NCBI GenBank assembly: GCA_000514715.1
Contig: AZWL01000006.1
Location: 210,229-274,228, forward strand
DNA: 64,000 nucleotides
Source: Streptomyces sp. CNH099
Lineage (GTDB): Bacteria; Actinomycetota; Actinomycetes; Streptomycetales; Streptomycetaceae
Direction of reading: 5' to 3'
Position 1 is the stretch's first letter. Each line of letters opens with the position of its first letter. Below are positions 1 through 64,000 of the stretch, in pieces. Under the pieces are notes generated by a model that saw only the letters and a list, made by a program, of their open reading frames with translations, ran no database searches and had not been told where the DNA came from. The position numbers and the translations under genes are program-made.

Positions 1-2
1 CC

Positions 3-281
3 CGCCCTCGCGTGCTGCTCTTCGACGAGCCGACCCGCGGCGTCGACGTCGGCGCGAAGGCCGCCATCCACACCCTCGTGCGCGAACTCGCCCGCGACGG
101 CATGGCGGTGCTGATCGTCTCCTCCGAACTCCCCGAGCTGATCGGCATGAGCGACCGGATCCTCGTCATGGCCGACGGCGCCCCGGCCGGCGAACTGCCC
201 GCCGGGGCGAGCGAGGAGGACATCATGCGGCTGGCCACCCGGGACGGGGCGGGCGCCGCCCCCGAGGGGAGCGCCGCATGA
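3..281 (+). CDS. Sugar ABC transporter ATP-binding protein, C-terminal part (cut by window edge)
   Basis: Only the last 92 codons are inside the window; the gene starts upstream. The visible part holds the Walker B block [15 protein letters not shown] and, about 33 residues later, the switch-region stretch [18 protein letters not shown], both typical of the second ATPase half of RbsA/MglA/XylG-type carbohydrate importers. It energises uptake through the two permeases that follow. The stop overlaps the next start as ATGA, so translation is coupled. This is the first visible gene of a five-gene operon. The substrate cannot be read from this fragment. Confidence 0.9.
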
Positions 282-1345
282 CCGCCGTACGCACCGACGC
301 CCCCGCCCCGCCCGCTGGCCCGCGCCGGCGGCTGCCCGCGGCCGGCCGGCTGAAGATCACCGACCCCGTCGTCGGCGTCTGGCTGGCCGCCGCCGCGGTG
401 ACGCTCATCGGCTGGATCGTCGTCGCCGCCGACGGCGGCCAGTTCATGACCCAGGCCAACGCCACCGGCATCCTGCAGAACTCCGTCGCCCTCGGCCTGG
501 TCGCCGTCGGCCAGTCCGCGGTGATCCTCACCGGCTCGCTCGACCTGTCCGTGGCGTACCTCATCAGCCTCGGCACGCTGGTCGCCGCCGAGACGATGGA
601 GGGCGGCAGCGTCGTCACCGCGGTGCTCGCCGTGCTCGCGCTCTCCGCCGCCGTGGGGCTGGCCAACGGCCTCATCGTCACCGGGCTGAAGGTCAACGCC
701 TTCATCGCCACCCTCGGCATGGCCTTCATCCTCCGCGGCTACATCGAGGACAACTACACCGGCCCGTCCGGCGACGTCCCCGCGTCCTTCCAGCGCCTGG
801 GCTACGACCGCGTCGGCTTCGTCCCGGTCTCGGTCTTCCTGCTGATCGCCGTGGCCGTCGTGCTGTGGCTGATCACCAAACGCACCCGGCTGGGCCACCA
901 CATGTACGCCACCGGCGGCGACGAGCACGCCGCCCGGCTGTCCGGCGTGCGCACCAGGCGCACCGTGATCTACGCGCACGTGCTGTGCTCCCTGTGCGTC
1001 GGCGCCGCCGCGCTCTTCCTCGCCTCCCGGCTGGGCGCCGGCGCCCCCTGGGCGGGCACCGAGGCGCGCTACGACCTGGACTCCATCGCCGCCGTCGTGC
1101 TCGGCGGCACCGCGCTGGCCGGCGGGCGCGGCGGGGTGGCGGGGACGCTCGGCGGGGTGCTGCTGCTCTCCGTGCTGGACAGCATCTTCAACCAGCTGTC
1201 CGTCGACCCGTTCTTCAAGAACGTCGTCCGCGGCGTCGTCATCATCGCCGCCGTCGCCCTCTACGCCCGCCCGTTCCGCCGCCGGGCGAAGGCCCGCGAC
1301 GAGGCGCGGGCCGCGGAGGAAGCGGAGAAGGGAGCGCTCGCATGA
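278..1345 (+). CDS. Sugar ABC transporter permease (RbsC/BPD_transp_2 family)
   Basis: A 355-residue polytopic membrane protein with about eight to ten hydrophobic helices. It carries the conserved stretch [25 protein letters not shown] near residue 75, which in this family reads [15 protein letters not shown]. The late motif [22 protein letters not shown] is also typical of RbsC-like permeases. The first 25 residues are a cytoplasmic Ala/Pro-rich tail. The ATG overlaps the stop of the ATPase gene by 4 nt, and its own stop overlaps the next permease by 4 nt. It probably pairs with that permease as a heterodimeric channel; ribose, xylose or inositol-type sugars are possible substrates. Confidence 0.9.
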
Positions 1346-2391
1346 CGACGACCACGCCCCCGTCCACGCCCCCCGCCGGTACCGGGCCCGCGGCGGCCTT
1401 CGTCGGCGCCGGCCGCCGGCTGGGCACCGGTGCCCCCGTCTACGTGCTCCTCGCCGTGCTGCTCGCCGCGCTGGCGATCACCGATCCCGGCTTCTACGAG
1501 CCGGACAGCTTCCTCGCCTTCGTCAAGCGCGCCGCCCCCCTGGTGATCCTCGCCGCCGGCCAGTACATGGTCATCGTCTCCGGCGGCTTCGACCTGTCCG
1601 TCGGCGCGGTGGTCACCGCGGGCGTCGTCGCCGGCGCCGAGTTCTACGGCTCGTACCCGGACGCCCCCTGGCTGCTGGTCACCGCCGGGCTGCTGCTGGC
1701 CGGGGCGATCGTCGGGCTGGTCAACGGGCTCATCACCACCGTGCTGCTGGTGCCGTCGTTCATCACCACCCTCGGCATGATGCTGATCCTCGAAGGCGCC
1801 GTCTTCTACTGGACCGGCGGCTCCCCGCAGGGCGTGCTGCCGGAGTCCTTCCGCGAGTTCGGCCGCGGCGAGGCCGGCGGCCGGCTGCCGTGGGCGGTGC
1901 TCGCCTGCCTCGCGGTCGGGGCGCTCGCGGTGTGGCTGATGCGCGCGGACTTCGGCCGTACGCTCCTGGCCACCGGCGACAACGACCGCGCCGCCGCGCT
2001 CGCGGGCGTGCGCGTACCCCGGGTGCGCACCCTGGCGTTCGTGCTCTCCGGCGCCGCCGCGGCGCTCGCCGCCGTGCTGATCGCCGGCTTCTCCGGAGTT
2101 TCGGCGCAGGCCGGCCGGGGGCTGGAGTTCGAGGCCATCACCGCCGTCGTGCTCGGCGGGGTGATCCTCGGCGGCGGCCGCGGCTCGGTCGTCGCCGCCA
2201 TGGCCGGGGCGTTCTCGCTCCAGGCGCTGTTCACGCTGCTCAACCTCCAGGGCGTCTCGGGCGCCCTGGAGTCCACGGTCCAGGGAATCATCGTCATCGT
2301 CGCCGTCGGCCTGGGCGCGACGGGTTCCTCGGGGTTCTCCCGGCTGCGCCGCCGCCGTTCACCATCCTCGGAAGGGAAGTCCTCCTCATGA
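1342..2391 (+). CDS. Second sugar ABC transporter permease (RbsC/BPD_transp_2 family)
   Basis: A 349-residue membrane protein, paralogous to the permease just upstream, with the motifs AAGQYMVIVSGGFDLSVGAVV and AVVLGGVILGGGRGSVV. The open frame runs further upstream, but the start at 1342 is chosen because it makes an ATGA overlap with the preceding stop and begins just before the first hydrophobic helix; the upstream extension is Arg-rich shadow sequence. Two distinct permeases plus one double ATPase is a common arrangement for actinomycete pentose or polyol importers. The final residues are basic and cytoplasmic. Confidence 0.9.
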   Translation: MTTTTPPSTPPAGTGPAAAFVGAGRRLGTGAPVYVLLAVLLAALAITDPGFYEPDSFLAFVKRAAPLVILAAGQYMVIVSGGFDLSVGAVVTAGVVAGAEFYGSYPDAPWLLVTAGLLLAGAIVGLVNGLITTVLLVPSFITTLGMMLILEGAVFYWTGGSPQGVLPESFREFGRGEAGGRLPWAVLACLAVGALAVWLMRADFGRTLLATGDNDRAAALAGVRVPRVRTLAFVLSGAAAALAAVLIAGFSGVSAQAGRGLEFEAITAVVLGGVILGGGRGSVVAAMAGAFSLQALFTLLNLQGVSGALESTVQGIIVIVAVGLGATGSSGFSRLRRRRSPSSEGKSSS

Positions 2392-3632
2392 GCCGTACGC
2401 GCCGCACGACCCGCCCCGGCGGCAGCCGCCGCCTGGCCGCCCCGGCGGCCGCCCTGCTGGCGGCCGCGCTGCTCGCCTCCTGTTCTTCGGACGCGCCGGA
2501 GGACGACCTGGCCGACGACCCCGCCGCCTCGCAGGACGCGGAGAACGGCGACGAGCAGTCGGAGTTCTTCGACCAGGCCGACTACGAGCGGCAGCTGAAG
2601 CTCGCCGAGACTCCTCCGGAGGGGCCGGCGGACAAGCCCTGGGAGCAGATGCTCGACCCGCAGTCGGCGGGGATGGCCGACACGTCCGAGTACGCGATGG
2701 AGGGCGGCGTCGACGGGGCCAAGCTGTGCTTCTCCAACGCCGGCGTGTTCAACCCCTGGCGGCAGGTGGGGCTGAAGACGATGAAGGCGGAGGTCGCACT
2801 GCACGACGAGATCAGCGACTTCACCGTCCTGGACGCCCAGGGCAAGGACGACAAGCAGATCTCCGACATCCAGGAGCTGTCCGGCAAGGACTGCGACGCG
2901 CTGATCGTCTCGCCGAACACCACCGCCACCCTCACCCCCGCGGTCGAGGAGGCGTGCGGCAAGATCCCGGTGATCGTCTTCGACCGCGGCGTGGAGACCG
3001 ACTGCGCCGTCACGTTCATCAGCCCCGTCGGCGGCTACGCCTACGGTGCCGCCGCCGCGGACTTCCTGGTGGACGAGGTGGACAAGGGCGGCAAGATCGT
3101 GGCGCTGCGCATCTCGCCCGGCGTGGACGTGCTGGAGACCCGCTGGTCGGCCGCCGAGATGGCGTTCGAGAAGGCCGGGCTCGACGTCGTCGAGGTGAAG
3201 TTCACCGACGGCGACCCGTCGAAGACCAAGTCGATCGTCTCCGACGCGCTCGCCCGCCACGGCCGGATCGACGGCGTGTGGATGGACTCCGGCGCCACGT
3301 CGGTGGCGGCGGTCGAGGCGTTCGAGGACGCCGGCGAGGACATCCCGCCGATCACCGGCGAGGACCAGCAGGACTTCCTGGCCGCGTGGCAGGACAAGGA
3401 CCTGACCGCGATCGCGCCGACGTACCCGACGTTCCAGTGGCGCACGCCCGTGATCGCCGCGCTGAAGATCCTGAACGGCGAGGAGGTCCCCAAGGAGTGG
3501 ACGCTGCCGCAGCCGGTCGTCACCGAGGAGAACTTCGACGAGTACTACAAGGAGGGCATGCCCCCGCTGCACTACGGCGCCTGCGGCTGCGAGGACCTGC
3601 CCGGCTACCCGGGCGACTGGGGCGGTGAGTGA
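2388..3632 (+). CDS. Sugar ABC transporter substrate-binding lipoprotein (Peripla_BP_4 type)
   Basis: A 414-residue exported protein. The N-terminus has basic residues, an Ala/Leu core and the lipobox LLASC, with the lipidated Cys near residue 32, followed by an acidic linker. The remainder is a two-lobe periplasmic-binding-protein fold with IQELSGKDCDALIVSPN and a GVWMDSG stretch typical of RbsB/XylF relatives. It would capture the sugar outside the cell and deliver it to the two permeases encoded upstream. The ATG overlaps the previous stop by 4 nt. The C-terminus has a CGC motif that is unusual for secreted RbsB-like proteins. Confidence 0.9.
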   Translation: MSRTRRTTRPGGSRRLAAPAAALLAAALLASCSSDAPEDDLADDPAASQDAENGDEQSEFFDQADYERQLKLAETPPEGPADKPWEQMLDPQSAGMADTSEYAMEGGVDGAKLCFSNAGVFNPWRQVGLKTMKAEVALHDEISDFTVLDAQGKDDKQISDIQELSGKDCDALIVSPNTTATLTPAVEEACGKIPVIVFDRGVETDCAVTFISPVGGYAYGAAAADFLVDEVDKGGKIVALRISPGVDVLETRWSAAEMAFEKAGLDVVEVKFTDGDPSKTKSIVSDALARHGRIDGVWMDSGATSVAAVEAFEDAGEDIPPITGEDQQDFLAAWQDKDLTAIAPTYPTFQWRTPVIAALKILNGEEVPKEWTLPQPVVTEENFDEYYKEGMPPLHYGACGCEDLPGYPGDWGGE

Positions 3633-4513
3633 TGCCGGCCGGACGGCGGCGGATCGGCGCCAACCCGTGGATCTGGCACTCGCCGGTGACCGACCGGGCG
3701 CTGGAGGCGGTGCTGCCGCGGCTGGCGGGCTGGGGGTTCGACTGCGCTGAGCTGCCGCTGGAGCAGCCCGGCGACTGGCAGCCGGCCGCCGCCGCGAAGC
3801 TGCTGGACGACAGCGGGCTGGCGCCGGCCGCGGTGGTCGCCGTGCTGCCGCCGGAGCGCGGGCTGGTGCGCACCGAGCCGCCGGCGGTCCGTGCGACGCA
3901 GGACTACCTGCGCCGGTGCGTCGACGCGGCGCGGAAGATCGGCGCGCCGGTCGTCGCCGGGCCGATGTACGCGGCGGTGGGCCGCACGTGGCGGATGGAC
4001 GCGGACGAGCGCGCGGCGGCGTACGCCGAGTGGCGGGACAACATCGCGCCGGTCGTCGCGCACGCCGCCGCGGCCGGGGTGCTGCTGGCCGTCGAGCCGC
4101 TCAACCGGTACGAGACGAGCCTGTTCAACACCGTGGCGCAGACCGTGGCGGCGCTGGACGGGCTGCCCGGCGAGACGATCGGCGTCGCCCTCGACACGTA
4201 CCACCAGAACATCGAGGAGCACTCGCTGCCCGGCGCGGTGCGGGCGGCGGCGGGGCGGATCGTGCACGTCCAGGTGTGCGCCAACGACCGGGGCGCCCCC
4301 GGCACGGACCACCTGGACTGGCCGGGCTTCCTCGACGCGCTGGACGAGGCGGGCTACCGCGGCCCGCTGTGCATCGAGTCGTTCACCGCGCACAACGCGA
4401 CCATCGCGGTGGCCGCGTCGGTGTGGCGGGCGCTGGCGCCGAGCCAGGACGCCATCGCGGTCGACGGCCTCGCCTTCCTGCGCCGCGTGTCAGGCGCCGG
4501 CCCACCCGGCTGA
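3632..4513 (+). CDS. Sugar phosphate isomerase/epimerase (TIM-barrel, ketose 3-epimerase-like)
   Basis: A 293-residue xylose-isomerase-like TIM barrel. The metal-site residues of ketose 3-epimerases can be seen in order: Glu155 in LAVEPLNRY, Asp188 and His191 in VALDTYHQN, His212 in VHVQV and Glu249 in LCIESF. Members of this family interconvert ketoses such as tagatose, allulose or sorbose, or inosose intermediates. The ATG at 3632 shares its A with the previous stop; a GTG one codon earlier is the alternative. As the last gene of the importer operon it probably carries out the first catabolic step on the imported sugar. Confidence 0.85.
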   Translation: MPAGRRRIGANPWIWHSPVTDRALEAVLPRLAGWGFDCAELPLEQPGDWQPAAAAKLLDDSGLAPAAVVAVLPPERGLVRTEPPAVRATQDYLRRCVDAARKIGAPVVAGPMYAAVGRTWRMDADERAAAYAEWRDNIAPVVAHAAAAGVLLAVEPLNRYETSLFNTVAQTVAALDGLPGETIGVALDTYHQNIEEHSLPGAVRAAAGRIVHVQVCANDRGAPGTDHLDWPGFLDALDEAGYRGPLCIESFTAHNATIAVAASVWRALAPSQDAIAVDGLAFLRRVSGAGPPG

Positions 4514-4522
4514 CGTCCGCAT

Positions 4523-4600
4523 CCGCACGACCACGTCCGCACGACCACGTCCGCACGACCACGTACCGCACGACCACGTCCGCACGACCATGTCCGCACA
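4523..4600 (+). repeat. 14-bp tandem repeat between operon and ThuA-family gene
   Basis: Five head-to-tail copies of the unit CCGCACGACCACGT are followed by half a copy. There is a single-base insertion between copies 3 and 4 and one C-to-T change in copy 5. The array begins 10 nt after the epimerase stop and lies in the 225-nt gap before the gene at 4739. No obvious hairpin is formed. It may be a slippage-prone spacer; no function can be read from it. Confidence 0.9.
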
Positions 4601-4738
4601 CCGCGTGCGCGCCCTGACCGCGTACGCCCGCACCCGCCGCCGGGCCCGGAGACCGCGACCCCGATCCGGGCCCGGCGGACCATCCCTGCGCAACTCCCTA
4701 CGCACCCGCACCCGCACACCGAAGGAGAGAACCGACCT

Positions 4739-7700
4739 ATGAGATGTCATGCTCGTGACATCGGCAGGCCGTTGGTCACCGTGCTGGCCGCCGTCCTGCT
4801 CGCGCTCACCGCGCTGCCGTCGGCAGCCGCGGACAAGGCGCCGGCCTTCAAGGCCCTGCTGTTCACCAAGGCCGTCGGCTACGTCCACGGCTCCATCCCC
4901 GCGGGCATCCAGATGGTCCAGGAGGAGGCCGAGGAGAACAACTTCGAGGTCGACCAGACCGACGACTCCACCGTCTTCAACGACGCCGCGCTCGCCGAGT
5001 ACGACGTGATCATCATGCTGCAGAACTCCGGCATGATCTGGGACACGGACGAGCAGCGCGCCGCCGTGCAGACCTACGTCAACAACGGCGGCGGCATCGC
5101 GGCCATCCACAACACCCTCGACATGGGGATCGAGAACGAGTTCCCCTGGTGGGACGAGCTGATCAACGGCGGCGCCCACATGCCGAGCCACTCGCCCGGC
5201 ACGCTCCAGGGCACCGCGAAGGTCGCCGACACGGTGCACCCCTCGACCAAGGGCCTGCCGCAGCGCTGGGAGCGCCCCGAGGAGTGGTACAACTTCGACG
5301 TCAACCCGCGCGGCGACGTCCACGTCCTCGTCACCGCCGACGAGACGACGTACAACCCGGGCGGCGACGCCATGGGCGCCGACCACCCGATCTCCTGGTG
5401 CCGCAACGCCGAGGGCGGCAGGGTCTGGGCCACCGCCATGGGCCACGAGTCCTCCGCCTACAGCGAGCCCGAGTTCCGCGACCACGTCGTCGGCGGCGTG
5501 CAGTGGGCCGCCGGCGCCGAGCCCGGCGACTGCGGCGGCACGGTCTGGGACGGCTACGAGAAGGTCGCCCTCGACGACGACACCGTGGACCCGATGGAGC
5601 TGGACGTGGCCGACGACGGCCGCGTGTACTACATCCAGCGGGCCGGCCAGGTGCAGGTCTTCGACCCGGCGACCCACCAGACCACCACCGCCGGCAAGCT
5701 CGACGTCTACACCGGCGGCGAGGACGGCCTGGTCGGCATGGAGCTGGACCCGAAGTTCGAGAAGAACGGCTGGATCTACCTCTACTACGCCCCGGCCGGC
5801 AGCGCCGAGGACGTGAACCGGCTGTCCCGCTTCACGCTGAAGAACGGCACGCTCGACCCCGCCAGCGAGAAGCAGCTGCTCGACGTGCCCGCCTACCGGG
5901 ACCGCACCTACCCCGAGCCCGGGCACACCGGCGGCGCGGTCGAGTTCGGCCCCGACGGCACGCTGTACCTGGGCACCGGCGACGACGTGCCGCCGAACCT
6001 CAGCCCCGACTGGCAGGGCTACGCGCCGATCGACTGGCGCGAGGGCCAGGAGATGCTGGACTCCGCGCGGACCGCGGGCAACACCAACGACCTGCGCGGC
6101 AAGATCCTGCGGATCAAGCCCACGAAGAACGGCTCCTACACCATCCCGAAGGGCAACCTCTTCGGGAAGAAGCAGAAGAAGACCCGTCCCGAGGTCTACG
6201 CGATGGGCTTCCGCAACCCGTTCCGCTTCACCGTCGACCAGGAGACCGGCTACGTCCACGTCGCCGACTACGGCCCCGACCGCGGGCTGCCGACGACCGA
6301 ACGCGGGCCGGAGGGCCTGGTCGAGTACAACGTCATCAAGAAGCCCGGGAACTTCGGCTGGCCGTTCTGCCACGGCGACAACCAGCCCTACGCCCCGTAC
6401 AACCCGGACACCGGCGAGGTCGGCGAGAAGTTCGACTGCGCCAACCCGGTCAACCCGTCGCCGAACAACACCGGCCTGACCGAGCTGCCCGACATCCAGC
6501 TGCCGGAGATCTGGTACGGCTACGGCGTCTCCGAGGCGTTCCCGGAGATGGGCGAGGGCGGCTCCGCGCCGATGAGCGGCCCGGTCTACCGGTACGACGA
6601 GGACAACCCCTCGGAGACGAAGTTCCCCGAGTACTTCGACGGCGCGAGCTTCCTCTACGAGTGGTCCCGCAACTACGTCAAGGAGATCCGCTTCGACGAG
6701 GACGAGGAGCTGCTGAAGATCAACGACTTCCTGTCCACGGCGAAGTTCATCAAGCCGATGGACATGACCTTCGGCGCGGACGGCTCGCTCTACGTCCTGG
6801 AGTGGGGCAGCGAGTTCGGCGGCGGCAACAACGACTCGGGGCTGTACCGCATCGACTACAGCCAGGGCAAGCGCTCCCCGGTCGCCAAGGCCACCGCCTC
6901 GGTGACCAACGGACCGGTGCCGCTGACGGTCGACTTCTCCAGCGAGGGTTCGGACGACGCCGACGGCGACGCGCTCACCTTCGAGTGGGACTTCGAGGGC
7001 GACGGCACCTTCGACTCCACCGAGGCCGCCCCCAGCCACACCTACGACACGGCGGGCGACTTCACCGCGCAGCTGAAGGTCACCGACTCCACCGGCAAGA
7101 CCGGCTACGCCAACATCCCCATCACCGCCGGCAACACCGCGCCGCAGGTGACGATCGAGACGCCGGTCGACGGCAAGCTGATCGAGTTCGGCGACCAGGT
7201 CCCGTACAAGGTCACCGTCACCGACCCGGAGGACGGCGAGATCGACTGCTCGCGGGTCTTCGTCAACCCGGCCCTCGGGCACGACGACCACGAGCACTCG
7301 ACGACCGACCTGCCGGGCTGCGAGGGCACCGTCGACACCGGCGACCTCGGCGGCCACCCGGAGGGCGCGGACCTGACGTACGTCCTCAACGCGCACTACG
7401 AGGACGGCGGCGGCGACGGCGCCGGCGCGCTGACCGGGTACGCGAAGACGGTCCTGCAGCCGAAGCACAAGCAGGCCGAGTACCACGACGACCAGTCCGG
7501 CACCCGGATCATCAGCCAGGCCGGGGCCGAGAACGGCAAGCGCATCGGCGACATCTCCGACGGCGACTGGATCGCCTTCGACCCGATGTCCGTCGAGGGC
7601 ATGAGCCAGGTCTCCTACAAGCTGTCGTCGCCGTACGGCGTGGGCGCGATCGAACTGCGCGCCGACGCCCCGGACGGGCAGCTGCTGGCGACGACGCCGG

Positions 7701-7843
7701 TGCCGAACACCGGGGACTGGGACAACTACCAGGCCACGGAGGCGGTGCCGGTCGAGGAGCTGGCGGGGTCGCACACGCTGTATCTGCGGTTCACGTCGCC
7801 GCAGAACAACTCGTTCGACGTCGACTCGGTGACGTTCGGCTAG
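4739..7843 (+). CDS. Secreted multidomain protein: ThuA + sorbosone/glucose dehydrogenase-like + PKD + CBM6
   Basis: A 1034-residue exported protein. A Sec signal peptide ends near residue 31. It is followed by a ThuA (class-I amidotransferase-like trehalose-utilisation) domain at about 35-260, then a glucose/sorbosone dehydrogenase-type beta-propeller at about 275-715 with MELDVADDGRVYYI and NDLRGKILRI motifs. Next come a PKD domain near 720-790 and a C-terminal carbohydrate-binding CBM6-like domain at about 900-1034. A strong ribosome site (GAAGGAGA) precedes the ATG. This architecture is common in actinomycete carbohydrate loci and fits extracellular oxidation or binding of the sugar handled by the upstream importer. 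The exact substrate is unknown. Confidence 0.88.
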   Translation: MRCHARDIGRPLVTVLAAVLLALTALPSAAADKAPAFKALLFTKAVGYVHGSIPAGIQMVQEEAEENNFEVDQTDDSTVFNDAALAEYDVIIMLQNSGMIWDTDEQRAAVQTYVNNGGGIAAIHNTLDMGIENEFPWWDELINGGAHMPSHSPGTLQGTAKVADTVHPSTKGLPQRWERPEEWYNFDVNPRGDVHVLVTADETTYNPGGDAMGADHPISWCRNAEGGRVWATAMGHESSAYSEPEFRDHVVGGVQWAAGAEPGDCGGTVWDGYEKVALDDDTVDPMELDVADDGRVYYIQRAGQVQVFDPATHQTTTAGKLDVYTGGEDGLVGMELDPKFEKNGWIYLYYAPAGSAEDVNRLSRFTLKNGTLDPASEKQLLDVPAYRDRTYPEPGHTGGAVEFGPDGTLYLGTGDDVPPNLSPDWQGYAPIDWREGQEMLDSARTAGNTNDLRGKILRIKPTKNGSYTIPKGNLFGKKQKKTRPEVYAMGFRNPFRFTVDQETGYVHVADYGPDRGLPTTERGPEGLVEYNVIKKPGNFGWPFCHGDNQPYAPYNPDTGEVGEKFDCANPVNPSPNNTGLTELPDIQLPEIWYGYGVSEAFPEMGEGGSAPMSGPVYRYDEDNPSETKFPEYFDGASFLYEWSRNYVKEIRFDEDEELLKINDFLSTAKFIKPMDMTFGADGSLYVLEWGSEFGGGNNDSGLYRIDYSQGKRSPVAKATASVTNGPVPLTVDFSSEGSDDADGDALTFEWDFEGDGTFDSTEAAPSHTYDTAGDFTAQLKVTDSTGKTGYANIPITAGNTAPQVTIETPVDGKLIEFGDQVPYKVTVTDPEDGEIDCSRVFVNPALGHDDHEHSTTDLPGCEGTVDTGDLGGHPEGADLTYVLNAHYEDGGGDGAGALTGYAKTVLQPKHKQAEYHDDQSGTRIISQAGAENGKRIGDISDGDWIAFDPMSVEGMSQVSYKLSSPYGVGAIELRADAPDGQLLATTPVPNTGDWDNYQATEAVPVEELAGSHTLYLRFTSPQNNSFDVDSVTFG

Positions 7844-7864
7844 CGGTCGGGAGGTGACCTGACG

Positions 7865-7898
7865 GCGGCGCCCCGGGCGGTGAGGCCCGGGGCGCCGC
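7865..7898. terminator. Bidirectional hairpin terminator
   Basis: A perfect 14-bp stem (left arm 7865-7878 GCGGCGCCCCGGGC, right arm 7885-7898) encloses a 6-nt loop. It lies between the converging genes ending at 7843 and 7926, so it can serve both. No U tract follows, as is usual in very GC-rich actinomycetes. Confidence 0.85.
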
Positions 7899-7925
7899 TG
7901 TGCCCGCCGCCCGCCGCGGCGCCGG

Positions 7926-8720
7926 TCAGATGCGGACGCCGTACTCGGCGAGGTACGCGACCGGGTCGATGTCCGTGCCGTAGTCGGTGCCCTTGCGCAC
8001 CTCCAGGTGCAGGTGCGGCCCGGTGGAGTTGCCGGTGTTGCCGGAGTCGCCGATGCGGGTGCCGCCGCGGACGCGGTCGCCCGGGGCGACGGACATGCGG
8101 TCGAGGTGGGCGTAGAGGACGTAGCGGCCGTCGGCCATCCGGACGAGGATGTGGTTGCCGTACGCGCCCTCGGTGGAGGTGCTGTGCACCTCGCCGGGGC
8201 CGACGGAGTACACCGGGGTGCCGGTGGGCACGGCGAGGTCGACGCCGGTGTGGTAGCCGGCGATCCAGCCGTCGCCGGGGAGCCCGTAGCGCGCGGAGAT
8301 CGTGTAGTCCACGGTGACCGGGGCGGCCCAGCCGGGGGCGGGGGCCAGGAGGACCTGGCCGGGGTGCAGCAGGTTCGGGTCCGGGCCGATCACCGACCGG
8401 TTGTTCTGGTACAGCAGCCGCCACGGCACCCCCAGCCGGGCGGCGATCCCGCTGAGGGTGTCGCCGGGGCGTACCCGGTACGTGCGCGGCGCGGGTGCCG
8501 GTGCCGCGGGCGCGGGGCGGGCGGCGGCGGGCCGGGCGTGCAGGCCGCCGGACGCGGGCCGCGGCGACGGCGGCTCGGCCGCGACGGGGGCACCCGGGGA
8601 GGGGGCCGCCTGGGCGGCGCCGGCCGTGCTCGCTGTGGCGAGGGCCGCGAGCACGGCGGCGAGGGCGACGGCGACGGCGGTGCGCCGCCTGCGGGGGAGG
8701 AGGTGACGTCTCGTTGGCAC
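7926..8720 (-). CDS. Secreted LysM-M23 peptidoglycan endopeptidase
   Basis: A 264-residue exported protein. An Arg-rich signal peptide ends near residue 38 and is followed by an Ala/Pro linker. A LysM domain (YRVRPGDTLSGIAARLG...LLHPGQVL) lies at about 80-126, and a C-terminal M23 lysostaphin-type domain shows the zinc ligands in HTGVDLA and HLHLEV. It should cut peptide cross-bridges in the cell wall, targeted by LysM binding to glycan. The start is GTG. A TAGCGT hexamer ends 6 nt before it, which suggests a leaderless transcript. Confidence 0.9.
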   Translation of the reverse strand: MPTRRHLLPRRRRTAVAVALAAVLAALATASTAGAAQAAPSPGAPVAAEPPSPRPASGGLHARPAAARPAPAAPAPAPRTYRVRPGDTLSGIAARLGVPWRLLYQNNRSVIGPDPNLLHPGQVLLAPAPGWAAPVTVDYTISARYGLPGDGWIAGYHTGVDLAVPTGTPVYSVGPGEVHSTSTEGAYGNHILVRMADGRYVLYAHLDRMSVAPGDRVRGGTRIGDSGNTGNSTGPHLHLEVRKGTDYGTDIDPVAYLAEYGVRI

Positions 8721-8788
8721 GACGTCACGCTAGGTGAGCAGGTGCCCCGTTCCGGCGGCGGCGCGCCGGGATCACCGGTGCGGGTGCC

Positions 8789-9390
8789 TCACCGGCCCGG
8801 CCCCGCAGGTCCCGTCGGCTCCCGCCGCCCGAGCAGCGCGCCCGCGGCCAGCGCGCCCGCGAGCACGAGCGCGGCGTTGACCCCGACCGCGGTCCTGACC
8901 CCGGAGAGCACGGCCCCGGGGCCCTCCCCGCCCACGGCGGTGATGCGGGCGGTGGCGACGGCCTGCGCCACGCCGCCGTAGACGATGGTCGCGCGGCTGC
9001 CGATGCGGCCGGTGACGCGCCCGCCGAGGGTGCCGCCGAGGACGGTGCCCAGGCCCAGGACGCCGAAGGCGAGGCCGGTGGCGAGCGGGGTGTAGCCCAG
9101 GACCTCCTGGAGGTAGAGGGTGAGCAGGAAGACGAGGGAGGTCTCGGTGAGGAAGGCGACGAGCCCGGCGGCATTGCCCCAGACCACGGTGGGCCGCCGG
9201 AGGATGCGTACGGGCACCAGCGGCTTGTCCGCGCGCCGCTCGACGAACCAGAACGCGACGAGTAGCGCGGCGCCCGCGCCGAGCGCCGCGAGGAGAGCAG
9301 GTCCGTGAGGAGCCCGCCGAGCACGGCGCCCGCGGTGAGCCCGGCGGACACGCGGGGCGCCGTTGCGGCGGTCTGGTCCAGCACGGACAT
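8789..9390 (-). pseudogene. Degraded DHA2-type MFS drug transporter
   Basis: The first 32 or so codons from 9390 read like scraps of an EmrB/QacA transporter (VLDQT, then AGAVLGGLLTDLL). Near 9300 the frame breaks. The continuing homology is in another frame: PALLAALGAGAALLVAFWF, then FLTETSLVFLLTLYLQEVLGY and FGVLGLGTVLGGTLGGRV, down to the stop at 8789. At about 600 nt the locus is less than half the usual 1.4 kb, so most of the N-terminal helices are deleted as well as frameshifted. It sits divergently next to the TetR gene at 9489, which probably once controlled it. The transporter is almost certainly not functional. Confidence 0.85.
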
Positions 9391-9411
9391 GGAGGTTCCC
9401 TTCGTGCGGGC

Positions 9412-9433
9412 TAACGGGACCCGTGTTCCGTTA
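9412..9433. promoter_or_regulatory. TetR operator candidate
   Basis: An inverted repeat with arms TAACGG (9412-9417) and CCGTTA (9428-9433) around a 10-nt spacer lies in the 98-nt gap between the wrecked MFS gene and the divergent tetR gene. Another CCGTTAG half-site overlaps the tetR start region near 9483-9489. Position and symmetry fit autoregulation by the TetR protein. Confidence 0.6.
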
Positions 9434-9488
9434 AGCTGGAGTCGAAGGTAGCAGAGGATTCCGAACTAATGAAACTGGAGACCCGTTA

Positions 9489-10097
9489 GTGAGCCTCGAA
9501 TCCGATCCCGGCACGCTCCGGCCCGGCGGCCGTACCGCGCGGGTGCGGGCCGCGGTGCTCCGGGCCGCCGGCGACGCGCTGGCCGAACACGGCTTCGCCC
9601 ACCTCGACCTCGCCGACGTCGCCCGCCGCGCCGAGGTCGGCAAGACCACCGTCTACCGCCGCTGGGGCACGGCCACCGGGCTCGTCGCCGACCTGCTCGC
9701 GGACATGGCGGAGCAGTCAGTGCCGCGGACCGAGACCGGCTCGCTGGCCGGCGACCTGCGCGCCAACGCCCGCCTCGTCCGGCGCACCCTCGCCGACCCC
9801 CGGCAGGGCGCGCTGTTCCGCGCGGTGATCGCGGCGGCCACGTGCGACGAGCGCGCGGCGGCGGCCCTGCACCGCTTCTACGCGATCCGCATCGCCGAGT
9901 GGGCCCCCTGCGTCGAGCAGGCGGCGGCCCGCGGCGAAGTCCCCGCCGGCACCGACCCGCACGAGGTCGTCCGCGCCGTCTCCGCCCCCCTGTACTACCG
10001 TCTGCTCGCCAGCGGCGACCCCCTCGACGACGCCGCCGCCGACCGCGCCGCGGCGGCGGCGGTGGCGGCGGCGCGGGCGGGCGCGTACGTGGTGTGA
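9489..10097 (+). CDS. TetR family transcriptional regulator
   Basis: A 202-residue one-component repressor. The N-terminal helix-turn-helix (about 20-65) reads FAHLDLADVARRAEVGKTTVYRRW, a good TetR signature; the C-terminal half is the variable ligand-binding domain, ending in an Ala-rich helix. It starts at a GTG that overlaps a CCGTTAG half-site, consistent with self-repression. It is divergent from the MFS relic at 8789-9390, its likely former target, so it is now a regulator without an intact adjacent transporter. Confidence 0.9.
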   Translation: MSLESDPGTLRPGGRTARVRAAVLRAAGDALAEHGFAHLDLADVARRAEVGKTTVYRRWGTATGLVADLLADMAEQSVPRTETGSLAGDLRANARLVRRTLADPRQGALFRAVIAAATCDERAAAALHRFYAIRIAEWAPCVEQAAARGEVPAGTDPHEVVRAVSAPLYYRLLASGDPLDDAAADRAAAAAVAAARAGAYVV

Positions 10098-10135
10098 CGC
10101 GGGCGCGGGGCCGCCGCCGGGAGGCGGCCGCGCTC

Positions 10136-11017
10136 TCAGGAGCCGTGCTGGCGGAGGAACGCCTTCAGGCCGGCCAGGTCGTCGGTGTTGATCCAGTCCA
10201 CGTCCGCGTCGAGGAGCGTGCGCCACAGGTTGTCGCGGGCCGGGCCCGGGGCGTCCGGGGTGGCCCAGAAGCGGACCGTCTGGCCCTGCCGGTGGGCGGT
10301 GTGGACGATGAGGTTCAGCCAGTTGCGCTCGGCGGCCGGCATCGTGCCGGTGCCCTGCCAGCTGAAGCTGGCGTTCCAGTTGCCGCTGATGAGCGGGATG
10401 AACGACGCGGGGACACCGGAGTTGATGTCGTCGTGGCGGCCGTCGTAGAAGGCGTAGCGCAGCTTCTCGGCCTCCATCGGCGCGCGGGCGCCGCGGTCCC
10501 CGGAGATGACGGCGGTCACCGCGCGGCGGCGGACCCGGCCGCCGGCGGCGGAGCTGAAGATCGAGCCGTAGCCGCGCAGCACCTCGGACAGCGCGCGGTA
10601 CGTCGGGCCGCCGGCGGTCTTGAGGTCGATGAGCAGCTGGAGGGAGAGCCGGTGCCCCCGGTAGACGCGGCCCCCGTTGGCCCGTACGCGGCGGGCCAGC
10701 GGGTCCAGGTAGAGCCGCTGGAGGGTGCGGGCGGGGTCGAGCTGGGACGCGTCGTGGGCGACGAGGAGCCGGCCGTCGACCAGCCAGATGTCCGACTCGA
10801 CGCTGGCGAAGCCGTGGTCCAGCGCGTCGAGGAGGGGGCGCTCGTGCAGGTAGTCGTTGTGCGCGTGGGCCCGCCGCAGCGGCGCGGGCCCGCGGCCCCG
10901 CTCGGGGCGGTGCCGGTCGGCGGCCTGTGCGTACGCGGGGAGCCCCCCGGCGAGCGCGCCGCCGGCGACGGCGGTGGACAGCGTGGCGACGGCGCGGCGT
11001 CTGGAGTAGGCGGACAC
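10136..11017 (-). CDS. Tat-exported PI-PLC/glycerophosphodiester phosphodiesterase-like protein
   Basis: A 293-residue protein with the twin-arginine leader SRRRAVATL and a cleavage region near residue 32. It then shows AHAHNDYLHERPLLDALDHG and the acidic pair VESDIWLVDG, the first beta strands of the PI-PLC/GDPD TIM barrel with its metal and catalytic residues (His-Asn and Glu-x-Asp). LLIDLKT, farther on, is the usual metal-ligand strand. It is probably a secreted phosphodiesterase acting on phospholipid head groups or teichoic-acid-like polymers. It is transcribed alone, tail-to-tail with the tetR gene. Confidence 0.8.
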   Translation of the reverse strand: MSAYSRRRAVATLSTAVAGGALAGGLPAYAQAADRHRPERGRGPAPLRRAHAHNDYLHERPLLDALDHGFASVESDIWLVDGRLLVAHDASQLDPARTLQRLYLDPLARRVRANGGRVYRGHRLSLQLLIDLKTAGGPTYRALSEVLRGYGSIFSSAAGGRVRRRAVTAVISGDRGARAPMEAEKLRYAFYDGRHDDINSGVPASFIPLISGNWNASFSWQGTGTMPAAERNWLNLIVHTAHRQGQTVRFWATPDAPGPARDNLWRTLLDADVDWINTDDLAGLKAFLRQHGS

Positions 11018-11134
11018 GGTCCCTCCCCTGGTACGGCGTGCAGGATGGACCGAAGTATTGACGCCGCGGGGCGACTTGCACAGGGTGCCCGCGGTGAACG
11101 GGAGTTGACCCGCGACGGGCGGTCCGGGCCCTTA

Positions 11135-11163
11135 CGGTACGGGCGGCGGGGCGGTCCGTACCG
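11135..11163 (-). terminator. Candidate hairpin terminator after the acyl-CoA dehydrogenase-like gene
   Basis: An 8-bp perfect stem (CGGTACGG / CCGTACCG) with a 13-nt loop lies about 30 nt downstream of the stop at 11192 on the minus strand. The long loop makes it a weak candidate. Confidence 0.45.
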
Positions 11164-11191
11164 CAGGGCCACGCCGCGCCGCGGCCCGCCG

Positions 11192-12853
11192 TCAGGCGTC
11201 GCCGTACGCGCCCCCCGCCGGGCGGGCCCGCGCCAGGATCGCCGCCGTGTCCGCCCCCGGCGGCAGCGTGCCGAACGCCAGCCCCCCGTCGCCGCCGAGG
11301 CGGGCGGCGCAGAAGGCGTCCGCGACCGCCGCGTCGCCGTGCCGGTGCAGCAGCGCGCCCTGCAGCACCAGCGCCATCGACTCGACCACGTGCCGCGCCC
11401 GGTACTCCGCCGCCGCCACGTCCGCCAGGTCCTTGCGCAGCCGGACCACGGCCGCGTCGAGCCGCGCGTCGGCGCCCGCGGCGGCGTCGACCTCGGCGAA
11501 GAACGCCGTCACCGTCTCCGGCCGCCGGGCCATCGCGCGCAGCGCGTCGAGCGCGGCGACGTTGCCGGAGCCCTCCCAGATCGACGGCAGCGGCGCCTCC
11601 CGGTACAGCCGCGGCATGCCGGACTCCTCGACGTAGCCGTTGCCGCCGAGGCACTCCAGCGCCTCGGCGGCGTGCGCGGGACCGCGCTTGCACACCCAGT
11701 ACTTGGTCACCGCGAGGCCGATCCGCCGGAACAGCGTCTCCTGCTCGTCGGCGGTGCCCGTCTCACCGCGGTCGACGGCGCCGGCCAGCCGCATGCTCGC
11801 CACCGTCGCCGCCTCGGCCTCGACGGCGAGGTCCGCGAGCACGTTCGCCATCAGCGGCTGATCGGCGAGCCGCCTGCCGAACGCCCGCCGGTGCCGGGCG
11901 TGGTGGAGGGCCTGCGCGACGCCGAGGCGCATGCCGCCGGCGGTGGCGAGCGCGCAGTCCAGCCGCGTCATGTTGACCATCTTGATGATGGTCTTCACGC
12001 CCGCGCCCTCCGCGCCGACGAGCCGGCCGACTGCGCCCTCGTACTCGATCTCGGCGGAGGCGTTGGAGCGGTTGCCGAGCTTGTCCTTCAGGCGCATGAG
12101 CCGGATCGCGTTGCGGGTGCCGTCGGGCAGCACGCGCGGGACGAGGAAGCAGGAAAGGCCGCCGGGCGCCTGCGCGAGGGTGAGGAAGACGTCGGACATG
12201 GGCGCCGAGGTGAACCACTTGTGGCCGGTGAGCGCGTACAGGCCGTCGCCGTCGCCGCCCGGTACGGCGCGGGTGGTGTTGGCGCGTACGTCGGAGCCGC
12301 CCTGCTTCTCCGTCATCGACATGCCGGCGACCAGGCCGGCCTTGGCGGTCGGCGGGCGCAGCCCGAAGTCGTAGTCGGCGGAGGCCAGCAGGGGTTCGTA
12401 GGCGGCGGCGAGGTCCGGCGCGGCGCGCAGCGCGGGGACGGCCGCGTACGTCATGGATACGGGGCACAGGTGGCCGGCGTCGGTCTGGCCCCAGACGAAG
12501 AGCTTCGCGGCGCGCGCGACGTGCGCGCCGGGGGTGCCCGACCGCCAGGGTGCGGCGTGCAGGCCGTGGGCGACGGCGGTGCGCATCAGCTCGTGCCAGT
12601 CCGGGTGGAACTCGACCTCGTCGACGCGGTGGCCGTAGCGGTCGTGGGTGCGCAGGACGGGCGGGTGCTCCTCGACGTGCCGGGCCCACTCCTGCGCCTC
12701 CGCGCCCCCGGCGAGCAGTCCCAGCGCGCGTACGCCGTCCTCGGCCCAGCCGGCGCCGTGGGTGCGGAGGGACTCCAGGAGGGCGGGGTAGGCGGCGACG
12801 TCGTAGGAGGTGAGGGGCGGGGGCTGGTTGGTGACGTCATGGGTGGTCGGCAT
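11192..12853 (-). CDS. aidB: AidB-like acyl-CoA dehydrogenase family protein
   Basis: A 553-residue flavoprotein that resembles E. coli AidB over its whole length. It opens with the NQPPPL motif followed by REGAGW-type spacing (THGAGWAEDG). It contains HPDWHELM, MTEKQGGSDVRANTTRA, the RLKDKLGNRSNAS block and LPRLYREAPLPSIWEGSGN. AidB proteins bind FAD and DNA and are induced by alkylation damage; the reaction catalysed is uncertain. Its 5' end overlaps the next gene, a TetR regulator, by 17 nt, so the two are co-transcribed and the TetR probably controls it. No Ada or AlkB gene is nearby. Confidence 0.88.
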   Translation of the reverse strand: MPTTHDVTNQPPPLTSYDVAAYPALLESLRTHGAGWAEDGVRALGLLAGGAEAQEWARHVEEHPPVLRTHDRYGHRVDEVEFHPDWHELMRTAVAHGLHAAPWRSGTPGAHVARAAKLFVWGQTDAGHLCPVSMTYAAVPALRAAPDLAAAYEPLLASADYDFGLRPPTAKAGLVAGMSMTEKQGGSDVRANTTRAVPGGDGDGLYALTGHKWFTSAPMSDVFLTLAQAPGGLSCFLVPRVLPDGTRNAIRLMRLKDKLGNRSNASAEIEYEGAVGRLVGAEGAGVKTIIKMVNMTRLDCALATAGGMRLGVAQALHHARHRRAFGRRLADQPLMANVLADLAVEAEAATVASMRLAGAVDRGETGTADEQETLFRRIGLAVTKYWVCKRGPAHAAEALECLGGNGYVEESGMPRLYREAPLPSIWEGSGNVAALDALRAMARRPETVTAFFAEVDAAAGADARLDAAVVRLRKDLADVAAAEYRARHVVESMALVLQGALLHRHGDAAVADAFCAARLGGDGGLAFGTLPPGADTAAILARARPAGGAYGDA

Positions 12854-13514
12854 GCGGGACTCCCAGGGCTCTGCGGGTGAAGGCGGCGAGGCGCGCGGGG
12901 GTGCCGGGGCCGGGGCCGTCCGGACCGGGGCCGGGGGCGTGCGGGCCGGGGCCGGGGGCGTGCGGGCCGGGGGCGCCCGCGGCCGCGCCGGACAGCGGTC
13001 CGATCAGCGCCTCGGCGCAGGCCCCGACGAGGGCGGCCGCGGTCAGCGGCGGATCCTGCGGGGGCAGCCGCCCCGAGGCGGTGCCCTCGGCGATGCGGGC
13101 GGCGAACACGTCGCGGAACGCCCGCCGGAAGACCAGGCGCTCGGTCTCGACCGCGGGGTCCACGGGCTCGGCGAGCAGCGCGTACGCCAGCCGCGGGCGG
13201 CGCAGCGCCCGGCGTGCGAACGTCTCCGCGGCGGCGGCGACCCCCTCGGCGGGGTCCGCGGGCCGGTGGGCGGCGGCGGACACGGCCGCGACCTCGGCGG
13301 TGACGACGCTGCGGAACAGCTCGACGGCGAGCACGGACTTGCTCGGGAAGTGGCGGTAGACGCTGCCGGTGGCGATACGGGCCCGGGCGGCGACGGCGGC
13401 GACCGTGCAGCCGGCGTAGCCCTCGTCGGCGAGGAGCGCGCGGGCGGCGTCGAGGAGGTCGCGCCGCCGGTCGTCCAGCCGCGCCTGGACGGCGGGGGTG
13501 CGCCGGTAGGGCAT
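12837..13514 (-). CDS. TetR family regulator upstream of the aidB-like gene
   Basis: A 225-residue TetR protein. The DNA-binding domain (about 15-60) contains YAGCTVAAVAARARIATGSVYRHFPSK. Near the C-terminus a duplicated Gly-Pro-His-Ala-Pro stretch comes from a 21-bp DNA repeat. The gene leads an operon with the aidB-like dehydrogenase, overlapping it by 17 nt. A near-perfect palindrome lies 10 nt upstream of its start, strongly suggesting autoregulation of the pair. TetR-AidB coupling suggests control by an acyl-CoA or fatty-acid type ligand rather than by Ada; this is inference. Confidence 0.9.
   Translation of the reverse strand: MPYRRTPAVQARLDDRRRDLLDAARALLADEGYAGCTVAAVAARARIATGSVYRHFPSKSVLAVELFRSVVTAEVAAVSAAAHRPADPAEGVAAAAETFARRALRRPRLAYALLAEPVDPAVETERLVFRRAFRDVFAARIAEGTASGRLPPQDPPLTAAALVGACAEALIGPLSGAAAGAPGPHAPGPGPHAPGPGPDGPGPGTPARLAAFTRRALGVPHADHP
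12925..12966 (-). repeat. 21-bp tandem duplication inside tetR
   Basis: Two identical adjacent 21-bp units (12925-12945 and 12946-12966) plus a partial third encode repeats of Gly-Pro-His-Ala-Pro-Gly-Pro in the C-terminal linker of the TetR protein. The unit keeps the frame, so its copy number can vary without breaking the gene. Confidence 0.8.
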
Positions 13515-13523
13515 GGGAAGGAT

Positions 13524-13546
13524 TGAAGCAGTGATTCACAGCTTCA
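13524..13546. promoter_or_regulatory. TetR operator palindrome
   Basis: A 23-bp dyad with outer arms TGAAGC (13524-13529) and GCTTCA (13541-13546) and inner arms GTGA/TCAC; only two symmetric positions and the centre deviate from perfect symmetry. It lies between the divergent tetR (start 13514) and GNAT (start 13594) genes, so the TetR could control both directions. Confidence 0.8.
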
Positions 13547-13593
13547 GCAAGGGGGCCGGGGCGATGTCGGTGGCGGGTGCCAGACTCGTCGGC

Positions 13594-14049
13594 ATGACGG
13601 AGGAGCTGAGGCTGAGGGACGTGGTCGAGGAGGACCTGGAGGTCTTCCTCGCGCACGAGCACGACCCGGAGAACGTGCGGCGGTCGCACTTCCCGCCGCG
13701 CGAGCGGGAGCGTCTGCTGACGCACTGGCGGGAGAGCGTCATGGGGGACCCGACGGGGCTGGTGCAGGCGGTGGAGGTCGACGGGCGGCTCGCGGGGAAC
13801 GTGGTCGCCTGGTGGGACGGCGACCGGCGGTTCCTGGGCTATGTCTTCGGCCGGGAGTTCTGGGGCCGGGGGATAGGCACGCGGGCGGTGGGCCGGTTCC
13901 TGGAGCTGGAGCGCCACCGCCCGCTGTACGCGGACCCGTACGTGGGCAACACGGGCTCGGTGCGGCTGCTGGAGAAGCTCGGCTTCCGGCGGACGGGGGA
14001 CAGCGACTGGAACGGGGACGACGAGCACGTGGTGCTGGTCCTGGAGTAG
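13594..14049 (+). CDS. GNAT family N-acetyltransferase
   Basis: A 151-residue RimJ/RimL-type GNAT. It has the core LRLRDVVEEDLEVFLAHEHD at the N-terminus, an acetyl-CoA pyrophosphate loop FWGRGIGTRAVGRFLELE, and the terminal NTGSVRLLEKLGFRRTGD motif. The start at 13594 is preferred because the domain begins there and the hexamer CAGACT lies 7 nt upstream; the in-frame starts at 13513 and 13564 would put coding sequence over the TetR operator. The substrate is unknown. It may be co-controlled with the divergent tetR-aidB pair. Confidence 0.8.
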   Translation: MTEELRLRDVVEEDLEVFLAHEHDPENVRRSHFPPRERERLLTHWRESVMGDPTGLVQAVEVDGRLAGNVVAWWDGDRRFLGYVFGREFWGRGIGTRAVGRFLELERHRPLYADPYVGNTGSVRLLEKLGFRRTGDSDWNGDDEHVVLVLE

Positions 14050-14176
14050 CGGGCCCCGGGCGTGAGCGGGCGTGCCCGCTCCGCGGGCGCACGGCGGACG
14101 TCCGGCGGACGTCCGGGCCCGCCGCCCCCGGCCCGTACCGCCGGGTCGGCGCCCGGGCGGCGCCGCGCCGGCGGCG

Positions 14177-14401
14177 CTACGCCGCGCCCTTGGTCCCGCC
14201 GCGGACCACCAGGGAGTCCAGCAGCTCCTGTGTCACCGCGGCGACCTCCGCCACCGCCTTGTCGAACGCCTCGGCGTTGTGCGGCGCGGGGTGGCGGAAG
14301 CCGGAGACCTTCCGTACGTACTGCAGGGCCGCCGCCCGCATGTCGTCCTCGGTGACGGTGTCGGCGTACGGGGGGCGCAGGGTCTTGATGCTTCGGCACA
14401 T
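14177..14401 (-). CDS. DUF2277 family small protein
   Basis: A 74-residue protein beginning MCRSIKTLRPPY, the hallmark of DUF2277, and continuing with ALQYVRKVSGFRHPAPHN and an acidic C-terminal helix. The function of the family is not known. A conserved Cys at position 2 and the Arg-Lys pattern hint at nucleic-acid or cofactor binding, but this is speculation. It is transcribed on its own, convergent with the GNAT gene and in the same direction as the following membrane protein gene, from which it is separated by 59 nt. Confidence 0.85.
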   Translation of the reverse strand: MCRSIKTLRPPYADTVTEDDMRAAALQYVRKVSGFRHPAPHNAEAFDKAVAEVAAVTQELLDSLVVRGGTKGAA

Positions 14402-14460
14402 ATGTACGACGGTACGCCGCCGCTCTGACAGCCGCGGCCGGCAGCGCGGCGGGGGCGGGA

Positions 14461-15942
14461 TCACCAGCTGGTGAGCAGGAGGTGGTTGACGGTGAGCGCC
14501 ACCGCAGCCTGCGCGGTGAGCCAGGCGCGGTGGTCGCGGTCCGGGAGGAGGGCGGCGGCCGGGAGCAGCCAGAGCGTGAACGGGAGCCAGATCCGCTCCG
14601 TCTCCGCCTTGCTGAGCCCGGAGAGGTCGGCCGCCACGATGCACGCAAGACCGGCGACCGCCATCGCCGCCACGGCGTACGTGGAGACGGCCCTCCGACG
14701 CTCGGACCAGGCCGTGCGCAGCGCGCGGCGGACCCCCGCCACCGCCGCGGGGCCCGCGCTGACCGCCGCCAGGGCCAGGTTCCCCCAGATCCAGTACGCG
14801 TACGGCCGCTCCCCGCCCCAGCCCTGGTAGTAGCGCTCGTGCAGCAGGTCGTAGCCCTCGTACCACCAGAACCCGGCCGCCGTGAAGGCCACCGCGACCG
14901 GCAGCGCACCCAGCACCGCCCACGGCACCGCGCGCAGCACCGCGCTCCGCCCCGCGGGCCCGCGCCGGGCGGCGCACCACAGCACCGCGGCGACCGGCAG
15001 CACCAGCAGCGCCAGCCCGTACGAGAGGTACAGCGCCCACACCAGCACCAGCCCCGCCCCCGCGGCCGCCACCGCCGGGCGGCGGGCCGTCCGGGTCACC
15101 GCCAGCGCCAGCAGCGCCAGGCCCCAGGCGGCCACGGCGGCGAAGTAGGCGTCCGCGGACACCCCCGCCCAGATCGCCCACGGCGCCAGCACCAGGAACG
15201 GCGCCGCCCGCCGCGCGCGCTCCTCGCCGCCCAGCGCCCGCAGCGCGACCAGCGCCGCGACCGCCGCGGACGCGCCCACGGTGATGCAGAAGACCGCGCC
15301 CCACGCCCCGCCGCCGAGCCCCACCCGGTCCAGGCCGACGAACGTGAGGATCGCGCCGGGCGGATGCCCGGCGATGTGCGCGGGCCAGTTGTCCGGGGCC
15401 TCCATGAGGATGTGGTCCGTGAACGTGCGTACGGCGTGCCCCAGGTCGTCGAAGCGGTCGACGGTCTCCGGCACGGCGTACTCGTTCTTCTTCAGCAGCC
15501 GCCCCGCGGCCCCGTCCCGCCAGCCGTCGATCAGCGCCAGGGACCAGATCCACGCCATCCCCGTCAGCCACGCCGCCGGCAGCAGCCGGCGCCACGGCAG
15601 CCGGTCGGCGAGCGGGGGCCCGTACGCGACGACGGCGGCGGCGACGGCGAACGCCGCGGGGGTGCCGGGCCCGTAGTGCGGCTCCCAGGTGGCGATCAGC
15701 GGCGGCCAGCGCACGTGCAGGATGCCGTCGTCGTTGATGGCCCGCCCGACGACGGCGGTCGCCGCGACGAGCAGGGCGGCGCAGCCGGCGGCGACCAGGT
15801 CCCACCGGCGGCCGGCCGGCCTCTCCGCCGACGGCGGCGGGGCGCCCGCGGCTTCGGGGTCGGCGCCGGGCACGGGCCCGGTACCGGTGTCTGTCTCTGT
15901 CTTCGTTCCGGCGCCCGGCGGCCGGGTGGGTGAGGCGGTCAC
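14461..15942 (-). CDS. Polytopic membrane protein, possible GT-C type glycosyltransferase
   Basis: A 493-residue protein with a Pro/Thr-rich cytoplasmic N-terminus of about 45 residues and about eleven hydrophobic helices. Between the first helices lies a long polar loop with PDNWPAHIAGHPPGAIL. Polar loops after helix 1 with acidic and His residues are typical of GT-C glycosyltransferases that use polyprenyl-phosphate sugars; the assignment here is inferred from architecture. The GTG start has TAGCGT 6 nt upstream, suggesting a leaderless transcript. It is divergent from the molybdoenzyme and lies near three glycan-type genes. Confidence 0.75.
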   Translation of the reverse strand: MTASPTRPPGAGTKTETDTGTGPVPGADPEAAGAPPPSAERPAGRRWDLVAAGCAALLVAATAVVGRAINDDGILHVRWPPLIATWEPHYGPGTPAAFAVAAAVVAYGPPLADRLPWRRLLPAAWLTGMAWIWSLALIDGWRDGAAGRLLKKNEYAVPETVDRFDDLGHAVRTFTDHILMEAPDNWPAHIAGHPPGAILTFVGLDRVGLGGGAWGAVFCITVGASAAVAALVALRALGGEERARRAAPFLVLAPWAIWAGVSADAYFAAVAAWGLALLALAVTRTARRPAVAAAGAGLVLVWALYLSYGLALLVLPVAAVLWCAARRGPAGRSAVLRAVPWAVLGALPVAVAFTAAGFWWYEGYDLLHERYYQGWGGERPYAYWIWGNLALAAVSAGPAAVAGVRRALRTAWSERRRAVSTYAVAAMAVAGLACIVAADLSGLSKAETERIWLPFTLWLLPAAALLPDRDHRAWLTAQAAVALTVNHLLLTSW

Positions 15943-16055
15943 GTCGCCACGCTAGGCAGTGTCGGCGCGCTCGCGGCGGGAGCGCGCGGTGACGTCATGC
16001 TTTCGTCAGGAGTCGGTGCGGTGGTACGGGCCTTGCGTCGGCATACGGTCGACAC

Positions 16056-17354
16056 ATGTCCGCCGTACGCCCGCCGGCCCCCCGCTCGGACCCCGGCCCC
16101 GACGCCGACCCCGGTCCCGGCCCCGGTCCCGTCCTGCCCCCACCGCCCGGCCCGTTCCGCCCCGCCTTCTGGCGCAGCCCGCTGCGCGGCCCGTGGTTCA
16201 CCGCACTCCTGGGCACCGTCCTGCTCGTCGGCCTCCCCCTGCTGCTCCTGACCGGCCTGCTGTCGTACGCCGCCTACAACCCCGACCTCCCCGGCAACGA
16301 CCGCACCGCCACCAAGGGCCTCCTCGGCTTCTACCTCTTCTCCTGGCCGACCGACCCGCACTGGCTCTACCGCCTCAACCAGGGCGTCCACGTCACCCTC
16401 GGCGTCGCCCTCGTCCCCGTCCTGCTGGCCAAGCTCTGGTCGGTGCTCCCCCGCCTCTTCGTCTGGCCGCCGCTGCACTCGGCCCGGCACGCGCTGGAGC
16501 GCGGCTCGACGCTGCTGCTCGTCGGCAGCGGGCTCTTCGAGTTCGCCACCGGCATCCTCAACATGCAGCTCTTCTACGTCTTCCCGGGCTCCTTCTACAC
16601 CCTCCACTTCTACGGTGCGTGGGTGTTCCTCGCCGCCCTCGTCGTCCATCTCGCCACCCGCGTCGGCAAGCTGCGCCGCGGGCTGCGCGACCGCGGCATG
16701 GACGACCTGCGCGCCACCGACCCCGCGCCGCCGACGATCACCCGGCGCGGCGCCGCCGCGCTGGTCGGCGCCGGTTCGCTGGGGCTGGCCGCGGTCACCG
16801 CCGGGCAGAGCATCGGCGGCCCGCTGCGCCGCACCGCGCTCCTCGCGCCGCACGGCGGCGGCAACCCGGGGGACGGACCGAACGGCTTCCAGGTGAACAA
16901 GACCGCCGCGGCCGTCGGCATCGAACCGGCCGACCTCGGCGACCGCTGGCGCCTGGTCGTACGCGCCGGGAACGGCCGCCGCGCGGTGTTCAGCCGGGCG
17001 GAGCTGCTGGCACTGCCGCAGCACACGGCCTCGCTGCCGATCGCGTGCGTCGAGGGCTGGTCGACGGACGACCAGCTGTGGCGCGGGGTGCGCCTCGCGG
17101 ACCTGGCCGCGCTGGTGGAGGCGGGGGAGGGGGACGGGGTGTTCGCGGAGTCGGCGCAGCCGAGGGGCGCGTTCCGGGCGGCGTCGCTGCGGGCCAACCA
17201 GGTGCGGGACCCGCGGTCGTTGCTGGCGCTGCACGTCAACGGCGCGGTGCTGTCGCGGGACCACGGGTATCCGGCGCGGGTCATAGTCCCGGCCAACCCG
17301 GGGGTGCACAACACGAAGTGGGTGACGAGGCTGACGTTCGGGGAGCTGCCGTGA
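16056..17354 (+). CDS. Membrane molybdopterin oxidoreductase with internal twin-arginine signal
   Basis: A 432-residue protein combining a cytochrome b-like four-helix membrane part (about 46-74, 108-132, 150-176, 180-204, with His112, His184 and His198 as possible haem ligands) and a sulfite-oxidase-type Mo-cofactor domain whose Cys331 sits in LPIACVEGWS. Between them lies ITRRGAAALVGAGSLGLAAV: a twin-arginine motif at 230-231 followed by a fifth hydrophobic helix. This is the dual Sec/Tat topology described for the actinobacterial Rieske protein and for the S. coelicolor molybdoprotein Sco3746. The domain would be exported folded. Leaderless start: TACGGT lies 6 nt before ATG. Confidence 0.88.
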   Translation: MSAVRPPAPRSDPGPDADPGPGPGPVLPPPPGPFRPAFWRSPLRGPWFTALLGTVLLVGLPLLLLTGLLSYAAYNPDLPGNDRTATKGLLGFYLFSWPTDPHWLYRLNQGVHVTLGVALVPVLLAKLWSVLPRLFVWPPLHSARHALERGSTLLLVGSGLFEFATGILNMQLFYVFPGSFYTLHFYGAWVFLAALVVHLATRVGKLRRGLRDRGMDDLRATDPAPPTITRRGAAALVGAGSLGLAAVTAGQSIGGPLRRTALLAPHGGGNPGDGPNGFQVNKTAAAVGIEPADLGDRWRLVVRAGNGRRAVFSRAELLALPQHTASLPIACVEGWSTDDQLWRGVRLADLAALVEAGEGDGVFAESAQPRGAFRAASLRANQVRDPRSLLALHVNGAVLSRDHGYPARVIVPANPGVHNTKWVTRLTFGELP

Positions 17355-18023
17355 GTACGGGTCGCCCTCCGGGCGGGGCGCACGGTGAGCAGGGGCCGCG
17401 CGGCAGGCACGAGGCGAACGGCGGCGCGCAGGAGCGGGACGACGCGCGGGAGCCGGGAGACGCGGGCGGCCCCGGCGGCCGGCCCGGGCCGGGAGGGGCC
17501 GGTCCGGCCGCGGACAAGCCGGAATCCGGCGCGCCCGCGCTGGAAGAGACCGGTCCGGCCGCGGTCGAGCCGGGTGGCGGGTCCCGTACGACAGGCGGCA
17601 CCGCGACCACCGGCCGGGCCCGCGCCGCGCACGCCACCGGCGCCACCCGGGCCCTCGGGCCCGCGGCTCTACGGCGCCTGCTCGCGCCCGGTCCGCTGCC
17701 CACCCTCGTCCTCCTCCTGGCCTCCTTCGCGCTCACCGGCTACGCCGGTGTCCGCCTCTTCGACAGGGACCCCTTCGGGGTCGCGCTCTGGCTGGCCGGT
17801 GCGGCCGTGCTGCACGACCTGGCGCTGGTGCCCGCGTACTCGCTCGCCGACCGCGGCGCCCAGCGCGTACTGGGCCCGCGGCTGATCAACTACGTCCGCT
17901 TCCCCGCGGTCGTCTCCGGGCTGCTGCTGCTCGTCTACTTCCCGCTCATCACCCGCCAGGTCGGCGGCTACGAGCGCAAGACCGCGCTGCCCGCCGACGT
18001 CTACCTCCAGCGCTGGCTGCTGC

Positions 18024-18844
<821 letters not shown>

Positions 18845-18848
<4 letters not shown>

Positions 18849-19513
18849 CGGGCGGCTCGGCCGGGTGCGGGGCGGTCGCCGGCCGCGAGGCGGCGGGCCG
18901 TCGCGGCGAAGCGGCCGCGCGGGGCGGCCTCGGCGACCAGCGGGACGTCCGCCGGGGTGTCCACGTCGCGCAGCGGCGGCAACTCCCGTACGCGCAGGCC
19001 CGCCCCCAGCAGCCGGCGGCGCTGCGCGGCACCGGTCCGGTCCGTCGACATCGGCACGCCGCGCAGCAGCTCCGGGTCCGGCCGGGAGAGGCCCAGCGCC
19101 CAGAAGCCGCCGTCGAGCGCCGGCCCGAGGTAGGCGTCGCAGGCCGACCAGGCGTCGTCGGCGAGGGCGGGCGCGAGCAGTTCGGCGGTGAGCTGCGGGG
19201 TGTCCATGCCGACGAGCAGCGTCGGCCCCGTACAGCCGCCGAACGCGGCGGCGAGCCGCTCGTCGAGCCCGCCGGCGGCCTGCGGTACGACGTCGAAGCC
19301 GGGCGGCAGCCAGTCGCCGGGGCTGCCGTCGAGGGCCAGCACGCGGCGCCGGGCGGGCAGGTCGCGGACGACGGCGAGGGTGTCGGCGAGCGCCGCCTCG
19401 GCGAGCTGCGCGGCTTCGCCGGGGGCGTACGCGGGGGAGAGCCGGGTCTTGACCCGGCCGGGGCGGGGCTCCTTGGCGATGACGAGGAGGGTGACGCCGG
19501 CACCGCCGCTCAC
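18845..19513 (-). CDS. TIGR04282/DUF2064 family glycosyltransferase-like protein
   Basis: A 222-residue nucleotidyltransferase-fold (GT-A-like) protein beginning with TLLVIAKEPRPGRVKTRLSP, the diagnostic KEP-x-PG-x-VKTRL sequence of the family, followed by LLVGMDTPQL, where family members carry the metal-binding Asp. Some members act in arsenosugar biosynthesis, but most are uncharacterised. The GTG start overlaps the stop of the upstream glycosyltransferase gene by 4 nt, and its own stop overlaps the methyltransferase start. The tight three-gene operon implies one pathway. Confidence 0.88.
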
Positions 19514-20226
19514 CGCGCCGCCCCCGTACCCCGCCCCTCGGCGGCCCCCGCGCCGGCGGGCGACTCCGCGTCCGCCGGCGCGGTCCGCAGGACACCCCGC
19601 ATGTCGTGGACCGCGTGCCACGTCCCCCGCCACGTCCCCGTCACCTTCGACCGCCCCGTCCGGGGCGCGTACGGCACGTCCAGCTCCGCGATCCGCCAGC
19701 CCGCGTCGGCGGCGCGTACCACCGTCTCCAGCGGATACCCGCTGCGCCGGTCCGCGACCGCCAGTTCCAGCAGGCCCGCCCGCCGGGCGGCCCGCATCGG
19801 GCCCAGGTCGTGCAGCCGCACCCCCGTGCGGCGGTGCAGCATGCGGGCCAGCGCCACGTTGCCCGCCCGGGCGTGGAGCGGCCACGCGCCGCGGGCGGTG
19901 GGGCGGCGGCGGCCGAGGACGAGGTCGGCGGTGCCCGCGGTGACCCGCTCGGTGAGCCGGGGCAGCAGGCCGGGGTCGAGGGAGCCGTCGCAGTCGCAGA
20001 AGCAGACCAGCTCGGCCGTGGCCGCCCGCAGGCCCGCCGCGCAGGCGGCGCCGAAGCCGCGCTGCGGCTCGGGTACGACGGTGGCGCCGAGTTCGCGGGC
20101 GAGGTCGCCGGAGCCGTCCGTGGAGCCGTTGTCGACCACGATCGCGCGCCAGCCGGCGGGGATGCGGGACAGGACCCAGGGCAGTGCGGCGGCCTCGTCC
20201 AGACAGGGGAGTACGACGTCGGTCAT
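19510..20226 (-). CDS. Family 2 glycosyltransferase
   Basis: A 238-residue GT-A glycosyltransferase. It shows VVLPCLDEAAALPWVLSRIP at the N-terminus, IVVDNGSTDGS and the acidic FCDCDGSLDP motif that binds metal and nucleotide sugar. Dolichol-phosphate-mannose-synthase-like spacing suggests transfer to a lipid carrier, though there is no C-terminal membrane anchor. It leads the operon with the DUF2064 protein and the methyltransferase. TAGGGT ends 7 nt before the ATG, so the transcript is probably leaderless. It is divergent from the response-regulator gene. Confidence 0.88.
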   Translation of the reverse strand: MTDVVLPCLDEAAALPWVLSRIPAGWRAIVVDNGSTDGSGDLARELGATVVPEPQRGFGAACAAGLRAATAELVCFCDCDGSLDPGLLPRLTERVTAGTADLVLGRRRPTARGAWPLHARAGNVALARMLHRRTGVRLHDLGPMRAARRAGLLELAVADRRSGYPLETVVRAADAGWRIAELDVPYAPRTGRSKVTGTWRGTWHAVHDMRGVLRTAPADAESPAGAGAAEGRGTGAAR

Positions 20227-20349
20227 GGCCACCACCCTACGAGCATAAAAGTGGCATAACGGACGCAAGGTTCTTACGAATCACGGACGTCGCCGACCGC
20301 CATCCGTTCGGCCTCTGCCCACCGGCCCCACCCGTGCCACGCTGGCGCC

Positions 20350-21123
20350 ATGGACTCCGTCCCCTCCGGCCGGTCCCGGCCACCCGGCAGCCCGGCCCGC
20401 GTGCTCGTCGTCGACGACGACCCCACCGTCGCCGAGGTCGTCGCCGGCTACCTCGACCGGGCCGGCTACACCGTCGACCGCGCCGCCGACGGCCCGCAGG
20501 CGCTGACCGCCGCCGCCACCGCCCGGCCGGACCTCGTCGTGCTCGACCTGATGCTGCCCGGCATGGACGGCCTGGAGGTCTGCGCGAAGCTGCGCGCCAC
20601 CCGCCCCGTACCGGTGATCATGCTCACCGCCCGCGGCGACGAGGACGACCGCATCCTCGGCCTCGAACTGGGCGCCGACGACTACGTGACCAAGCCCTTC
20701 AGCCCCCGCGAGCTGGTCCTGCGCGTCGAGTCGGTGCTGCGCCGCAGCCGCGCCGCGGCGCCCGGCGGGGGCGAGCTGCGCGGCGCCGGGCTCACCCTGG
20801 ACCCGGAGGCGCGCCGGGCCGCCAAGCACGGGGCCGAGCTGGCGCTGACCCTGCGGGAGTTCGACCTGCTGGCGCACTTCCTGCGGCACCCGGGGCGGGT
20901 GTTCGGGCGGGAGGAGCTGATGCGGGAGGTGTGGGGCTGGGAGTTCGGCGACCTGTCGACGGTGACCGTGCACGTACGGCGGCTGCGCGGCAAGGTCGAG
21001 GACGACCCGGCCCGGCCGCGGCTGATCACCACGGTGTGGGGCGTCGGCTACCGCTTCGACGTGTCCGGCGCCTCCGCCGTCCACGACGCCGGCGCACCCC
21101 CCGCCCGAGGCGATGCCCCGTGA
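20350..21123 (+). CDS. OmpR-family response regulator
   Basis: A 257-residue two-component regulator. The receiver domain (about 16-130) has the acidic pocket VVDDDP, phospho-acceptor Asp66 in VVLDLMLPGMDG, and Lys115 in YVTKPFSPREL. The winged-helix effector domain (about 145-240) contains LTLREFDLLAHFLRHPGRVF and TVTVHVRRLRGKVE. The stop overlaps the histidine kinase start by 4 nt (GTGA), so the pair forms one unit. It is divergent from the glycosyltransferase operon, which may be one of its targets; this is inference. Confidence 0.93.
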   Translation: MDSVPSGRSRPPGSPARVLVVDDDPTVAEVVAGYLDRAGYTVDRAADGPQALTAAATARPDLVVLDLMLPGMDGLEVCAKLRATRPVPVIMLTARGDEDDRILGLELGADDYVTKPFSPRELVLRVESVLRRSRAAAPGGGELRGAGLTLDPEARRAAKHGAELALTLREFDLLAHFLRHPGRVFGREELMREVWGWEFGDLSTVTVHVRRLRGKVEDDPARPRLITTVWGVGYRFDVSGASAVHDAGAPPARGDAP

Positions 21124-22289
21124 ACGACATCCTCCTCATGGCGGTCTTCGCCTTCCTCGGCGCCGCCGTCGCCGGCGTCCTCGGCGCCGTGGCCCTGCGC
21201 CTGCTGCGCAACCGCTCCCTCGTCGTCTCCGTCTCCGTCGTCGCCGCGACCGCCGTCACCGCGATGCTGCTCGGCACCCTCTCGGTGGCCCGCGAGATGT
21301 TCCTCTCCGGCCACGACCTCACCGTCGTCAGCATCGTCATCCTCATGGCCGCGGTCGTCTCCCTCGCCACCGCCGTCCTCCTCGGCCGCTGGGTCGTCGC
21401 CCGCAGCAACGCGCTGGCGGAGGCCGCCCGCTCGTTCGGCCACGACTTCGACAAGGGCGGCTCCTTCGCACCCCCCGCCGGCGACGCGACCGCCGAGCTG
21501 GCGGCGCTGAGCCGGGAGCTGGCGGCGACCGCCGAGCGGCTGGCGGAGTCCCGGCAGCGGGAGCGGGCGCTGGACGCCTCCCGGCGCGAGCTGGTCGCCT
21601 GGATATCGCACGACCTGCGTACGCCGCTGGCCGGGCTGCGCGCCATGGCGGAGGCGCTGGAGGACGGCATGGCCGCAGACCCCGGCCGCTACCACCGGCA
21701 GATCCGGGCCGAGACCGAGCGCCTCGACGCCATGGTCGGCGACCTCTTCGAACTCTCCCGCATCCACGCGGGCGCGCTGTCGCTCGTGCCCACCCGGATG
21801 TCGGTGTACGACCTCGTCGGCGACGCGCTGGCGGGCGCGGATCCGCTGGCGCGCGAGCACGGGGTACGGCTCGTCGGCGAGCCGCCGGAGCCGGGGCCGG
21901 CCGCGGCGGTGCCGGTGGAGGTGGACGGCAAGGAGATGACCCGGGTGCTGGGCAACCTCCTCGTCAACGCCATCCGCCGGACCCCCGCCGACGGCACGGT
22001 GGCCGTCACCGTCCGGGAGCGGGAGGGCGCGGCGGTGGTCGTCTCGGTCACCGACCAGTGCGGCGGCATCCCGGAGGAGGACCTGGCGCGGGTCTTCGAC
22101 ACGGGCTGGCGCGGCAACCACGCCCGTACGCCGGTGCCGCCCGCGGGGGCGGGGCTGGGGCTGGCGATCGTCCGGGGGATCGTCGAGGCGCACCGGGGGC
22201 GTACGGAGGTGCGCAACGTGCCGGGCGGCTGCCGCTTCGAGGTCACCCTCCCCGCGGCCACGAGCCGGCCTGCGGCGGCGCCTGGTTGA
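21120..22289 (+). CDS. Sensor histidine kinase
   Basis: A 389-residue membrane kinase with GTG start. Two or three hydrophobic helices (about 3-28, 33-55, 66-90) separated by very short loops leave almost no extracellular sensor domain. A HAMP-like linker follows, then the H-box WISHDLRTPL with His164, the N-box LLVNAIRRTPADG, and the G-boxes DQCGGIP and GAGLGLAIVRGIVEAH. Kinases with such a short extracytoplasmic part usually sense within the membrane or depend on an accessory protein. It pairs with the response regulator upstream. Confidence 0.92.
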   Translation: MNDILLMAVFAFLGAAVAGVLGAVALRLLRNRSLVVSVSVVAATAVTAMLLGTLSVAREMFLSGHDLTVVSIVILMAAVVSLATAVLLGRWVVARSNALAEAARSFGHDFDKGGSFAPPAGDATAELAALSRELAATAERLAESRQRERALDASRRELVAWISHDLRTPLAGLRAMAEALEDGMAADPGRYHRQIRAETERLDAMVGDLFELSRIHAGALSLVPTRMSVYDLVGDALAGADPLAREHGVRLVGEPPEPGPAAAVPVEVDGKEMTRVLGNLLVNAIRRTPADGTVAVTVREREGAAVVVSVTDQCGGIPEEDLARVFDTGWRGNHARTPVPPAGAGLGLAIVRGIVEAHRGRTEVRNVPGGCRFEVTLPAATSRPAAAPG

Positions 22290-22382
22290 TCCGCCGCACC
22301 GACGGCCGCCCCGCACGGAGCCGTCCCGTCCCGGCCCACCCCGGTGCCGGCGCCACCCCGGTGAGGCCGCACCGCTCGCGGG

Positions 22383-23450
22383 CTACCGCGGCGCCGCCCC
22401 CAGCGGCGATTTCGCGAACTCCGTCACGCCCTCCTCGAACCCCACCGCCGGCCGCCAGCCCAGCTCCGCCCGCAGCCGCGCCGAGTCCGCGGTGATGTGC
22501 CGTACGTCGCCGAGCCGGTACTCCCCCGTGACCACCGGCGCCGGCCCGCCGTACGCCGCGGCCAGCGCGTCCGCCAGCTCGCCGACGGTGTGGACGTCGC
22601 CGCTGCCCGCGTTGTACGCCGTGAGCGCCCCCGCCCCCGCCCCCGCTTCGGCTCCGGCTCCGGCTCCGTGCACCGCCTCCAGTGCGCGGACGTTGGCCTC
22701 CGCGACGTCCCGGACGTGGACGAAGTCCCGCCGCTGCGCCCCGTCCTCGTACACCCGCGGCGCCTCGCCCCGCTCCAGCGCCGAGCGGAAGAAGGAGGCG
22801 ACTCCGGCGTACGGGGTGTCGCGCGGCATCCCGGGGCCGTAGACGTTGTGGTAGCGCAGCGACACCGCGCGGGCGCCGGTGACGCGCGCCCACACCCCGG
22901 CCACGTGCTCCTGCGCCAGCTTGGTCGCCGCGTACACGCTCCGCGGGTCCGCCGGCGCGTCCTCCGCCACCAGCCCGGGCCGCAACTCCGCACCGCAGCG
23001 CGGGCACCGCGGCTCGAAGCACCCGTCGGCGAGGTCGGCCTCCGCCCGCGGCAGCGGCCGTACGGCGCCGTGCGCGGGGCAGTCGTAGCGCCCCTCCCCG
23101 TACACGACCATCGACCCCGCCAGCACCAGCCGCCGCACGCCGGCGTCCGCCATCGCGGCGAGGAGCACGGCGGTGCCGAGGTCGTTGACGCCGACGTACG
23201 CGGGCGCGTCGGCGAAGTCCTCGGTGAGGCCGACCATCGCGGCCTGGTGGCAGACGGCGTCGGCGCCGGCGAGCGCCGCCGCGACGGCCTCGCGGTCCCG
23301 GACGTCGCCGCGCACGTACGCGGCGCACCCCGGCCCGGCGGCGGCCGGGTCCCGTACGTCCAGCACCACCGCCTCGTGCCCCCGCTCCGCGAGGGCGGAG
23401 ACCACGTGCGATCCGATGAACCCGGCGCCGCCGGTGACGAGTACGCGCAT
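22383..23450 (-). CDS. NAD-dependent epimerase/dehydratase (extended SDR)
   Basis: A 355-residue extended short-chain dehydrogenase. It has the Rossmann motif [13 protein letters not shown] and the catalytic YAATK pair (Tyr and Lys) with upstream Ser. An insertion carrying the knuckle [13 protein letters not shown] before the active site is a putative zinc site not found in GalE. It is likely a nucleotide-sugar epimerase or dehydratase supplying the nearby glycosyltransferases. TAGGCT lies 7 nt before the ATG, giving a leaderless start. An Ala/Gly/Glu low-complexity loop lies near residue 270. Confidence 0.88.
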
Positions 23451-23591
23451 GCCGGCGAGCCTAGGGCCGCCGGCCGCGGCGGAAGGCCGCTGCCGCGCCC
23501 GACGTCACACTCCGGTAAGACCCCGGCGGGCGGGCGGGTAGAACGCGGTCCTATCCAGCAATCCAGAAGATATTCTTACTCCTTCGAGCGA

Positions 23592-23620
23592 TTGCTGCCG
23601 CTATGCCCGAAGCCTAGCTT
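23592..23620 (+). promoter_or_regulatory. Leaderless promoter of the encapsulin gene
   Basis: TTGCTG (23592-23597) and TAGCTT (23615-23620) are separated by exactly 17 nt, and the ATG follows the -10 hexamer after 7 nt. Transcription would start at or next to the A of the ATG, so the message has no ribosome-binding leader. No alternative Shine-Dalgarno sequence is present. Confidence 0.75.
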
Positions 23621-23627
23621 CGGTGCC

Positions 23628-25037
23628 ATGACGACCTCGCCAGAAGACACGTCCGCGTCCGTCGAACCCCCCGACCGTCTCAGCCTCGACACCGCCGCCG
23701 CGCGGAACCTCACGACGACCACCAAGACGCCCCCGCAGATGCAGGGGATCTCGTCCCGCTGGCTGCTCAAGGTGCTGCCGTGGACGGAGGTCAAGGGCGG
23801 TGCGTTCCGGGTGAACCGGCGCCTCACCCACACGCTCGGCGACGGCCGTGTCGAGTTCACGTCCGTCGGCGACCAGGTGCGCGTCATCCCGCAGGAGCTG
23901 CGGGAGCTGCCGCCGCTGCGCGCGTTCGGGGACGAGGAGGTGCTGACCGCGCTGGCCGGGCGGTTCGAGCAGCGGGAGGTCGCGCCGGGGGACGCGGTGG
24001 TGTCCGCGGGCGCGGCGGCGGACACGGTCGTGCTGGTCGCGCACGGGCGGCTGGAGCGGGTCGGCGCCGGGAAGTACGGGGACGAGACGGTTCTCGGCGT
24101 CCTCGCCGACGGCGACCACGTCGGCGAGGACGTGCTGCTCGCCGACGACGGCACGTGGCCGTTCACCGTACGGGCCACGACCCGCGGGACGGTGCTGGTG
24201 CTCGCGCGCTCCGCGCTCGACGAGCTGCTGGAGCAGGCGGCGGGGCTGCGGGAGCACCTGGCGGCGCTCCGCGCGATTCCGCGGCAGCGGCAGAACAGCA
24301 AGGGCGAGGCGGAGATCGAGCTGGCCTCCGGCCACCGCGGCGAGCAGGACCTCCCCGGCACCTTCGTGGACTACGAGCTGACGCCCCGGGAGTACGAGCT
24401 GGAGGTCGCCCAGACCGTCCTGCGCGTGCACAGCCGCGTCGCCGACCTCTACAACGAGCCGATGAACCAGGTCGAGCAGCAGCTGCGGCTGACCGTCGAG
24501 GCGCTGCGCGAGCGCCAGGAGCACGAGCTGGTCAACAACCACTCGTTCGGCCTGCTGCACAACGCCGACCTCAAGCAGCGCATCCACACCCGCTCGGGCC
24601 CGCCGACACCCGACGACCTCGACGAGCTGATCTCCCGCCGCCGCCAGACGCACGTGCTGCTGGCCCACCCGCGCGCGATCGCGGCCATCGGCCGGGAGTG
24701 GAACAAGCGCGGCATCTACCCGCCGCGCACGGAGTACCTGGGCAGCGAGGTCAACAACTGGCGCGGCATCCCGCTGCTGCCGTGCAACAAGATCCCGATC
24801 ACCCCGGAGGCGACCAGCTCGGTCATCGCGATGCGGCTCGGCGAGGCGGACCAGGGCGTGGTCGGGCTGCACCAGACGGGGCTGCCGGACGAGATCCGGC
24901 CGGGCATGAACGTCCGGTTCATGGGGATCAGCGACAAGGCGATCATCTCGTACCTGGTGAGCACCTACTTCTCCGCCGCCGTGCTCGTCCCCGACGCGCT
25001 CGGCATCCTGGAGGACGTGCAGATCGGCGCCGGCTGA
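23628..25037 (+). CDS. Family 2B encapsulin nanocompartment shell protein
   Basis: A 469-residue HK97-fold shell protein. The N-arm region [20 protein letters not shown] and the following [24 protein letters not shown] are characteristic of family 2 encapsulins. An inserted cyclic-nucleotide-binding-like domain at about 95-215 ([31 protein letters not shown]) marks subtype 2B. The rest is the P- and A-domain core. Family 2B shells usually package polyprenyl transferases or terpene cyclases encoded next door. Here no such cargo gene is adjacent; the downstream neighbour is a convergent phosphoketolase. Shells assemble in the cytoplasm as 60-mers. Start fixed by the leaderless promoter. Confidence 0.93.
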
Positions 25038-25064
25038 CGGGCGGGGGCCGCGGGCCGCGGACGC

Positions 25065-25089
25065 GCCGGCCGGGTTCCGCCCGGCCGGC
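25065..25089. terminator. Bidirectional terminator between encapsulin and phosphoketolase genes
   Basis: A perfect 10-bp stem (GCCGGCCGGG at 25065-25074, complement at 25080-25089) with a TTCCG loop fills most of the 54-nt gap between two converging stops. Confidence 0.8.
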
Positions 25090-25091
25090 CG

Positions 25092-27476
25092 TCACTCCCG
25101 CGGGCCCGGCCACGTCCAGTCCGCGACCTCCGGCAGGTCGGTCCCGTGCGCGCGGACCCAGGCGTGGTGCCTGCCCCGTACGTCCGCCATCCGCTGCCGC
25201 AGCGCCGCCGCCCGCACGGCCAGCCCGGGGACGCGGTCGATGACGTCCATGACCAGTCGGTAGCGGTCGAGGTCGTTGCGTACGACCATGTCGAACGGCG
25301 TGGTCGTGGTGCCCATCTCCTTGTATCCGCGCACGTGCAGCTGGTCGTGGCCGGCGTGCCGGTAGGCGAGCCGGTGGATCAGCCACGGATAGCCGTGGTA
25401 GGCGAAGACGACCGGCTTCTCGTGGGTGAAGACGGAGTGGAACTCCCGCGCGGTCATGCCGTGCGGATGGTCCTCGTGCGGCATCAGCCGGGCGATGTCG
25501 ACGACGTTGACGACCCGTACCGCCAGCTCCGGCAGGTGCTGGCGCAGCAGCGCCGCCGCGGCCAGCACCTCCTGCGTGGGCACGTCCCCGGCGCAGGCCA
25601 GCACCGCGTCGGGCGCCTCGCCCGGGCGCTCGGTGCCGGCCCACTCCCAGATGCCGACGCCGCGCAGGCAGTGCGCGCGGGCCTCCTCCGGCGTGAGCCA
25701 GTCGAACGACGGCTGCTTGCCGGCGACGACGACGTTGACGACGTCGCGGGTGCGCAGCACGTGGTCGGCCACGCACAGCAGGGTGTTGGTGTCCGGCGGC
25801 AGGTAGACCCGGACGGAGCCGGGGCTCTTGTTGAGGATGTGGTCGACGAAGCCGGGGTCCTGGTGGCTGAAGCCGTTGTGGTCCTGCCGCCAGACGTGCG
25901 AGGTCAGCAGGTAGTTGAGCCCCGCGACCGGGGCCCGCCAGGGCTCCTCGCCCGCGGTCCGGATCCACTTGACGTGCTGTGCGGCCATGCTCGCGACGAT
26001 GTGCGCGAACGCCTCGTACGACGAGAACAGCCCGTGCCGGCCGGTGAGGACGTACCCCTCCAGCCAGCCCTGGCACAGGTGCTCGGAGAGCACCTCCATG
26101 ACCCGGCCGTGCGGCCCGTGGTGCTCGTCCGTCTCCTCCGTCTCCGCCTGCCACGCCCGGTCCGTGACCTCGAACAGCTCCTGCAGCCGGTTCGACGCGG
26201 TCTCGTCCGGGCCGAAGACGCGGAAGTCGCGGCGCTCCGCGGTGTCGGCCATCACCTGCCGCAGCATGCCGCCGAGCACCCGGGTCGGCTCGTGGCGCCG
26301 CACGCCGGGCCGGTCGACGGCGACGGCGTACCGGTCGGGCCCCGGCAGCGGCAGGCTGCGCAGCAGCCGGCCGCCGTTGGCGTGCGGGTTGGCGCCGAGG
26401 CGGCGGTCGCCGTGCGGCACGCAGGCGAGCACCTGCGGGCGCGGCCGGCCGTCGGCGTCGAAGAGCGTCCGCGGCTCGTACGAGCGCAGCCACCGCTCCA
26501 GCTCCGCCAGGTGCTCGGGGTTCTCCCGCACCCCGGGCAGCGGCACCTGGTGGGAGCGCCACGTGCCCTCGACCGGCGTGCCGTCGACGTACTCCGGCCC
26601 GGTCCAGCCCTTGGGGGTGCGCAGCACGATCGCCGGCCAGCGGGGGCGGGCCGCCGTCCGGCCGCGCCCGCCCTTCGCGCGCGCGGCCTGCTGGATCTCG
26701 GCGATCCGGTCCAGCGCGGCGTCCGTGGCCGCGGCCATGTCCCGGTGCGCGCGGGCGGTGTCCCCGGGAGCCGAGCCCGCGCTGACGTGCAGCGGCTCGT
26801 GGCCGTAGCCGCGCAGCAGCTCGTCCAGCTCGCTCTCCGGGATGCGGGAGAGCACGGTGGGGCCGGCGATCTTGTAGCCGTTGAGGTGCAGGACGGGCAG
26901 CACGGCGCCGTCGTGCACCGGGTCGAGGAACTTGTTCGCGTGCCACGACCCGGCCAGCGGCCCGGTCTCCGCCTCGCCGTCGCCGATGACGCAGACCGCG
27001 ACGAGCCCGGGGTTGTCGAAGGCCGCGCCGTAGGCGTGCGCGAGCGAGTAGCCCAGCTCGCCGCCCTCGTGGAACGACCCGGGCACCACCGGCGCGACGT
27101 GGCTCGGCGTCCCGCCGGGGAAGGAGAACTGCCGGAACAGCCGCGCCATGCCGGCGGCGTCGCGCGACACGTCGGGGTGCACCTCCCCGTACGAGCCGTC
27201 GAGCCAGGCGCCGGCGTAGACGGCGGGGCCGCCGTGGCCGGGGCCCCAGACGCAGACGGCGTCGAGGTCGCGGGCGCCGATGACGCGGTTGAGGTGGGTG
27301 TAGACGAGGTTGAGGCCGGGGCAGGTGCCCCAGTGGCCGAGCAGCCGCGGCTTGATGTCGCCGGGCGTCAGCGGCTCGGTGAGCAGCGGGTTGCGGGTGA
27401 GGTAGATCTGGCCCGCGGCCAGGTAGTTGAGGGCGCGCCAGTGGGCGTCGAGGTCGGCCTGCTCCTGCTTCTTCAT
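25092..27476 (-). CDS. xfp: Xylulose-5-phosphate/fructose-6-phosphate phosphoketolase
   Basis: A 794-residue thiamine-diphosphate enzyme of normal family length. It splits xylulose 5-phosphate (or fructose 6-phosphate) with phosphate to acetyl phosphate and a triose or tetrose phosphate. Visible motifs are [26 protein letters not shown], the ThDP site [19 protein letters not shown] and [15 protein letters not shown]. The start at MKKQEQ is chosen because homology begins there; the frame stays open 49 codons further up, but that stretch is Arg/Gly-rich noise. The gene is monocistronic and convergent with the encapsulin gene. No acetate kinase gene is nearby. Confidence 0.93.
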
Positions 27477-27691
27477 CGTCGTCCCGTCGGCGAGGGGGCG
27501 GTGTGCAGCGGTACGGCCCAGTCTTACGGCCCGGAGGGCCGCCCACCACCGGGCGCCGCGCGCCGCGCCCCCGCCCGCCCCGGACGGACCTCCTACCACC
27601 CGAATGGCGGGCACGGCCCGCACGGGACGAAGGGTACGGGTGGGACAGACTGCCTCGTATGTGGACGGCGAACCCGGGGACCGGTGATCAC

Positions 27692-27886
27692 ATGGCCGTG
27701 TCGGTGTCGGTCGTGCTGCTGCTCCTCGTGCTGGCGGTGGTGTTCCTGCGCAGCGGCTCGCTCAAAACCTCGCACGCGGTGGTCTGCGTGCTGCTCGGCT
27801 TCTACCTGTCCGGCACCACCGTCGCCCCGACGATCCAGTCCGGTCTGGAGGCCACGGCGAACGTGGTGAGCAGCATCCGGCCGTAA
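27692..27886 (+). CDS. Small two-helix membrane protein
   Basis: A 64-residue protein with one hydrophobic helix at about 2-20 ([15 protein letters not shown]), the linker [10 protein letters not shown] and a second helix, ending in [11 protein letters not shown]. Similar small proteins are common in Streptomyces next to regulatory genes, but no function is known. The start at 27692 gives a clean N-terminus directly before the helix; an ATG at 27659 is possible. It is divergent from the phosphoketolase gene and just upstream of the DUF397/XRE triad. Confidence 0.7.
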
Positions 27887-27985
27887 CTATATGGCCGCGC
27901 TCGAAACTCACGGACGGCCCGGCGCGTTGAACGCCCGGGGATGACCTTGGTGGACGCCTGATCGGAATCAAGCGCGCACGCTGGG

Positions 27986-28007
27986 TGCACGTGCATTTGC
28001 GCGTGCA
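27986..28007. promoter_or_regulatory. Palindromic operator upstream of DUF397 gene
   Basis: The perfect 10-bp palindrome TGCACGTGCA (27986-27995) is followed 12 bp later by a one-mismatch copy, TGCGCGTGCA (27998-28007). The exact palindrome recurs at 29308-29317 in the gap between the ATPase and XRE genes. It is probably a binding site for the XRE-DUF5753 regulator. Confidence 0.6.
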
Positions 28008-28071
28008 CGTAGCCGCCAACACAGCTATGATCCCCGACAGTTGACATTGGCAACCACCTTGGAGAAGCGCT

Positions 28072-28311
28072 GTGGCCCACGCATACAACGGCATTGCGGC
28101 CAGAGATCTTCACGGCGCCGTCTGGCAGAAGAGCCGGCACAGCAACTCGCAGGGTTCCTGCGTCGAGTTCGCCAGACTCCCCGGCGGCGAGATAGCCGTT
28201 CGCAATTCCCGATTTCCCGAAGGACCCGCGCTCGTCTACACCCGTGCCGAGGTGGAGGCGATGCTGCTGGGCGTCAAGGATGGAGAGTTCGACCATCTCG
28301 TAACTGACTGA
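28072..28311 (+). CDS. DUF397 domain protein
   Basis: A 79-residue protein spanning one DUF397 domain: WQKSRHSNSQGSCVEFA, IAVRNSRFPEGPALVYT and LLGVKDGEFDHL. DUF397 proteins are partners, often inhibitors, of XRE-DUF5753 regulators of the WhiJ/Scr1 type in actinomycetes and modulate development or antibiotic production. The start is GTG with GGAGA 5 nt upstream. Unlike the usual arrangement, it is not directly behind the XRE gene but separated from it by the ATPase gene. Confidence 0.88.
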   Translation: MAHAYNGIAARDLHGAVWQKSRHSNSQGSCVEFARLPGGEIAVRNSRFPEGPALVYTRAEVEAMLLGVKDGEFDHLVTD

Positions 28312-28725
28312 CACTGACCGACCACCCCCCATTTCCCGGCTGCCCCGCACGCTTCCGCCGTCCCTTCGGAACCGGAAGGCAGCCGGCCGCCCACGGATCC
28401 CGGGCCGGGATTTCGCCGTTACCGGCGCCGCTCGCCGACGGCCCCGGATCCGCACGGAATGCGATCGCTCCCTTTCCGTCCGCGAACGGTTTCGGAGCGT
28501 GAATCGGCCCGTATCCGGGACACCGCGACGCGTCATCGTCGCTGCGCAGCGGTCCTATTCCCGTACCGCGGGCGGGCGCGCGGACGGCGGGCGGCGCCGG
28601 ACGGTCCGCCGCGCAGGACGCCGTGCAGGGCGTACAGAGAGAAGAGAACGGCCGCCCGGTCACCGGACGGCCGTACTGTCATGCAGTCATGCGGCCGGAC
28701 GTACGGCGGCGCCGGCGTGCGGCCG
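28312..28725. other. Non-coding gap between DUF397 and ATPase genes
   Basis: This 414-nt stretch lies between two converging genes. Apart from the hairpin at 28648-28674 I see no credible gene: the open frames crossing it lack codon bias, starts and recognisable motifs. The left part is somewhat less GC-rich than its surroundings. Confidence 0.6.
28648..28674. terminator. Hairpin terminator between converging DUF397 and ATPase genes
   Basis: A 12-bp stem with one mismatch (ACGGCCG.CCGG paired with CCGG.CGGCCGT) and a TCA loop lies 51 nt beyond the ATPase stop. It could terminate both converging transcripts. Confidence 0.75.
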
Positions 28726-29220
28726 TCAGTCGGCCTGCACCGCCGGCGCCGGCAGGTGGAACACCGCCCACACCACCTTGCCGTGCATCGGGCCGTCCAG
28801 CGGGTGCCAGCCCCAGCTGTCGCTGAAGGAGTCGACCAGGTACAGGCCGCGCCCCGACTCGGCCCCCACGTCGGCCACCCCGGCCACCGGGCTCGCGGTA
28901 CTCGGGTCGCGTACGGCGCACACCAGTCGCGACGTCCAGCGCATCAGGTGCAGCCGCACCGCGGCGTCCTGGCCGTTGCACCCGGCCAGGGCGTGCCGCA
29001 GCGCGTTGGTGACCAGCTCGGAGACGACCAGCGCGACGTCGTCGCTCAGGTCGGTCAGCTCCCAGTGCCGGAGCGTGGTGTGCGTGAAAGCGCGCGCGCC
29101 GCTGACGGATTCATGGCTGCCGGATATCGCACAGGACGCGGCACCGTCGACGGCTCCGGAGTCCAGCGGGGGCAGCCCTCGCCATAAGGGCGCGAGCACG
29201 GCTGCTGCTTCGGTCCCCAT
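28726..29220 (-). CDS. Anti-sigma-type ATP-binding protein (HATPase_c)
   Basis: A 164-residue RsbW-like GHKL ATPase. The N-box reads ELVTNALRHA and the G-box GRGLYLVDSFSDSWGW. An upstream stretch (ARAFTHTTLRHWELTD) matches the dimerisation helix of anti-sigma serine kinases. Streptomyces carry many such proteins beside DUF397 and XRE-DUF5753 genes. GGGGAG is placed 8 nt before the ATG at 29220; a GTG three codons earlier would destroy that spacing. It is divergent from the XRE gene and convergent with the DUF397 gene. Confidence 0.88.
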   Translation of the reverse strand: MGTEAAAVLAPLWRGLPPLDSGAVDGAASCAISGSHESVSGARAFTHTTLRHWELTDLSDDVALVVSELVTNALRHALAGCNGQDAAVRLHLMRWTSRLVCAVRDPSTASPVAGVADVGAESGRGLYLVDSFSDSWGWHPLDGPMHGKVVWAVFHLPAPAVQAD

Positions 29221-29289
29221 GCGCGGCACTCCCCAGTCGCGTGCGTGTCTGTCGTCACCGTGCGGATGCCTATCGTTCCGAATGCCTTT

Positions 29290-29317
29290 GGCAGATGCAA
29301 GGGCAGATGCACGTGCA
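29290..29317. promoter_or_regulatory. Direct repeat plus palindrome between ATPase and XRE genes
   Basis: GGCAGATGCA occurs twice, 12 bp apart (29290-29299 and 29302-29311). The second copy runs into the palindrome TGCACGTGCA (29308-29317), identical to the one upstream of the DUF397 gene. This points to a common regulator, most simply the XRE protein encoded at 29504. Confidence 0.6.
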
Positions 29318-29447
29318 CGAGCGAGGATTGTGTAGCAACTTACTGTTTCGCGAGCATTGCCCGGCAAGATTTTCTCGATTGAGTAACCGTTCGGGCACGC
29401 AATGGTACGGAGTGATGGCAGTATGGGCCGGTGGCGCCGGGGGCGCG

Positions 29448-29480
29448 CTTGTAGTGCCATGTCCTTGTAAGTGCCATGTC
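29448..29480 (+). repeat. 16/17-bp tandem repeat before the XRE gene
   Basis: CTTGTAGTGCCATGTC (29448-29463) is immediately followed by CTTGTAAGTGCCATGTC (29464-29480), identical except for one inserted A. The pair ends 23 nt before the start codon of the XRE gene, just ahead of its ribosome site. It may be a doubled binding site or a recent duplication. Confidence 0.8.
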
Positions 29481-29503
29481 GCCGAGGTGGGTGGAGGGCT
29501 CCG

Positions 29504-30364
29504 ATGGCCGTGGACGGATCAAGCGGATCGGTCGTGCGCCGTATCCTGCTGGGCTCGCAGCTCAGACGGCTGCGGGAGGAACAGGGGATCTCGCGCGACG
29601 CCGCCGGATACGCGATCAGGGCCTCGGAATCCAAGATCAGCCGGATGGAGCTGGGCCGGGTGAGTTTCAAGAGCCGAGACGTCGAGGACCTGCTCACGCT
29701 GTACGGCGTGACCGATCAGACCGAGCGCGACGCACTGGTCGGCCTCGTCAGCGAGGCCAACACCGCGGGGTGGTGGCACAGCTACAGCGACGTGCTGCCC
29801 GGCTGGTTCCCCACCTACGTGGGGCTGGAGTCGGCCGCCTCCGGGATCGACGTGTACGAGGTGCAGTTCGTGCACGGCCTGCTGCAGACCGAGGAGTACG
29901 CGCACGCCGTCGTCACCGCGGGCCTGCCCACCTCGCCCGCCGAGGCGGACAAGCGCGTCGGCGCCCGGCTGGAGCGGCAGAAGCGGCTCTACGCCGAACA
30001 TCCCGCCCAGCTCAAGGCGGTGCTCGACGAGGCCGCGGTGCGCCGCCCGTACGGCGGCCGGCAGGTGATGCGCAAGCAGCTGCAGCACCTGCTCGACGCC
30101 TCCGAGATGGCGAACGTGTCGCTGCGGGTCATCCCGCTGGCCCAGCACGGCCACACCCCCGACTCCGGCGCCTTCACCATCCTGCGCTTCCCGGAGGAGG
30201 ACCTCTCCGACGTCGTCTACGTGGAGCATCTGACCAGCGCGCTCTACCTGGACAAGCCGGAGGACGTCGGCACGTACGCGAAGGCCATGGACCTGCTCCG
30301 CGTCGCCGCCCAGGACGAGGCCGAATCACGGGAGTTGCTGCACGGGATCATCCGGGAGGTGTAG
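29504..30364 (+). CDS. XRE-DUF5753 (Scr1/WhiJ-like) transcriptional regulator
   Basis: A 286-residue regulator. The N-terminal helix-turn-helix (about 8-62) reads LGSQLRRLREEQGISRDAAGYA and SESKISRMELG. The C-terminal DUF5753 domain (about 95-275) has LESAASGIDVYEVQFVHGLLQTEEYA and RQKRLYAEHPAQLKAVLDEAA. Such proteins are controlled by DUF397 partners and influence differentiation. GGAGGG 5 nt before the ATG at 29504 fixes the start. Along with the DUF397 and ATPase genes this completes a scrambled version of the standard triad. Confidence 0.92.
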   Translation: MAVDGSSGSVVRRILLGSQLRRLREEQGISRDAAGYAIRASESKISRMELGRVSFKSRDVEDLLTLYGVTDQTERDALVGLVSEANTAGWWHSYSDVLPGWFPTYVGLESAASGIDVYEVQFVHGLLQTEEYAHAVVTAGLPTSPAEADKRVGARLERQKRLYAEHPAQLKAVLDEAAVRRPYGGRQVMRKQLQHLLDASEMANVSLRVIPLAQHGHTPDSGAFTILRFPEEDLSDVVYVEHLTSALYLDKPEDVGTYAKAMDLLRVAAQDEAESRELLHGIIREV

Positions 30365-30453
30365 GGAGGCGCACTCGCGCACCAGTACGATGGCATGTCA
30401 GCGGTCACACCCGTGCCCGCTCGTCCGCCGTGCGCAGGGGTGCAGCCTCGCTC

Positions 30454-31911
30454 ATGTCTCTCTTCTCCGACCTGGCCCTGCAGTACATCGACGGCAAGTG
30501 GTGCCCCGGCGCCGGCTCGTGGGACCTCATCGACCTCGACCCGTACACCGGTGAGCGGCTCGCGGCCGTCACCGTCGCGACCGCCGCCGAGGTGGACGCC
30601 GCGTACCGCGCGGCGGAGCGGGCGCAGCGGCTCTGGGCGGAGCACTCGCCGTACGAGCGCCGGCTGGTCTTCGAACGCGCCCTGCGGCTGGTGGAGGAGC
30701 GCGAGGAGGAGATCACCCGCGCGATCGTGGCGGAGCTGGGCGGCACGCGGCTGAAGGCCGCGTTCGAGATCGCGCTCACCAAGGACGTGCTGCGCGAGTC
30801 CGTGTCGTACGCGCTGCGCGCCGAGGGCCGGGTCCTGCCGTCCCCGACGCCCGGCAAGGAGAACCGCGTCTACCGGCTGCCCGTGGGCGTCGTCGGCGTC
30901 ATCAGCTCGTACACCTTCCCGCTCTTCCTGGCGGCCAAGTCCGTCGCGCCCGCGCTCGCCCTCGGCAACGGCGCGGTCCTCAAGCCGCACCGGTACGCGC
31001 CCGTCGTCGGCGGCACGCTGCTCGCGTGGCTGCTGCAGGACGCCGGGCTGCCGCCCGGGCTGCTGAACGTCGTCGTCACCGACACCGCCGAGATCGGCGA
31101 CGCCTTCATCGAGCACCCCGTGCCGCGCGTGCTGTCCTTCACCGGCTCCACCGAGGCCGGCCGGCACGTCGCGGGCGTCGCCGCCCGGCACTTCAAGCGG
31201 ACCGTGCTGGAGATGAGCGGCAACTCGGCGCTCGTCGTGCTCGCCGACGCCGACGTCGACTACGCCGTGGACGCCGCCGTCTTCAGCCGCTTCGCCCACC
31301 AGGGGCAGGTGTGCATGGCCGCGGGCCGGGTGCTGGTGGACCGGGCGGTGCTGGCGGAGTTCACGGAGAAGTTCGTCGCCAAGGCCGCCGCGCTCACCGT
31401 CGGCGACCCGGCCGACCCCGCCACCCAGCTCGGCCCGCTCATCGGCGCCCGCGAGGCGGCCGACCTCGCCGGCCAGGTCGACGCCGCACTCGCCGCTGGC
31501 GCCACCGCGCTGCTGCACGGGCGCACCGACGGCACGCTGGTCGCGCCGAGCGTGCTGACCGGGCTGCCGGCGGACAGCGAGGTGCTGCGGCGGGAGTTCT
31601 ACGGGCCGGTGGCGTTCGTGCTGCCGTTCACGGGCGAGGACGAGGCCGTACGGATCGTCAACGACACCCCGTTCGGGCTGAGCGGCGCCGTGCACACCCG
31701 GGACCTGGAGCGGGGCGTAAGGCTGGCGCGGCGGATCGACTCGGGGATGGTGCACGTCAACGACGGCACGATCCACGACGAGCCGCTGGTGCCGTTCGGC
31801 GGCGAGAAGTGCTCGGGGGTGGGGCGGCTGAACGGCGAGGCCACGGTCGACGCCTTCACGACGCTGAAGTGGATCTCCGTCCAGCACGGGCGGACGCGCT
31901 TCCCCTTCTGA
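30454..31911 (+). CDS. Aldehyde dehydrogenase family protein lacking the oxyanion Asn
   Basis: A 485-residue ALDH-fold protein. The catalytic Cys287 (HQGQVCMAAGRVLV), the general base Glu253 (LEMSGNS) and the NAD-binding Lys177 (VLKPHRYAP) are present. The usual PWNFP or PFNFP segment reads SSYTFP, so the oxyanion-hole Asn is Thr154. NAD sequence FTGSTEAG is intact. The remaining sequence is closest in pattern to benzaldehyde- or vanillin-type dehydrogenases. The start at 30454 is chosen because homology begins there; no strong ribosome site is visible. It is monocistronic, 89 nt after the XRE gene. Altered activity is plausible. Confidence 0.88.
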   Translation: MSLFSDLALQYIDGKWCPGAGSWDLIDLDPYTGERLAAVTVATAAEVDAAYRAAERAQRLWAEHSPYERRLVFERALRLVEEREEEITRAIVAELGGTRLKAAFEIALTKDVLRESVSYALRAEGRVLPSPTPGKENRVYRLPVGVVGVISSYTFPLFLAAKSVAPALALGNGAVLKPHRYAPVVGGTLLAWLLQDAGLPPGLLNVVVTDTAEIGDAFIEHPVPRVLSFTGSTEAGRHVAGVAARHFKRTVLEMSGNSALVVLADADVDYAVDAAVFSRFAHQGQVCMAAGRVLVDRAVLAEFTEKFVAKAAALTVGDPADPATQLGPLIGAREAADLAGQVDAALAAGATALLHGRTDGTLVAPSVLTGLPADSEVLRREFYGPVAFVLPFTGEDEAVRIVNDTPFGLSGAVHTRDLERGVRLARRIDSGMVHVNDGTIHDEPLVPFGGEKCSGVGRLNGEATVDAFTTLKWISVQHGRTRFPF

Positions 31912-32039
31912 GCGGCCGTACGCGCCGCCCCCGGCCGGTTCACCCGTTCGGCGGCGGGTGTGTCGCCCGCCCCCACGGGCACCCGGAGCATGACGGTGAC
32001 GGATCCCTCTCCCGTACCCCTCTCGATAGGAGACCCGTG

Positions 32040-32483
32040 ATGACCGCTCCCACCACCGCCAGGAATGCCCGTGATCTCATGCACGAAGGCTGCGAGTGCA
32101 TCGACTCGACCGAGTCGGTGGCCACCGCCGCCGCGAAAATGCGCTCCATGGACGTCGGCATTCTGCCCGTGTGCGGCCAGGACGGCAAGATCGCCGGCAT
32201 GATCACCGACCGCGACATCGTCGTGGAGTGCGTCGCCCAGGGCCGGGACCTGACGACCTGCCTGACCGGCGAGCTGGCGACCGGGCGCCCGGTGTACGTC
32301 GACGCCGGCGCCCCGGTCGAGGACGTCCTGCGCACGATGGAGCAGCACCAGGTGCGCCGTGTCCCGGTGATCGAGGACCACCGGCTCGTCGGCATGATCA
32401 GTGAGGCCGACCTGACCAGGGGGCTGACGGACGAGCAGATGGCGGAGTTCTGCCGCAGCGTGTACGCGGGCGGCCACCACTGA
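32040..32483 (+). CDS. Tandem CBS domain protein
   Basis: A 147-residue protein consisting of two CBS motifs that form one Bateman module: ARDLMHEGCECIDSTESV...GILPVC...IAGMITDRDIV, then VDAGAPVEDVLRTMEQHQVRRVPVIED...LVGMISEADLT. Such free-standing proteins bind adenine nucleotides and report energy or redox state. AGGAGA is 8 nt before the ATG; a GTG one codon earlier is possible. Proteins of this type are often stress- or hypoxia-induced in actinomycetes. Confidence 0.9.
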   Translation: MTAPTTARNARDLMHEGCECIDSTESVATAAAKMRSMDVGILPVCGQDGKIAGMITDRDIVVECVAQGRDLTTCLTGELATGRPVYVDAGAPVEDVLRTMEQHQVRRVPVIEDHRLVGMISEADLTRGLTDEQMAEFCRSVYAGGHH

Positions 32484-32536
32484 CGTCCGTACCGCGTATC
32501 TCACACCGCGTACCGCGACCCGTGCCGCCGTACCGG

Positions 32537-32581
32537 ACGGCGGTGGGCCGGGCTCCCGCGCGGGGCCCGGCCCTCCGCCGT
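32537..32581 (+). terminator. Strong hairpin terminator after the CBS gene
   Basis: A 17-bp stem with a single mismatch (arms 32537-32553 and 32565-32581) encloses an 11-nt loop and lies 54 nt past the CBS stop. It insulates the CBS gene from the PadR promoter that follows. Confidence 0.8.
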
Positions 32582-32624
32582 GGGGGCACCGGTGCCGCCA
32601 CGGACGTGCCCCCGTCCCTCGTGC

Positions 32625-32640
32625 TAGTCAAGGTTGACTA
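32625..32640. promoter_or_regulatory. PadR operator O1 (padR promoter)
   Basis: TAGTCAAGGTTGACTA is a perfect 7-bp inverted repeat with a 2-bp centre, located 52 nt before the padR start. The same motif recurs twice before the ABC transporter genes (O2 and O3), so the PadR protein very likely binds here to repress its own gene. Confidence 0.85.
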
Positions 32641-32691
32641 GGCTGTGGTCCATATCTTCCCGCGGGAGGGAACGGGAAAGAAGGAGGTCCC

Positions 32692-33309
32692 TTGTCCTCG
32701 ACTCGCCTCCTGGTCCTGGGCGCGGTCCGCCGGCACGGCCGGACGCACGGCTACCAGGTCCGGGCCGACCTGGAGTACTGGGGCGCCCACGAGTGGTCCA
32801 ACGTCAAACCCGGCTCGATCTACCACGCGCTCAAGCAGATGGCCAAGCAGGGCCTGCTGGTCGCCCACGAGGTGGCGCCCAGCACGGCCGGCGGCCCGCC
32901 GCGCACCGAGTACGAGATGACGGACGCGGGCGACGCCGAGTACTTCCGGCTGCTGCGCGGCGCGCTGCGCCGCCACGACGAGAAGATCGACCTCCTCACC
33001 GCGGGCGTCGGCTTCCTCGTCGACCTGCCCCGTGCCGAGGCCGTGGCGCTGCTGAAGGAGCGGCTGGAGGCGATGGAGGAGTGGCGCGCCGAGGTCCTGC
33101 GGCACTACTCGCCGCAGGACGGTGAGGACTTCGGGCACATCGGCGAGATCATGCGGCTCTGGCTGCACACCGCCGAGGCGGGCGCCGAGTGGACCCGGGC
33201 GCTGATCGGGCGGCTGGAGGGCGGCGCGTACGTGATGGCCGACGAGGGCGACCCGTGGGCCGGGATGGCGACCAGCCCGGAGACCCCCGCATCCCCGGAC
33301 CCCCGGTAA
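32692..33309 (+). CDS. PadR family transcriptional regulator (TTG start)
   Basis: A 205-residue repressor. The winged-helix domain (about 5-80) carries GRTHGYQVRADLE and KPGSIYHALKQMAKQGLL, and the helical C-terminal half mediates dimerisation. The start is a rare TTG, backed by a near-perfect ribosome site (AAGGAGG 5 nt upstream) and by the fact that homology begins at once (RLLVLGAVRRHG). It precedes a two-gene drug-type ABC exporter, and the operator in its own promoter is repeated in front of the exporter. Typical PadR proteins are released by binding the exporter's substrate. Confidence 0.93.
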   Translation: MSSTRLLVLGAVRRHGRTHGYQVRADLEYWGAHEWSNVKPGSIYHALKQMAKQGLLVAHEVAPSTAGGPPRTEYEMTDAGDAEYFRLLRGALRRHDEKIDLLTAGVGFLVDLPRAEAVALLKERLEAMEEWRAEVLRHYSPQDGEDFGHIGEIMRLWLHTAEAGAEWTRALIGRLEGGAYVMADEGDPWAGMATSPETPASPDPR

Positions 33310-33367
33310 TCAAGTTTGACTAATCCCGGAGCCGGGGTTACCTTCGCCCGGTGGTCAAACTTGACTA
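33307..33367 (+). promoter_or_regulatory. Exporter promoter with PadR operators O2 and O3
   Basis: O2, TAATCAAGTTTGACTA (33307-33322), differs from the O1 arms at one base; O3, TGGTCAAACTTGACTA (33352-33367), also at one. TTGACT inside O2 (33316-33321) and TACCTT (33339-33344) are spaced by 17 nt and form a good promoter. O2 covers the -35 box, and O3 lies just after the predicted transcription start: a two-operator block. O2 also lies directly behind the padR stop. Confidence 0.85.
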
Positions 33368-33388
33368 CCTGAGGAGCGGAGGAGGCGT

Positions 33389-34405
33389 ATGACGGCGATC
33401 CTCGCCGAAGGACTGCGCAAGACCTACGGGAGGGGGAGCGCGGCGAAGGCGGCGCTCGCGGGCCTGGACCTCGCGGTCCCCGCGGGCACCGTGCACGCCG
33501 TGCTCGGCCCCAACGGCGCGGGCAAGACCACGGCCGTACGGATCCTGGCAACCCTGCTGCGTCCGGATGCCGGCACCGCGCGCGTCGCGGGCCACGACGT
33601 CGTACGGGAGCCGGACGAGGTGCGCTACCGCATCGGGCTGCTCGGCCAGCACGCCGCACTCGACGAGGTGCTCGGCGGCCGGCAGAACCTGGAGCTGTTC
33701 GGCCGGCTCTACCACCTCGGCAGGGCCGGCGCCCGGCGGCGGGCGACCGCGCTGCTGGAGCAGTTCGGCCTCGACGCCACCGGCGACAAGCCCGTAGGCC
33801 GGTACAGCGGCGGCATGCGGCGCCGGCTCGACCTGGCCGCGAGCCTCCTCATGCGGCCGCGGGTGCTCTTCCTCGACGAGCCGACGACCGGCCTCGACCC
33901 CCGCGGCCGCACGGAGGTGTGGCAGGCGGTCCGCTCGCTCGTCGGCGACGGCACCACCGTGCTGCTGACCACCCAGTACCTGGAGGAGGCCGACCAGCTC
34001 GCGGACCGGGTCTCGGTCGTCGACCACGGCCGCGTCGTCGCCGAGGGCACCGCCGACCAGCTCAAGGCCCGGCTCGGCGGCGACCGCATCGACGTCGTCG
34101 TACGGGACGCGGACCGGCTGCGCGCGGCCGCGGCCGTCATCGGCATGGCCGCCCGCGCCGAGGAGGACGCCATCGAGGTCGACGCGGACGCCCGGCGGGT
34201 CAGCGCCCCGGTCGCCGACCGCATGGCGGCGCTGGCAGAGACCGTGCGGGGGCTGGCCGCGGCGGGGGTGGCGGCGGAGGACGTGTCGCTGCGCCGGCCG
34301 ACGCTGGACGAGGTGTTCATCCACGTGACCGGCCGGAAGCAGGGGCCGGAAGCCGACGCCGCCGCCGGTGCCGCGCGCGCCGCGGCGGAAGGGAGCGCCG
34401 TATGA
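33389..34405 (+). CDS. Drug-type ABC exporter ATP-binding protein (DrrA-like)
   Basis: A 338-residue ATPase. Visible are Walker [15 protein letters not shown], the Q-loop [11 protein letters not shown], the signature [15 protein letters not shown] and Walker [17 protein letters not shown]. An extra C-terminal DUF4162-like region (about 230-320) ends in [15 protein letters not shown], as in daunorubicin-resistance DrrA. It hydrolyses ATP to drive export through the membrane partner whose start overlaps by 4 nt. The GGAGGAG ribosome site and PadR operators lie directly upstream. Confidence 0.93.
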
Positions 34406-35244
34406 CCGCCACCACCCCCGCCCCCGCCGTCCCGCCGCCCGCCCGCACCGCCGGCGCCCGGCTGAAGTGGGCGGTCGCCGACGGGCTGACGATGACAGAA
34501 CGCGGCTTCGCGCACTGGGCCCGGCAGCCCGGACGGGCCGTGGTGAGCCTGGTCTTCCCGGTGATGATGCTGGTGGTGTTCACGTATCTGCTCGGCGGCG
34601 GGATGGCCGTGAGCGGCGGCGGCAGCTACCGCGAGTACCTGGTGCCCGGCATGCTCGCGCTCGCGATGTCCTTCGGGCTTGAGGCCACGATGGTCTCCCT
34701 CACCGCCGACCTCGGCAAGGGCGTCGTGGACCGCTTCCGCGCCATGCCGATGGCCCCGTCCGCGGTGCTCGTCGGCCGTGCGCTCACCGACATGGCCGAG
34801 TCGGTGTTCGGGCTGGCCGCGATGGCCGTCGCGGGGTACGCGGTCGGCTGGCGCTGGCACGGCACGTGGGCGGCGGCGCTGGCGGCGTTCGGGCTGCTGC
34901 TGCTCCTGCGGTTCGCGATGCTGTGGGCCGGGATCTTCCTGGGGCTGGTGGCGCGCAAGCCGGAGATGGTGCAGGCGGTGCAGATACTGGTGTGGCCGGT
35001 GGCGTTCCTGTCCAGCGCCTTCACCTCGCCGGAGACGATGCCGGGCTGGCTGGGCGCCGTCGCGGAGTGGAACCCGATGTCGGCGACGGCGGGCGCGATC
35101 CGCGAGCTGTTCGGCAACCCCGGCTGGGCCGGCGACTCGTGGGCGGCGCGGCACCCGGTGGCGCTGGCGGTGGCGTGGCCGCTGGTGCTGCTCGCGGTGT
35201 TCTGCCCGCTCGCGGTGCGCCGGTACCGGCGCCTGGGGCGCTAG
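34402..35244 (+). CDS. Drug-type ABC-2 exporter permease (DrrB-like)
   Basis: A 280-residue membrane protein of the ABC-2 family with six hydrophobic helices, a cytoplasmic Ala/Pro-rich N-terminus, and the conserved stretches [22 protein letters not shown] and [19 protein letters not shown]. Together with the ATPase just upstream (ATGA overlap) it forms a heteromeric drug or lipid exporter. Control is by the PadR repressor encoded before the pair. Confidence 0.92.
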
Positions 35245-35495
35245 TTGCCGTGCCCCGCGCGCCCGGGCGGACGCGTACGGGCAGGTCGGCGGTGGCGCCC
35301 GCGGGCGCGGGCGGGCGGCGCCCCCGACCCGGGAGGCGCCCCCGCTGCGCGCCAGCGGCGCCCCGTTTGTACGACTTGATCCGATGTGCCGCCGTGCTGC
35401 CGTCCCCTTCCGACCCCCCGGGGGCGTTCTTCATCCGCCCGACTTATGCTCACGGGCGTAAACCTTTCGGCACGTCCGCGGGGGGTGATGGTCCA

Positions 35496-37151
35496 GTGGG
35501 TCAGGAGCCCGAACCGGGTAACGGCGCAGACAAGCAGTCTGACGAGGCGCACAGCGCGTTCACACCGCCGTTCGGCGTGCCCCTGCCCCCGGTGCCCGAG
35601 GACGGGCAGACGACCTCCGAGTTCGCCCGCCCCGCGGGCGTCGACGAGCGCCCCGCGGAGGAGCACGACAGCTCGGGCTTCACGCCTCCGCGCGGCGGCC
35701 CCGCGGCCGCCGCCGGGACCGCCGCTCCGCCGCCGGCCCCGGCGCCCGTCACCGGCCCGCTGTCCCGGTCCACGCCGTGGCAGGACCGGATGCGTGTCAT
35801 GCTCCGTACGCCCATGGCCGAACGCCCCACCCCCGAGCGGCTGCTGTCGCCCACCGAAGAGACCGCGCTGCCGGTGCCGCGCGTGCTCGACCTGACCCTG
35901 CGCATCGGCGAGCTGCTGCTCGCGGGCGGCGAGGGCGCGGAGGACGTCGAGGCCGCGATGTTCGCCATCGCCCACGCCTTCGGCCTGGACCGCTGCGAGC
36001 CGACCGTCACCTTCACCCTGCTGACGGTCACCTACCAGCCGTCCCTGGTCGACGACCCCGTCACGCTCAGCCGCACCGTGCGCCGCCGCGGCACCGACTA
36101 CAACCGCCTCGCCGCCGTCTACCGCCTCGTCGACGCCATCGTGGACGAGGACGCCGCCGTCAGCCTGGAGGAGGCGTACCGCGGCCTCGCCGACATCCGC
36201 CGCAACCGGCACCCGTACTCCAAGTGGGCCCTCACCGTCGCCAGCGGCGGCCTGTCCGGCGCGGCGTCCACCCTGGTGGGCGGCGGGCCGCTGGTGTTCT
36301 GCGCGGCGGCGCTCGGCGCGATGCTCGGCGACCGGCTGGCGTGGCTGGCGGCGGGGCGCGGGCTGCCGGAGTTCTACCAGTTCGTGGCCGCCGCGATGGC
36401 GCCGGCGGCGGTCGGCGTCGCGCTCAACCTCGCGCACGTCGAGGTCCAGTCCTCCGCCGTCATCACCGGCGGGCTCTTCGCGCTGATCCCCGGGCGCGCC
36501 CTGGTCGCCGCCGTCCAGGACGGGCTGACCGGCTACTACATCACCGCCTCCGCCCGCCTGCTGGAAGTGCTCTATCTCGTCGTCGGCATCGTCGTCGGCG
36601 TGCTGATCGCGCTCTACATGGGCGTGCAGCTCGGCGCCGAGCTGAGCCCGGACGCCGCGCTGCACCGGCAGGAGCGGCCGGTGATCTCGCTGTTCGCCGC
36701 GATGCTGCTGACGCTGGCGTTCGCGGTGCTGCTGCAGCAGGAGCGTTCCACCGTGATCGCCGTGACCCTCAACGGCGGCGTCGCCTGGCTGATCTACGCG
36801 GTCGTCGCCGACCAGGCGGACAAGTCGCCGGTCATGGCGACCGCGCTGGCCGCCGGCCTCGTCGGGCTCTTCGGCCAGCTCTTCTCGCGCTACCGGTTCG
36901 TCTCCGCGCTGCCGTACATCACGGCCGCCATCGGCCCGCTGCTGCCGGGCAGCGCCACGTACTTCGGCCTGCTGGGCTTCGCCCAGGACGACCTGAACCA
37001 GGGCGGGCGCTCGCTGCTGACCGCCGCCGCGCTGGCGCTGGCGATCGCGATCGGGGTGAACCTCGGCAACGAGATGGCCCGCCTCTTCATGAAGCGGCCG
37101 GGCGAGACGGCCCCCGCCCGGCGGGGCGCGAAGCGCACCCGCGGGTTCTAG
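35496..37151 (+). CDS. Threonine/serine exporter family protein (ThrE)
   Basis: A 551-residue protein. A hydrophilic, Pro-rich N-terminus of about 110 residues is followed by the ThrE domain with IGELLLAGGEGAEDVEAAMFAIAHAFGL and the first set of about five helices, then the ThrE_2 half with a second set, ending near residue 535. The family exports small amino acids; in actinomycetes it flanks the ppa gene, as here. The GTG start at 35496 lies behind a GGGGGTGA site; the frame is open further upstream, but that sequence belongs to the preceding transporter region. Confidence 0.88.
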   Translation: MGQEPEPGNGADKQSDEAHSAFTPPFGVPLPPVPEDGQTTSEFARPAGVDERPAEEHDSSGFTPPRGGPAAAAGTAAPPPAPAPVTGPLSRSTPWQDRMRVMLRTPMAERPTPERLLSPTEETALPVPRVLDLTLRIGELLLAGGEGAEDVEAAMFAIAHAFGLDRCEPTVTFTLLTVTYQPSLVDDPVTLSRTVRRRGTDYNRLAAVYRLVDAIVDEDAAVSLEEAYRGLADIRRNRHPYSKWALTVASGGLSGAASTLVGGGPLVFCAAALGAMLGDRLAWLAAGRGLPEFYQFVAAAMAPAAVGVALNLAHVEVQSSAVITGGLFALIPGRALVAAVQDGLTGYYITASARLLEVLYLVVGIVVGVLIALYMGVQLGAELSPDAALHRQERPVISLFAAMLLTLAFAVLLQQERSTVIAVTLNGGVAWLIYAVVADQADKSPVMATALAAGLVGLFGQLFSRYRFVSALPYITAAIGPLLPGSATYFGLLGFAQDDLNQGGRSLLTAAALALAIAIGVNLGNEMARLFMKRPGETAPARRGAKRTRGF

Positions 37152-37180
37152 GGGCCGTCCGCCGCGCCGCTCCTACGCGT

Positions 37181-37675
37181 TCAGTGGTGGCCGCCGGCCG
37201 CCTCCAGGCGCTTCTTGGACGCCTCGATCTCGGCCTCCGCGTCCTGCCGGCCCACCCAGCTGGCGCCCTCGACGGACTTGCCGGGCTCCAGGTCCTTGTA
37301 GACCTCGAAGAAGTGCTGGATCTCCAGCCGGTCGAACTCCGACACGTGGTGGATGTCCCGCAGGTGCTCCACCCGCGGGTCGTGCGCCGGGACGCACAGC
37401 ACCTTGTCGTCGCCGCCGGCCTCGTCCGTCATCCGGAACATGCCGATCGTGCGGCACGCGATGAGGCATCCGGGGAACGTCGGCTCGTCCAGAAGGACCA
37501 GCGCGTCGAGCGGGTCGCCGTCCTCCCCGAGCGTGCCTTCGATGAAGCCGTAGTCTGCGGGGTAGCTGGTCGAGGTGAAGAGCCGCCGGTCCAGGCGGAT
37601 CCGGCCCGTCTCGTGATCCACTTCGTACTTGTTCCGCGAACCCTTCGGGATCTCGATGGTGACGTCGAACTCCAC
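37181..37675 (-). CDS. ppa: Inorganic pyrophosphatase (family I)
   Basis: A 164-residue soluble enzyme that hydrolyses pyrophosphate to phosphate, driving biosynthetic reactions. The family signature [12 protein letters not shown] with its three Asp ligands, the early [12 protein letters not shown], and ADYGFIEGT are all present. GTG start with AAGGAGA 8 nt upstream. Divergent from dacB, as in other Streptomyces. The His-His C-terminus is natural. Confidence 0.96.
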
Positions 37676-37718
37676 GGGTGGCTCTCCTTCAAGATCAGCA
37701 CATGGTTCAGATGATTAA

Positions 37719-39305
37719 GTGTCCCCCACGCAGCTGGGTGGTGGCGAAAGGGGCTGGTCCCTGGTGAGGGTCGGGGTCGGGGAAGCAGGGCGGGCGGCCG
37801 CCCGCCGGGCACGGCACTGGACCCGGCGGTGGGAAGCGCAGCCCCTGCACACCCGTCGCACGGTGCGGCTGGTGGCCGCGTCCGGCGCGCTGGGCGGCGT
37901 CCTCGCCGCCGGCGTGATCACCGCGGCGGGCCCCTGGGACTCGGGTCAGCGTACGGCGGAGCGGCAGACCGCCGCGCGTGCGGACGCCGCCGAAGGCCGC
38001 ACAGGTGACGCGGATCACGACTCCTCCGACGGCGTACCGGCGGGCGGCGCCCCCGGCGACGGCCCGCAGGGCACCGCCGTGGGCGCCCCCCGGGTGCTGA
38101 CCCCGCTCGGCCCCCAGGCCGGCACCCGCCCCGTCGGCACGCCGCCGACCGGCGCCGGGCTCGCCGAGAAGTTGGCGCCGCTGCTGCAGGACCCCGCGCT
38201 GGGCTCCCCGAGCACCGCCGCCGTGTGGGACGTGACCACGGGGCGCGAGCTGTACGGCGCGCGCGAGACCGCCGGCGTCGTCCCCGCCTCCACCGTCAAG
38301 CTGGCCACCGGCGCCGCCGCGCTCGCCGCCCTCGGCCGCGACCACCGCATCCCCACCGCGTCCCTCGCCGACGGCGGGAAGGTCTTCCTCGTCGGCGGCG
38401 GCGACCCCACGCTGTCCGCGCAGCGGCTGGCGCGGCTGGCGCGCGCCACGGCGCGCGAGGTGAAGGCGGACGGCGTGCGGAAGGTGGCCGTACGGTACGA
38501 CGCCACCGCGTACGCCGGCGACGTGCTGCACGAGATCGGGCCGAACGAGAACATCGCGCCCGTCACCCCGCTGATGGTGAACGAGGCCCGCCTCGACGGC
38601 TCCCGGCACGGCCCGGCGCCGCGCGCCGCCGAGCCGGCGCGGGACGCGGCGGACGCCTTCGCCGGGGCGCTGCGCAAGGCGGGCGTGCGCGTCGCGGGCG
38701 AACCGCGCGCCGCCCGGGTGCCGGAGCAGGCGGACGAGCTGGCGACGACGTACTCCGCGCCGCTGGCGGCGCTGACCGAGCGGATGCTGACGTACAGCGA
38801 CAACGACCTCGGCGAGGCGCTGGCCCGGCAGACGGCCATAGCGACGGGCCGGGACGCGAGCTTCGCGGGGGCGGGCAAGGCGGTCGCGGGGCAGCTGAGG
38901 AAGCTGGGGCTGCCGGTGCGCGGGGCGGAGTTCACCGACGGGAGCGGACTCAGCCGCGGCAACCGGGTCTCGGCGGACCTGCTCGCCCGGCTGCTGGTGA
39001 CGGCCGCGGACCCGGGCCACCCGGAGCTGCGGCCGCTGCTGACGGGGCTGCCGGTGGCGGGGTTCAGCGGCACGCTGCGGGACCGCTACGGGGACGAGGC
39101 CGGCGGCGCCGGGGCGGCGCGGGGCGTGGTGCGGGCGAAGACGGGGACGCTGACCGGGGTCAACTCGCTGGCGGGGACGGTCGTGGACGCGGACGGGCGG
39201 CTGCTGGCCTTCGCGTTCTTCACGATGGGCGCGACGGACCGCGCGGGCGCGGGCCAGGCGCTGGACCGGATGGCGGCGGCGGTGGCGGGCTGCGGCTGCC
39301 GCTGA
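37719..39305 (+). CDS. dacB: D-alanyl-D-alanine carboxypeptidase/endopeptidase (PBP4 type)
   Basis: A 528-residue S13-family penicillin-binding protein. A cytoplasmic N-terminus, a single transmembrane anchor near 48-72 and a long low-complexity linker precede the catalytic part. The three active-site motifs are present: VPASTVK with nucleophile Ser191, YSDNDL, and KTGTL. It trims or cuts peptidoglycan cross-links. The GTG at 37719 is the most upstream start; a GTG at 37764 is an alternative. It is divergent from ppa. The usual downstream neighbours (a zinc metalloprotease gene, tilS, hpt, ftsH) are absent. Confidence 0.92.
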   Translation: MSPTQLGGGERGWSLVRVGVGEAGRAAARRARHWTRRWEAQPLHTRRTVRLVAASGALGGVLAAGVITAAGPWDSGQRTAERQTAARADAAEGRTGDADHDSSDGVPAGGAPGDGPQGTAVGAPRVLTPLGPQAGTRPVGTPPTGAGLAEKLAPLLQDPALGSPSTAAVWDVTTGRELYGARETAGVVPASTVKLATGAAALAALGRDHRIPTASLADGGKVFLVGGGDPTLSAQRLARLARATAREVKADGVRKVAVRYDATAYAGDVLHEIGPNENIAPVTPLMVNEARLDGSRHGPAPRAAEPARDAADAFAGALRKAGVRVAGEPRAARVPEQADELATTYSAPLAALTERMLTYSDNDLGEALARQTAIATGRDASFAGAGKAVAGQLRKLGLPVRGAEFTDGSGLSRGNRVSADLLARLLVTAADPGHPELRPLLTGLPVAGFSGTLRDRYGDEAGGAGAARGVVRAKTGTLTGVNSLAGTVVDADGRLLAFAFFTMGATDRAGAGQALDRMAAAVAGCGCR

Positions 39306-39382
39306 GGGCGGGGTGGGTGCGCTACGGCCGGGTGCCGGGTGCCGGGGTGTGTCGCGTCGGGCTCGATCCACCCTGGAATATC

Positions 39383-39396
39383 TGTCTGCGCAGACA
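39383..39396. promoter_or_regulatory. Perfect 14-bp palindrome upstream of the YcaC-like hydrolase gene
   Basis: TGTCTGCGCAGACA is fully symmetric with no spacer and lies 54 nt before the start at 39450. No regulator gene is adjacent, so the protein that binds it is not in this neighbourhood. Confidence 0.7.
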
Positions 39397-39449
39397 TGTT
39401 ACTTCGGAAGTCCGCCGCACCGGCGGCGGCCCGACGAAGGGACACGCAC

Positions 39450-40082
39450 ATGGCACGCGCACCGCTCTCCGCCGACAACAGCGCGATAGTCCTGGTCGAC
39501 CACGCGGTCGGCTTCTCCAACCTCACCAGGTCCCACCCGATCGAGGAGACCCTCAACGGCGCCATCGCGCTGGCCGAGATCGCGAAGGTCTTCGACGTGC
39601 CGCTGGTCGTCACGAACGGGCCCGACGACGGCCCTGCCGGCCGGCTGTACCCGGAACTCCTCGCCGCTCTCGGCGACCACCCCGTCATCAGGCGCGATCC
39701 GGTGTTCGACGCGTTCGACGACGAGGACTTCACGGCGGCCGTCGAGGCGACCGGGCGCCGGCGGCTCGTCGTCGCGGGCATCCAGACCGACGTCTGCGTC
39801 GCCCTGACCGCCCTGACCGCCCTCGACCGCGGCTACGAGGTCTCCGTGGTCGTCGACGCCTCGGCCGCCACCACCAAGGAGACCCACGACGCCGCGGTGA
39901 TGCGACTGGTGCAGGCCGGGGCCGTCCCGGTGAACTGGCTGGCCGTCGGCTCCGAACTGCTCGGCGGCTGGACCAACGACCGGACCGCGCCGGCCTTCGG
40001 CGAGGTGGTCTTCGAGCACCTCACGTCGTGGAGGCACCAGAACGCCCTCACCGCCGGCGTCCGCGAGAGCGCCGCCGGCTAG
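39450..40082 (+). CDS. YcaC-like cysteine hydrolase (isochorismatase superfamily)
   Basis: A 210-residue hydrolase that parallels E. coli YcaC through most of its length: SAIVLVDHAVGF (catalytic Asp), a conserved GP-x-G-x-LYPEL stretch, DPVFDAFDDEDF, and the nucleophile Cys in AGIQTDVCVALTAL. As in YcaC, Arg replaces the usual catalytic Lys. The physiological substrate of this subgroup is unknown. GAAGGGA 7 nt before the ATG at 39450 is a good ribosome site. It is monocistronic and probably controlled through the palindrome upstream. Confidence 0.9.
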   Translation: MARAPLSADNSAIVLVDHAVGFSNLTRSHPIEETLNGAIALAEIAKVFDVPLVVTNGPDDGPAGRLYPELLAALGDHPVIRRDPVFDAFDDEDFTAAVEATGRRRLVVAGIQTDVCVALTALTALDRGYEVSVVVDASAATTKETHDAAVMRLVQAGAVPVNWLAVGSELLGGWTNDRTAPAFGEVVFEHLTSWRHQNALTAGVRESAAG

Positions 40083-40084
40083 GC

Positions 40085-40117
40085 GACGCCCGCAAAGACG
40101 CCCGCAAAGACGCCCGC
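40085..40117 (+). repeat. 12-bp tandem repeat after the YcaC-like gene
   Basis: Two complete copies of GACGCCCGCAAA and a nine-base third copy begin three bases after the stop at 40082 and end 10 nt before a strong hairpin. A second short array of AG-CC-GG type 8-bp units lies at about 40206-40248 directly before the sialidase-like stop. Confidence 0.75.
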
Positions 40118-40126
40118 GACGAAGCA

Positions 40127-40159
40127 CGCGGCGGCCGGCGAATCGCGCCGGCCGCCGCG
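40127..40159. terminator. Bidirectional hairpin terminator
   Basis: A perfect 14-bp stem with an AATCG loop (arms 40127-40140 and 40146-40159) stands between the converging genes ending at 40082 and 40250. Confidence 0.85.
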
Positions 40160-40249
40160 CCGCGGGAGTCACGTCGGCGGGACCCCCGTGCCCGGTGGAC
40201 GGTCCGGAGCCGGAGCCCCGGAGCCCCGGAGACCTGGAGACCTGGAGGG

Positions 40250-41425
40250 CTACTGTGCGGTGGCCCCCGTCGCGTAGTACGGCTTGCACACCGGGCCTTC
40301 GTAGTCCGTGGCGATTTCGAGCAGACGGCCGCCGTCTGCGGACGGCAGCAGCGCCGAGCTGTAGTTGGGGCAGTAGTCGACCGTCTGCGACTCGACCGCC
40401 ACCGGAGCGGCGATCTCCTGCCAGACGCCGTTGCCGTTGTCCGAGTTCGTCCATACGGTGCGGCCGCTGCCCGCCGCACGGGAGTCGTCGGCGTTGTGCA
40501 GGACCTGGCCGACGAGGTACAGCCGCCCGTCCGGATTCCCCGGCTCCGGACCCCAGGCCAGGTTGGGCGCGTGCTTGAAGTACTTGCCGTCGGCCGTCTC
40601 CGGCCGGAAGCCCAGGTGCGCGGGGTCGCCCCAGTTCCAGCCGTCGGCGGACGTACGGTAGTGGACGACGCAGACGTACTGGCCGGCCGCGGCGCAGATC
40701 TCGTACGACATGAAGAAGGTGCCGTTCGGGAGCTTCCGCACCACCGCCATGCCGGGGCGGTCGGAGGCGAGGGTGGAGGCGACGGTGTCGTGGTGGCCGG
40801 TCCAGTCGACCCCGTCCGTCGTGCGGGCCGCCACCAGCTTCTGGCTGTGGGCCGGGTCGGTTTCGTCCGAGTAGTGGGCGACCAGGGCGCCCGAGGCGTC
40901 GATCGAGAACTCCGGCTCCCACAGGCCCTTGTCGTTCGGAGCCGTCGCGATCGTCGAGAGGTACGACCACGAGCGGCCGGTGTCCGTGCTCGTGAAGACC
41001 CGCAGCGCCATGCGGCGGTCGGCCTCGTCCTGGCCGACCGAGGCCGCCCACAGCAGCGTGCCGGCCCGCAGGCCGCCCACCTGCCGCGGCAGCTCGTAGA
41101 GCGTGGCGCAGCACAGGCCCCGGCCGCCCGCCGCGTCCGGGTCGGCGACCGTGCCGACCTGGGTGAAGCTGCCGCCGTCGTCGGTGGATTCGTAGATCGC
41201 ACCGAGGCCGTTGTTGCCCTCGAAGGTGACGACCGAGGCGAGGACGCGGCCGTTGGCGGCGCCGCTGTGCTCCAGGCGGAGGGCGCGCGGGTAGAGGCCG
41301 GTGCCGTCGCGGAGCTTGGTGCCGTCGGCGGCGCCGGCCTGACCGGGGGCCGCGTACTGCGCGATGAGCAGCGTGGCGGCGAGACCGAGGATCAGGGCGA
41401 TCGTGTGGGGGATTCGACGAGGCAT
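40250..41425 (-). CDS. Secreted sialidase-like (BNR-repeat, six-bladed propeller) protein
   Basis: A 391-residue exported protein with a Sec signal ending near residue 33. Asp-box-like repeats STDDGGSFTQVG, STDTGRSWSYLS and SADGWNWGDP, and the general pattern of exo-alpha-sialidase or BNR proteins, indicate a six-bladed propeller acting on a glycan. LWEPEFSID and LCCATLYELP are near the usual active centre. Which sugar is released is unknown. The ATG at 41425 is preferred over an upstream GTG because TACGGT lies exactly 7 nt before it. It is probably regulated through the palindrome just upstream. Confidence 0.8.
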   Translation of the reverse strand: MPRRIPHTIALILGLAATLLIAQYAAPGQAGAADGTKLRDGTGLYPRALRLEHSGAANGRVLASVVTFEGNNGLGAIYESTDDGGSFTQVGTVADPDAAGGRGLCCATLYELPRQVGGLRAGTLLWAASVGQDEADRRMALRVFTSTDTGRSWSYLSTIATAPNDKGLWEPEFSIDASGALVAHYSDETDPAHSQKLVAARTTDGVDWTGHHDTVASTLASDRPGMAVVRKLPNGTFFMSYEICAAAGQYVCVVHYRTSADGWNWGDPAHLGFRPETADGKYFKHAPNLAWGPEPGNPDGRLYLVGQVLHNADDSRAAGSGRTVWTNSDNGNGVWQEIAAPVAVESQTVDYCPNYSSALLPSADGGRLLEIATDYEGPVCKPYYATGATAQ

Positions 41426-41442
41426 GGCGGACACCGTAGACG

Positions 41443-41453
41443 GTTGTTACAAC
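41443..41453. promoter_or_regulatory. Palindrome in the promoter of the sialidase-like gene
   Basis: GTTGTTACAAC, an 11-bp dyad (GTTGT-N-ACAAC), sits in the spacer between the predicted -35 and -10 boxes of the gene at 41425. A repressor bound here would block RNA polymerase directly. The overlapping AACGTT at 41452-41457 adds a second small dyad. Confidence 0.5.
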
Positions 41454-41566
41454 GTTGAAAACCCCTCCGTCGCCACTCTCCCGCGGCCCGGCGCCTTCCG
41501 GTGCGAAGCCGCGGAGACACACCCGAACCGCCGTATGTCGCGAGCGTGTTGCAACTCCTCGCCCGG

Positions 41567-41575
41567 TTATCCACA
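41567..41575 (+). promoter_or_regulatory. Single DnaA box
   Basis: TTATCCACA, an exact match to the bacterial DnaA box consensus, lies in the divergent gap before the NlpC/P60 gene and overlaps a CCACAG-CC-CTGTGG dyad (41571-41584). One box is not an origin, but could let DnaA or the dyad-binding factor tune the wall-hydrolase gene. Confidence 0.45.
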
Positions 41576-41697
41576 GCCCTGTGGAGGAGGGCTGCGGGGG
41601 TGGCGGCGGCTGTGGCAGCATCCGGGACGTGTGAGCACCCGGGGCCGGCCAGAGCCCCGGGAAGCCGGGGGCACGCGAGGGGGAACGGGGGAGACCC

Positions 41698-42792
41698 ATG
41701 CGCGAAAACGGGGGAGCGCGGGCGGCGGGAGTGCCGCCGGGCGGAGCGCGGGTGGCGGGAGCGCGCCGGCGTCGGGCGGGGGCCGCGGCCGTGGCCGTGG
41801 CCGGGCTGCTGGCGCTGCTCGTGCCGCTGACCGGGCCGTCCGCCGGGGCGGAGCCGAAGCCGACGGTCGAGGAGGTGCACGCCCGCGTGCAGCGGCTGTA
41901 CCGCGAGGCGGAGGCGGCCACGGACGCGTACAACGACGCGGAGGCGAAGGCGGGGAAGCAGCGCGAGAAGGCCGAGCGGCTCGACCGGGCGGCGGGCGCC
42001 GCGAGCCGGCGGCTGGCCGGGCTGAAGGACGAGGCGGGCGCGCTGGCCCGCGCGCAGTACCGGGGCGGCGGGGTGCCGGTGGAGGCGCAGCTGCTGCTCA
42101 GCGACGACCCGGAGGAGTTCGTCGGGGACCTGCGGCTGGCCCGCAAGGGGCAGCACGCGCAGCGGCGCCTGATCACCGAGGTGACCGGCACGCAGCGGCG
42201 GCTGGAGCGGTATGCGCGGGCCGCCGCCGGGACGTACGAGCGGCTGGAGCGCACCCGCGCGGCCAGGGCCGAGGCGAAGAAGGAGATAACGGAGCGGCTC
42301 GCCGCGGCGAAGGAGCTGGAGAGGAGGCTCAGGGCCGAGGAGCGGGCGCGGCTGCGCCGGCTGGAGCGCGAGCGGGCCCGCGAGGCGCAGGCGCGCTGGC
42401 TGGACTCCGGGGTCCTGGACGGAGCCGGCGCGGCGGCGACGCCCGCCGGCGAGAAGGCCGTCGCGTACGCCGCGGACCAGCTCGGCAAGGACTACGTGTG
42501 GGGCGCCGAGGGGCCCGACACGTTCGACTGCTCGGGGCTGACGATGCGGGCGTGGGAGGCGGCTGGGGTGCGGATTCCGCGGACCTCGCAGGCCCAGCTG
42601 GCGGGGCTGCCGCGGGTCGGCGTGCGCGGGATGCGCCCGGGCGACCTGATCATTTATCACTCCGACGCCAGCCACGTCGGCATATACGTCGGCGACGGCA
42701 CGATCGTGCACGCGCCGCGGCCCGGCCGGCAGGTGACCGTGGCCGGCGCGGGGAGCATGCCGATCAAGGCCGTGGTGCGTCCCGACGCGTGA
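41698..42792 (+). CDS. Secreted NlpC/P60 (C40) peptidoglycan hydrolase with coiled coil
   Basis: A 364-residue exported protein with an Arg-rich signal peptide ending near residue 51, a long Ala/Arg/Glu-rich coiled coil (about 55-235), and a C-terminal NlpC/P60 domain. The domain shows the catalytic Cys in TFDCSGLTMRAWEAAG, His in ASHVGIYVG and the third residue in HAPRPG. It cuts D-Glu-meso-DAP (or LL-DAP) bonds in stem peptides, like Streptomyces SwlA/RpfA-class hydrolases. GGGGGAG lies 4 nt before the ATG. Confidence 0.92.
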   Translation: MRENGGARAAGVPPGGARVAGARRRRAGAAAVAVAGLLALLVPLTGPSAGAEPKPTVEEVHARVQRLYREAEAATDAYNDAEAKAGKQREKAERLDRAAGAASRRLAGLKDEAGALARAQYRGGGVPVEAQLLLSDDPEEFVGDLRLARKGQHAQRRLITEVTGTQRRLERYARAAAGTYERLERTRAARAEAKKEITERLAAAKELERRLRAEERARLRRLERERAREAQARWLDSGVLDGAGAAATPAGEKAVAYAADQLGKDYVWGAEGPDTFDCSGLTMRAWEAAGVRIPRTSQAQLAGLPRVGVRGMRPGDLIIYHSDASHVGIYVGDGTIVHAPRPGRQVTVAGAGSMPIKAVVRPDA

Positions 42793-43033
42793 TATGCGTC
42801 ATGCGCGGCACCCGCCGGACACGGCGGCGTTCGGCCCGGCGCGACCGCTCCCAGCAGGGCAAAGGGCAGGGAGCACGGTCGCGTTCCGGGCCGCGTCGCC
42901 CGTTCCGTACCGGCCGGTGATCACGCTAGGGTCCCTCCTTGGCGGTTCTGCCGGAGACGGCGGGAGCCGCCGCACACGGCCGCGGGCGCGTCTGCGCCCG
43001 GCCGTCACCCTCGGGGGGAGGGAAGGAAGAGCG

Positions 43034-44539
43034 ATGCCCGCAACCGGGCGTTCCCCGGCCTTCGGACCGTCCGGCGGACCTGACCAGTCCGCCGCCGGTG
43101 CCGGGGTGACCGACGCGCAGACCGCGCCGCGTCGGCGGCACCCGCTGCCGCCGGCCGGGCACGCGCCGTCGCCGCAGCCGCACGCGCCGTTGCCGGCGCA
43201 GCGGTCGGGGCACCCGCCGGCGGCCTCCGGTCAGCCGCAGCCGCACGCGCGCCCGCGGGTGGTGCCGGAGCCGCTGACGCTGCTGCTGATAGAGGCCGAG
43301 CCCGGCAGCGGGCCCGGCATCGCGCGGATGCTGGCGCAGGCCGGCGCCGGCCGCCACGGCGAGCGGATCCGGGTGCGTACGGCGCGGAACCTCACCGAGG
43401 CGGAGCGGCTGCTCGGCCCCGACGTGCACTGCATCCTGCTGGACCTGAGCGTGCCCGGCGAGGCGGCCGGCGCGGCCCCCGAGGAGGGGGCCGGCCCCGG
43501 CGAAGCGGGCGACGAGCTGGCGGCGCTGCACGCGGTGCTGGCCATGGCGCCGGCGCACGCCGTGCTCACGCTCACCGACGAGGACGACGTGGAGCTGTCC
43601 GCCGAGGCCGTGCGCGTCGGCGCGCAGGACTACCTCTTCCGCGACGAGCTGGACGGCCGGGTGCTCGGCCGCGCCATCCGGTACGCGGTCGAGCGCAAGC
43701 GGGCCGACCTGGCGCAGAGCCGGCTGACGGCCTCCCGGCTGCGGGCGCAGGAGAACGCCCGGCTGGAGCGCGGGCTGCTGCCCACGCCGCTGCTCGCCGG
43801 CTCCGGCCTCAGCTTCGCCGCCTGCTACCGCCCCGGCCTGCCGCTGCCCTCCGCGGGCGGCACCGCCACCCGGGCGCTGCTCGGCGGCGACTTCTACGAC
43901 GTCGTCCGCACCCCTGACGGCGCGGTGCACGCGATGATCGGCGACGTCTGCGGCCACGGCCCGGACGAGGCCGCGCTCGGCGTGGAACTGCGCATCGCCT
44001 GGCGGGCGCTGACGCTCGCGGGGCTGGTCGGCGACGAACTGCTGGCCACGCTGCAGCAGGTGCTGGAGAACGAGCGGGTCGACGACGAGATATTCGCCAC
44101 GATGTGCACCGTGGACATCTCCCCCGACGCCCGCCGCGCCGGGCTTTACCTGGCCGGCCACCCCGCGCCGCTGGTCGCCGTCCCGGGCGGCCGGCCGCGG
44201 CTGCTTCCGCAGGAGCTGGGCGGCCCGGCGCTCGGCCTGCTGCCGCGCGCCCGCTGGCCGCGCCAGCAGGTGGAGCTGGGCGGTGCGTGGAGCCTCATGC
44301 TCTACACGGACGGCCTCATCGAGGGCCGGACGGGCCCGGGGCGCGAGCGGCTCGGCCAGGAGGGCATGCTCTCGCTGGTCGGCGGTCTGCTGAACCGGGG
44401 CCTCGGCGGCGAGGACCTGCTGCACGGCGCGGTCACCGAGGCCCGCGCGCTCAACGGCGGCGACCTGACCGACGACGTGGCGGCGCTGCTGCTGGATCGG
44501 CCCCCGGGCCCGTGCGGACCCGGGGACCGGAGGTCGTGA
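43034..44539 (+). CDS. PP2C/SpoIIE-type phosphatase with receiver-like domain
   Basis: A 501-residue protein. After a Pro/His/Gln-rich disordered N-terminus (1-75) a receiver-like fold at about 80-205 carries LTLLLIEAEPG and HCILLDLSVPGE, with Asp in the phospho-acceptor position. A coiled linker and a SpoIIE/PP2C domain (about 250-495) follow with GGDFYDVVRTPDGAVHAMIGDVCGHGPDEA (metal Asp residues), LYTDGLIEGR and LTDDVAALLLDRP. It probably dephosphorylates an anti-sigma antagonist in a partner-switch pathway. GGAAGGAAGA before ATG 43034 fixes the start. Confidence 0.9.
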   Translation: MPATGRSPAFGPSGGPDQSAAGAGVTDAQTAPRRRHPLPPAGHAPSPQPHAPLPAQRSGHPPAASGQPQPHARPRVVPEPLTLLLIEAEPGSGPGIARMLAQAGAGRHGERIRVRTARNLTEAERLLGPDVHCILLDLSVPGEAAGAAPEEGAGPGEAGDELAALHAVLAMAPAHAVLTLTDEDDVELSAEAVRVGAQDYLFRDELDGRVLGRAIRYAVERKRADLAQSRLTASRLRAQENARLERGLLPTPLLAGSGLSFAACYRPGLPLPSAGGTATRALLGGDFYDVVRTPDGAVHAMIGDVCGHGPDEAALGVELRIAWRALTLAGLVGDELLATLQQVLENERVDDEIFATMCTVDISPDARRAGLYLAGHPAPLVAVPGGRPRLLPQELGGPALGLLPRARWPRQQVELGGAWSLMLYTDGLIEGRTGPGRERLGQEGMLSLVGGLLNRGLGGEDLLHGAVTEARALNGGDLTDDVAALLLDRPPGPCGPGDRRS

Positions 44540-44551
44540 CGCGGGCGCCGG

Positions 44552-44896
44552 TCAGCGCCCGTTGAACGGCCCGTAGGGCCCGTCGGAGCTGCTGCCGCCG
44601 CCGCTGCGCCGGCCGCCGCCGACCTGCTTGAGCGCGGGCCGGACGTCCACCATGAAGACGATGACCGCGATCAGCGCGATGATCGGCAGGAACGAGAGCA
44701 GCGGGAAGATGAGCATCACGGCGAAGCCGACGCCGAGAATGATCAGCCAGAACTGCTTGGTTTTCTTGTCGGCGGCGCGGTAAGCGTCTTCGCGGGCCGT
44801 GGCCGCGAAGAACAGGGCAGCGCCGGCGAACACCGTCAGGGCCAGGCTGAGCAGGGCCAGCAACGAGTTGAAGCCAGAGATGAGCACGCGGTCCAC
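44552..44896 (-). CDS. DUF2516 family membrane protein
   Basis: A 114-residue protein with GTG start and three hydrophobic segments (about 8-32, 48-68, 65-84) followed by a Gly/Ser-rich cytoplasmic tail. Pattern and length match the actinomycete DUF2516 proteins, which lie next to an XRE regulator and an HBHA-like gene as here. The function is unknown. It is convergent with the phosphatase gene and separated by 95 nt, including a terminator, from the upstream operon. Confidence 0.8.
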   Translation of the reverse strand: MDRVLISGFNSLLALLSLALTVFAGAALFFAATAREDAYRAADKKTKQFWLIILGVGFAVMLIFPLLSFLPIIALIAVIVFMVDVRPALKQVGGGRRSGGGSSSDGPYGPFNGR

Positions 44897-44955
44897 CGCC
44901 TATTAGTCCGACTCAGTGGTACAGGGATCCGGCGCAGACACCGTACCCGTATAAC

Positions 44956-44984
44956 GCCCCGGGCACGCGAAGTGTGCCCGGGGC
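44956..44984 (-). terminator. Terminator after the HBHA-like gene
   Basis: A perfect 11-bp stem (GCCCCGGGCAC / GTGCCCGGGGC) with a 7-nt loop lies 8 nt beyond the stop at 44992 on the minus strand, ending the XRE/HBHA operon before DUF2516. Confidence 0.8.
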
Positions 44985-44991
44985 CGGGTGC

Positions 44992-45660
44992 TCAGGAGTC
45001 CGTCTTGGGGGTCTTCTTCGCGGCGGACTTCTTCGCCGTGCCGTTGGCGCCGGTCCGGCCGGTGCCGCCGCGGGCGGCGGTCCGGCGCGGGGCGGCCTTC
45101 TTGGCGGCGGGCTTGGCCGCGGACGCCGCGGCGTCGCCGGTGGCCTTGCCCCCGGTGGCGGCGGCCTCGTCGCCGGCGTCCTTCTTCTCCGCCTGCTCCG
45201 TCTGCTCCGCCTTCTCCGCGCCGGGCCGGATGATCTCGGTGGTCACCTGCACCGCGTCGGCGGTGTCGCCGCGCCACTCCGCGACCGCACCGCGCCCGCG
45301 CTCGGCCAGCTCGTCGTAGGTCTCCCGGGCCTTCACCGCGTACTCGGCGGCCCGGCCCACGCTCTGCAGCGCGAGGTCCTGCGCGGTCTCGCGCAGCTTC
45401 CTGATGTCGGTGTCCAGGTCGCCGAGCCGCTCGGCGACCTTCGCCTGCGCCTCCTTGGCCTGCTTCGACACCCGCTCCTGCACGTCCCGCGGATCGGTCT
45501 CCCGCACCGCGGACAGCCGCTCCGGCGCCTCGGCCCGCAGCCGCTCCACCAGCGCGGGCACCTCACGCAGCTTCTCCAGCGCCAGGTCGGCGGTGCCGGC
45601 GGCGGCGTAGAGGGGCGTGGGGTCGCTGAGCGTCTTGCGTACGTCGTCCGTGATGGTCAT
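44992..45660 (-). CDS. HBHA-like coiled-coil protein with Lys/Ala-rich tail
   Basis: A 222-residue protein. Residues 1-150 are predicted long amphipathic helices (DLALEKLREVPALVERLRAE, QSVGRAAEYAVKARETYDEL) and the last 60 residues are Ala/Lys/Pro-rich (AAKPAAKKAAPRR, KKSAAKKTPK). The layout is that of mycobacterial heparin-binding haemagglutinin and of histone-H1-like tails. It may bind DNA or anionic polymers. Its ATG overlaps the XRE stop by 4 nt, so it is controlled with the regulator. Confidence 0.8.
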   Translation of the reverse strand: MTITDDVRKTLSDPTPLYAAAGTADLALEKLREVPALVERLRAEAPERLSAVRETDPRDVQERVSKQAKEAQAKVAERLGDLDTDIRKLRETAQDLALQSVGRAAEYAVKARETYDELAERGRGAVAEWRGDTADAVQVTTEIIRPGAEKAEQTEQAEKKDAGDEAAATGGKATGDAAASAAKPAAKKAAPRRTAARGGTGRTGANGTAKKSAAKKTPKTDS

Positions 45661-46127
45661 GGCGTTCTCCTCCGGTCGCTGGCGGGCTTCCCTTCGCCCT
45701 CACCCCGCCCGGCATCCGGCCGCGGGGCTACCCCGTTCGTCTGGTCCTCTGCCGTGCGCCCGCCCGCGTCGTCGCGCGCGTTCTCCTTGCGGAAGGAGTC
45801 GTAGATCTGCAGCAGCACCTGCTTCTGCCGCTCGCTGATCGCCGGATCGGTGAGTATCGCGGTGTGCACCGCCATCCCGTCCGCCCCGTCGACCCGCCGC
45901 TCGTCGAGGATCCCCGCCTGCACGTACAACGTCTCGGCGGAGATCCGCAGCGCCTTCGCGAGCTGCTGCAGAATCTCAGCGCTGGGCTTGCGCAGCCCGC
46001 GCTCGATCTGGCTGAGGTACGGATTCGACACCCCGGCGGCATCGGCCAGCTGCCGCAGGCTGAGCCGCGCACTGCGCCGCTGCTCCCGCAGGAACTCACC
46101 GAGGTTGCCGACGTGTATCGAGGCCAT
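45657..46127 (-). CDS. XRE family transcriptional regulator
   Basis: A 156-residue protein with a Cro/C1 helix-turn-helix at about 8-65 (LSLRQLADAAGVSNPYLSQIERGLRKPSAEILQQLAKAL) and a C-terminal helical part ending in an acidic, Gly-rich tail. It leads the operon with the HBHA-like gene. An inverted repeat with 8-bp perfect arms lies 31 nt upstream, indicating autoregulation. Conserved near DUF2516 in Streptomyces. Confidence 0.9.
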   Translation of the reverse strand: MASIHVGNLGEFLREQRRSARLSLRQLADAAGVSNPYLSQIERGLRKPSAEILQQLAKALRISAETLYVQAGILDERRVDGADGMAVHTAILTDPAISERQKQVLLQIYDSFRKENARDDAGGRTAEDQTNGVAPRPDAGRGEGEGKPASDRRRTP

Positions 46128-46157
46128 ACTCCGATGCTGCCGCAGCGCCGCTAACTA

Positions 46158-46177
46158 TTGCAAGCACCCGCTTGCAA
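46158..46177. promoter_or_regulatory. XRE operator
   Basis: Arms TTGCAAGC (46158-46165) and GCTTGCAA (46170-46177) are perfectly complementary with an ACCC spacer. It is placed 30 nt upstream of the XRE start codon, where a repressor would block the promoter. Confidence 0.75.
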
Positions 46178-46411
46178 GTGTGTCACACACCACATATCGC
46201 GATACTATCGCGTTGCCCTGTCCCCCCGCCCGGAATCCGTGGCAGCCAGCTTGCGGGCCGCAGCGTCCTGGTCCGCACCGGCCCGTTCCCGCTCACCGCC
46301 GCGTAGCCACCGTGCCGTCTCCACCGAGGGAAGCCGAGACCAGCAGCCTCCGCTGATCACGCAGCACCTGGTTGGGGAGAGACCATCGGGCGGAGCCGGG
46401 CAAAGCCTTGG

Positions 46412-46442
46412 TTGACCCTCACCTTGGGGGAGGCCGCAGCAT
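46412..46442 (+). promoter_or_regulatory. MerR-type promoter with 19-bp spacer
   Basis: TTGACC (46412-46417) and CAGCAT (46437-46442) are separated by 19 nt, the over-long spacing that MerR proteins correct by twisting DNA. A dyad CCTCACC-TTG-GGGGAGG (46417-46433, one mismatch) sits inside the spacer. It serves the MerR-like reading frame at 46485. The rest of the 307-nt gap from 46178 holds nothing else I can identify. Confidence 0.75.
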
Positions 46443-46484
46443 CGGTTGAGCCGGGTGACGTGCTCGGCATGAGGAGGAACGAGC

Positions 46485-47182
46485 ATGGGGTTGCTGACCA
46501 TCGGGGCGTTCGCGAAGGCGTCCCGGCTGTCGCAGAAGGCACTGCGTCTTTACGACGAGCTGGGCCTCCTGGCCCCCGCTCGCGTCGACCCGGTGACCGG
46601 CTACCGCCTCTACGCACCGGAGCAACTGGAACAGGCCCGGCTGGTTGCCTGGCTTCGGCGCCTGGGGATGCCCCTCAGCCGCATCCAGCACGTCTGCAAG
46701 CTGGATGCGGCATCGGCGGCTCAGGAGATCCGCGCGTTCTGGGTCCAGGTCGAAACCGACACGACACCGGCCTTGTCCGTGAGAGCAACCAGGATGGAAC
46801 AAGCCAAACAGGCCGTGCACGACATCGCCACGACCAGATCACCCACGACCACACCATGGTGCAGTCGATGGTCGACGAAGGACGCCTCAGCCCGGCAGAA
46901 GCCGCCTCCCACCCCCGGCGGTCCCTGTTGATACGTGCCCTGGGCCAAGGGGCCGACGCCACGCACGACATGCGTCTGCACGACGCTCAGCAGGGGGATC
47001 GCTACCTGCTCTGCTCCGACGGTCTGTCCGCCGTCGTGTCGACCGAAGAGGTCCTCCGGGTGCTCTCCGGGATCAGTGATCCCGAGCCGGCCGTCCGCGA
47101 ACTCATCGCCCTCGCCAACGGCTCCGGCGGCCCCGACAACGTCAGCTGCGTGGTCGCCGACGTCCTGGAACTCCAGCGGTAG
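46485..47182 (+). pseudogene. Decayed MerR-PP2C fusion regulator
   Basis: The first 85 codons are an intact MerR DNA-binding domain (LTIGAFAKASRLSQKALRLYDELGLL, VDPVTGYRLYAPEQLEQARLV). Beyond 46750 the expected PP2C phosphatase domain survives only as pieces in alternating frames: DTGLVRESNQDG (frame shifted, 46763 on), EQAKQAVHDIA (original frame), then QITHDHTMVQSMVDEGRLSPAEAASH through to SGGPDNVSCVVADVLELQR (shifted frame) ending at 47182. The metal-binding DGxGG and GDSR segments are deleted. Intact homologues are about 370 residues. A truncated MerR protein of 148 residues could still be made. Confidence 0.85.
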
Positions 47183-47394
47183 GAGCGAGCGGCATGCACG
47201 TCGGGTTGCACCGGATCCGCTTTCGGGAACTCATCCGTGAAGCCGACGAACACCGGCTCGCCCAACAAGCCAGGAGAGCCGAGTCGGCTCCCCGGACCAT
47301 GCTGGCCAGCACACCGCGACCGCCTCCAAGGAGGCTGCTGGCTTGGCTGGAAGACCGACGGGCCTGCACCGCGCCGGGTCGTAGGGTCTCGTGC

Positions 47395-47934
47395 ATGCAA
47401 GCAGATCGTTCTCTGGAACCCCGTTCTCTCCTGATCAACGGCACTGTCGGCGTCGGTAAGACGTCGGTGGCTGAGAGCGTGGGCGCCCTTCTCGCCGATG
47501 CGGGGATACCCAATGCCGTCATCGACCTCGACTGGCTGTGCCGGTCTTGGCCGGCGCCTCCGGGAGACCGCTTCAACTTCGGCGTGATGTTGCGGAACCT
47601 GCGCGGCATGGCCGACAACTTCCGCGCTGCCGGGGCGGCTCGGCTGGTCCTCGCCGGTGTGATCGAGAACGTGGATGAGCGAAGGCTGTGCGGCGATGCG
47701 GTCGGCACTGAGCTTTCGGTGTGCCGACTCCAGGTTGATATGTCTGTCAACCACCGGCGGCTCGTGCGGCGCCACGAGAACGAGCCCGAAGCGTTGCGAT
47801 GGCACCTGGCCAGGGCCGGCGAGCTGGGTGGGATCCTCGACCAAGCGGCAGTCGATGACTTCAGCGTTGACGCCACCACGCGCTCGGTCGGCGAGGTCGC
47901 AGCCGATGTGATCAGGAAGGTCGGCTGGCTGTGA
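47395..47934 (+). CDS. P-loop NTPase/kinase-like protein
   Basis: A 179-residue protein with Walker A GTVGVGKTSVAESVGALL, VIDLDWL as a possible Walker B and VVLAGVIENVD-like strand (RLVLAGVIENVDE). The pattern is that of small AAA-type or nucleoside-kinase-like proteins of Streptomyces with unknown substrate. Start 47395 is chosen because TAGGGT lies 7 nt upstream, indicating a leaderless transcript. The frame stays open to an ATG at 47194, which follows AGGAG; those 67 extra codons (MHVGLHRIRF...) may be a separate small gene that has lost its stop. Confidence 0.75.
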   Translation: MQADRSLEPRSLLINGTVGVGKTSVAESVGALLADAGIPNAVIDLDWLCRSWPAPPGDRFNFGVMLRNLRGMADNFRAAGAARLVLAGVIENVDERRLCGDAVGTELSVCRLQVDMSVNHRRLVRRHENEPEALRWHLARAGELGGILDQAAVDDFSVDATTRSVGEVAADVIRKVGWL

Positions 47935-47969
47935 CGCAACTGCCATGCCTGCGTCACCTCGTCCAAGCG

Positions 47970-48066
47970 CACCTGGACTGGAGCATGCGAGCCGTTCGTC
48001 CGGCTCCTGCGCCTGCCGCCGGCACTCCTCGACGAGGTCCCAGAAGGAATCGACGTCCACAACGGC
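47970..48066 (-). pseudogene. Remnant of a DUF4240 protein gene
   Basis: On the minus strand VVDVDSFWDLVEECRRQAQ and PDERLA resemble the N-terminus of DUF4240 proteins (M-D-x-x-x-FW-x-LVE). After about 30 codons the resemblance ends and the frame runs into unrelated antisense sequence. The rest of the roughly 170-codon gene is missing. Together with the MerR-PP2C relic this marks a decaying patch. Confidence 0.45.
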
Positions 48067-48118
48067 ACTGCCAGGCACCTCTGACAGACAACGGTCACGG
48101 CCCCGCCGTGATGCAGCT

Positions 48119-48742
48119 TCACTGAGACCGGACACGGTGGCTGTCGTCGAGGAGCGTGGTCACCTGCTCGGCGAGCCGGGTGTGGCGGGTGGCGAGGTGC
48201 GGTTGGACGGCGGCCAGGGGTGTCAGGAGGGCGCTGGCGTCGTTCTGGCCGAGGGCTTCGGTGAGGCGGGTGCGGTCGGCGGCGGGGAGGTCCGTGAGTG
48301 CGGTGATCTGGCCGGCGAGTTGCCGCAGGTCGGCGGCGTTGCTGCGGGCCCAGGCGGCCTGCAGGCGGTCGGCGGCGCGCCGGTCGCGGGTGGCCTGGAC
48401 GCGCTGTTCGCCGGTGGTGCCGAGGGCGCCGGGGCGCACCCGCAGGTAGCGGCGCTCGGCCGCCTGCCTGCTGGCCACGCCGAGTGGACCGGCCAGCTCG
48501 GCCCAGCTGGCGCCCGCGTTGCGGGCCGTCTCGATCAGGCCCGGTTCCCAGCTGGCGAGCTGGTCACGCAGCTGGCGCAGCAGCAGCAGGGCGGCCAGGG
48601 CGTGCCCCGGATCGGCGTCGGGCCGCGCGTCCGGCCCGGCCTCGTGCGCGGTGTGGAGGCTCTGCTGGATGGACCTGAGCGCCTCGCTGGCGGCCAGGAA
48701 GGAGGCGGGCAGTGCGGGTGGGGCGTGGTCGTCGGTCGTCAT
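48119..48742 (-). CDS. rheA: RheA-like heat-shock repressor
   Basis: A 207-residue, mainly helical protein. A helix-turn-helix-like stretch, ASWAELAGPLGVASRQAAERRYLR, lies near residues 88-111; no enzyme motif is present. Related genes are often annotated as type III effector proteins. The call rests on context: it is divergent from hsp18, and the gap holds an exact copy of the RheA operator described in S. albus. RheA is a thermosensor that represses hsp18 and itself at normal temperature. The start at 48742 is chosen over the longer frame, which crosses the operator. Confidence 0.75.
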   Translation of the reverse strand: MTTDDHAPPALPASFLAASEALRSIQQSLHTAHEAGPDARPDADPGHALAALLLLRQLRDQLASWEPGLIETARNAGASWAELAGPLGVASRQAAERRYLRVRPGALGTTGEQRVQATRDRRAADRLQAAWARSNAADLRQLAGQITALTDLPAADRTRLTEALGQNDASALLTPLAAVQPHLATRHTRLAEQVTTLLDDSHRVRSQ

Positions 48743-48786
48743 GGGGACTCCCTGGCTTACGTCGTCTCTTGGCTGACGCCAGAGTT

Positions 48787-48805
48787 TGTCATCACTCCGA
48801 TGACA
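48787..48805. promoter_or_regulatory. RheA operator
   Basis: TGTCATC-N5-GATGACA, with perfect 7-bp arms, matches the reported RheA binding sequence. It lies 44 nt from the repressor start and 67 nt from the hsp18 start, so it can control both. Confidence 0.85.
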
Positions 48806-48872
48806 TGGTAAACCAGAAGCAGGTAGCAGCGCATGGCATGAACTGCCTGACCGACCTGGAGGTGTATTCCCA

Positions 48873-49310
48873 ATGCTGATGCGCACCGATCCCTTCCGTG
48901 AGCTGGACCGGCTCACCCAGCAGTTCTTCGGCGACTCTGCCGGCACGTGGTCGAGGCCCTCGGCGATGCCGATGGACGCCTACCGCGACGGCGACGCGTA
49001 CGTCATCGCCGTCGACCTGCCCGGCGTCGACCGCGACGCGATCGACATCGACGTCGAGCGGAACATGCTGACCATCAAGGCCGAGCGACGCCCCCTCGCC
49101 AAGAGCGACGAGGTCCAGGTCGAGCTGTCCGAGCGACCGCTGGGCGTCTTCTCCCGCCAGGTGATGCTCGCCGACACCCTCGACACCGAGCGCATCGACG
49201 CGTCCTACGACGCCGGTGTCCTCACCGTGCGGATCCCGATCGCGGAACGGGCCAAGCCCCGCAAGATCAGCATCGGCGGCGGCTCCGACCGCAGGCAGAT
49301 CAGCAACTGA
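48873..49310 (+). CDS. hsp18: Small heat-shock protein Hsp20/alpha-crystallin
   Basis: A 145-residue chaperone that holds unfolded proteins during heat stress. The alpha-crystallin domain spans about 38-130 with DAYVIAVDLPGVDRDAIDIDVERNMLTIKA, ERPLGVFSRQVMLAD and the hallmark A-x-x-x-x-GVL as SYDAGVLTVRIPI. GGAGGT is 9 nt before the ATG. Two DUF2267 genes follow in the same direction. Expression should be released from RheA by heat. Confidence 0.95.
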   Translation: MLMRTDPFRELDRLTQQFFGDSAGTWSRPSAMPMDAYRDGDAYVIAVDLPGVDRDAIDIDVERNMLTIKAERRPLAKSDEVQVELSERPLGVFSRQVMLADTLDTERIDASYDAGVLTVRIPIAERAKPRKISIGGGSDRRQISN

Positions 49311-49416
49311 GGGCACGGCCGCGGGCGGCGGAAGTAGACCGGTCTCCCTCCGGGTACCCGCTTCCGCCGCCCCGTGGGCGGCACAAGGCGCCGGACGTGC
49401 GGATGAGGTGGCAGCG

Positions 49417-49839
49417 ATGGTCATGCGACGGGAAGTCTTTCTGGAGCTGGTGCAGGACCGCGGCAGGTACGACAGCAGCAGCGAGGCGGACCGGGCGGCG
49501 CGCACGGTCCTGGCGCTGCTGGGCGCGCACCTGGTCGGCGAGGTGCGGGCCGACCTCGCCGCCCGCCTCCCGGAGGAGTTCGGCCTGATCCTGCTCAACC
49601 CCCTGCAGGCCGCGGAGCCCCTGAGTCCGGAGCGGTTCGTACGGGCCACCGCGGCCTGGATCGAGGGCGCCACAGAACGCACCGCGGCCTGGGACGTCAG
49701 CGCCGTCCTCAGCGTCGCCGCCGACACGGCGGGCGCGGAGCTGACCCGCGACATCCTGCTGCAGCTGCCGCCCGGGTACGACCTGCTGTTCGGGCACCCC
49801 CAGGACAGCGCCGACGAGGACGGCCCGCATGACCGGTGA
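49417..49839 (+). CDS. DUF2267 family protein (first copy)
   Basis: A 140-residue helical protein with the DUF2267 pattern: FLELVQDRGRYDSSSEADRAARTVLALLGAHLVGEVRADLAARLPEEF broken by turns, and a repeat of the same fold in the C-terminal half ending in LLQLPPGYDLLFG. Function is unknown; it often accompanies Hsp20 genes in Actinobacteria, suggesting a stress role. GAGGTGG precedes the ATG; a second ATG lies two codons on. The stop overlaps the second DUF2267 gene. Confidence 0.8.
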   Translation: MVMRREVFLELVQDRGRYDSSSEADRAARTVLALLGAHLVGEVRADLAARLPEEFGLILLNPLQAAEPLSPERFVRATAAWIEGATERTAAWDVSAVLSVAADTAGAELTRDILLQLPPGYDLLFGHPQDSADEDGPHDR

Positions 49840-50387
49840 CGGCCGCCACGACCGCCGTACACCCGTCCGACCACCCCTACCGAGAAGGGCATACGACACC
49901 GATGCATCCGGCAGCAGTCCCCACCCCGCACACCACCTGGTCGGCCAGGACGTACGAAGACCTGCTGGAGCGCGTGCGCTACGACGGCATCTACCCGGAC
50001 CGCGAACAGGCCGGCGAGGTCACCTCGACCGTCCTGGCCGCTCTGGGCCGGCAGCTCACCGGCGACGAGCGGGTCGACCTCGCCGCCCGGCTGCCCCGCG
50101 AAGCAGCGCAGATCCTGGCCGGCCAGATCCCCGACCGCGAGCCGCTCACCGGCCCGGCGTTCGTCAAGCGCCTGGCCGGGCAGACCGGCGGCACCCTCGC
50201 CACCACGCGCTGGAACGTCGGCACGGTCCTCGGCGCCCTCGCCGCCCTCGCCGGACCGGACCTCCTGGACCGCATCCTGGCCGCCCTCCCGCCCGGCTAC
50301 GCGATCCTCTTCGGCCGCGCCGAACTCACCCAGGCCAGGGCGACGATTCCGGCCCCCGCCAGGAAGACGCCGGCGGCGACCAGCTGA
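49836..50387 (+). CDS. DUF2267 family protein (second copy)
   Basis: A 183-residue protein with the DUF2267 core from about residue 38: YEDLLERVRYDGIYPDREQA, VLAALGRQLTGDERVDLAARLP and ALPPGYAILFGRAEL. It is a diverged duplicate of the preceding gene. The GTG at 49836 overlaps the previous stop by 4 nt; ATG 49902 (behind GAGAAGG, 12 nt spacing) is an equally plausible start giving 161 residues. Part of the hsp18 transcription unit. Confidence 0.8.
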   Translation: MTAATTAVHPSDHPYREGHTTPMHPAAVPTPHTTWSARTYEDLLERVRYDGIYPDREQAGEVTSTVLAALGRQLTGDERVDLAARLPREAAQILAGQIPDREPLTGPAFVKRLAGQTGGTLATTRWNVGTVLGALAALAGPDLLDRILAALPPGYAILFGRAELTQARATIPAPARKTPAATS

Positions 50388-50396
50388 CCGCGGCGG

Positions 50397-51257
50397 CTAC
50401 GCGAACCGGTAGGTCGTCCAGTCGGCGTGCACGGCGTAGCCGAGGCGCTCGTAGAGTGCGTTGCTGGTGGGGTTGGCCGCGTCGGTGAAGAGGGCCGCCT
50501 CCGTGGCGCCCGCGGCCAGCGCCGCGCGGGTGACCGCCGCCGTGGCCGCGGCCGCGTAGCCGTGGCCGCGGTGGGCGGGCGGGGTGTAGACCGGGTCGAC
50601 CTGGGCGAGTCCGGCGACCGGCGGGTTGACGCCGGCCACGGAGACCGGCGTGCCGTCCGGGGCCTCCCAGAACGTGTAGTGCTTGTCGGCGAAGCGGGTC
50701 GTGGGCCAGGTGGCGGCGTCGACGGTGACGTCCTCGCCGACGTCCTCCGCGAAGCCGCGGATGAAGGCGATCAGCCGCGCGCGGTCCTCCTCGTCCGCCA
50801 CCGGCCGCGCGCGGCCCGCGGGCGCGGGCTCCGGCGGCGTGAGCGTACCGAGGCGGCGCAGGCGGAGCCGTACGGCGGGGGTCGGCGTCGCGCCCGTACG
50901 GCGCTGCCAGGCCGCCGCGAAGGCGGCGGTGGTGTCGCGGTCGCCGCCGACGGCGGGGAGGGGGTGCCCGAGGGCGGCCAGGCGGGCGGCGAGGGAGTCG
51001 GCCTGCTCGGCGGTGAGCGGGGTGAGGCCGAGGCTGCGGCCCGGCAGCTGGTGGCAGACGCCGAGGACCGACCCCGCCCGCGTCAGCCGGCCCAGCAGCG
51101 GAGCCCCGCCGCCGTACGGGCCCGTGCCGCGGGCTTGCAGGCGGGCCGTCCAGGTCAGGGCCATGAGGTGCGGTACGGGCCGCGCGCGCAGGAACTCCCC
51201 CGCCCCGGCCAGGAACTCGTCGACGTCTTCGGTGAGGTGCCAGCCGTCCGGGCGCAT
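50397..51257 (-). CDS. GNAT family N-acetyltransferase
   Basis: A 286-residue protein with two GNAT-like halves. The C-terminal half is canonical: VDPVYTPPAHRGHGYAAAATAAVTRAALAAG contains the acetyl-CoA loop, followed by LFTDAANPTSNALYERLGYAVHADWTTYRF. The N-terminal half (1-135) is degenerate. Substrate unknown. It is convergent with the second DUF2267 gene, whose stop lies only 9 nt away. Confidence 0.88.
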   Translation of the reverse strand: MRPDGWHLTEDVDEFLAGAGEFLRARPVPHLMALTWTARLQARGTGPYGGGAPLLGRLTRAGSVLGVCHQLPGRSLGLTPLTAEQADSLAARLAALGHPLPAVGGDRDTTAAFAAAWQRRTGATPTPAVRLRLRRLGTLTPPEPAPAGRARPVADEEDRARLIAFIRGFAEDVGEDVTVDAATWPTTRFADKHYTFWEAPDGTPVSVAGVNPPVAGLAQVDPVYTPPAHRGHGYAAAATAAVTRAALAAGATEAALFTDAANPTSNALYERLGYAVHADWTTYRFA

Positions 51258-51351
51258 GCTCCATGATCCCCCGCCGTCCCGCCGTGCGGAAGCCCGGGGG
51301 GCATCCCGGGGGCGGAAGCCCTTGATCAGCCCCGGTGCTCAGCCCGGGTGC

Positions 51352-52140
51352 TCAGCCCGCGCGGCGGGAGTCGATCAGCGCCTCGATGCCGTCGAGCACC
51401 CGCTCCAGGCCGAACGCGAACTCGTCGTAGTCCGACGGGTTCTGCGGCGGCTGCACGTCCGGTTCGTCGAAGGCACCGCCCTCCACGGCCGTGCGCAGGT
51501 GCGGCAGCCGCCCGGCGTCGGAGACCCGGAGCAGGAAGTGGCTGTACTCGTTCATCAGCTGCTCCATGTCCGGGTTGCCGCCCATCGTCAGGGCGATCGT
51601 CACCTCCGCCCGCACCTGGTTGCTGACGAGCAGCGCCGTGGCCACCTTCTCGAACTCCGTCAGCGGGGTGTCGCGGAGGATGTAGAGGGCCTGGTCGAGG
51701 GCCGCGAGCTGGTTCGGGGTGACCGGCGGGCCGCCGCTCGGGACGTGTGCCACGGCCCACGGGTGCGCGAACATCGCGGTGCCGATGGCCTGGTACCAGT
51801 GCCGCAGCCCGGCCCGCCAGTCGTCCGCGGCGCCCTCCGGCAGCGGCGGCGGCGGGCCGAAGGCCCCGTCGACCATCAGCGTGACCAGCTCGTCCTTCGT
51901 GGCCACGTACCGGTACAGCGCCATCGTCGAGACGCCCAGCTCCTTGGCCACCCGCCCCATCGACGCGGCCTCCAGGCCCTCGGCGTCCGCGACCGCGACG
52001 GCCGCCGCCACGATCCCGTCCAGCGTCAGCCCGCGCCGCGGCCCCTTCTGCGGCCGCGGCCGCAGGCCCCAGGCGGCCTCGACGCTGGCGGGCACTGCTC
52101 CGGCAGCGCCCTTGTCCTCGCTGGCGTCCGTGGCGTCCAT
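51352..52140 (-). CDS. TetR family regulator of the divergent ABC exporter
   Basis: A 262-residue TetR protein with an N-terminal extension. The helix-turn-helix at about 38-85 reads LTLDGIVAAAVAVADAEGLEAASMGRVAKELGVSTMALYRYV in pieces, typical of the TetR_C_1 drug-responsive class. The C-terminal domain (about 110-255) binds ligand. It is divergent from a DrrAB-type exporter with two direct operator copies between the genes. It should repress both genes until the exported compound binds. Confidence 0.92.
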   Translation of the reverse strand: MDATDASEDKGAAGAVPASVEAAWGLRPRPQKGPRRGLTLDGIVAAAVAVADAEGLEAASMGRVAKELGVSTMALYRYVATKDELVTLMVDGAFGPPPPLPEGAADDWRAGLRHWYQAIGTAMFAHPWAVAHVPSGGPPVTPNQLAALDQALYILRDTPLTEFEKVATALLVSNQVRAEVTIALTMGGNPDMEQLMNEYSHFLLRVSDAGRLPHLRTAVEGGAFDEPDVQPPQNPSDYDEFAFGLERVLDGIEALIDSRRAG

Positions 52141-52157
52141 GCGCTCAGTTTACGTCA

Positions 52158-52194
52158 TACGCAGTTCCGTGTAGGCTCTACGCAGTAGCGTGTA
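52158..52194. promoter_or_regulatory. Two TetR operator copies, 21 bp apart
   Basis: TACGCAGTTCCGTGTA (52158-52173) and TACGCAGTAGCGTGTA (52179-52194) are near-identical imperfect dyads (TACGC-N6-GTGTA) in phase on the helix. A third half-site CATACGCAG is at 52198-52206. They separate tetR from the ABC exporter. Confidence 0.75.
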
Positions 52195-52202
52195 CGGCAT
52201 AC

Positions 52203-52254
52203 GCAGAAATCTCCAGCAGAAATCTCCAGCAGAAACACCCGGCAGAAACTTCCA
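52203..52254 (+). repeat. Four 13-bp tandem repeats in the exporter leader
   Basis: GCAGAAATCTCCA occurs twice exactly, then as GCAGAAACACCCG and GCAGAAACTTCCA, in direct succession, ending 17 nt before the GTG start at 52271. The array is A-rich in an otherwise GC-rich stretch, so it leaves the ribosome site unstructured. Confidence 0.85.
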
Positions 52255-52270
52255 GGAGAAAGGGGGCGCC

Positions 52271-53204
<934 letters not shown>

Positions 53205-53212
<8 letters not shown>

Positions 53213-53969
53213 CGCCCTGACCCACGCGGCGACGATGGTCGGCCGCTCCGTGCGGCTCAGCTCCCGCAACCCCGACGCGGTGATCACGGCGCTCGCGCTG
53301 CCCGTGCTACTGATGCTCGTCTTCGTCTACCTCTTCGGCGGCGCGATCGACACCGGCGGAGGCTACGGGCGCTACGTCGACTACGTCGCCCCCGGCGTCC
53401 TCGTGCTGTGCGCCGGCTTCGGCGCCGGCACGACGGCGATGAGCGTCGCGGACGACATGAAGGGCGCCGTCATCGACCGCTTCCGCTCCCTCGACGTCGG
53501 CGGCACCGCCGTCCTCGCCGGCCACGTCGCCGCCAGCGTCGTGCGGAACCTGGCCGCCACGGTGCTGGTCTTCGGGGTCGCCTTCGCCGTCGGCTTCCGC
53601 CCGGAGGCGGGGGTGGGCGGCTGGCTCGCGTCGGCGGGGCTCCTGCTCGCGGTGATCACGGCCATATCGTGGGTCGCGGCGGCCTTCGGCCTGCTGGCCG
53701 ACTCCCCGGAGGCGGCGGGCGGCTTCACCTTCTTCCTGGCCTTCCTGCCGTATCCGTCCAGCGCCTTCGTCCCCGTCGACTCGATGCCGGGCTGGCTGCA
53801 CGGCTTCGCCGAGCACCAGCCGCTGACCCCGGTGATCGAGTCGCTGCGCGGGCTGCTGCTGGGGCGCCCGGTGGGCGGCAGCCCGTGGGAGGCGCTGGCG
53901 TGGTGCGCGGGGCTGACGGCGGTGTCGGTGGCGGCAGCGGCGGCGCTGTTCAGGAGGCGGACGTCGTGA
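53205..53969 (+). CDS. Drug-type ABC-2 exporter permease (DrrB-like)
   Basis: A 254-residue ABC-2 membrane protein with six hydrophobic helices and the conserved DDMKGAVIDRFRSLDVGGTAVLAGH and DSMPGWLHGFAEHQPLTPVIESLR stretches. It overlaps the ATPase gene by 8 nt. With it, a two-component efflux pump is formed, controlled by the TetR protein encoded divergently. Confidence 0.92.
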
Positions 53970-54096
53970 GGGGGCGGGCGGGGCCCGAGGGAGTACACGA
54001 CGGGGCGTGAGGGCGGGCGGTACGAACGGCACCGGCCCCGCGGTCCGGCGTCCCGCCGCCCCGCGCCCCCGCCGCCCCCGCCGTCCCCGCCGTCCC

Positions 54097-54501
54097 TCAC
54101 ACCCTGCCGAACAGCTCCAGCAGCTCCGTCCGGCCGGCCGCCCGGGCCGCCGCGACCGCCGACGGCGACCCGGCCTGCGGGTCCGCCCCGTGCCGCAGCA
54201 GCACCCGTACGACCTCGTCCGCGCCCGACCGCACCGCCGCCGCCAGCGGCGTCGCGCCCAGCGCCCCGACCTCGTCCGCGTCGGCGCCGCGCCGCAGCAG
54301 CGCGCCGACGGTGTCCGCGTGCCCGTGCACCGCGGCGAGCATGACGAGGGTGTCCCCGTCGTCGTCGCGCAACCCGGCCGGCACCCCGGCGTCCACGTAC
54401 GCGGACAGCGTGTCGGTCTGCCCCTGCCGTGCCAGCTCGAATGCCTTGGTGGCCAGCTCGAACACGGCCGGGTCGTGTGCGGGCTCGTCGGCTGCACTCA
54501 T
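54097..54501 (-). CDS. Ankyrin-repeat protein
   Basis: A 134-residue protein made of about three ankyrin repeats: DDDGDTLVMLAAVHGHADTVGALLRRGADAD, GATPLAAAVRSGADEVVRVLLRHGADPQ and a final SAVAAARAAGRTELLELF. Ankyrin stacks bind other proteins; the partner is not evident. Short stand-alone ankyrin proteins are widely conserved in Streptomyces. It lies 9 nt downstream of the phosphotransferase gene, so the two form an operon. Confidence 0.92.
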   Translation of the reverse strand: MSAADEPAHDPAVFELATKAFELARQGQTDTLSAYVDAGVPAGLRDDDGDTLVMLAAVHGHADTVGALLRRGADADEVGALGATPLAAAVRSGADEVVRVLLRHGADPQAGSPSAVAAARAAGRTELLELFGRV

Positions 54502-54510
54502 GCCGTCACC

Positions 54511-55617
54511 CTACGACGCGGAGGGCGATCCCCCGGTATTGGCCGCGCGCGGCTCCCGCGGAGCGGCGAGCCACGTCTGCAACTCCTGCTCGATCTCCCC
54601 GGTGCCGACCGCCGTGGGCGAGGGCAGCGCATGCGCCGCCCGGTCGAGCGCGGCGCTGACCGCCTTCGCGGCCTCGGCCGTCGACGTCTCGCCCCGCTCC
54701 GTCGAGTACGCCTGGCGGATCACGTCCGTGTAGACCGACTGGATCTGCTTGAACGCGAGGTACCGCGGCAGATCCGCCTCGACACCGGCGGCCGCGCCCG
54801 GCCGGTGCTGCTCCGCCGCCTCGGCCCAGCGGGCGACGACCTCGCTCTCCTGCCCGGCCGGATAGCGCATCAGATGCAGGTGGGTGGCCAGGTCGTAGAG
54901 CGGGTCACCGATCAGGGCCAGCTCCCAGTCGATGGTCCACAGCGCGCCCTCCCTGTCGACGATGAGGTTCGCGCGGTGGATGTCGCCGTGCAGCAGCGCG
55001 AAGGGGCGCGGGGTCATCCCCGCCAGCCGGGCTTCGAGCGAGCGGGCGGCGGAGCGGGCGGACCGCGGGTGGATGCCCAGGCGGTGGAAGAGCGTGTCGA
55101 AGTGCGGCAGTGAGCGCTCGACCACGTCGGTGAAGGTGAACCGGACGAGGTCGCGGGCGAAGGCCGCGCTGTCGCCGTCCGCCGGTACGGGGGAGTGGAG
55201 CGCGCGCAGCGCGGGATCGCGGGGGTCGACGGCCAGCAGCTCCCGGAAGAGCCGGACGATCTGGTCGGCGAACGCGGCGGGCACCTCCTCTCCTGGCGCG
55301 GCGACCTCCGCCAGCGTGCACCCCTCGATGAAGCCCTGGACGGTGAGGGAGTCGATGCGCCCGACCGCCGGGACCCGGGTGACGCGGCCGGCCAGCTCGG
55401 TGAGCAGCGCGTCCTCGGAGGCGAAGCACCTGCGGTCGAACCACAGCGGGCCGGGGCGGGGGTCGCGCAGCTTGACCCAGCCGGCCGGCTGCCCGAACAG
55501 CCCGGGCGCGGGCAGCCGTACCGCGTACGTCTCGTGGTGGTATCCGGGCAGCGGCCCCACGACCTGCTCCGCCGCGGCGAAGAGGGCCTGAAGAGGGGAT
55601 GCTTGGGAGGCCGGCAT
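54511..55617 (-). CDS. Aminoglycoside phosphotransferase-family (APH) kinase
   Basis: A 368-residue protein-kinase-like enzyme. The catalytic loop LLHGDIHRANLIVD (Asp) and the DFG-equivalent TIDWELALIGDPLYDLATH are intact; the N-lobe shows GWVKLRDP with a possible ATP-binding Lys. The family includes antibiotic phosphotransferases and small-molecule kinases; the substrate here is unknown. It is co-transcribed with the ankyrin gene. Confidence 0.88.
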   Translation of the reverse strand: MPASQASPLQALFAAAEQVVGPLPGYHHETYAVRLPAPGLFGQPAGWVKLRDPRPGPLWFDRRCFASEDALLTELAGRVTRVPAVGRIDSLTVQGFIEGCTLAEVAAPGEEVPAAFADQIVRLFRELLAVDPRDPALRALHSPVPADGDSAAFARDLVRFTFTDVVERSLPHFDTLFHRLGIHPRSARSAARSLEARLAGMTPRPFALLHGDIHRANLIVDREGALWTIDWELALIGDPLYDLATHLHLMRYPAGQESEVVARWAEAAEQHRPGAAAGVEADLPRYLAFKQIQSVYTDVIRQAYSTERGETSTAEAAKAVSAALDRAAHALPSPTAVGTGEIEQELQTWLAAPREPRAANTGGSPSAS

Positions 55618-55725
55618 CGGTCGGGTGTCCTCGGCTGTGGCGTGGCGGGCGGATGGGTGGCACGTGATCAGGGCAGGTTACTCGGCTACGGCCCGCGCGT
55701 CCCCTCGACGCCGCCGGGACACCAG

Positions 55726-56457
55726 TTAATTGTCCGGTGTCCGGGCGGGGGGACCGGCCGTGCCGCCGCGTACCGCGTCGAGCATCTCGTGCATCGAGCC
55801 GACGATCAGCCGCGCCCCCGCTCCCGCCAGCGCCGCCGCCTTGTCCGGCGTACGGGCGTAGCCGACGAAGGCGACGCCGAGTTCGTCGGCGGCCGCGCAG
55901 TCCGAGGGGGCGTCCCCGATCATCAGGCACTCGCCGGGCATGGCCCCGGTCGACTCCAGCGCCCGCCACAGGCAGTCCGGGTCCGGTTTGAGCCGGATGG
56001 GGTGCGCCTGGCGGCCGTGGATGTGGGCGGCGGAGAAGTGGTCGGTGAGCCCGTGCCGGCGCAGGTAGACGCGGATGGCGGCGGCCGAGTTGTTCGACGT
56101 GACGGCGAGGGTGCGGCCCTGCCTGCGCAGCTCCTCGATCAGCGCGTCGGCGCCCGGCGTCGGGGTGGCCGACCGCGCCGCCGTCTGCTCCTCCCGGCTG
56201 AGCCGGTCCTCCGCGGTACGTATCAACTCGTGGGCCGGCGCGGCCCGGAGGGCGGCCGACAGGACGTCGAGCGGGTCGTGGGGCCGGTACGCCGCGTCTG
56301 CCAGGAGGCGGGGCGCCCGGCCGTTCAGCAGCTCCAGGAGCCGCGCGGCGACCCGGTCGGCGGGGTGGCCGGCGAACAGCCGGCAGATCGGTCCGTCGAA
56401 GTCGAAGAACACGCACTTCGCGGAGTCGAGCGCCGCCGCGAGGGGAGTCATCTCCAT
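55726..56457 (-). CDS. HAD-superfamily hydrolase (phosphatase-like)
   Basis: A 243-residue HAD protein. Motif I is FFDFDGPICRLF (two catalytic Asp residues), motif II TSNNSAAAI, motif III Lys in KPDP, and motif IV GDAPSDCAAA. The pattern is that of beta-phosphoglucomutase/phosphoglycolate phosphatase-like enzymes. TACGGT lies 7 nt before the ATG, suggesting a leaderless transcript. Substrate unknown. Its stop is 108 nt past the upstream edge of the phosphotransferase gene. Confidence 0.88.
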   Translation of the reverse strand: MEMTPLAAALDSAKCVFFDFDGPICRLFAGHPADRVAARLLELLNGRAPRLLADAAYRPHDPLDVLSAALRAAPAHELIRTAEDRLSREEQTAARSATPTPGADALIEELRRQGRTLAVTSNNSAAAIRVYLRRHGLTDHFSAAHIHGRQAHPIRLKPDPDCLWRALESTGAMPGECLMIGDAPSDCAAADELGVAFVGYARTPDKAAALAGAGARLIVGSMHEMLDAVRGGTAGPPARTPDN

Positions 56458-56460
56458 CCG

Positions 56461-56760
56461 ATCCACCGTACGGGGGCGGCTTCCGGGCGGGTCCCCGGCC
56501 GGCCGCGGTTCCCGTCGGCGGGGTTCGCGTGGCGTGCGCCGCCGCCGTACACCAGCCGGTGGACATGCCGCAAGGGGGTCTCCGTCCCGTACGTGTCGTG
56601 GATGGTGCCGTGACGTTTCGCCGAGTCCGCGCCGCCTCGCCGAACGCCGGTGGATCAGTGTCCGGTGTGCACCGTACAACGGCCGTCCGGTTTCGGGCAG
56701 TCGGCGGTGCGGCCCGTGCCGCGTCCCGGACACGCCCGCGCACAACCGAGGGGCGCGGGT
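56461..56760. other. Non-coding gap between HAD and GntR genes
   Basis: About 300 nt without a convincing gene. Both flanking genes are on the minus strand, so this holds the HAD promoter (TACGGT at 56465-56470) and the 3' end of the GntR transcript. No strong hairpin, operator or small gene was seen. Confidence 0.6.
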
Positions 56761-57648
56761 TCAGTACCCGAGGGGGTACGGCACGGCGATGCTGGACCAG
56801 AGCGACTCGAACCACATCAGCGAGTGCTCGACGTAGGCCGCGTCGTGGTGGTCACGGCTGTCGGGGCCCGCGGAGTAGTGGAAGAGCGGGGCGTTGAGGC
56901 CGAGGACGTCGTGGATCGCCATCAGCTCGTTCCTGTACTCCACCTCCCGCGGCAGCACCCGGTAGTAGCCCATCAGCGCCTCGGTGCCGTTGAGGACGTA
57001 CAGCTTGCTGGTCGGGGTGAGGGGCATGCCCCGGATCTCGACGGAGACCTCGGGCACGAGCCCGCGTTCGCGCAGGTTCCGCAGGGTGTGGTCCAGGCTG
57101 CGGGCGTGCAGGTCGACCAGGTCGCGCAGGCGCTGCAGCGGGCGGGGATCCGACGTGTCGCTGATCAGCTGGGGGATGGCGAGGTGGGCGTCCGGGCTGG
57201 GCACCAGGATGCGGGCGGTGATCGACTCCGGCGCGCGTCGTTCGCCGGTCGCGATGCCCATGACCGTGTGCGCCAGCGCGTGGGTGAGCGTCTCCGTCGT
57301 CAGGTTGAGGGCGTCGAGGGTCACGTGGGTGGCCTGAAATGCCAGCTCGATCCGGTCGGCCAGCTCCACTCCGGCCGCCCGCGGCGCGTCCGCGTCCGCG
57401 GCGCGCGGGCCGGCGACCGTCGGCGGCGAGCCCCGGCCGACGTCGGCGAGGAGGCGCTCGCGTTTGAGCAGCTCAAGCGCTTTCCGTACGACGCCGCGCT
57501 CGACGCCGAACTCCGCCATCAGCGCCTTCTGCGTCGGCAGGCTGTCCCCCGGCTGCAGTTCGCCGGAGTCGATGCGGGCGCGCAGCGCGTCGGCGACGTG
57601 GTCGCGCGCGATCCGGCCGCCGGCTGCCGCATGCTGGTCCTTGCTCAC
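56761..57648 (-). CDS. GntR family regulator
   Basis: A 295-residue regulator. The N-terminal winged helix (about 14-70) reads GELQPGDSLPTQKALMAEFGVERGVVRKALELLKRERLL. The long C-terminal domain (about 95-295) shows no UTRA or FCD motif I can identify. The GTG start at 57648 is chosen because TAATGT ends 7 nt before it (leaderless); an ATG at 57717 would translate across the operators. Two TTGG-N3-CCAA palindromes upstream are its probable binding sites. It is divergent from the small membrane protein gene at 57880. Confidence 0.88.
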   Translation of the reverse strand: MSKDQHAAAGGRIARDHVADALRARIDSGELQPGDSLPTQKALMAEFGVERGVVRKALELLKRERLLADVGRGSPPTVAGPRAADADAPRAAGVELADRIELAFQATHVTLDALNLTTETLTHALAHTVMGIATGERRAPESITARILVPSPDAHLAIPQLISDTSDPRPLQRLRDLVDLHARSLDHTLRNLRERGLVPEVSVEIRGMPLTPTSKLYVLNGTEALMGYYRVLPREVEYRNELMAIHDVLGLNAPLFHYSAGPDSRDHHDAAYVEHSLMWFESLWSSIAVPYPLGY

Positions 57649-57705
57649 CCGGCCAACATTACAACTTCCGGCCAACCGGCGTGGGTTGTCTGAGGAATGT
57701 TTTGA

Positions 57706-57755
57706 GTTGGTTGCCAACAGGGCACAAGTTAAGCAGAGTTGGCAACCAACTCTGC
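57706..57755. promoter_or_regulatory. GntR operator pair
   Basis: The strong site has perfect 10-bp arms GCAGAGTTGG (57733-57742) and CCAACTCTGC (57746-57755) with a CAA centre. The weaker site GTTGGTTGCCAAC (57706-57718) shares its TTGG-N3-CCAA core. Centres are 32 bp apart, three helical turns. They lie between the gntR and small membrane protein genes. Confidence 0.85.
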
Positions 57756-57879
57756 GATCCTGGCGACAACTGGAGGAAGTTGGCGGTAATGGTCGTCGCC
57801 GAGGGCTCGCGCTCTCCCGCTGTCCAACGGCGCATGGGGGGAGGGGGACCGCCGTGTTCGCAGAAGGGAGGGACCCACC

Positions 57880-58095
57880 ATGCCGGTCGGAATCACCCTG
57901 GCCATGTCCGCGCTGCTCGTCGGTTTCGAGCGTTTCGTCGAATGGCGCTTCGGCACGGTGGGAGCGATCGGGCTCACCACCTTGCTCGTGGGGCTCAAGG
58001 CGCAGAACGTCACGTGCATGACCGTCGGCGGGCTCGCACTCGCCGTACTGCTGCTCCAGTCCGCCGAGCCCGGCCGCCCCGCGGCCGGGCAGTGA
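57880..58095 (+). CDS. Small membrane protein under GntR control
   Basis: A 71-residue protein with two hydrophobic helices (about 3-22 and 28-58) and a short hydrophilic tail. A strong GGGAGGG ribosome site lies 7 nt upstream. No family is recognised. Small membrane proteins divergent from GntR regulators recall the kor/spd arrangement of conjugative elements, but no transfer gene is nearby, so this may be a domesticated remnant or simply an unrelated small protein. Confidence 0.75.
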   Translation: MPVGITLAMSALLVGFERFVEWRFGTVGAIGLTTLLVGLKAQNVTCMTVGGLALAVLLLQSAEPGRPAAGQ

Positions 58096-58114
58096 GGGAG
58101 AACCCGGGGGAGAC

Positions 58115-59392
58115 CTAGAAGATGTCGGGACACCACGGCCGGCGCGAGGTGCGCAGCAGGGCGTCCGCCCGCGCGGCGGCGCCCGGGCGCTCCTCGTCGA
58201 CCAGGCCCAGGGCGGCGAGCCGCACCGCGGACTCGTCGCCCAGGCAGAGCCGGCCCAGCTCCGCCGTGCTCAGGGCGAGGTCGGCGGGCCGGTCCGTGGC
58301 AGAGCAGCCGGTGCCGCCCGGGCCGCCGGCGTCCAGCAGGAAGCGGCCGCCGGCGAGGCCGGCCGGGTCGTGCACGTCGAGCACCAGGGAGCCGGAGGCC
58401 GCGTAGTCGCGGGCCTCCAGAAGACGCGGGACGTCCAGTGGCCGCAGCCACAGGAAGTCCGCGTGCGCGGTCACCCGGGCCGCCCGAGGATCACCCAGGC
58501 AGAGGGGGAGGAGATCGTCGGGCGCCCGGTGGCCCGTATGGAGGGTCGTGGCCCAGTCGATGGAGACCAGGTAGCGCCAGAGCGCCCGCTCCGCCGCCGG
58601 CGTGACGGCTATCAGGTCGGTCACCGTCAGCCGGTCGTCGGGGAGCTTGCCGGGCCACTCGCCCCACTTCGCGCGGTACGTGACGATGCCCTCCGGCTCG
58701 CCCGCCGCCGAGCGGTACACCGCGTAGAACGGCTCCACCCACGGCTCGTCGACGCTGAAGCGCGCCGCGCCCGTGTGCACCTGCCACCGGTGCGCGCCGC
58801 GGTCCACCGCGCCCGGCACCAGCCGGCGGAACCGGTCGTGCAGCGGCGGGCCGATCGCCAGCAGCCCGGCGGTGTCGAGGAGTTCGACGGAGCCGCCGTC
58901 GTCCGGGCCCGCGTAGCGCGGGTCGAGCTGGGCGCGCCGGGTGCTCACCTCGTAGTCGGTGATCCAGGTGGCGGGGCCGAAGCCGTAGCGGCCGTAGATC
59001 GGGTACTCCGCGGCGATCAGGCTGGCGACCACGTCGCCGCGCTCCTTCGCCGCCGCCAGGTCCGCCGTCAGCATCCGGGTCAGCAGGCCCCGTCTGCGGT
59101 GCGTCGGCGAGACCGTGACGGAGGACACCGCGCACGCGGGCACCGCGGCGCCGCCGGGGACCGTCAGCTCCTGGTCGAAGCTGCGGTACGTGCCCACCCA
59201 GCGCCCGCCGTCGTACGCGCCCCGCACCCGCGCGAGGTCCCGCGACCCGGTGAACGTCGCGACGTCCTCCGCCGTCACCGTGGGCGGCCGCAGGAAGCCG
59301 GTCTGCAGGGCCGCCAGCCAGCCGGCCACGTCGTCTTCGGCGAGCGTACGGATCTCGATGCCGTCGCCGGCACCACCGGGGTCACGGATCAT
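58115..59392 (-). CDS. Eis-like GNAT N-acetyltransferase
   Basis: A 425-residue, three-domain protein like mycobacterial Eis. The first GNAT domain holds VSPTHRRRGLLTRMLTADLA (acetyl-CoA loop) and AAEYPIYGRYGFG; a second pseudo-GNAT domain and an SCP2-like C-terminal domain end in the conserved Phe carboxylate (PDIF). Eis enzymes acetylate aminoglycosides or other amines at several positions. TAGCGT is 6 nt before the ATG. Confidence 0.9.
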   Translation of the reverse strand: MIRDPGGAGDGIEIRTLAEDDVAGWLAALQTGFLRPPTVTAEDVATFTGSRDLARVRGAYDGGRWVGTYRSFDQELTVPGGAAVPACAVSSVTVSPTHRRRGLLTRMLTADLAAAKERGDVVASLIAAEYPIYGRYGFGPATWITDYEVSTRRAQLDPRYAGPDDGGSVELLDTAGLLAIGPPLHDRFRRLVPGAVDRGAHRWQVHTGAARFSVDEPWVEPFYAVYRSAAGEPEGIVTYRAKWGEWPGKLPDDRLTVTDLIAVTPAAERALWRYLVSIDWATTLHTGHRAPDDLLPLCLGDPRAARVTAHADFLWLRPLDVPRLLEARDYAASGSLVLDVHDPAGLAGGRFLLDAGGPGGTGCSATDRPADLALSTAELGRLCLGDESAVRLAALGLVDEERPGAAARADALLRTSRRPWCPDIF

Positions 59393-59415
59393 CCGCCCAC
59401 GCTAAGGGCCGTGCG

Positions 59416-60447
59416 TCAGAACGTCGCGCGAATTTCCCCGACCCGCTCCCCGCCGCCCAGCAGCGGCGCCGCCCCGATCCGGGCCGTCGCCGGCGACCGT
59501 ACGCCCAGCAGCGCCAGCCCCCGCGCCAGCACCGGGCCGACGGCCCGCAGCGCCCCGTCGTCGACCTTGAACGCCAGCGCCCGCCCGTCCGCCAGCGCCA
59601 CCGCCTGCACGCCCTCCGCGCCGACCTTCGCCAGCGCCCCCGGCACGCCCCGCATCAGCCAGGTGTCCCACCGCCGGCTGCCCGCGACGTACTCCGGGTG
59701 CGCCCGCATCGCGTCCGCCACCCGCCGCTCCGGCGTGCCCTCCGCGGCCCGCACCAGCCGCCGGAAGCCGCGGGCGAGCGCCGTCAGCGACAGCGACAGC
59801 AGCGGGGCGCCGCAGCCGTCGACGCCGACGTGCCGGACCTCCTCGCCCGCCGTCTCCGCCACCGTCCGCCGCACCAGCCGCTGCAGCGGGTGGTCGGCGG
59901 CCAGGTACGACTCCCGGGGCCAGCCGTTCGCGACGCAGGCCGCGAGCATCGCGGCGTGCTTGCCGGAGCAGTTCATGGCCACCCGGTCCCGGGTCAGCCC
60001 CGCGGCCAGGTACGCCTCCCGCTCCTCGGCGTCCAGCGGCAGGTCGGGCGGGTTCCGCAGCGCGTCCTCGGACAGCCCGGACTCGGCGAGCAGCCTGCGT
60101 ACGAGGTCGCGGTGGAACGCCTCGCCCGAATGGCTGGCCGCGGCGAGCGCCAGCCGCTCGCCCGCCAGCGGCTCCCCGGCGGCCCGCGCCCCCGCCCGCA
60201 GCACCGCCGCCGCCTGGAACGGCTTGTTCGCCGACCGCGGGAAGACCTGCGAGTCCACGTCCCCCCACGCCCGCTCCACCGCGCCGTCCGCCCCCAGCAG
60301 CACCAGCGACCCGCGGTGGTGCCCCTCGACGAAGCCGGAGCGCACCACCTCCGCCAGCACGGGCGGCGGCGGTGGTGCGTACGCGCCCTCGCCGGCCGGC
60401 GCGGCAGCGGGGGACGGCGGCGGGGATATCCGGGTGTCGTCGTGCAT
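59416..60447 (-). CDS. Asparaginase (pfam06089 type)
   Basis: A 343-residue protein of the rhizobial-type asparaginase II family. Conserved stretches are RSANKPFQAAAVL, LALAAASHSGEAFH, MNCSGKHAAMLAAC (catalytic Ser-Lys and Cys region) and VDGCGAPLLSLSLTALA. It should hydrolyse asparagine to aspartate and ammonia. A Pro-rich N-terminal extension of about 30 residues is odd. Monocistronic; rsiG lies 67 nt upstream. Confidence 0.92.
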   Translation of the reverse strand: MHDDTRISPPPSPAAAPAGEGAYAPPPPPVLAEVVRSGFVEGHHRGSLVLLGADGAVERAWGDVDSQVFPRSANKPFQAAAVLRAGARAAGEPLAGERLALAAASHSGEAFHRDLVRRLLAESGLSEDALRNPPDLPLDAEEREAYLAAGLTRDRVAMNCSGKHAAMLAACVANGWPRESYLAADHPLQRLVRRTVAETAGEEVRHVGVDGCGAPLLSLSLTALARGFRRLVRAAEGTPERRVADAMRAHPEYVAGSRRWDTWLMRGVPGALAKVGAEGVQAVALADGRALAFKVDDGALRAVGPVLARGLALLGVRSPATARIGAAPLLGGGERVGEIRATF

Positions 60448-60514
60448 CGGGGCGGGGCCTTCCGTGCCGGGGCGCGGCCTGAAGGGTCTCTCCGGTCCGC
60501 CGCTCGGTCAGAAC

Positions 60515-61261
60515 TCACGGCAGCAGGTCGTCTACCTGCGCCTCCCCTTCACGATAACGGCGCGCGATCTCCGCGCTGCACTCGTCCGCCGTCCGCTGCA
60601 GCCGCTGCCGGCGGCCGGAGATCCGCGCCTCGTGGCCGGCCAGCCGGGCGAGCCCCTGGTGCAGCTCCTCGTCCGTACGGGCCGACAGGTCCGACAGCGC
60701 GACCTCCGCGAGCATCTGCTCCGCCAGCTCCCGGTACTCCTCGCGCAGCGGCGGGCCCAGCGTGACGTGCCGGGCCGAGGCGGGCCGCGGCGAGGGGCCG
60801 TCGGTGAGGATCTCGGGCAGCCGGTCCAGCACCGGCGAGTGCGGGCTGGCGCGGCGGCCCAGCTCGGCGCGGAGGATGTCGATCCGGCCGTGCAGCAGCC
60901 GGCGCACGTAGCTGAGGTCGGCCTCCTCCTGCTGCGCGGCGCGGCGCAGCCGGCGCAGCTCGGGCAGGTCCAGCACGTCGAGCCGCGGGGGCGGCGCCAC
61001 CGGCCCGGGGGCCGCCACGAGCGAGGCCAGGGAGGGCGGGGCCGGCAGAGCGGCAAGGGGGGCCAGAGGGGCCACGGTGGCCGTGCCCGCCGGCGCGGAC
61101 CCGGCGGAGTGCGCCCCCGCCTTCGCGCCCTGCGCCGGCGGGGCCGCCCCGCCGTCCGGGGCGCGCGGCCCCGGCCGGGGGTGCGGGCGGCGGTCGGCGG
61201 GCGGGCTGCTGCGCGCGGGCGGCACGGGCGGCACGGGCCGCCCGGCTCCGGAAGAGCTCAT
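60515..61261 (-). CDS. rsiG: RsiG, c-di-GMP-responsive anti-sigma factor of WhiG
   Basis: A 248-residue protein with a Pro/Ala-rich disordered first 95 residues followed by an antiparallel helical hairpin. RsiG holds the sporulation sigma factor WhiG inactive when bound to a c-di-GMP dimer, using two copies of E-x3-S-x2-R-x3-Q-x3-D. The second copy is perfect here (Glu211, Ser215, Arg218, Gln222, Asp226). The first reads Glu113, Ser117, Arg120, His124, Asp128, so Gln is replaced by His. ATG at 61261 behind GAAGGGG. It is divergent from dtd. Confidence 0.9.
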
Positions 61262-61442
61262 GCGAGTGTCAGTCCCCTTCGTCCGAAGATGCCGCGTCGG
61301 CGTGGCGGCCTGCCGGACACCGAGGCAATCGTGCCACTGCACGGGGCGGCGGTGCAGGAAGACTGCGCCCGTTCGGCCCCGCGCACACCGCGGCGCCCGG
61401 GGGCACGGCGGCGCACGTGGCGCCGACGGGATAATGCGACGC

Positions 61443-61868
61443 ATGCGAGCGGTGGTGCAGCGGGTGGACGGGGCGAGGGTCGAGGTCGGCGGCGAGACGG
61501 TCGGCGAGGTGACCGGCGAGGGGCTGTGCGTGCTCGTGGGCGTCACCCACGACGACACCCCCGCGAAGGCCGCGCGGCTGGCCCGCAAGCTGTGGACGCT
61601 GCGGGTGCTGGACGACGAGAAGTCCTGCTCGGACGTGTCGGCGCCGCTGCTCGTGATCAGCCAGTTCACCCTCTACGGCGACGCCCGCAAGGGGCGCCGG
61701 CCGACGTGGCAGGCGGCGGCGCCCGGGGAGGTCGCCGAGCCGCTGGTCGAGGAGGTCGTGGCGCAGCTGCGGGCGCTGGGCGCGCAGGTCGCGACGGGGG
61801 TCTTCGGCGCGCGGATGCGGGTGGCGCTGACGAACGACGGGCCGTTCACGGTGCTGGTCGAGGTCTGA
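61443..61868 (+). CDS. dtd: D-aminoacyl-tRNA deacylase
   Basis: A 141-residue proofreading enzyme that removes D-amino acids from mischarged tRNAs. The MRAVVQRV start, catalytic [17 protein letters not shown] and the Gly-cisPro motif [11 protein letters not shown] are all present. ATG 61443 follows the -10-like GATAAT by 7 nt, implying a leaderless message; another ATG three codons earlier would overlap that box. Divergent from rsiG. Confidence 0.95.
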
Positions 61869-62062
61869 GCCGTACGGGCACGCGGGCACGGGGGCGTACG
61901 GGACGTCCGAGGGGCGCACGGGAGCACGCCCGCGCAGAAGGCGGCGCCCGCCGCAGCCGCCGGGACGCCCCGGCCGCCGGGCCTCAGCCGCCGCGCCCGT
62001 ACCGCTCGTACCGCCGGCTTCCTGCCGCCGGCCCCGGGCCGCCGTCCGGCGCCCCGCCCGCC

Positions 62063-63031
62063 TCAGGGCTCGACCACCGTCTCCTGCGCCGCCGCCGTCT
62101 CGTCCGCGAGCAGCGCCGCGTCCGCCGGAACGTTCCGCTTCACCAGCGCCAGCGCGATCGGCCCCAGCTCGTGGTGGCGTACCGACGTCGTGACGAAGCC
62201 CAGCTTGCGCCCCTCGTCCTCGGTCGCCAGCCGGACCGCCGCCCCGTGCGGCGGCAGCTTCACCTCGCTGCCGTCCAGGTGCAGGAACACCAGCCGGCGC
62301 GGCGGCCGGCCCAGGTTCTGCACCCGCGCGACCGTCTCCTGCCCCCGGTAGCACCCCTTCTCCAGGTGCACCGCGGTGCCTATCCAGCCCACCTCGTGCG
62401 GGATCGTGCGGTGGTCGGTCTCCAGGCCCAGCCGCGGCCGGTGCGCCGCCACCCGCAGGGCCTCGTACGCCAGCACCCCGGCCGGCGGGCCCGCGGCGGC
62501 GGCGAAGTCCGCGAGCGCCGCGCGCGGCAGGAACAGGTCGCGGCCGTACGCCGTCTCACGGACCGGCACGCCCGCCGGCGCCTCCGTGATCGAGCCGGCC
62601 GGCAGGTGGACGACGGCGCGGTCGTCCGTGCGGTCCGCGATGTCCACCCGGTAGAAGAACTTCATGCTCTCCAGGTACGCGACGAGGTCCTTCTGCGTGC
62701 CCGGCTCCACGTGCGCCCACGTCGTCTCGCCGTCGTCGACGAGGTACAGCGCGTGCTCGATGTGCCCGTGGGCGGACAGCACCAGCGCTTCGGTGGCGTG
62801 CCCCGGCGCGAGCGCTTCCACGTGCTGCGTCAGCAGCAGGTGCAGCCAGCTCAGCCGGTCCTGGCCGGTGACCGAGACGACACCGCGGTGGGAGAGGTCG
62901 ACGAAGCCCTCGCCGGCGTCCAGCGCGCGCTGCTCCCGGAAGAGATCGCCGTAGTGCGCGGCGACGCCCTCGTCGGGAGCCTCGGCGGCGACCGCCCCGG
63001 GCAGGGAGAGGAGGGGAGAAGGCGCGTTCAT
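62063..63031 (-). CDS. ygfZ: YgfZ/GcvT-like folate-binding Fe-S repair protein
   Basis: A 322-residue tetrahydrofolate-binding protein acting in maintenance of iron-sulfur enzymes. The family signature KGCYRGQE (HLEKGCYRGQETVARV) contains the conserved Cys, and the N-terminal VDLSHRGVVSVTGQDRLSWLHLLLTQ is the GcvT-like fold. ATG 63031 is directly preceded by GGAGGA, with TACTCT just ahead. It lies immediately downstream of nur, in the same direction, as in other Streptomyces. Confidence 0.92.
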   Translation of the reverse strand: MNAPSPLLSLPGAVAAEAPDEGVAAHYGDLFREQRALDAGEGFVDLSHRGVVSVTGQDRLSWLHLLLTQHVEALAPGHATEALVLSAHGHIEHALYLVDDGETTWAHVEPGTQKDLVAYLESMKFFYRVDIADRTDDRAVVHLPAGSITEAPAGVPVRETAYGRDLFLPRAALADFAAAAGPPAGVLAYEALRVAAHRPRLGLETDHRTIPHEVGWIGTAVHLEKGCYRGQETVARVQNLGRPPRRLVFLHLDGSEVKLPPHGAAVRLATEDEGRKLGFVTTSVRHHELGPIALALVKRNVPADAALLADETAAAQETVVEP

Positions 63032-63064
63032 TCCTCCAGAGTACGTCCGGGCGGGCACCCGGCG

Positions 63065-63499
63065 TCACGGGCCGGATGCGCCGGACTCGGTGCACGCCGC
63101 GCAGCGGCCGAGGATCGCGAAGTGCTGTACGTCGCTCTCGAAGCCGAACCGCTGCCGCAGCGTCTCCGCGAACGGCTCCGCCACCGCGTTCTCCGCCTCG
63201 ATCACCCGGTCGCAGACGCGGCACACCAGGTGCAGGTGGTGGTGGCGGTCGGCGATGTGGTACGTCGGCGGGCCGTGGTTGAGGTGCGCGTGGCTGACGA
63301 GGCCCAGCTCCTCCAGCAGCTCCAGCGTGCGGTAGACCGTGGAGATGTTGACGCTCGCGGCGGTCTTGCGCACCTCGCAGAGGATGCCGTCGGGCGTCGC
63401 GTGCTCCAGGGAGTCGACGGCCTCCAGCACGAGCTGGCGCTGCGGCGTCAGGCGGTAGCCGCGCTCGCGCAGGTCGCGCTTCCAGTCGGTGGTCTCCAC
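63065..63499 (-). CDS. nur: Nickel-responsive Fur-family regulator Nur
   Basis: A 144-residue Fur-family repressor whose metal ligands match S. coelicolor Nur by position: His70, His72 and His126 for nickel; His33, His86, His88 and His90 for the second site; Cys93/96 and Cys133/136 for structural zinc. The winged helix is RGYRLTPQRQLVLEAVDSL plus VNISTVYRTLELLEELGLV. Nur with nickel represses nickel uptake and the Fe-superoxide dismutase gene. The GTG start has TACACT 6 nt upstream (leaderless). It is followed by ygfZ. Confidence 0.9.
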   Translation of the reverse strand: METTDWKRDLRERGYRLTPQRQLVLEAVDSLEHATPDGILCEVRKTAASVNISTVYRTLELLEELGLVSHAHLNHGPPTYHIADRHHHLHLVCRVCDRVIEAENAVAEPFAETLRQRFGFESDVQHFAILGRCAACTESGASGP

Positions 63500-63562
63500 G
63501 GCTCAAGTGTATGAGTGCCGCGGGGGAACCCCCGCCGGTCGCCCGAACGCGCACGCCGCGGG

Positions 63563-63584
63563 GCGCCGGCCCGGGGGCCGGCGC
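63563..63584 (-). terminator. Terminator downstream of the nitrobindin-like gene
   Basis: A near-perfect hairpin (GCGCCGGCC / GGCCGGCGC, 4-nt loop) lies 7 nt beyond the stop at 63591 and before the nur promoter. Confidence 0.75.
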
Positions 63585-63590
63585 GCGGTG

Positions 63591-64000
63591 TCAGCGGAAG
63601 AACGCGATGCCGTCGTCCGGGAGGTCCTTCAGGTCCTTCGCCCACTCGCGCGGGTCCACGACCTTCTTCAGCTGCGCCGACATGTACGGCCGCAGCTCCA
63701 CCTCGGGCGTGGCCTTCTCGCCGACCCACATCAGGTCGCCGTTGACGTACCCGTAGAGCCGCTTGCCGCCGGTGTACGGCGGGGAGGCCGCGCTCCGCGC
63801 GACCGCGTCCGTGGCCAGGTCCAGCTGGGGCTTGCCCTCGGCCAGCTCGCCGTACCAGACCTCGGCGACCCCCTGGTCGCGCACCATGACGGCCTCCAGC
63901 CGCCGGCCGGGGCGCATGCGCCAGTAGCCGCTCTCGCTCTCCAGCGGGCGCACCTTCTCACCCTGCTCGTCGAGCACCCAGGTGTACGACGAGTACGCCA
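63591..64000 (-). CDS. Nitrobindin-like (FABP/DUF1794 family) protein, 3' part
   Basis: The gene begins beyond the window; the visible 136 codons cover the C-terminal two thirds of a 10-stranded beta-barrel. Typical sequence is VLDEQGEKVRPLESESGYWRMRPG followed by EAVMVRDQGVAEVWYGEL and terminal strands. Family members include haem-binding peroxynitrite isomerase (nitrobindin); the haem-ligand His lies near the C-terminus in true nitrobindins and I do not see it here, so haem binding is uncertain. It is convergent with nothing and lies upstream of nur in the same direction. Confidence 0.8.
   Translation of the reverse strand, partial: AYSSYTWVLDEQGEKVRPLESESGYWRMRPGRRLEAVMVRDQGVAEVWYGELAEGKPQLDLATDAVARSAASPPYTGGKRLYGYVNGDLMWVGEKATPEVELRPYMSAQLKKVVDPREWAKDLKDLPDDGIAFFR

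Follow-up and report, generated by a model that had tools for sequence, protein, structure and literature searches.

The cargo of family 2B encapsulins has so far been assigned from neighbouring genes, and a shell with no enzyme linked to it is recorded as having 'no obvious cargo'. The locus described here raises the question of what such a shell may package when the gene adjacent to it encodes a phosphoketolase. It is found in a window of 64,000 nt, the whole stretch of DNA that was analysed (contig C35, positions 210229–274228), in a genome of 8.14 Mb (99 contigs, 99.98 % complete). The features of the locus are listed in Table 1.

Table 1. Features of the encapsulin locus, numbered by position in the window
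Feature	Position	Strand	Remarks
Upstream element TTCGAGCGATTGC	23583–23595	+	Exact copy also at C35:70836-70848 (−), 5′ of the 2-MIB-synthase-type gene
−10-like TAGCTT, 7 nt 5′ of the shell ATG	23615–23620	+	Read by eye; putative
Family 2B encapsulin shell, single-component, Enc2-type	23628–25037	+	469 aa; NF041163, PF19307 and PF00027; nearest solved chain 9bix
Convergent intergenic gap, 54 nt, G+C-rich hairpin	25038–25091		Fold of 25030–25099
Phosphoketolase; recurrent neighbour, cargo role not supported	25092–27476	−	XFP domains, NF003619, trees, synteny
64-aa membrane-type peptide	27692–27886	+	Synteny marker; its S. smaragdinus counterpart (L022:4021-4215) adjoins a terpene cyclase gene

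A single family 2B shell gene

An earlier reading of the locus, made from the sequence only, had identified a family 2B shell with a cNMP-binding-like insertion, and profile searches agreed with this. Residues 218–467 matched the SrpI-like domain PF19307 (454.8 bits), a cNMP_binding domain (PF00027) was inserted at residues 116–203, and the protein passed the NCBIfam model for family 2B shells, NF041163, scoring 758.8 bits (cut-off 400). Both parts that define the family, an HK97/SrpI-type shell domain and a cNMP-binding-fold insertion in the E-loop, are present. The likeness to cNMP-binding proteins is one of fold only. When the cassette columns of 154 shells were compared, the cassette Arg was missing from the window shell, which has PFTV at the site where PRAAT is presumably usual. 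The domain in 2B shells does not bind cyclic nucleotides, according to the relevant part of PMC12407261. No second 2B shell above the cut-off was found in the genome, the other four NF041163 matches covering the cNMP domain only, with at most 48 bits. A 2B shell is ordinary in the genus, being present in 196 of the 199 genomes sampled.

The nearest named relative, by shell, is Streptomyces aculeolatus DSM 41644 (92 %). The best match among solved chains was 9bix and not the S. griseus shell 9bhu. The sequence of entries in the PMC12407261 data statement and the RRRK diagnostic motif identify 9bix as Enc2 of the two-component, putative xylulose kinase (XK) system of S. lydicus (9bix and 9bje). 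The window shell is also of the Enc2 type, with RRRQ in place of RRRK, and the section of that paper on assembly describes Enc2, its nearest solved relative, as forming an icosahedral assembly alone. The XK loci also have an upstream element similar to the one described below.

The sequence-only reading had offered xylulose kinase as a route by which the shell might be connected to the phosphoketolase, and this route was not borne out. In the accounts of XK systems taken from PMC12407261 and PMC8346489 these are always two-shelled, and two shells were present in 25 of the 26 XK-labelled loci in our collection (L031 shows one). A family 2B XK system needs two distinct shells with xylB alongside. 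Unlike the S. lydicus system, the genome examined here has one shell and no xylB among the ORFs neighbouring it, and its best XylB is encoded on contig C2 among xylose genes, with no shell there.

As had been noted before, no terpene or prenyl enzyme adjoins the shell–phosphoketolase pair on either side (neighbouring ORFs read by eye). The convergent arrangement across a gap of 54 nt also stands, but the proposal that the gap is a shared terminator gained no support, as its hairpin (−46.7 kcal/mol, z −0.84) was no better than those of shuffled sequences and the terminator scan found no site within the gap.

The phosphoketolase as a neighbour

The 794-aa phosphoketolase contains the XFP_N, XFP and XFP_C domains (NF003619, 1333.1 bits against 962), and its start at 27476 agrees with those of the two nearest homologues (MKKQE[LQ]ADLDAHWRA), which upholds the earlier view that there is no N-terminal tail. 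No report of an encapsulin with a phosphoketolase was found in the literature searched. The enzyme could be functionally tied to the shell, either as cargo or as a partner that supplies or draws on an encapsulated sugar-phosphate step, and recurrence of the pair speaks for such a tie. The shell loci were taken from the best 80 of 277 relatives, close relatives only, and the convergent adjacency was found in 16 of these 80, with at least two distinct sets of surrounding genes. Fifteen of the 16 are two-shell loci with other flanking genes unlike those of the window. However, most of the phosphoketolase-linked loci are kin in which the other flanking genes are also conserved, and the phosphoketolase neighbour is missing from the shells of five loci (L035 and L052–L055).

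Examined from the side of the enzyme, the pair is rare. A phosphoketolase was found in 90 of 101 sampled genomes of the same genus (taken as Streptomyces), and a shell lay within 6 kb in only three of 96 phosphoketolase loci, namely those of the window genome, G047 and G089; the 96 were taken from 111 listed matches, leaving out short pieces and distant ones (about 50 % identity or less). The pair, whose conservation in related genomes the sequence-only reading had put forward as a check, recurs among the shell loci but is uncommon among phosphoketolase loci.

In the phosphoketolase phylogeny, all 19 shell-linked enzymes examined fell in one set of 23 rows, together with four unlinked enzymes that had no shell in the 19–20 kb around them. 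The generic phosphoketolases, one of which is also carried by the window genome, lay apart from this set (89 rows, none shell-linked), and the split of the set from 18 generic rows had an SH-aLRT support of 100. The association is thus old and lineage-bound. A common origin of the two groups of phosphoketolase-linked shells was favoured by the FastTree phylogeny, in which they formed one 29-row set (support 87), but not by the IQ-TREE phylogeny of 37 rows, in which they were separated (support 98).

None of the marks expected of cargo were detected in the phosphoketolases, and the enzyme was rejected as cargo. The tag regex used for the terpene cyclases below matched none of the 19 linked enzymes, and the bare GLGT occurred in two of 112 phosphoketolases, inside the enzyme in both (L032, linked, and L117, unlinked). 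The termini of linked enzymes resembled those of 16 unlinked ones, with no terminal extension, and the shell's upstream element, allowing one mismatch, was absent from the 19 linked and 93 unlinked phosphoketolase upstreams. The phosphoketolase is also on the opposite strand. In G089 the order is shell 1, terpene cyclase, shell 2 and then a convergent phosphoketolase outside; the presence of both enzymes there indicates that cyclase and phosphoketolase are not necessarily alternatives. The metabolic link that had been suggested between shell and phosphoketolase is thus not supported, and despite the recurrence of the pair and the grouping of the linked enzymes we consider a functional tie of either kind unlikely.

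Tagged terpene cyclases and a shared upstream element

A search elsewhere in the genome for tailed family 2 cargo, also proposed in the sequence-only reading, yielded two tagged enzymes away from the shell among five terpene cyclase matches in four genes. The first, P0004, is a 2-MIB-synthase-type cyclase (C35:69599-70804) encoded on the same contig as the shell and 163 kb from it. With 513 bits against 400 it passed NF041167, a model for terpene cyclases that are cargo of family 2 encapsulin nanocompartments, and the product of the gene next to it, P0005, passed the geranyl diphosphate 2-C-methyltransferase model NF041943 (513.6 against 400). P, A and G make up 58 % of the first 84 residues of P0004, a tail whose disorder was judged by composition only and which contains GPTGLGTAAAR. 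The parts of a 2-MIB-type system, a tailed GPTGLGT cyclase and a C-methyltransferase, are present in the genome, but the cyclase is not beside the shell. In a 2024 study, a 2-MIB synthase was reportedly found inside a 2B shell of S. griseus.

The second tagged enzyme is a two-domain, geosmin-synthase-type cyclase (C2:643306-645537) with the C-terminal end GGPPAGLGTAAARPAAWAGS. Its C-terminal tail holds the tag-like GPPAGLGTAAAR, and its score with NF041168 (1162.8) was just below the cut-off of 1200. In the portion of PMC8346489 that deals with cyclases of these two types in 2B systems, GPTGLGT and GPTGLGTSAAR are put forward as the motifs that target them to the shell. The terpene cyclases on contigs C1 and C33 were set aside, as no GLGT was found in their frames and an LGTSA on C1 lies far 5′ of the likely start.

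Prenyl transferases were examined in the same way. Among five PF00348 matches, the three scored in NCBIfam were all below the cargo cut-off. An unlinked polyprenyl transferase as the cargo is very improbable; the nearest candidate, on C1, reached 408.2 bits with NF041169 (2B prenyl-transferase cargo, cut-off 450), but it has no tag in its sequence and lies within a hopanoid-like cluster (products read by eye) at which the upstream element was not found. The two further PF00348 matches look, by eye, like IspH–prenyl-synthase fusions.

The 13-mer TTCGAGCGATTGC has exactly two exact copies in the 8.14 Mb, one 5′ of the shell gene and the other 5′ of the 2-MIB-type cyclase gene. Upstream of the shell, TACTCCTTCGAGCGATTGC is followed after 17 nt by CCTAGCTTCG, and the ATG is 32 nt past the 13-mer; upstream of the cyclase, TACTCTTTCGAGCGATTGC is followed after 17 nt by CCTAGCGTCG, and the ATG is 31 nt past it. 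The best 45-nt ungapped match between the two upstreams, 32/45, was reached by none of 4000 random 80-mers from sampled genome regions (largest value 29; 80-mers containing the 13-mer excluded). When one mismatch was allowed, the pattern and a reversed control each gave three hits in the genome, so the weight of the element lies in its position, its exactness and the 32/45 match. With up to two mismatches the whole window contained two matches, while shuffled sequences averaged 1.1. No consensus sigma-70 promoter was found in a promoter scan. CCTAGC is found upstream of the cyclase at the same spacing as the −10-like sequence of the shell, and a leaderless shell transcript is possible.

Upstream sequence was long enough in 79 of the best 80 of 277 relatives to look for the element 5′ of the first shell. 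With up to two mismatches, the window 13-mer was found in 42 of the 79 first-shell upstreams (L006 is a close relative) and in none of 70 second-shell upstreams. The IUPAC form WTYGRGYGAYTGY, allowing one mismatch, was found in 63 of the 79 first shells and none of the 70 second shells, and two control readings each gave 0 of 79; this form and the tag regex were composed after the sequences had been seen, and the window 13-mer is the less biased test. Judged by these upstream sequences, the element is a property of shell genes, specifically of first shells. It does not mark 2-MIB systems in general, being absent upstream of the shell in all four shell and 2-MIB-type pairs from plasmid-collection records. 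It was found in one of eight plasmid-collection shell loci (L304) and was absent from L302, which has an unlinked 2-MIB-type cyclase. In this lineage the 2-MIB-type cyclase thus carries an element typical of the other class of shell, which is the class left for it to use if it uses a shell at all. Allowing one mismatch, the element was not found upstream of any of 60 geosmin-type genes, and it is therefore the tag that makes the C2 geosmin-type gene a cargo candidate.

We consider it likely that the window shell is a single-component 2B encapsulin with a cargo encoded in trans, most likely the 2-MIB-type cyclase and possibly the geosmin-type cyclase as a second cargo. The steps that we infer are co-expression, docking and encapsulation. 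Shell and 2-MIB-type cyclase would be co-expressed via the shared upstream element and not as an operon, and the motif in the N-terminal tail of the 2-MIB-type enzyme, or that in the C-terminal tail of the geosmin-type enzyme, would dock to the interior of the shell that packages it. Points that speak against this reading are the degenerate tag of the cis cyclase of S. smaragdinus (below) and the closeness of the window shell to an Enc2 from a putative XK system. An unlinked cargo had been listed as an alternative in the sequence-only reading, which as a whole is partly supported. The shell family, the GPTGLGT(SAAR) tag, the cyclase types and the methyltransferase partner are all like those of the 2B terpene-cyclase operons described in the part of PMC8346489 on these systems (Andreas & Giessen 2021). 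However, cargo was sought there within 20 ORFs of the shell, and here 163 kb separate the two genes, which the upstream element connects.

The window shell could instead be an orphan without enzyme cargo, a structural or regulatory particle like EshA of Streptomyces. The absence of cargo in cis is consistent with this, as is the occurrence of some two-shell 2B operons without obvious cargo in the published survey, as far as it is covered by the relevant part of PMC12407261. We think it improbable, given that the genome encodes tagged cyclases, one of them with the shell's rare upstream element, and has no other 2B shell for them.

Relatives and possible cargo encoded in trans

Both exact copies of the 13-mer were also found in S. 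aculeolatus (G210) and G047, where the cyclase, the methyltransferase following it and the element are at the syntenic place. The distance from cyclase to shell is about 149 kb in S. aculeolatus and about 189 kb in G047, and no shell was detected within the 200 kb examined around the cyclase in either. The shells of these two genomes and the window shell were sister to the S. smaragdinus shell with support of 99 in both trees (FastTree, 154 shells; IQ-TREE, 37 rows).

Single shells near that of the window in the trees are found with geosmin-synthase-like genes in S. smaragdinus, S. himastatinicus, S. violens and S. ochraceiscleroticus (L022, L024, L011 and L014, respectively). In these the cyclase is in cis, whereas the window has the phosphoketolase in its place. 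The S. smaragdinus locus is syntenic, with a two-domain terpene cyclase that overlaps the shell gene by one base at the exact site of the phosphoketolase. It is followed by a 64-aa membrane-type peptide, and the genes beyond that include a DUF397-like one, one for a kinase, one for an XRE-type regulator and one for an aldehyde dehydrogenase (by eye). The phosphoketolase is probably a neighbour of long standing, which took over or retained the place that holds a terpene cyclase in the sister lineage. The cis cyclase of S. smaragdinus has only a degenerate tag, GFGVSAA. The possibility that the C2 geosmin-type gene is a relocated cis cyclase of the S. smaragdinus type gained no support, as it grouped with the unlinked genes in a tree that has one flagged long branch, L269.

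A relative of the geosmin-type cyclase was found in all 56 genomes searched. The tag count and tree included 58 complete proteins of the 60 loci used for the upstreams (L242 and L246 left out). Of the 50 unlinked geosmin-type synthases, 49 matched the loose tag regex in the linker between the domains or in the C-terminal tail, as did seven of the eight shell-linked ones; within the catalytic domains the regex matched only once in 39,456 residues. The strict form, GLGT[SA]A, was found in 37 of the 50 unlinked and six of the eight linked enzymes. One short motif in three places and two architectures fits a docking motif, but it is possible that the geosmin-type motif is a linker unrelated to shells.

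These protein sequences suggest that trans cargo may be common. The broader view is that the 2B shells, which are near-ubiquitous, take as cargo the tagged and mostly unlinked geosmin synthases of Streptomyces, that one shell serves several odour-terpene enzymes and that 2B shell genes form a regulon with a common element open to a relocated cargo gene; for this we regard the chances as evenly balanced. No report of unlinked 2B cargo or of this upstream element was found in the literature searched, a set that takes in few subscription papers or preprints. In the single-shell genome examined here, a shell is paired with a tagged cyclase through a rare upstream element. If this is true, tag and promoter would allow many 'orphan' shells to be matched with their cargo, and geosmin, which gives soil its smell, may as a rule be made inside a protein shell.

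Terpene cyclases with and without a linked shell

At NZ_CP109039.1 (locus L302), the annotation of a 2-methylisoborneol-type cyclase names it as cargo of a family 2 encapsulin. No shell gene and no copy of the upstream element were found inside the 11-kb stretch, and within that stretch this cyclase is a further unlinked case. Among the geosmin-type cyclase loci L216–L275, 49 of the 50 unlinked synthases carried the family 2B cargo motif in a loose form, and the C-terminal copy was missing from a subset (e.g. genomes G003, G013, G027, G040 and G080). At locus L211 (G089:C1:5417000-5436000), two shell genes flank a terpene cyclase containing two copies of the tag, and the phosphoketolase lies outside this group in convergent orientation.

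IspH-like ORFs in the CNH099 genome

Two IspH-like ORFs were apparently fused to a polyprenyl synthase; by eye, an IspG-like gene adjoins one of them.

Apparent IspH-like/polyprenyl synthase fusion ORFs, identified by eye
Locus	Coordinates	Length (aa)
L206	G000:C90:122061-124157	698
L208	G000:C78:600-2654	684

Element upstream of the shell genes

Among the best 80 of 277 relatives (loci L006–L085), a conserved CAYTC-N-TTYGAGYGATTGC sequence was found upstream of the first shell gene, approximately 20 nt 5′ of TAGNTT, with a CACTC-N4-GAGTG dyad at some loci. The element spans cargo types, and some Kutzneria loci carry it too.
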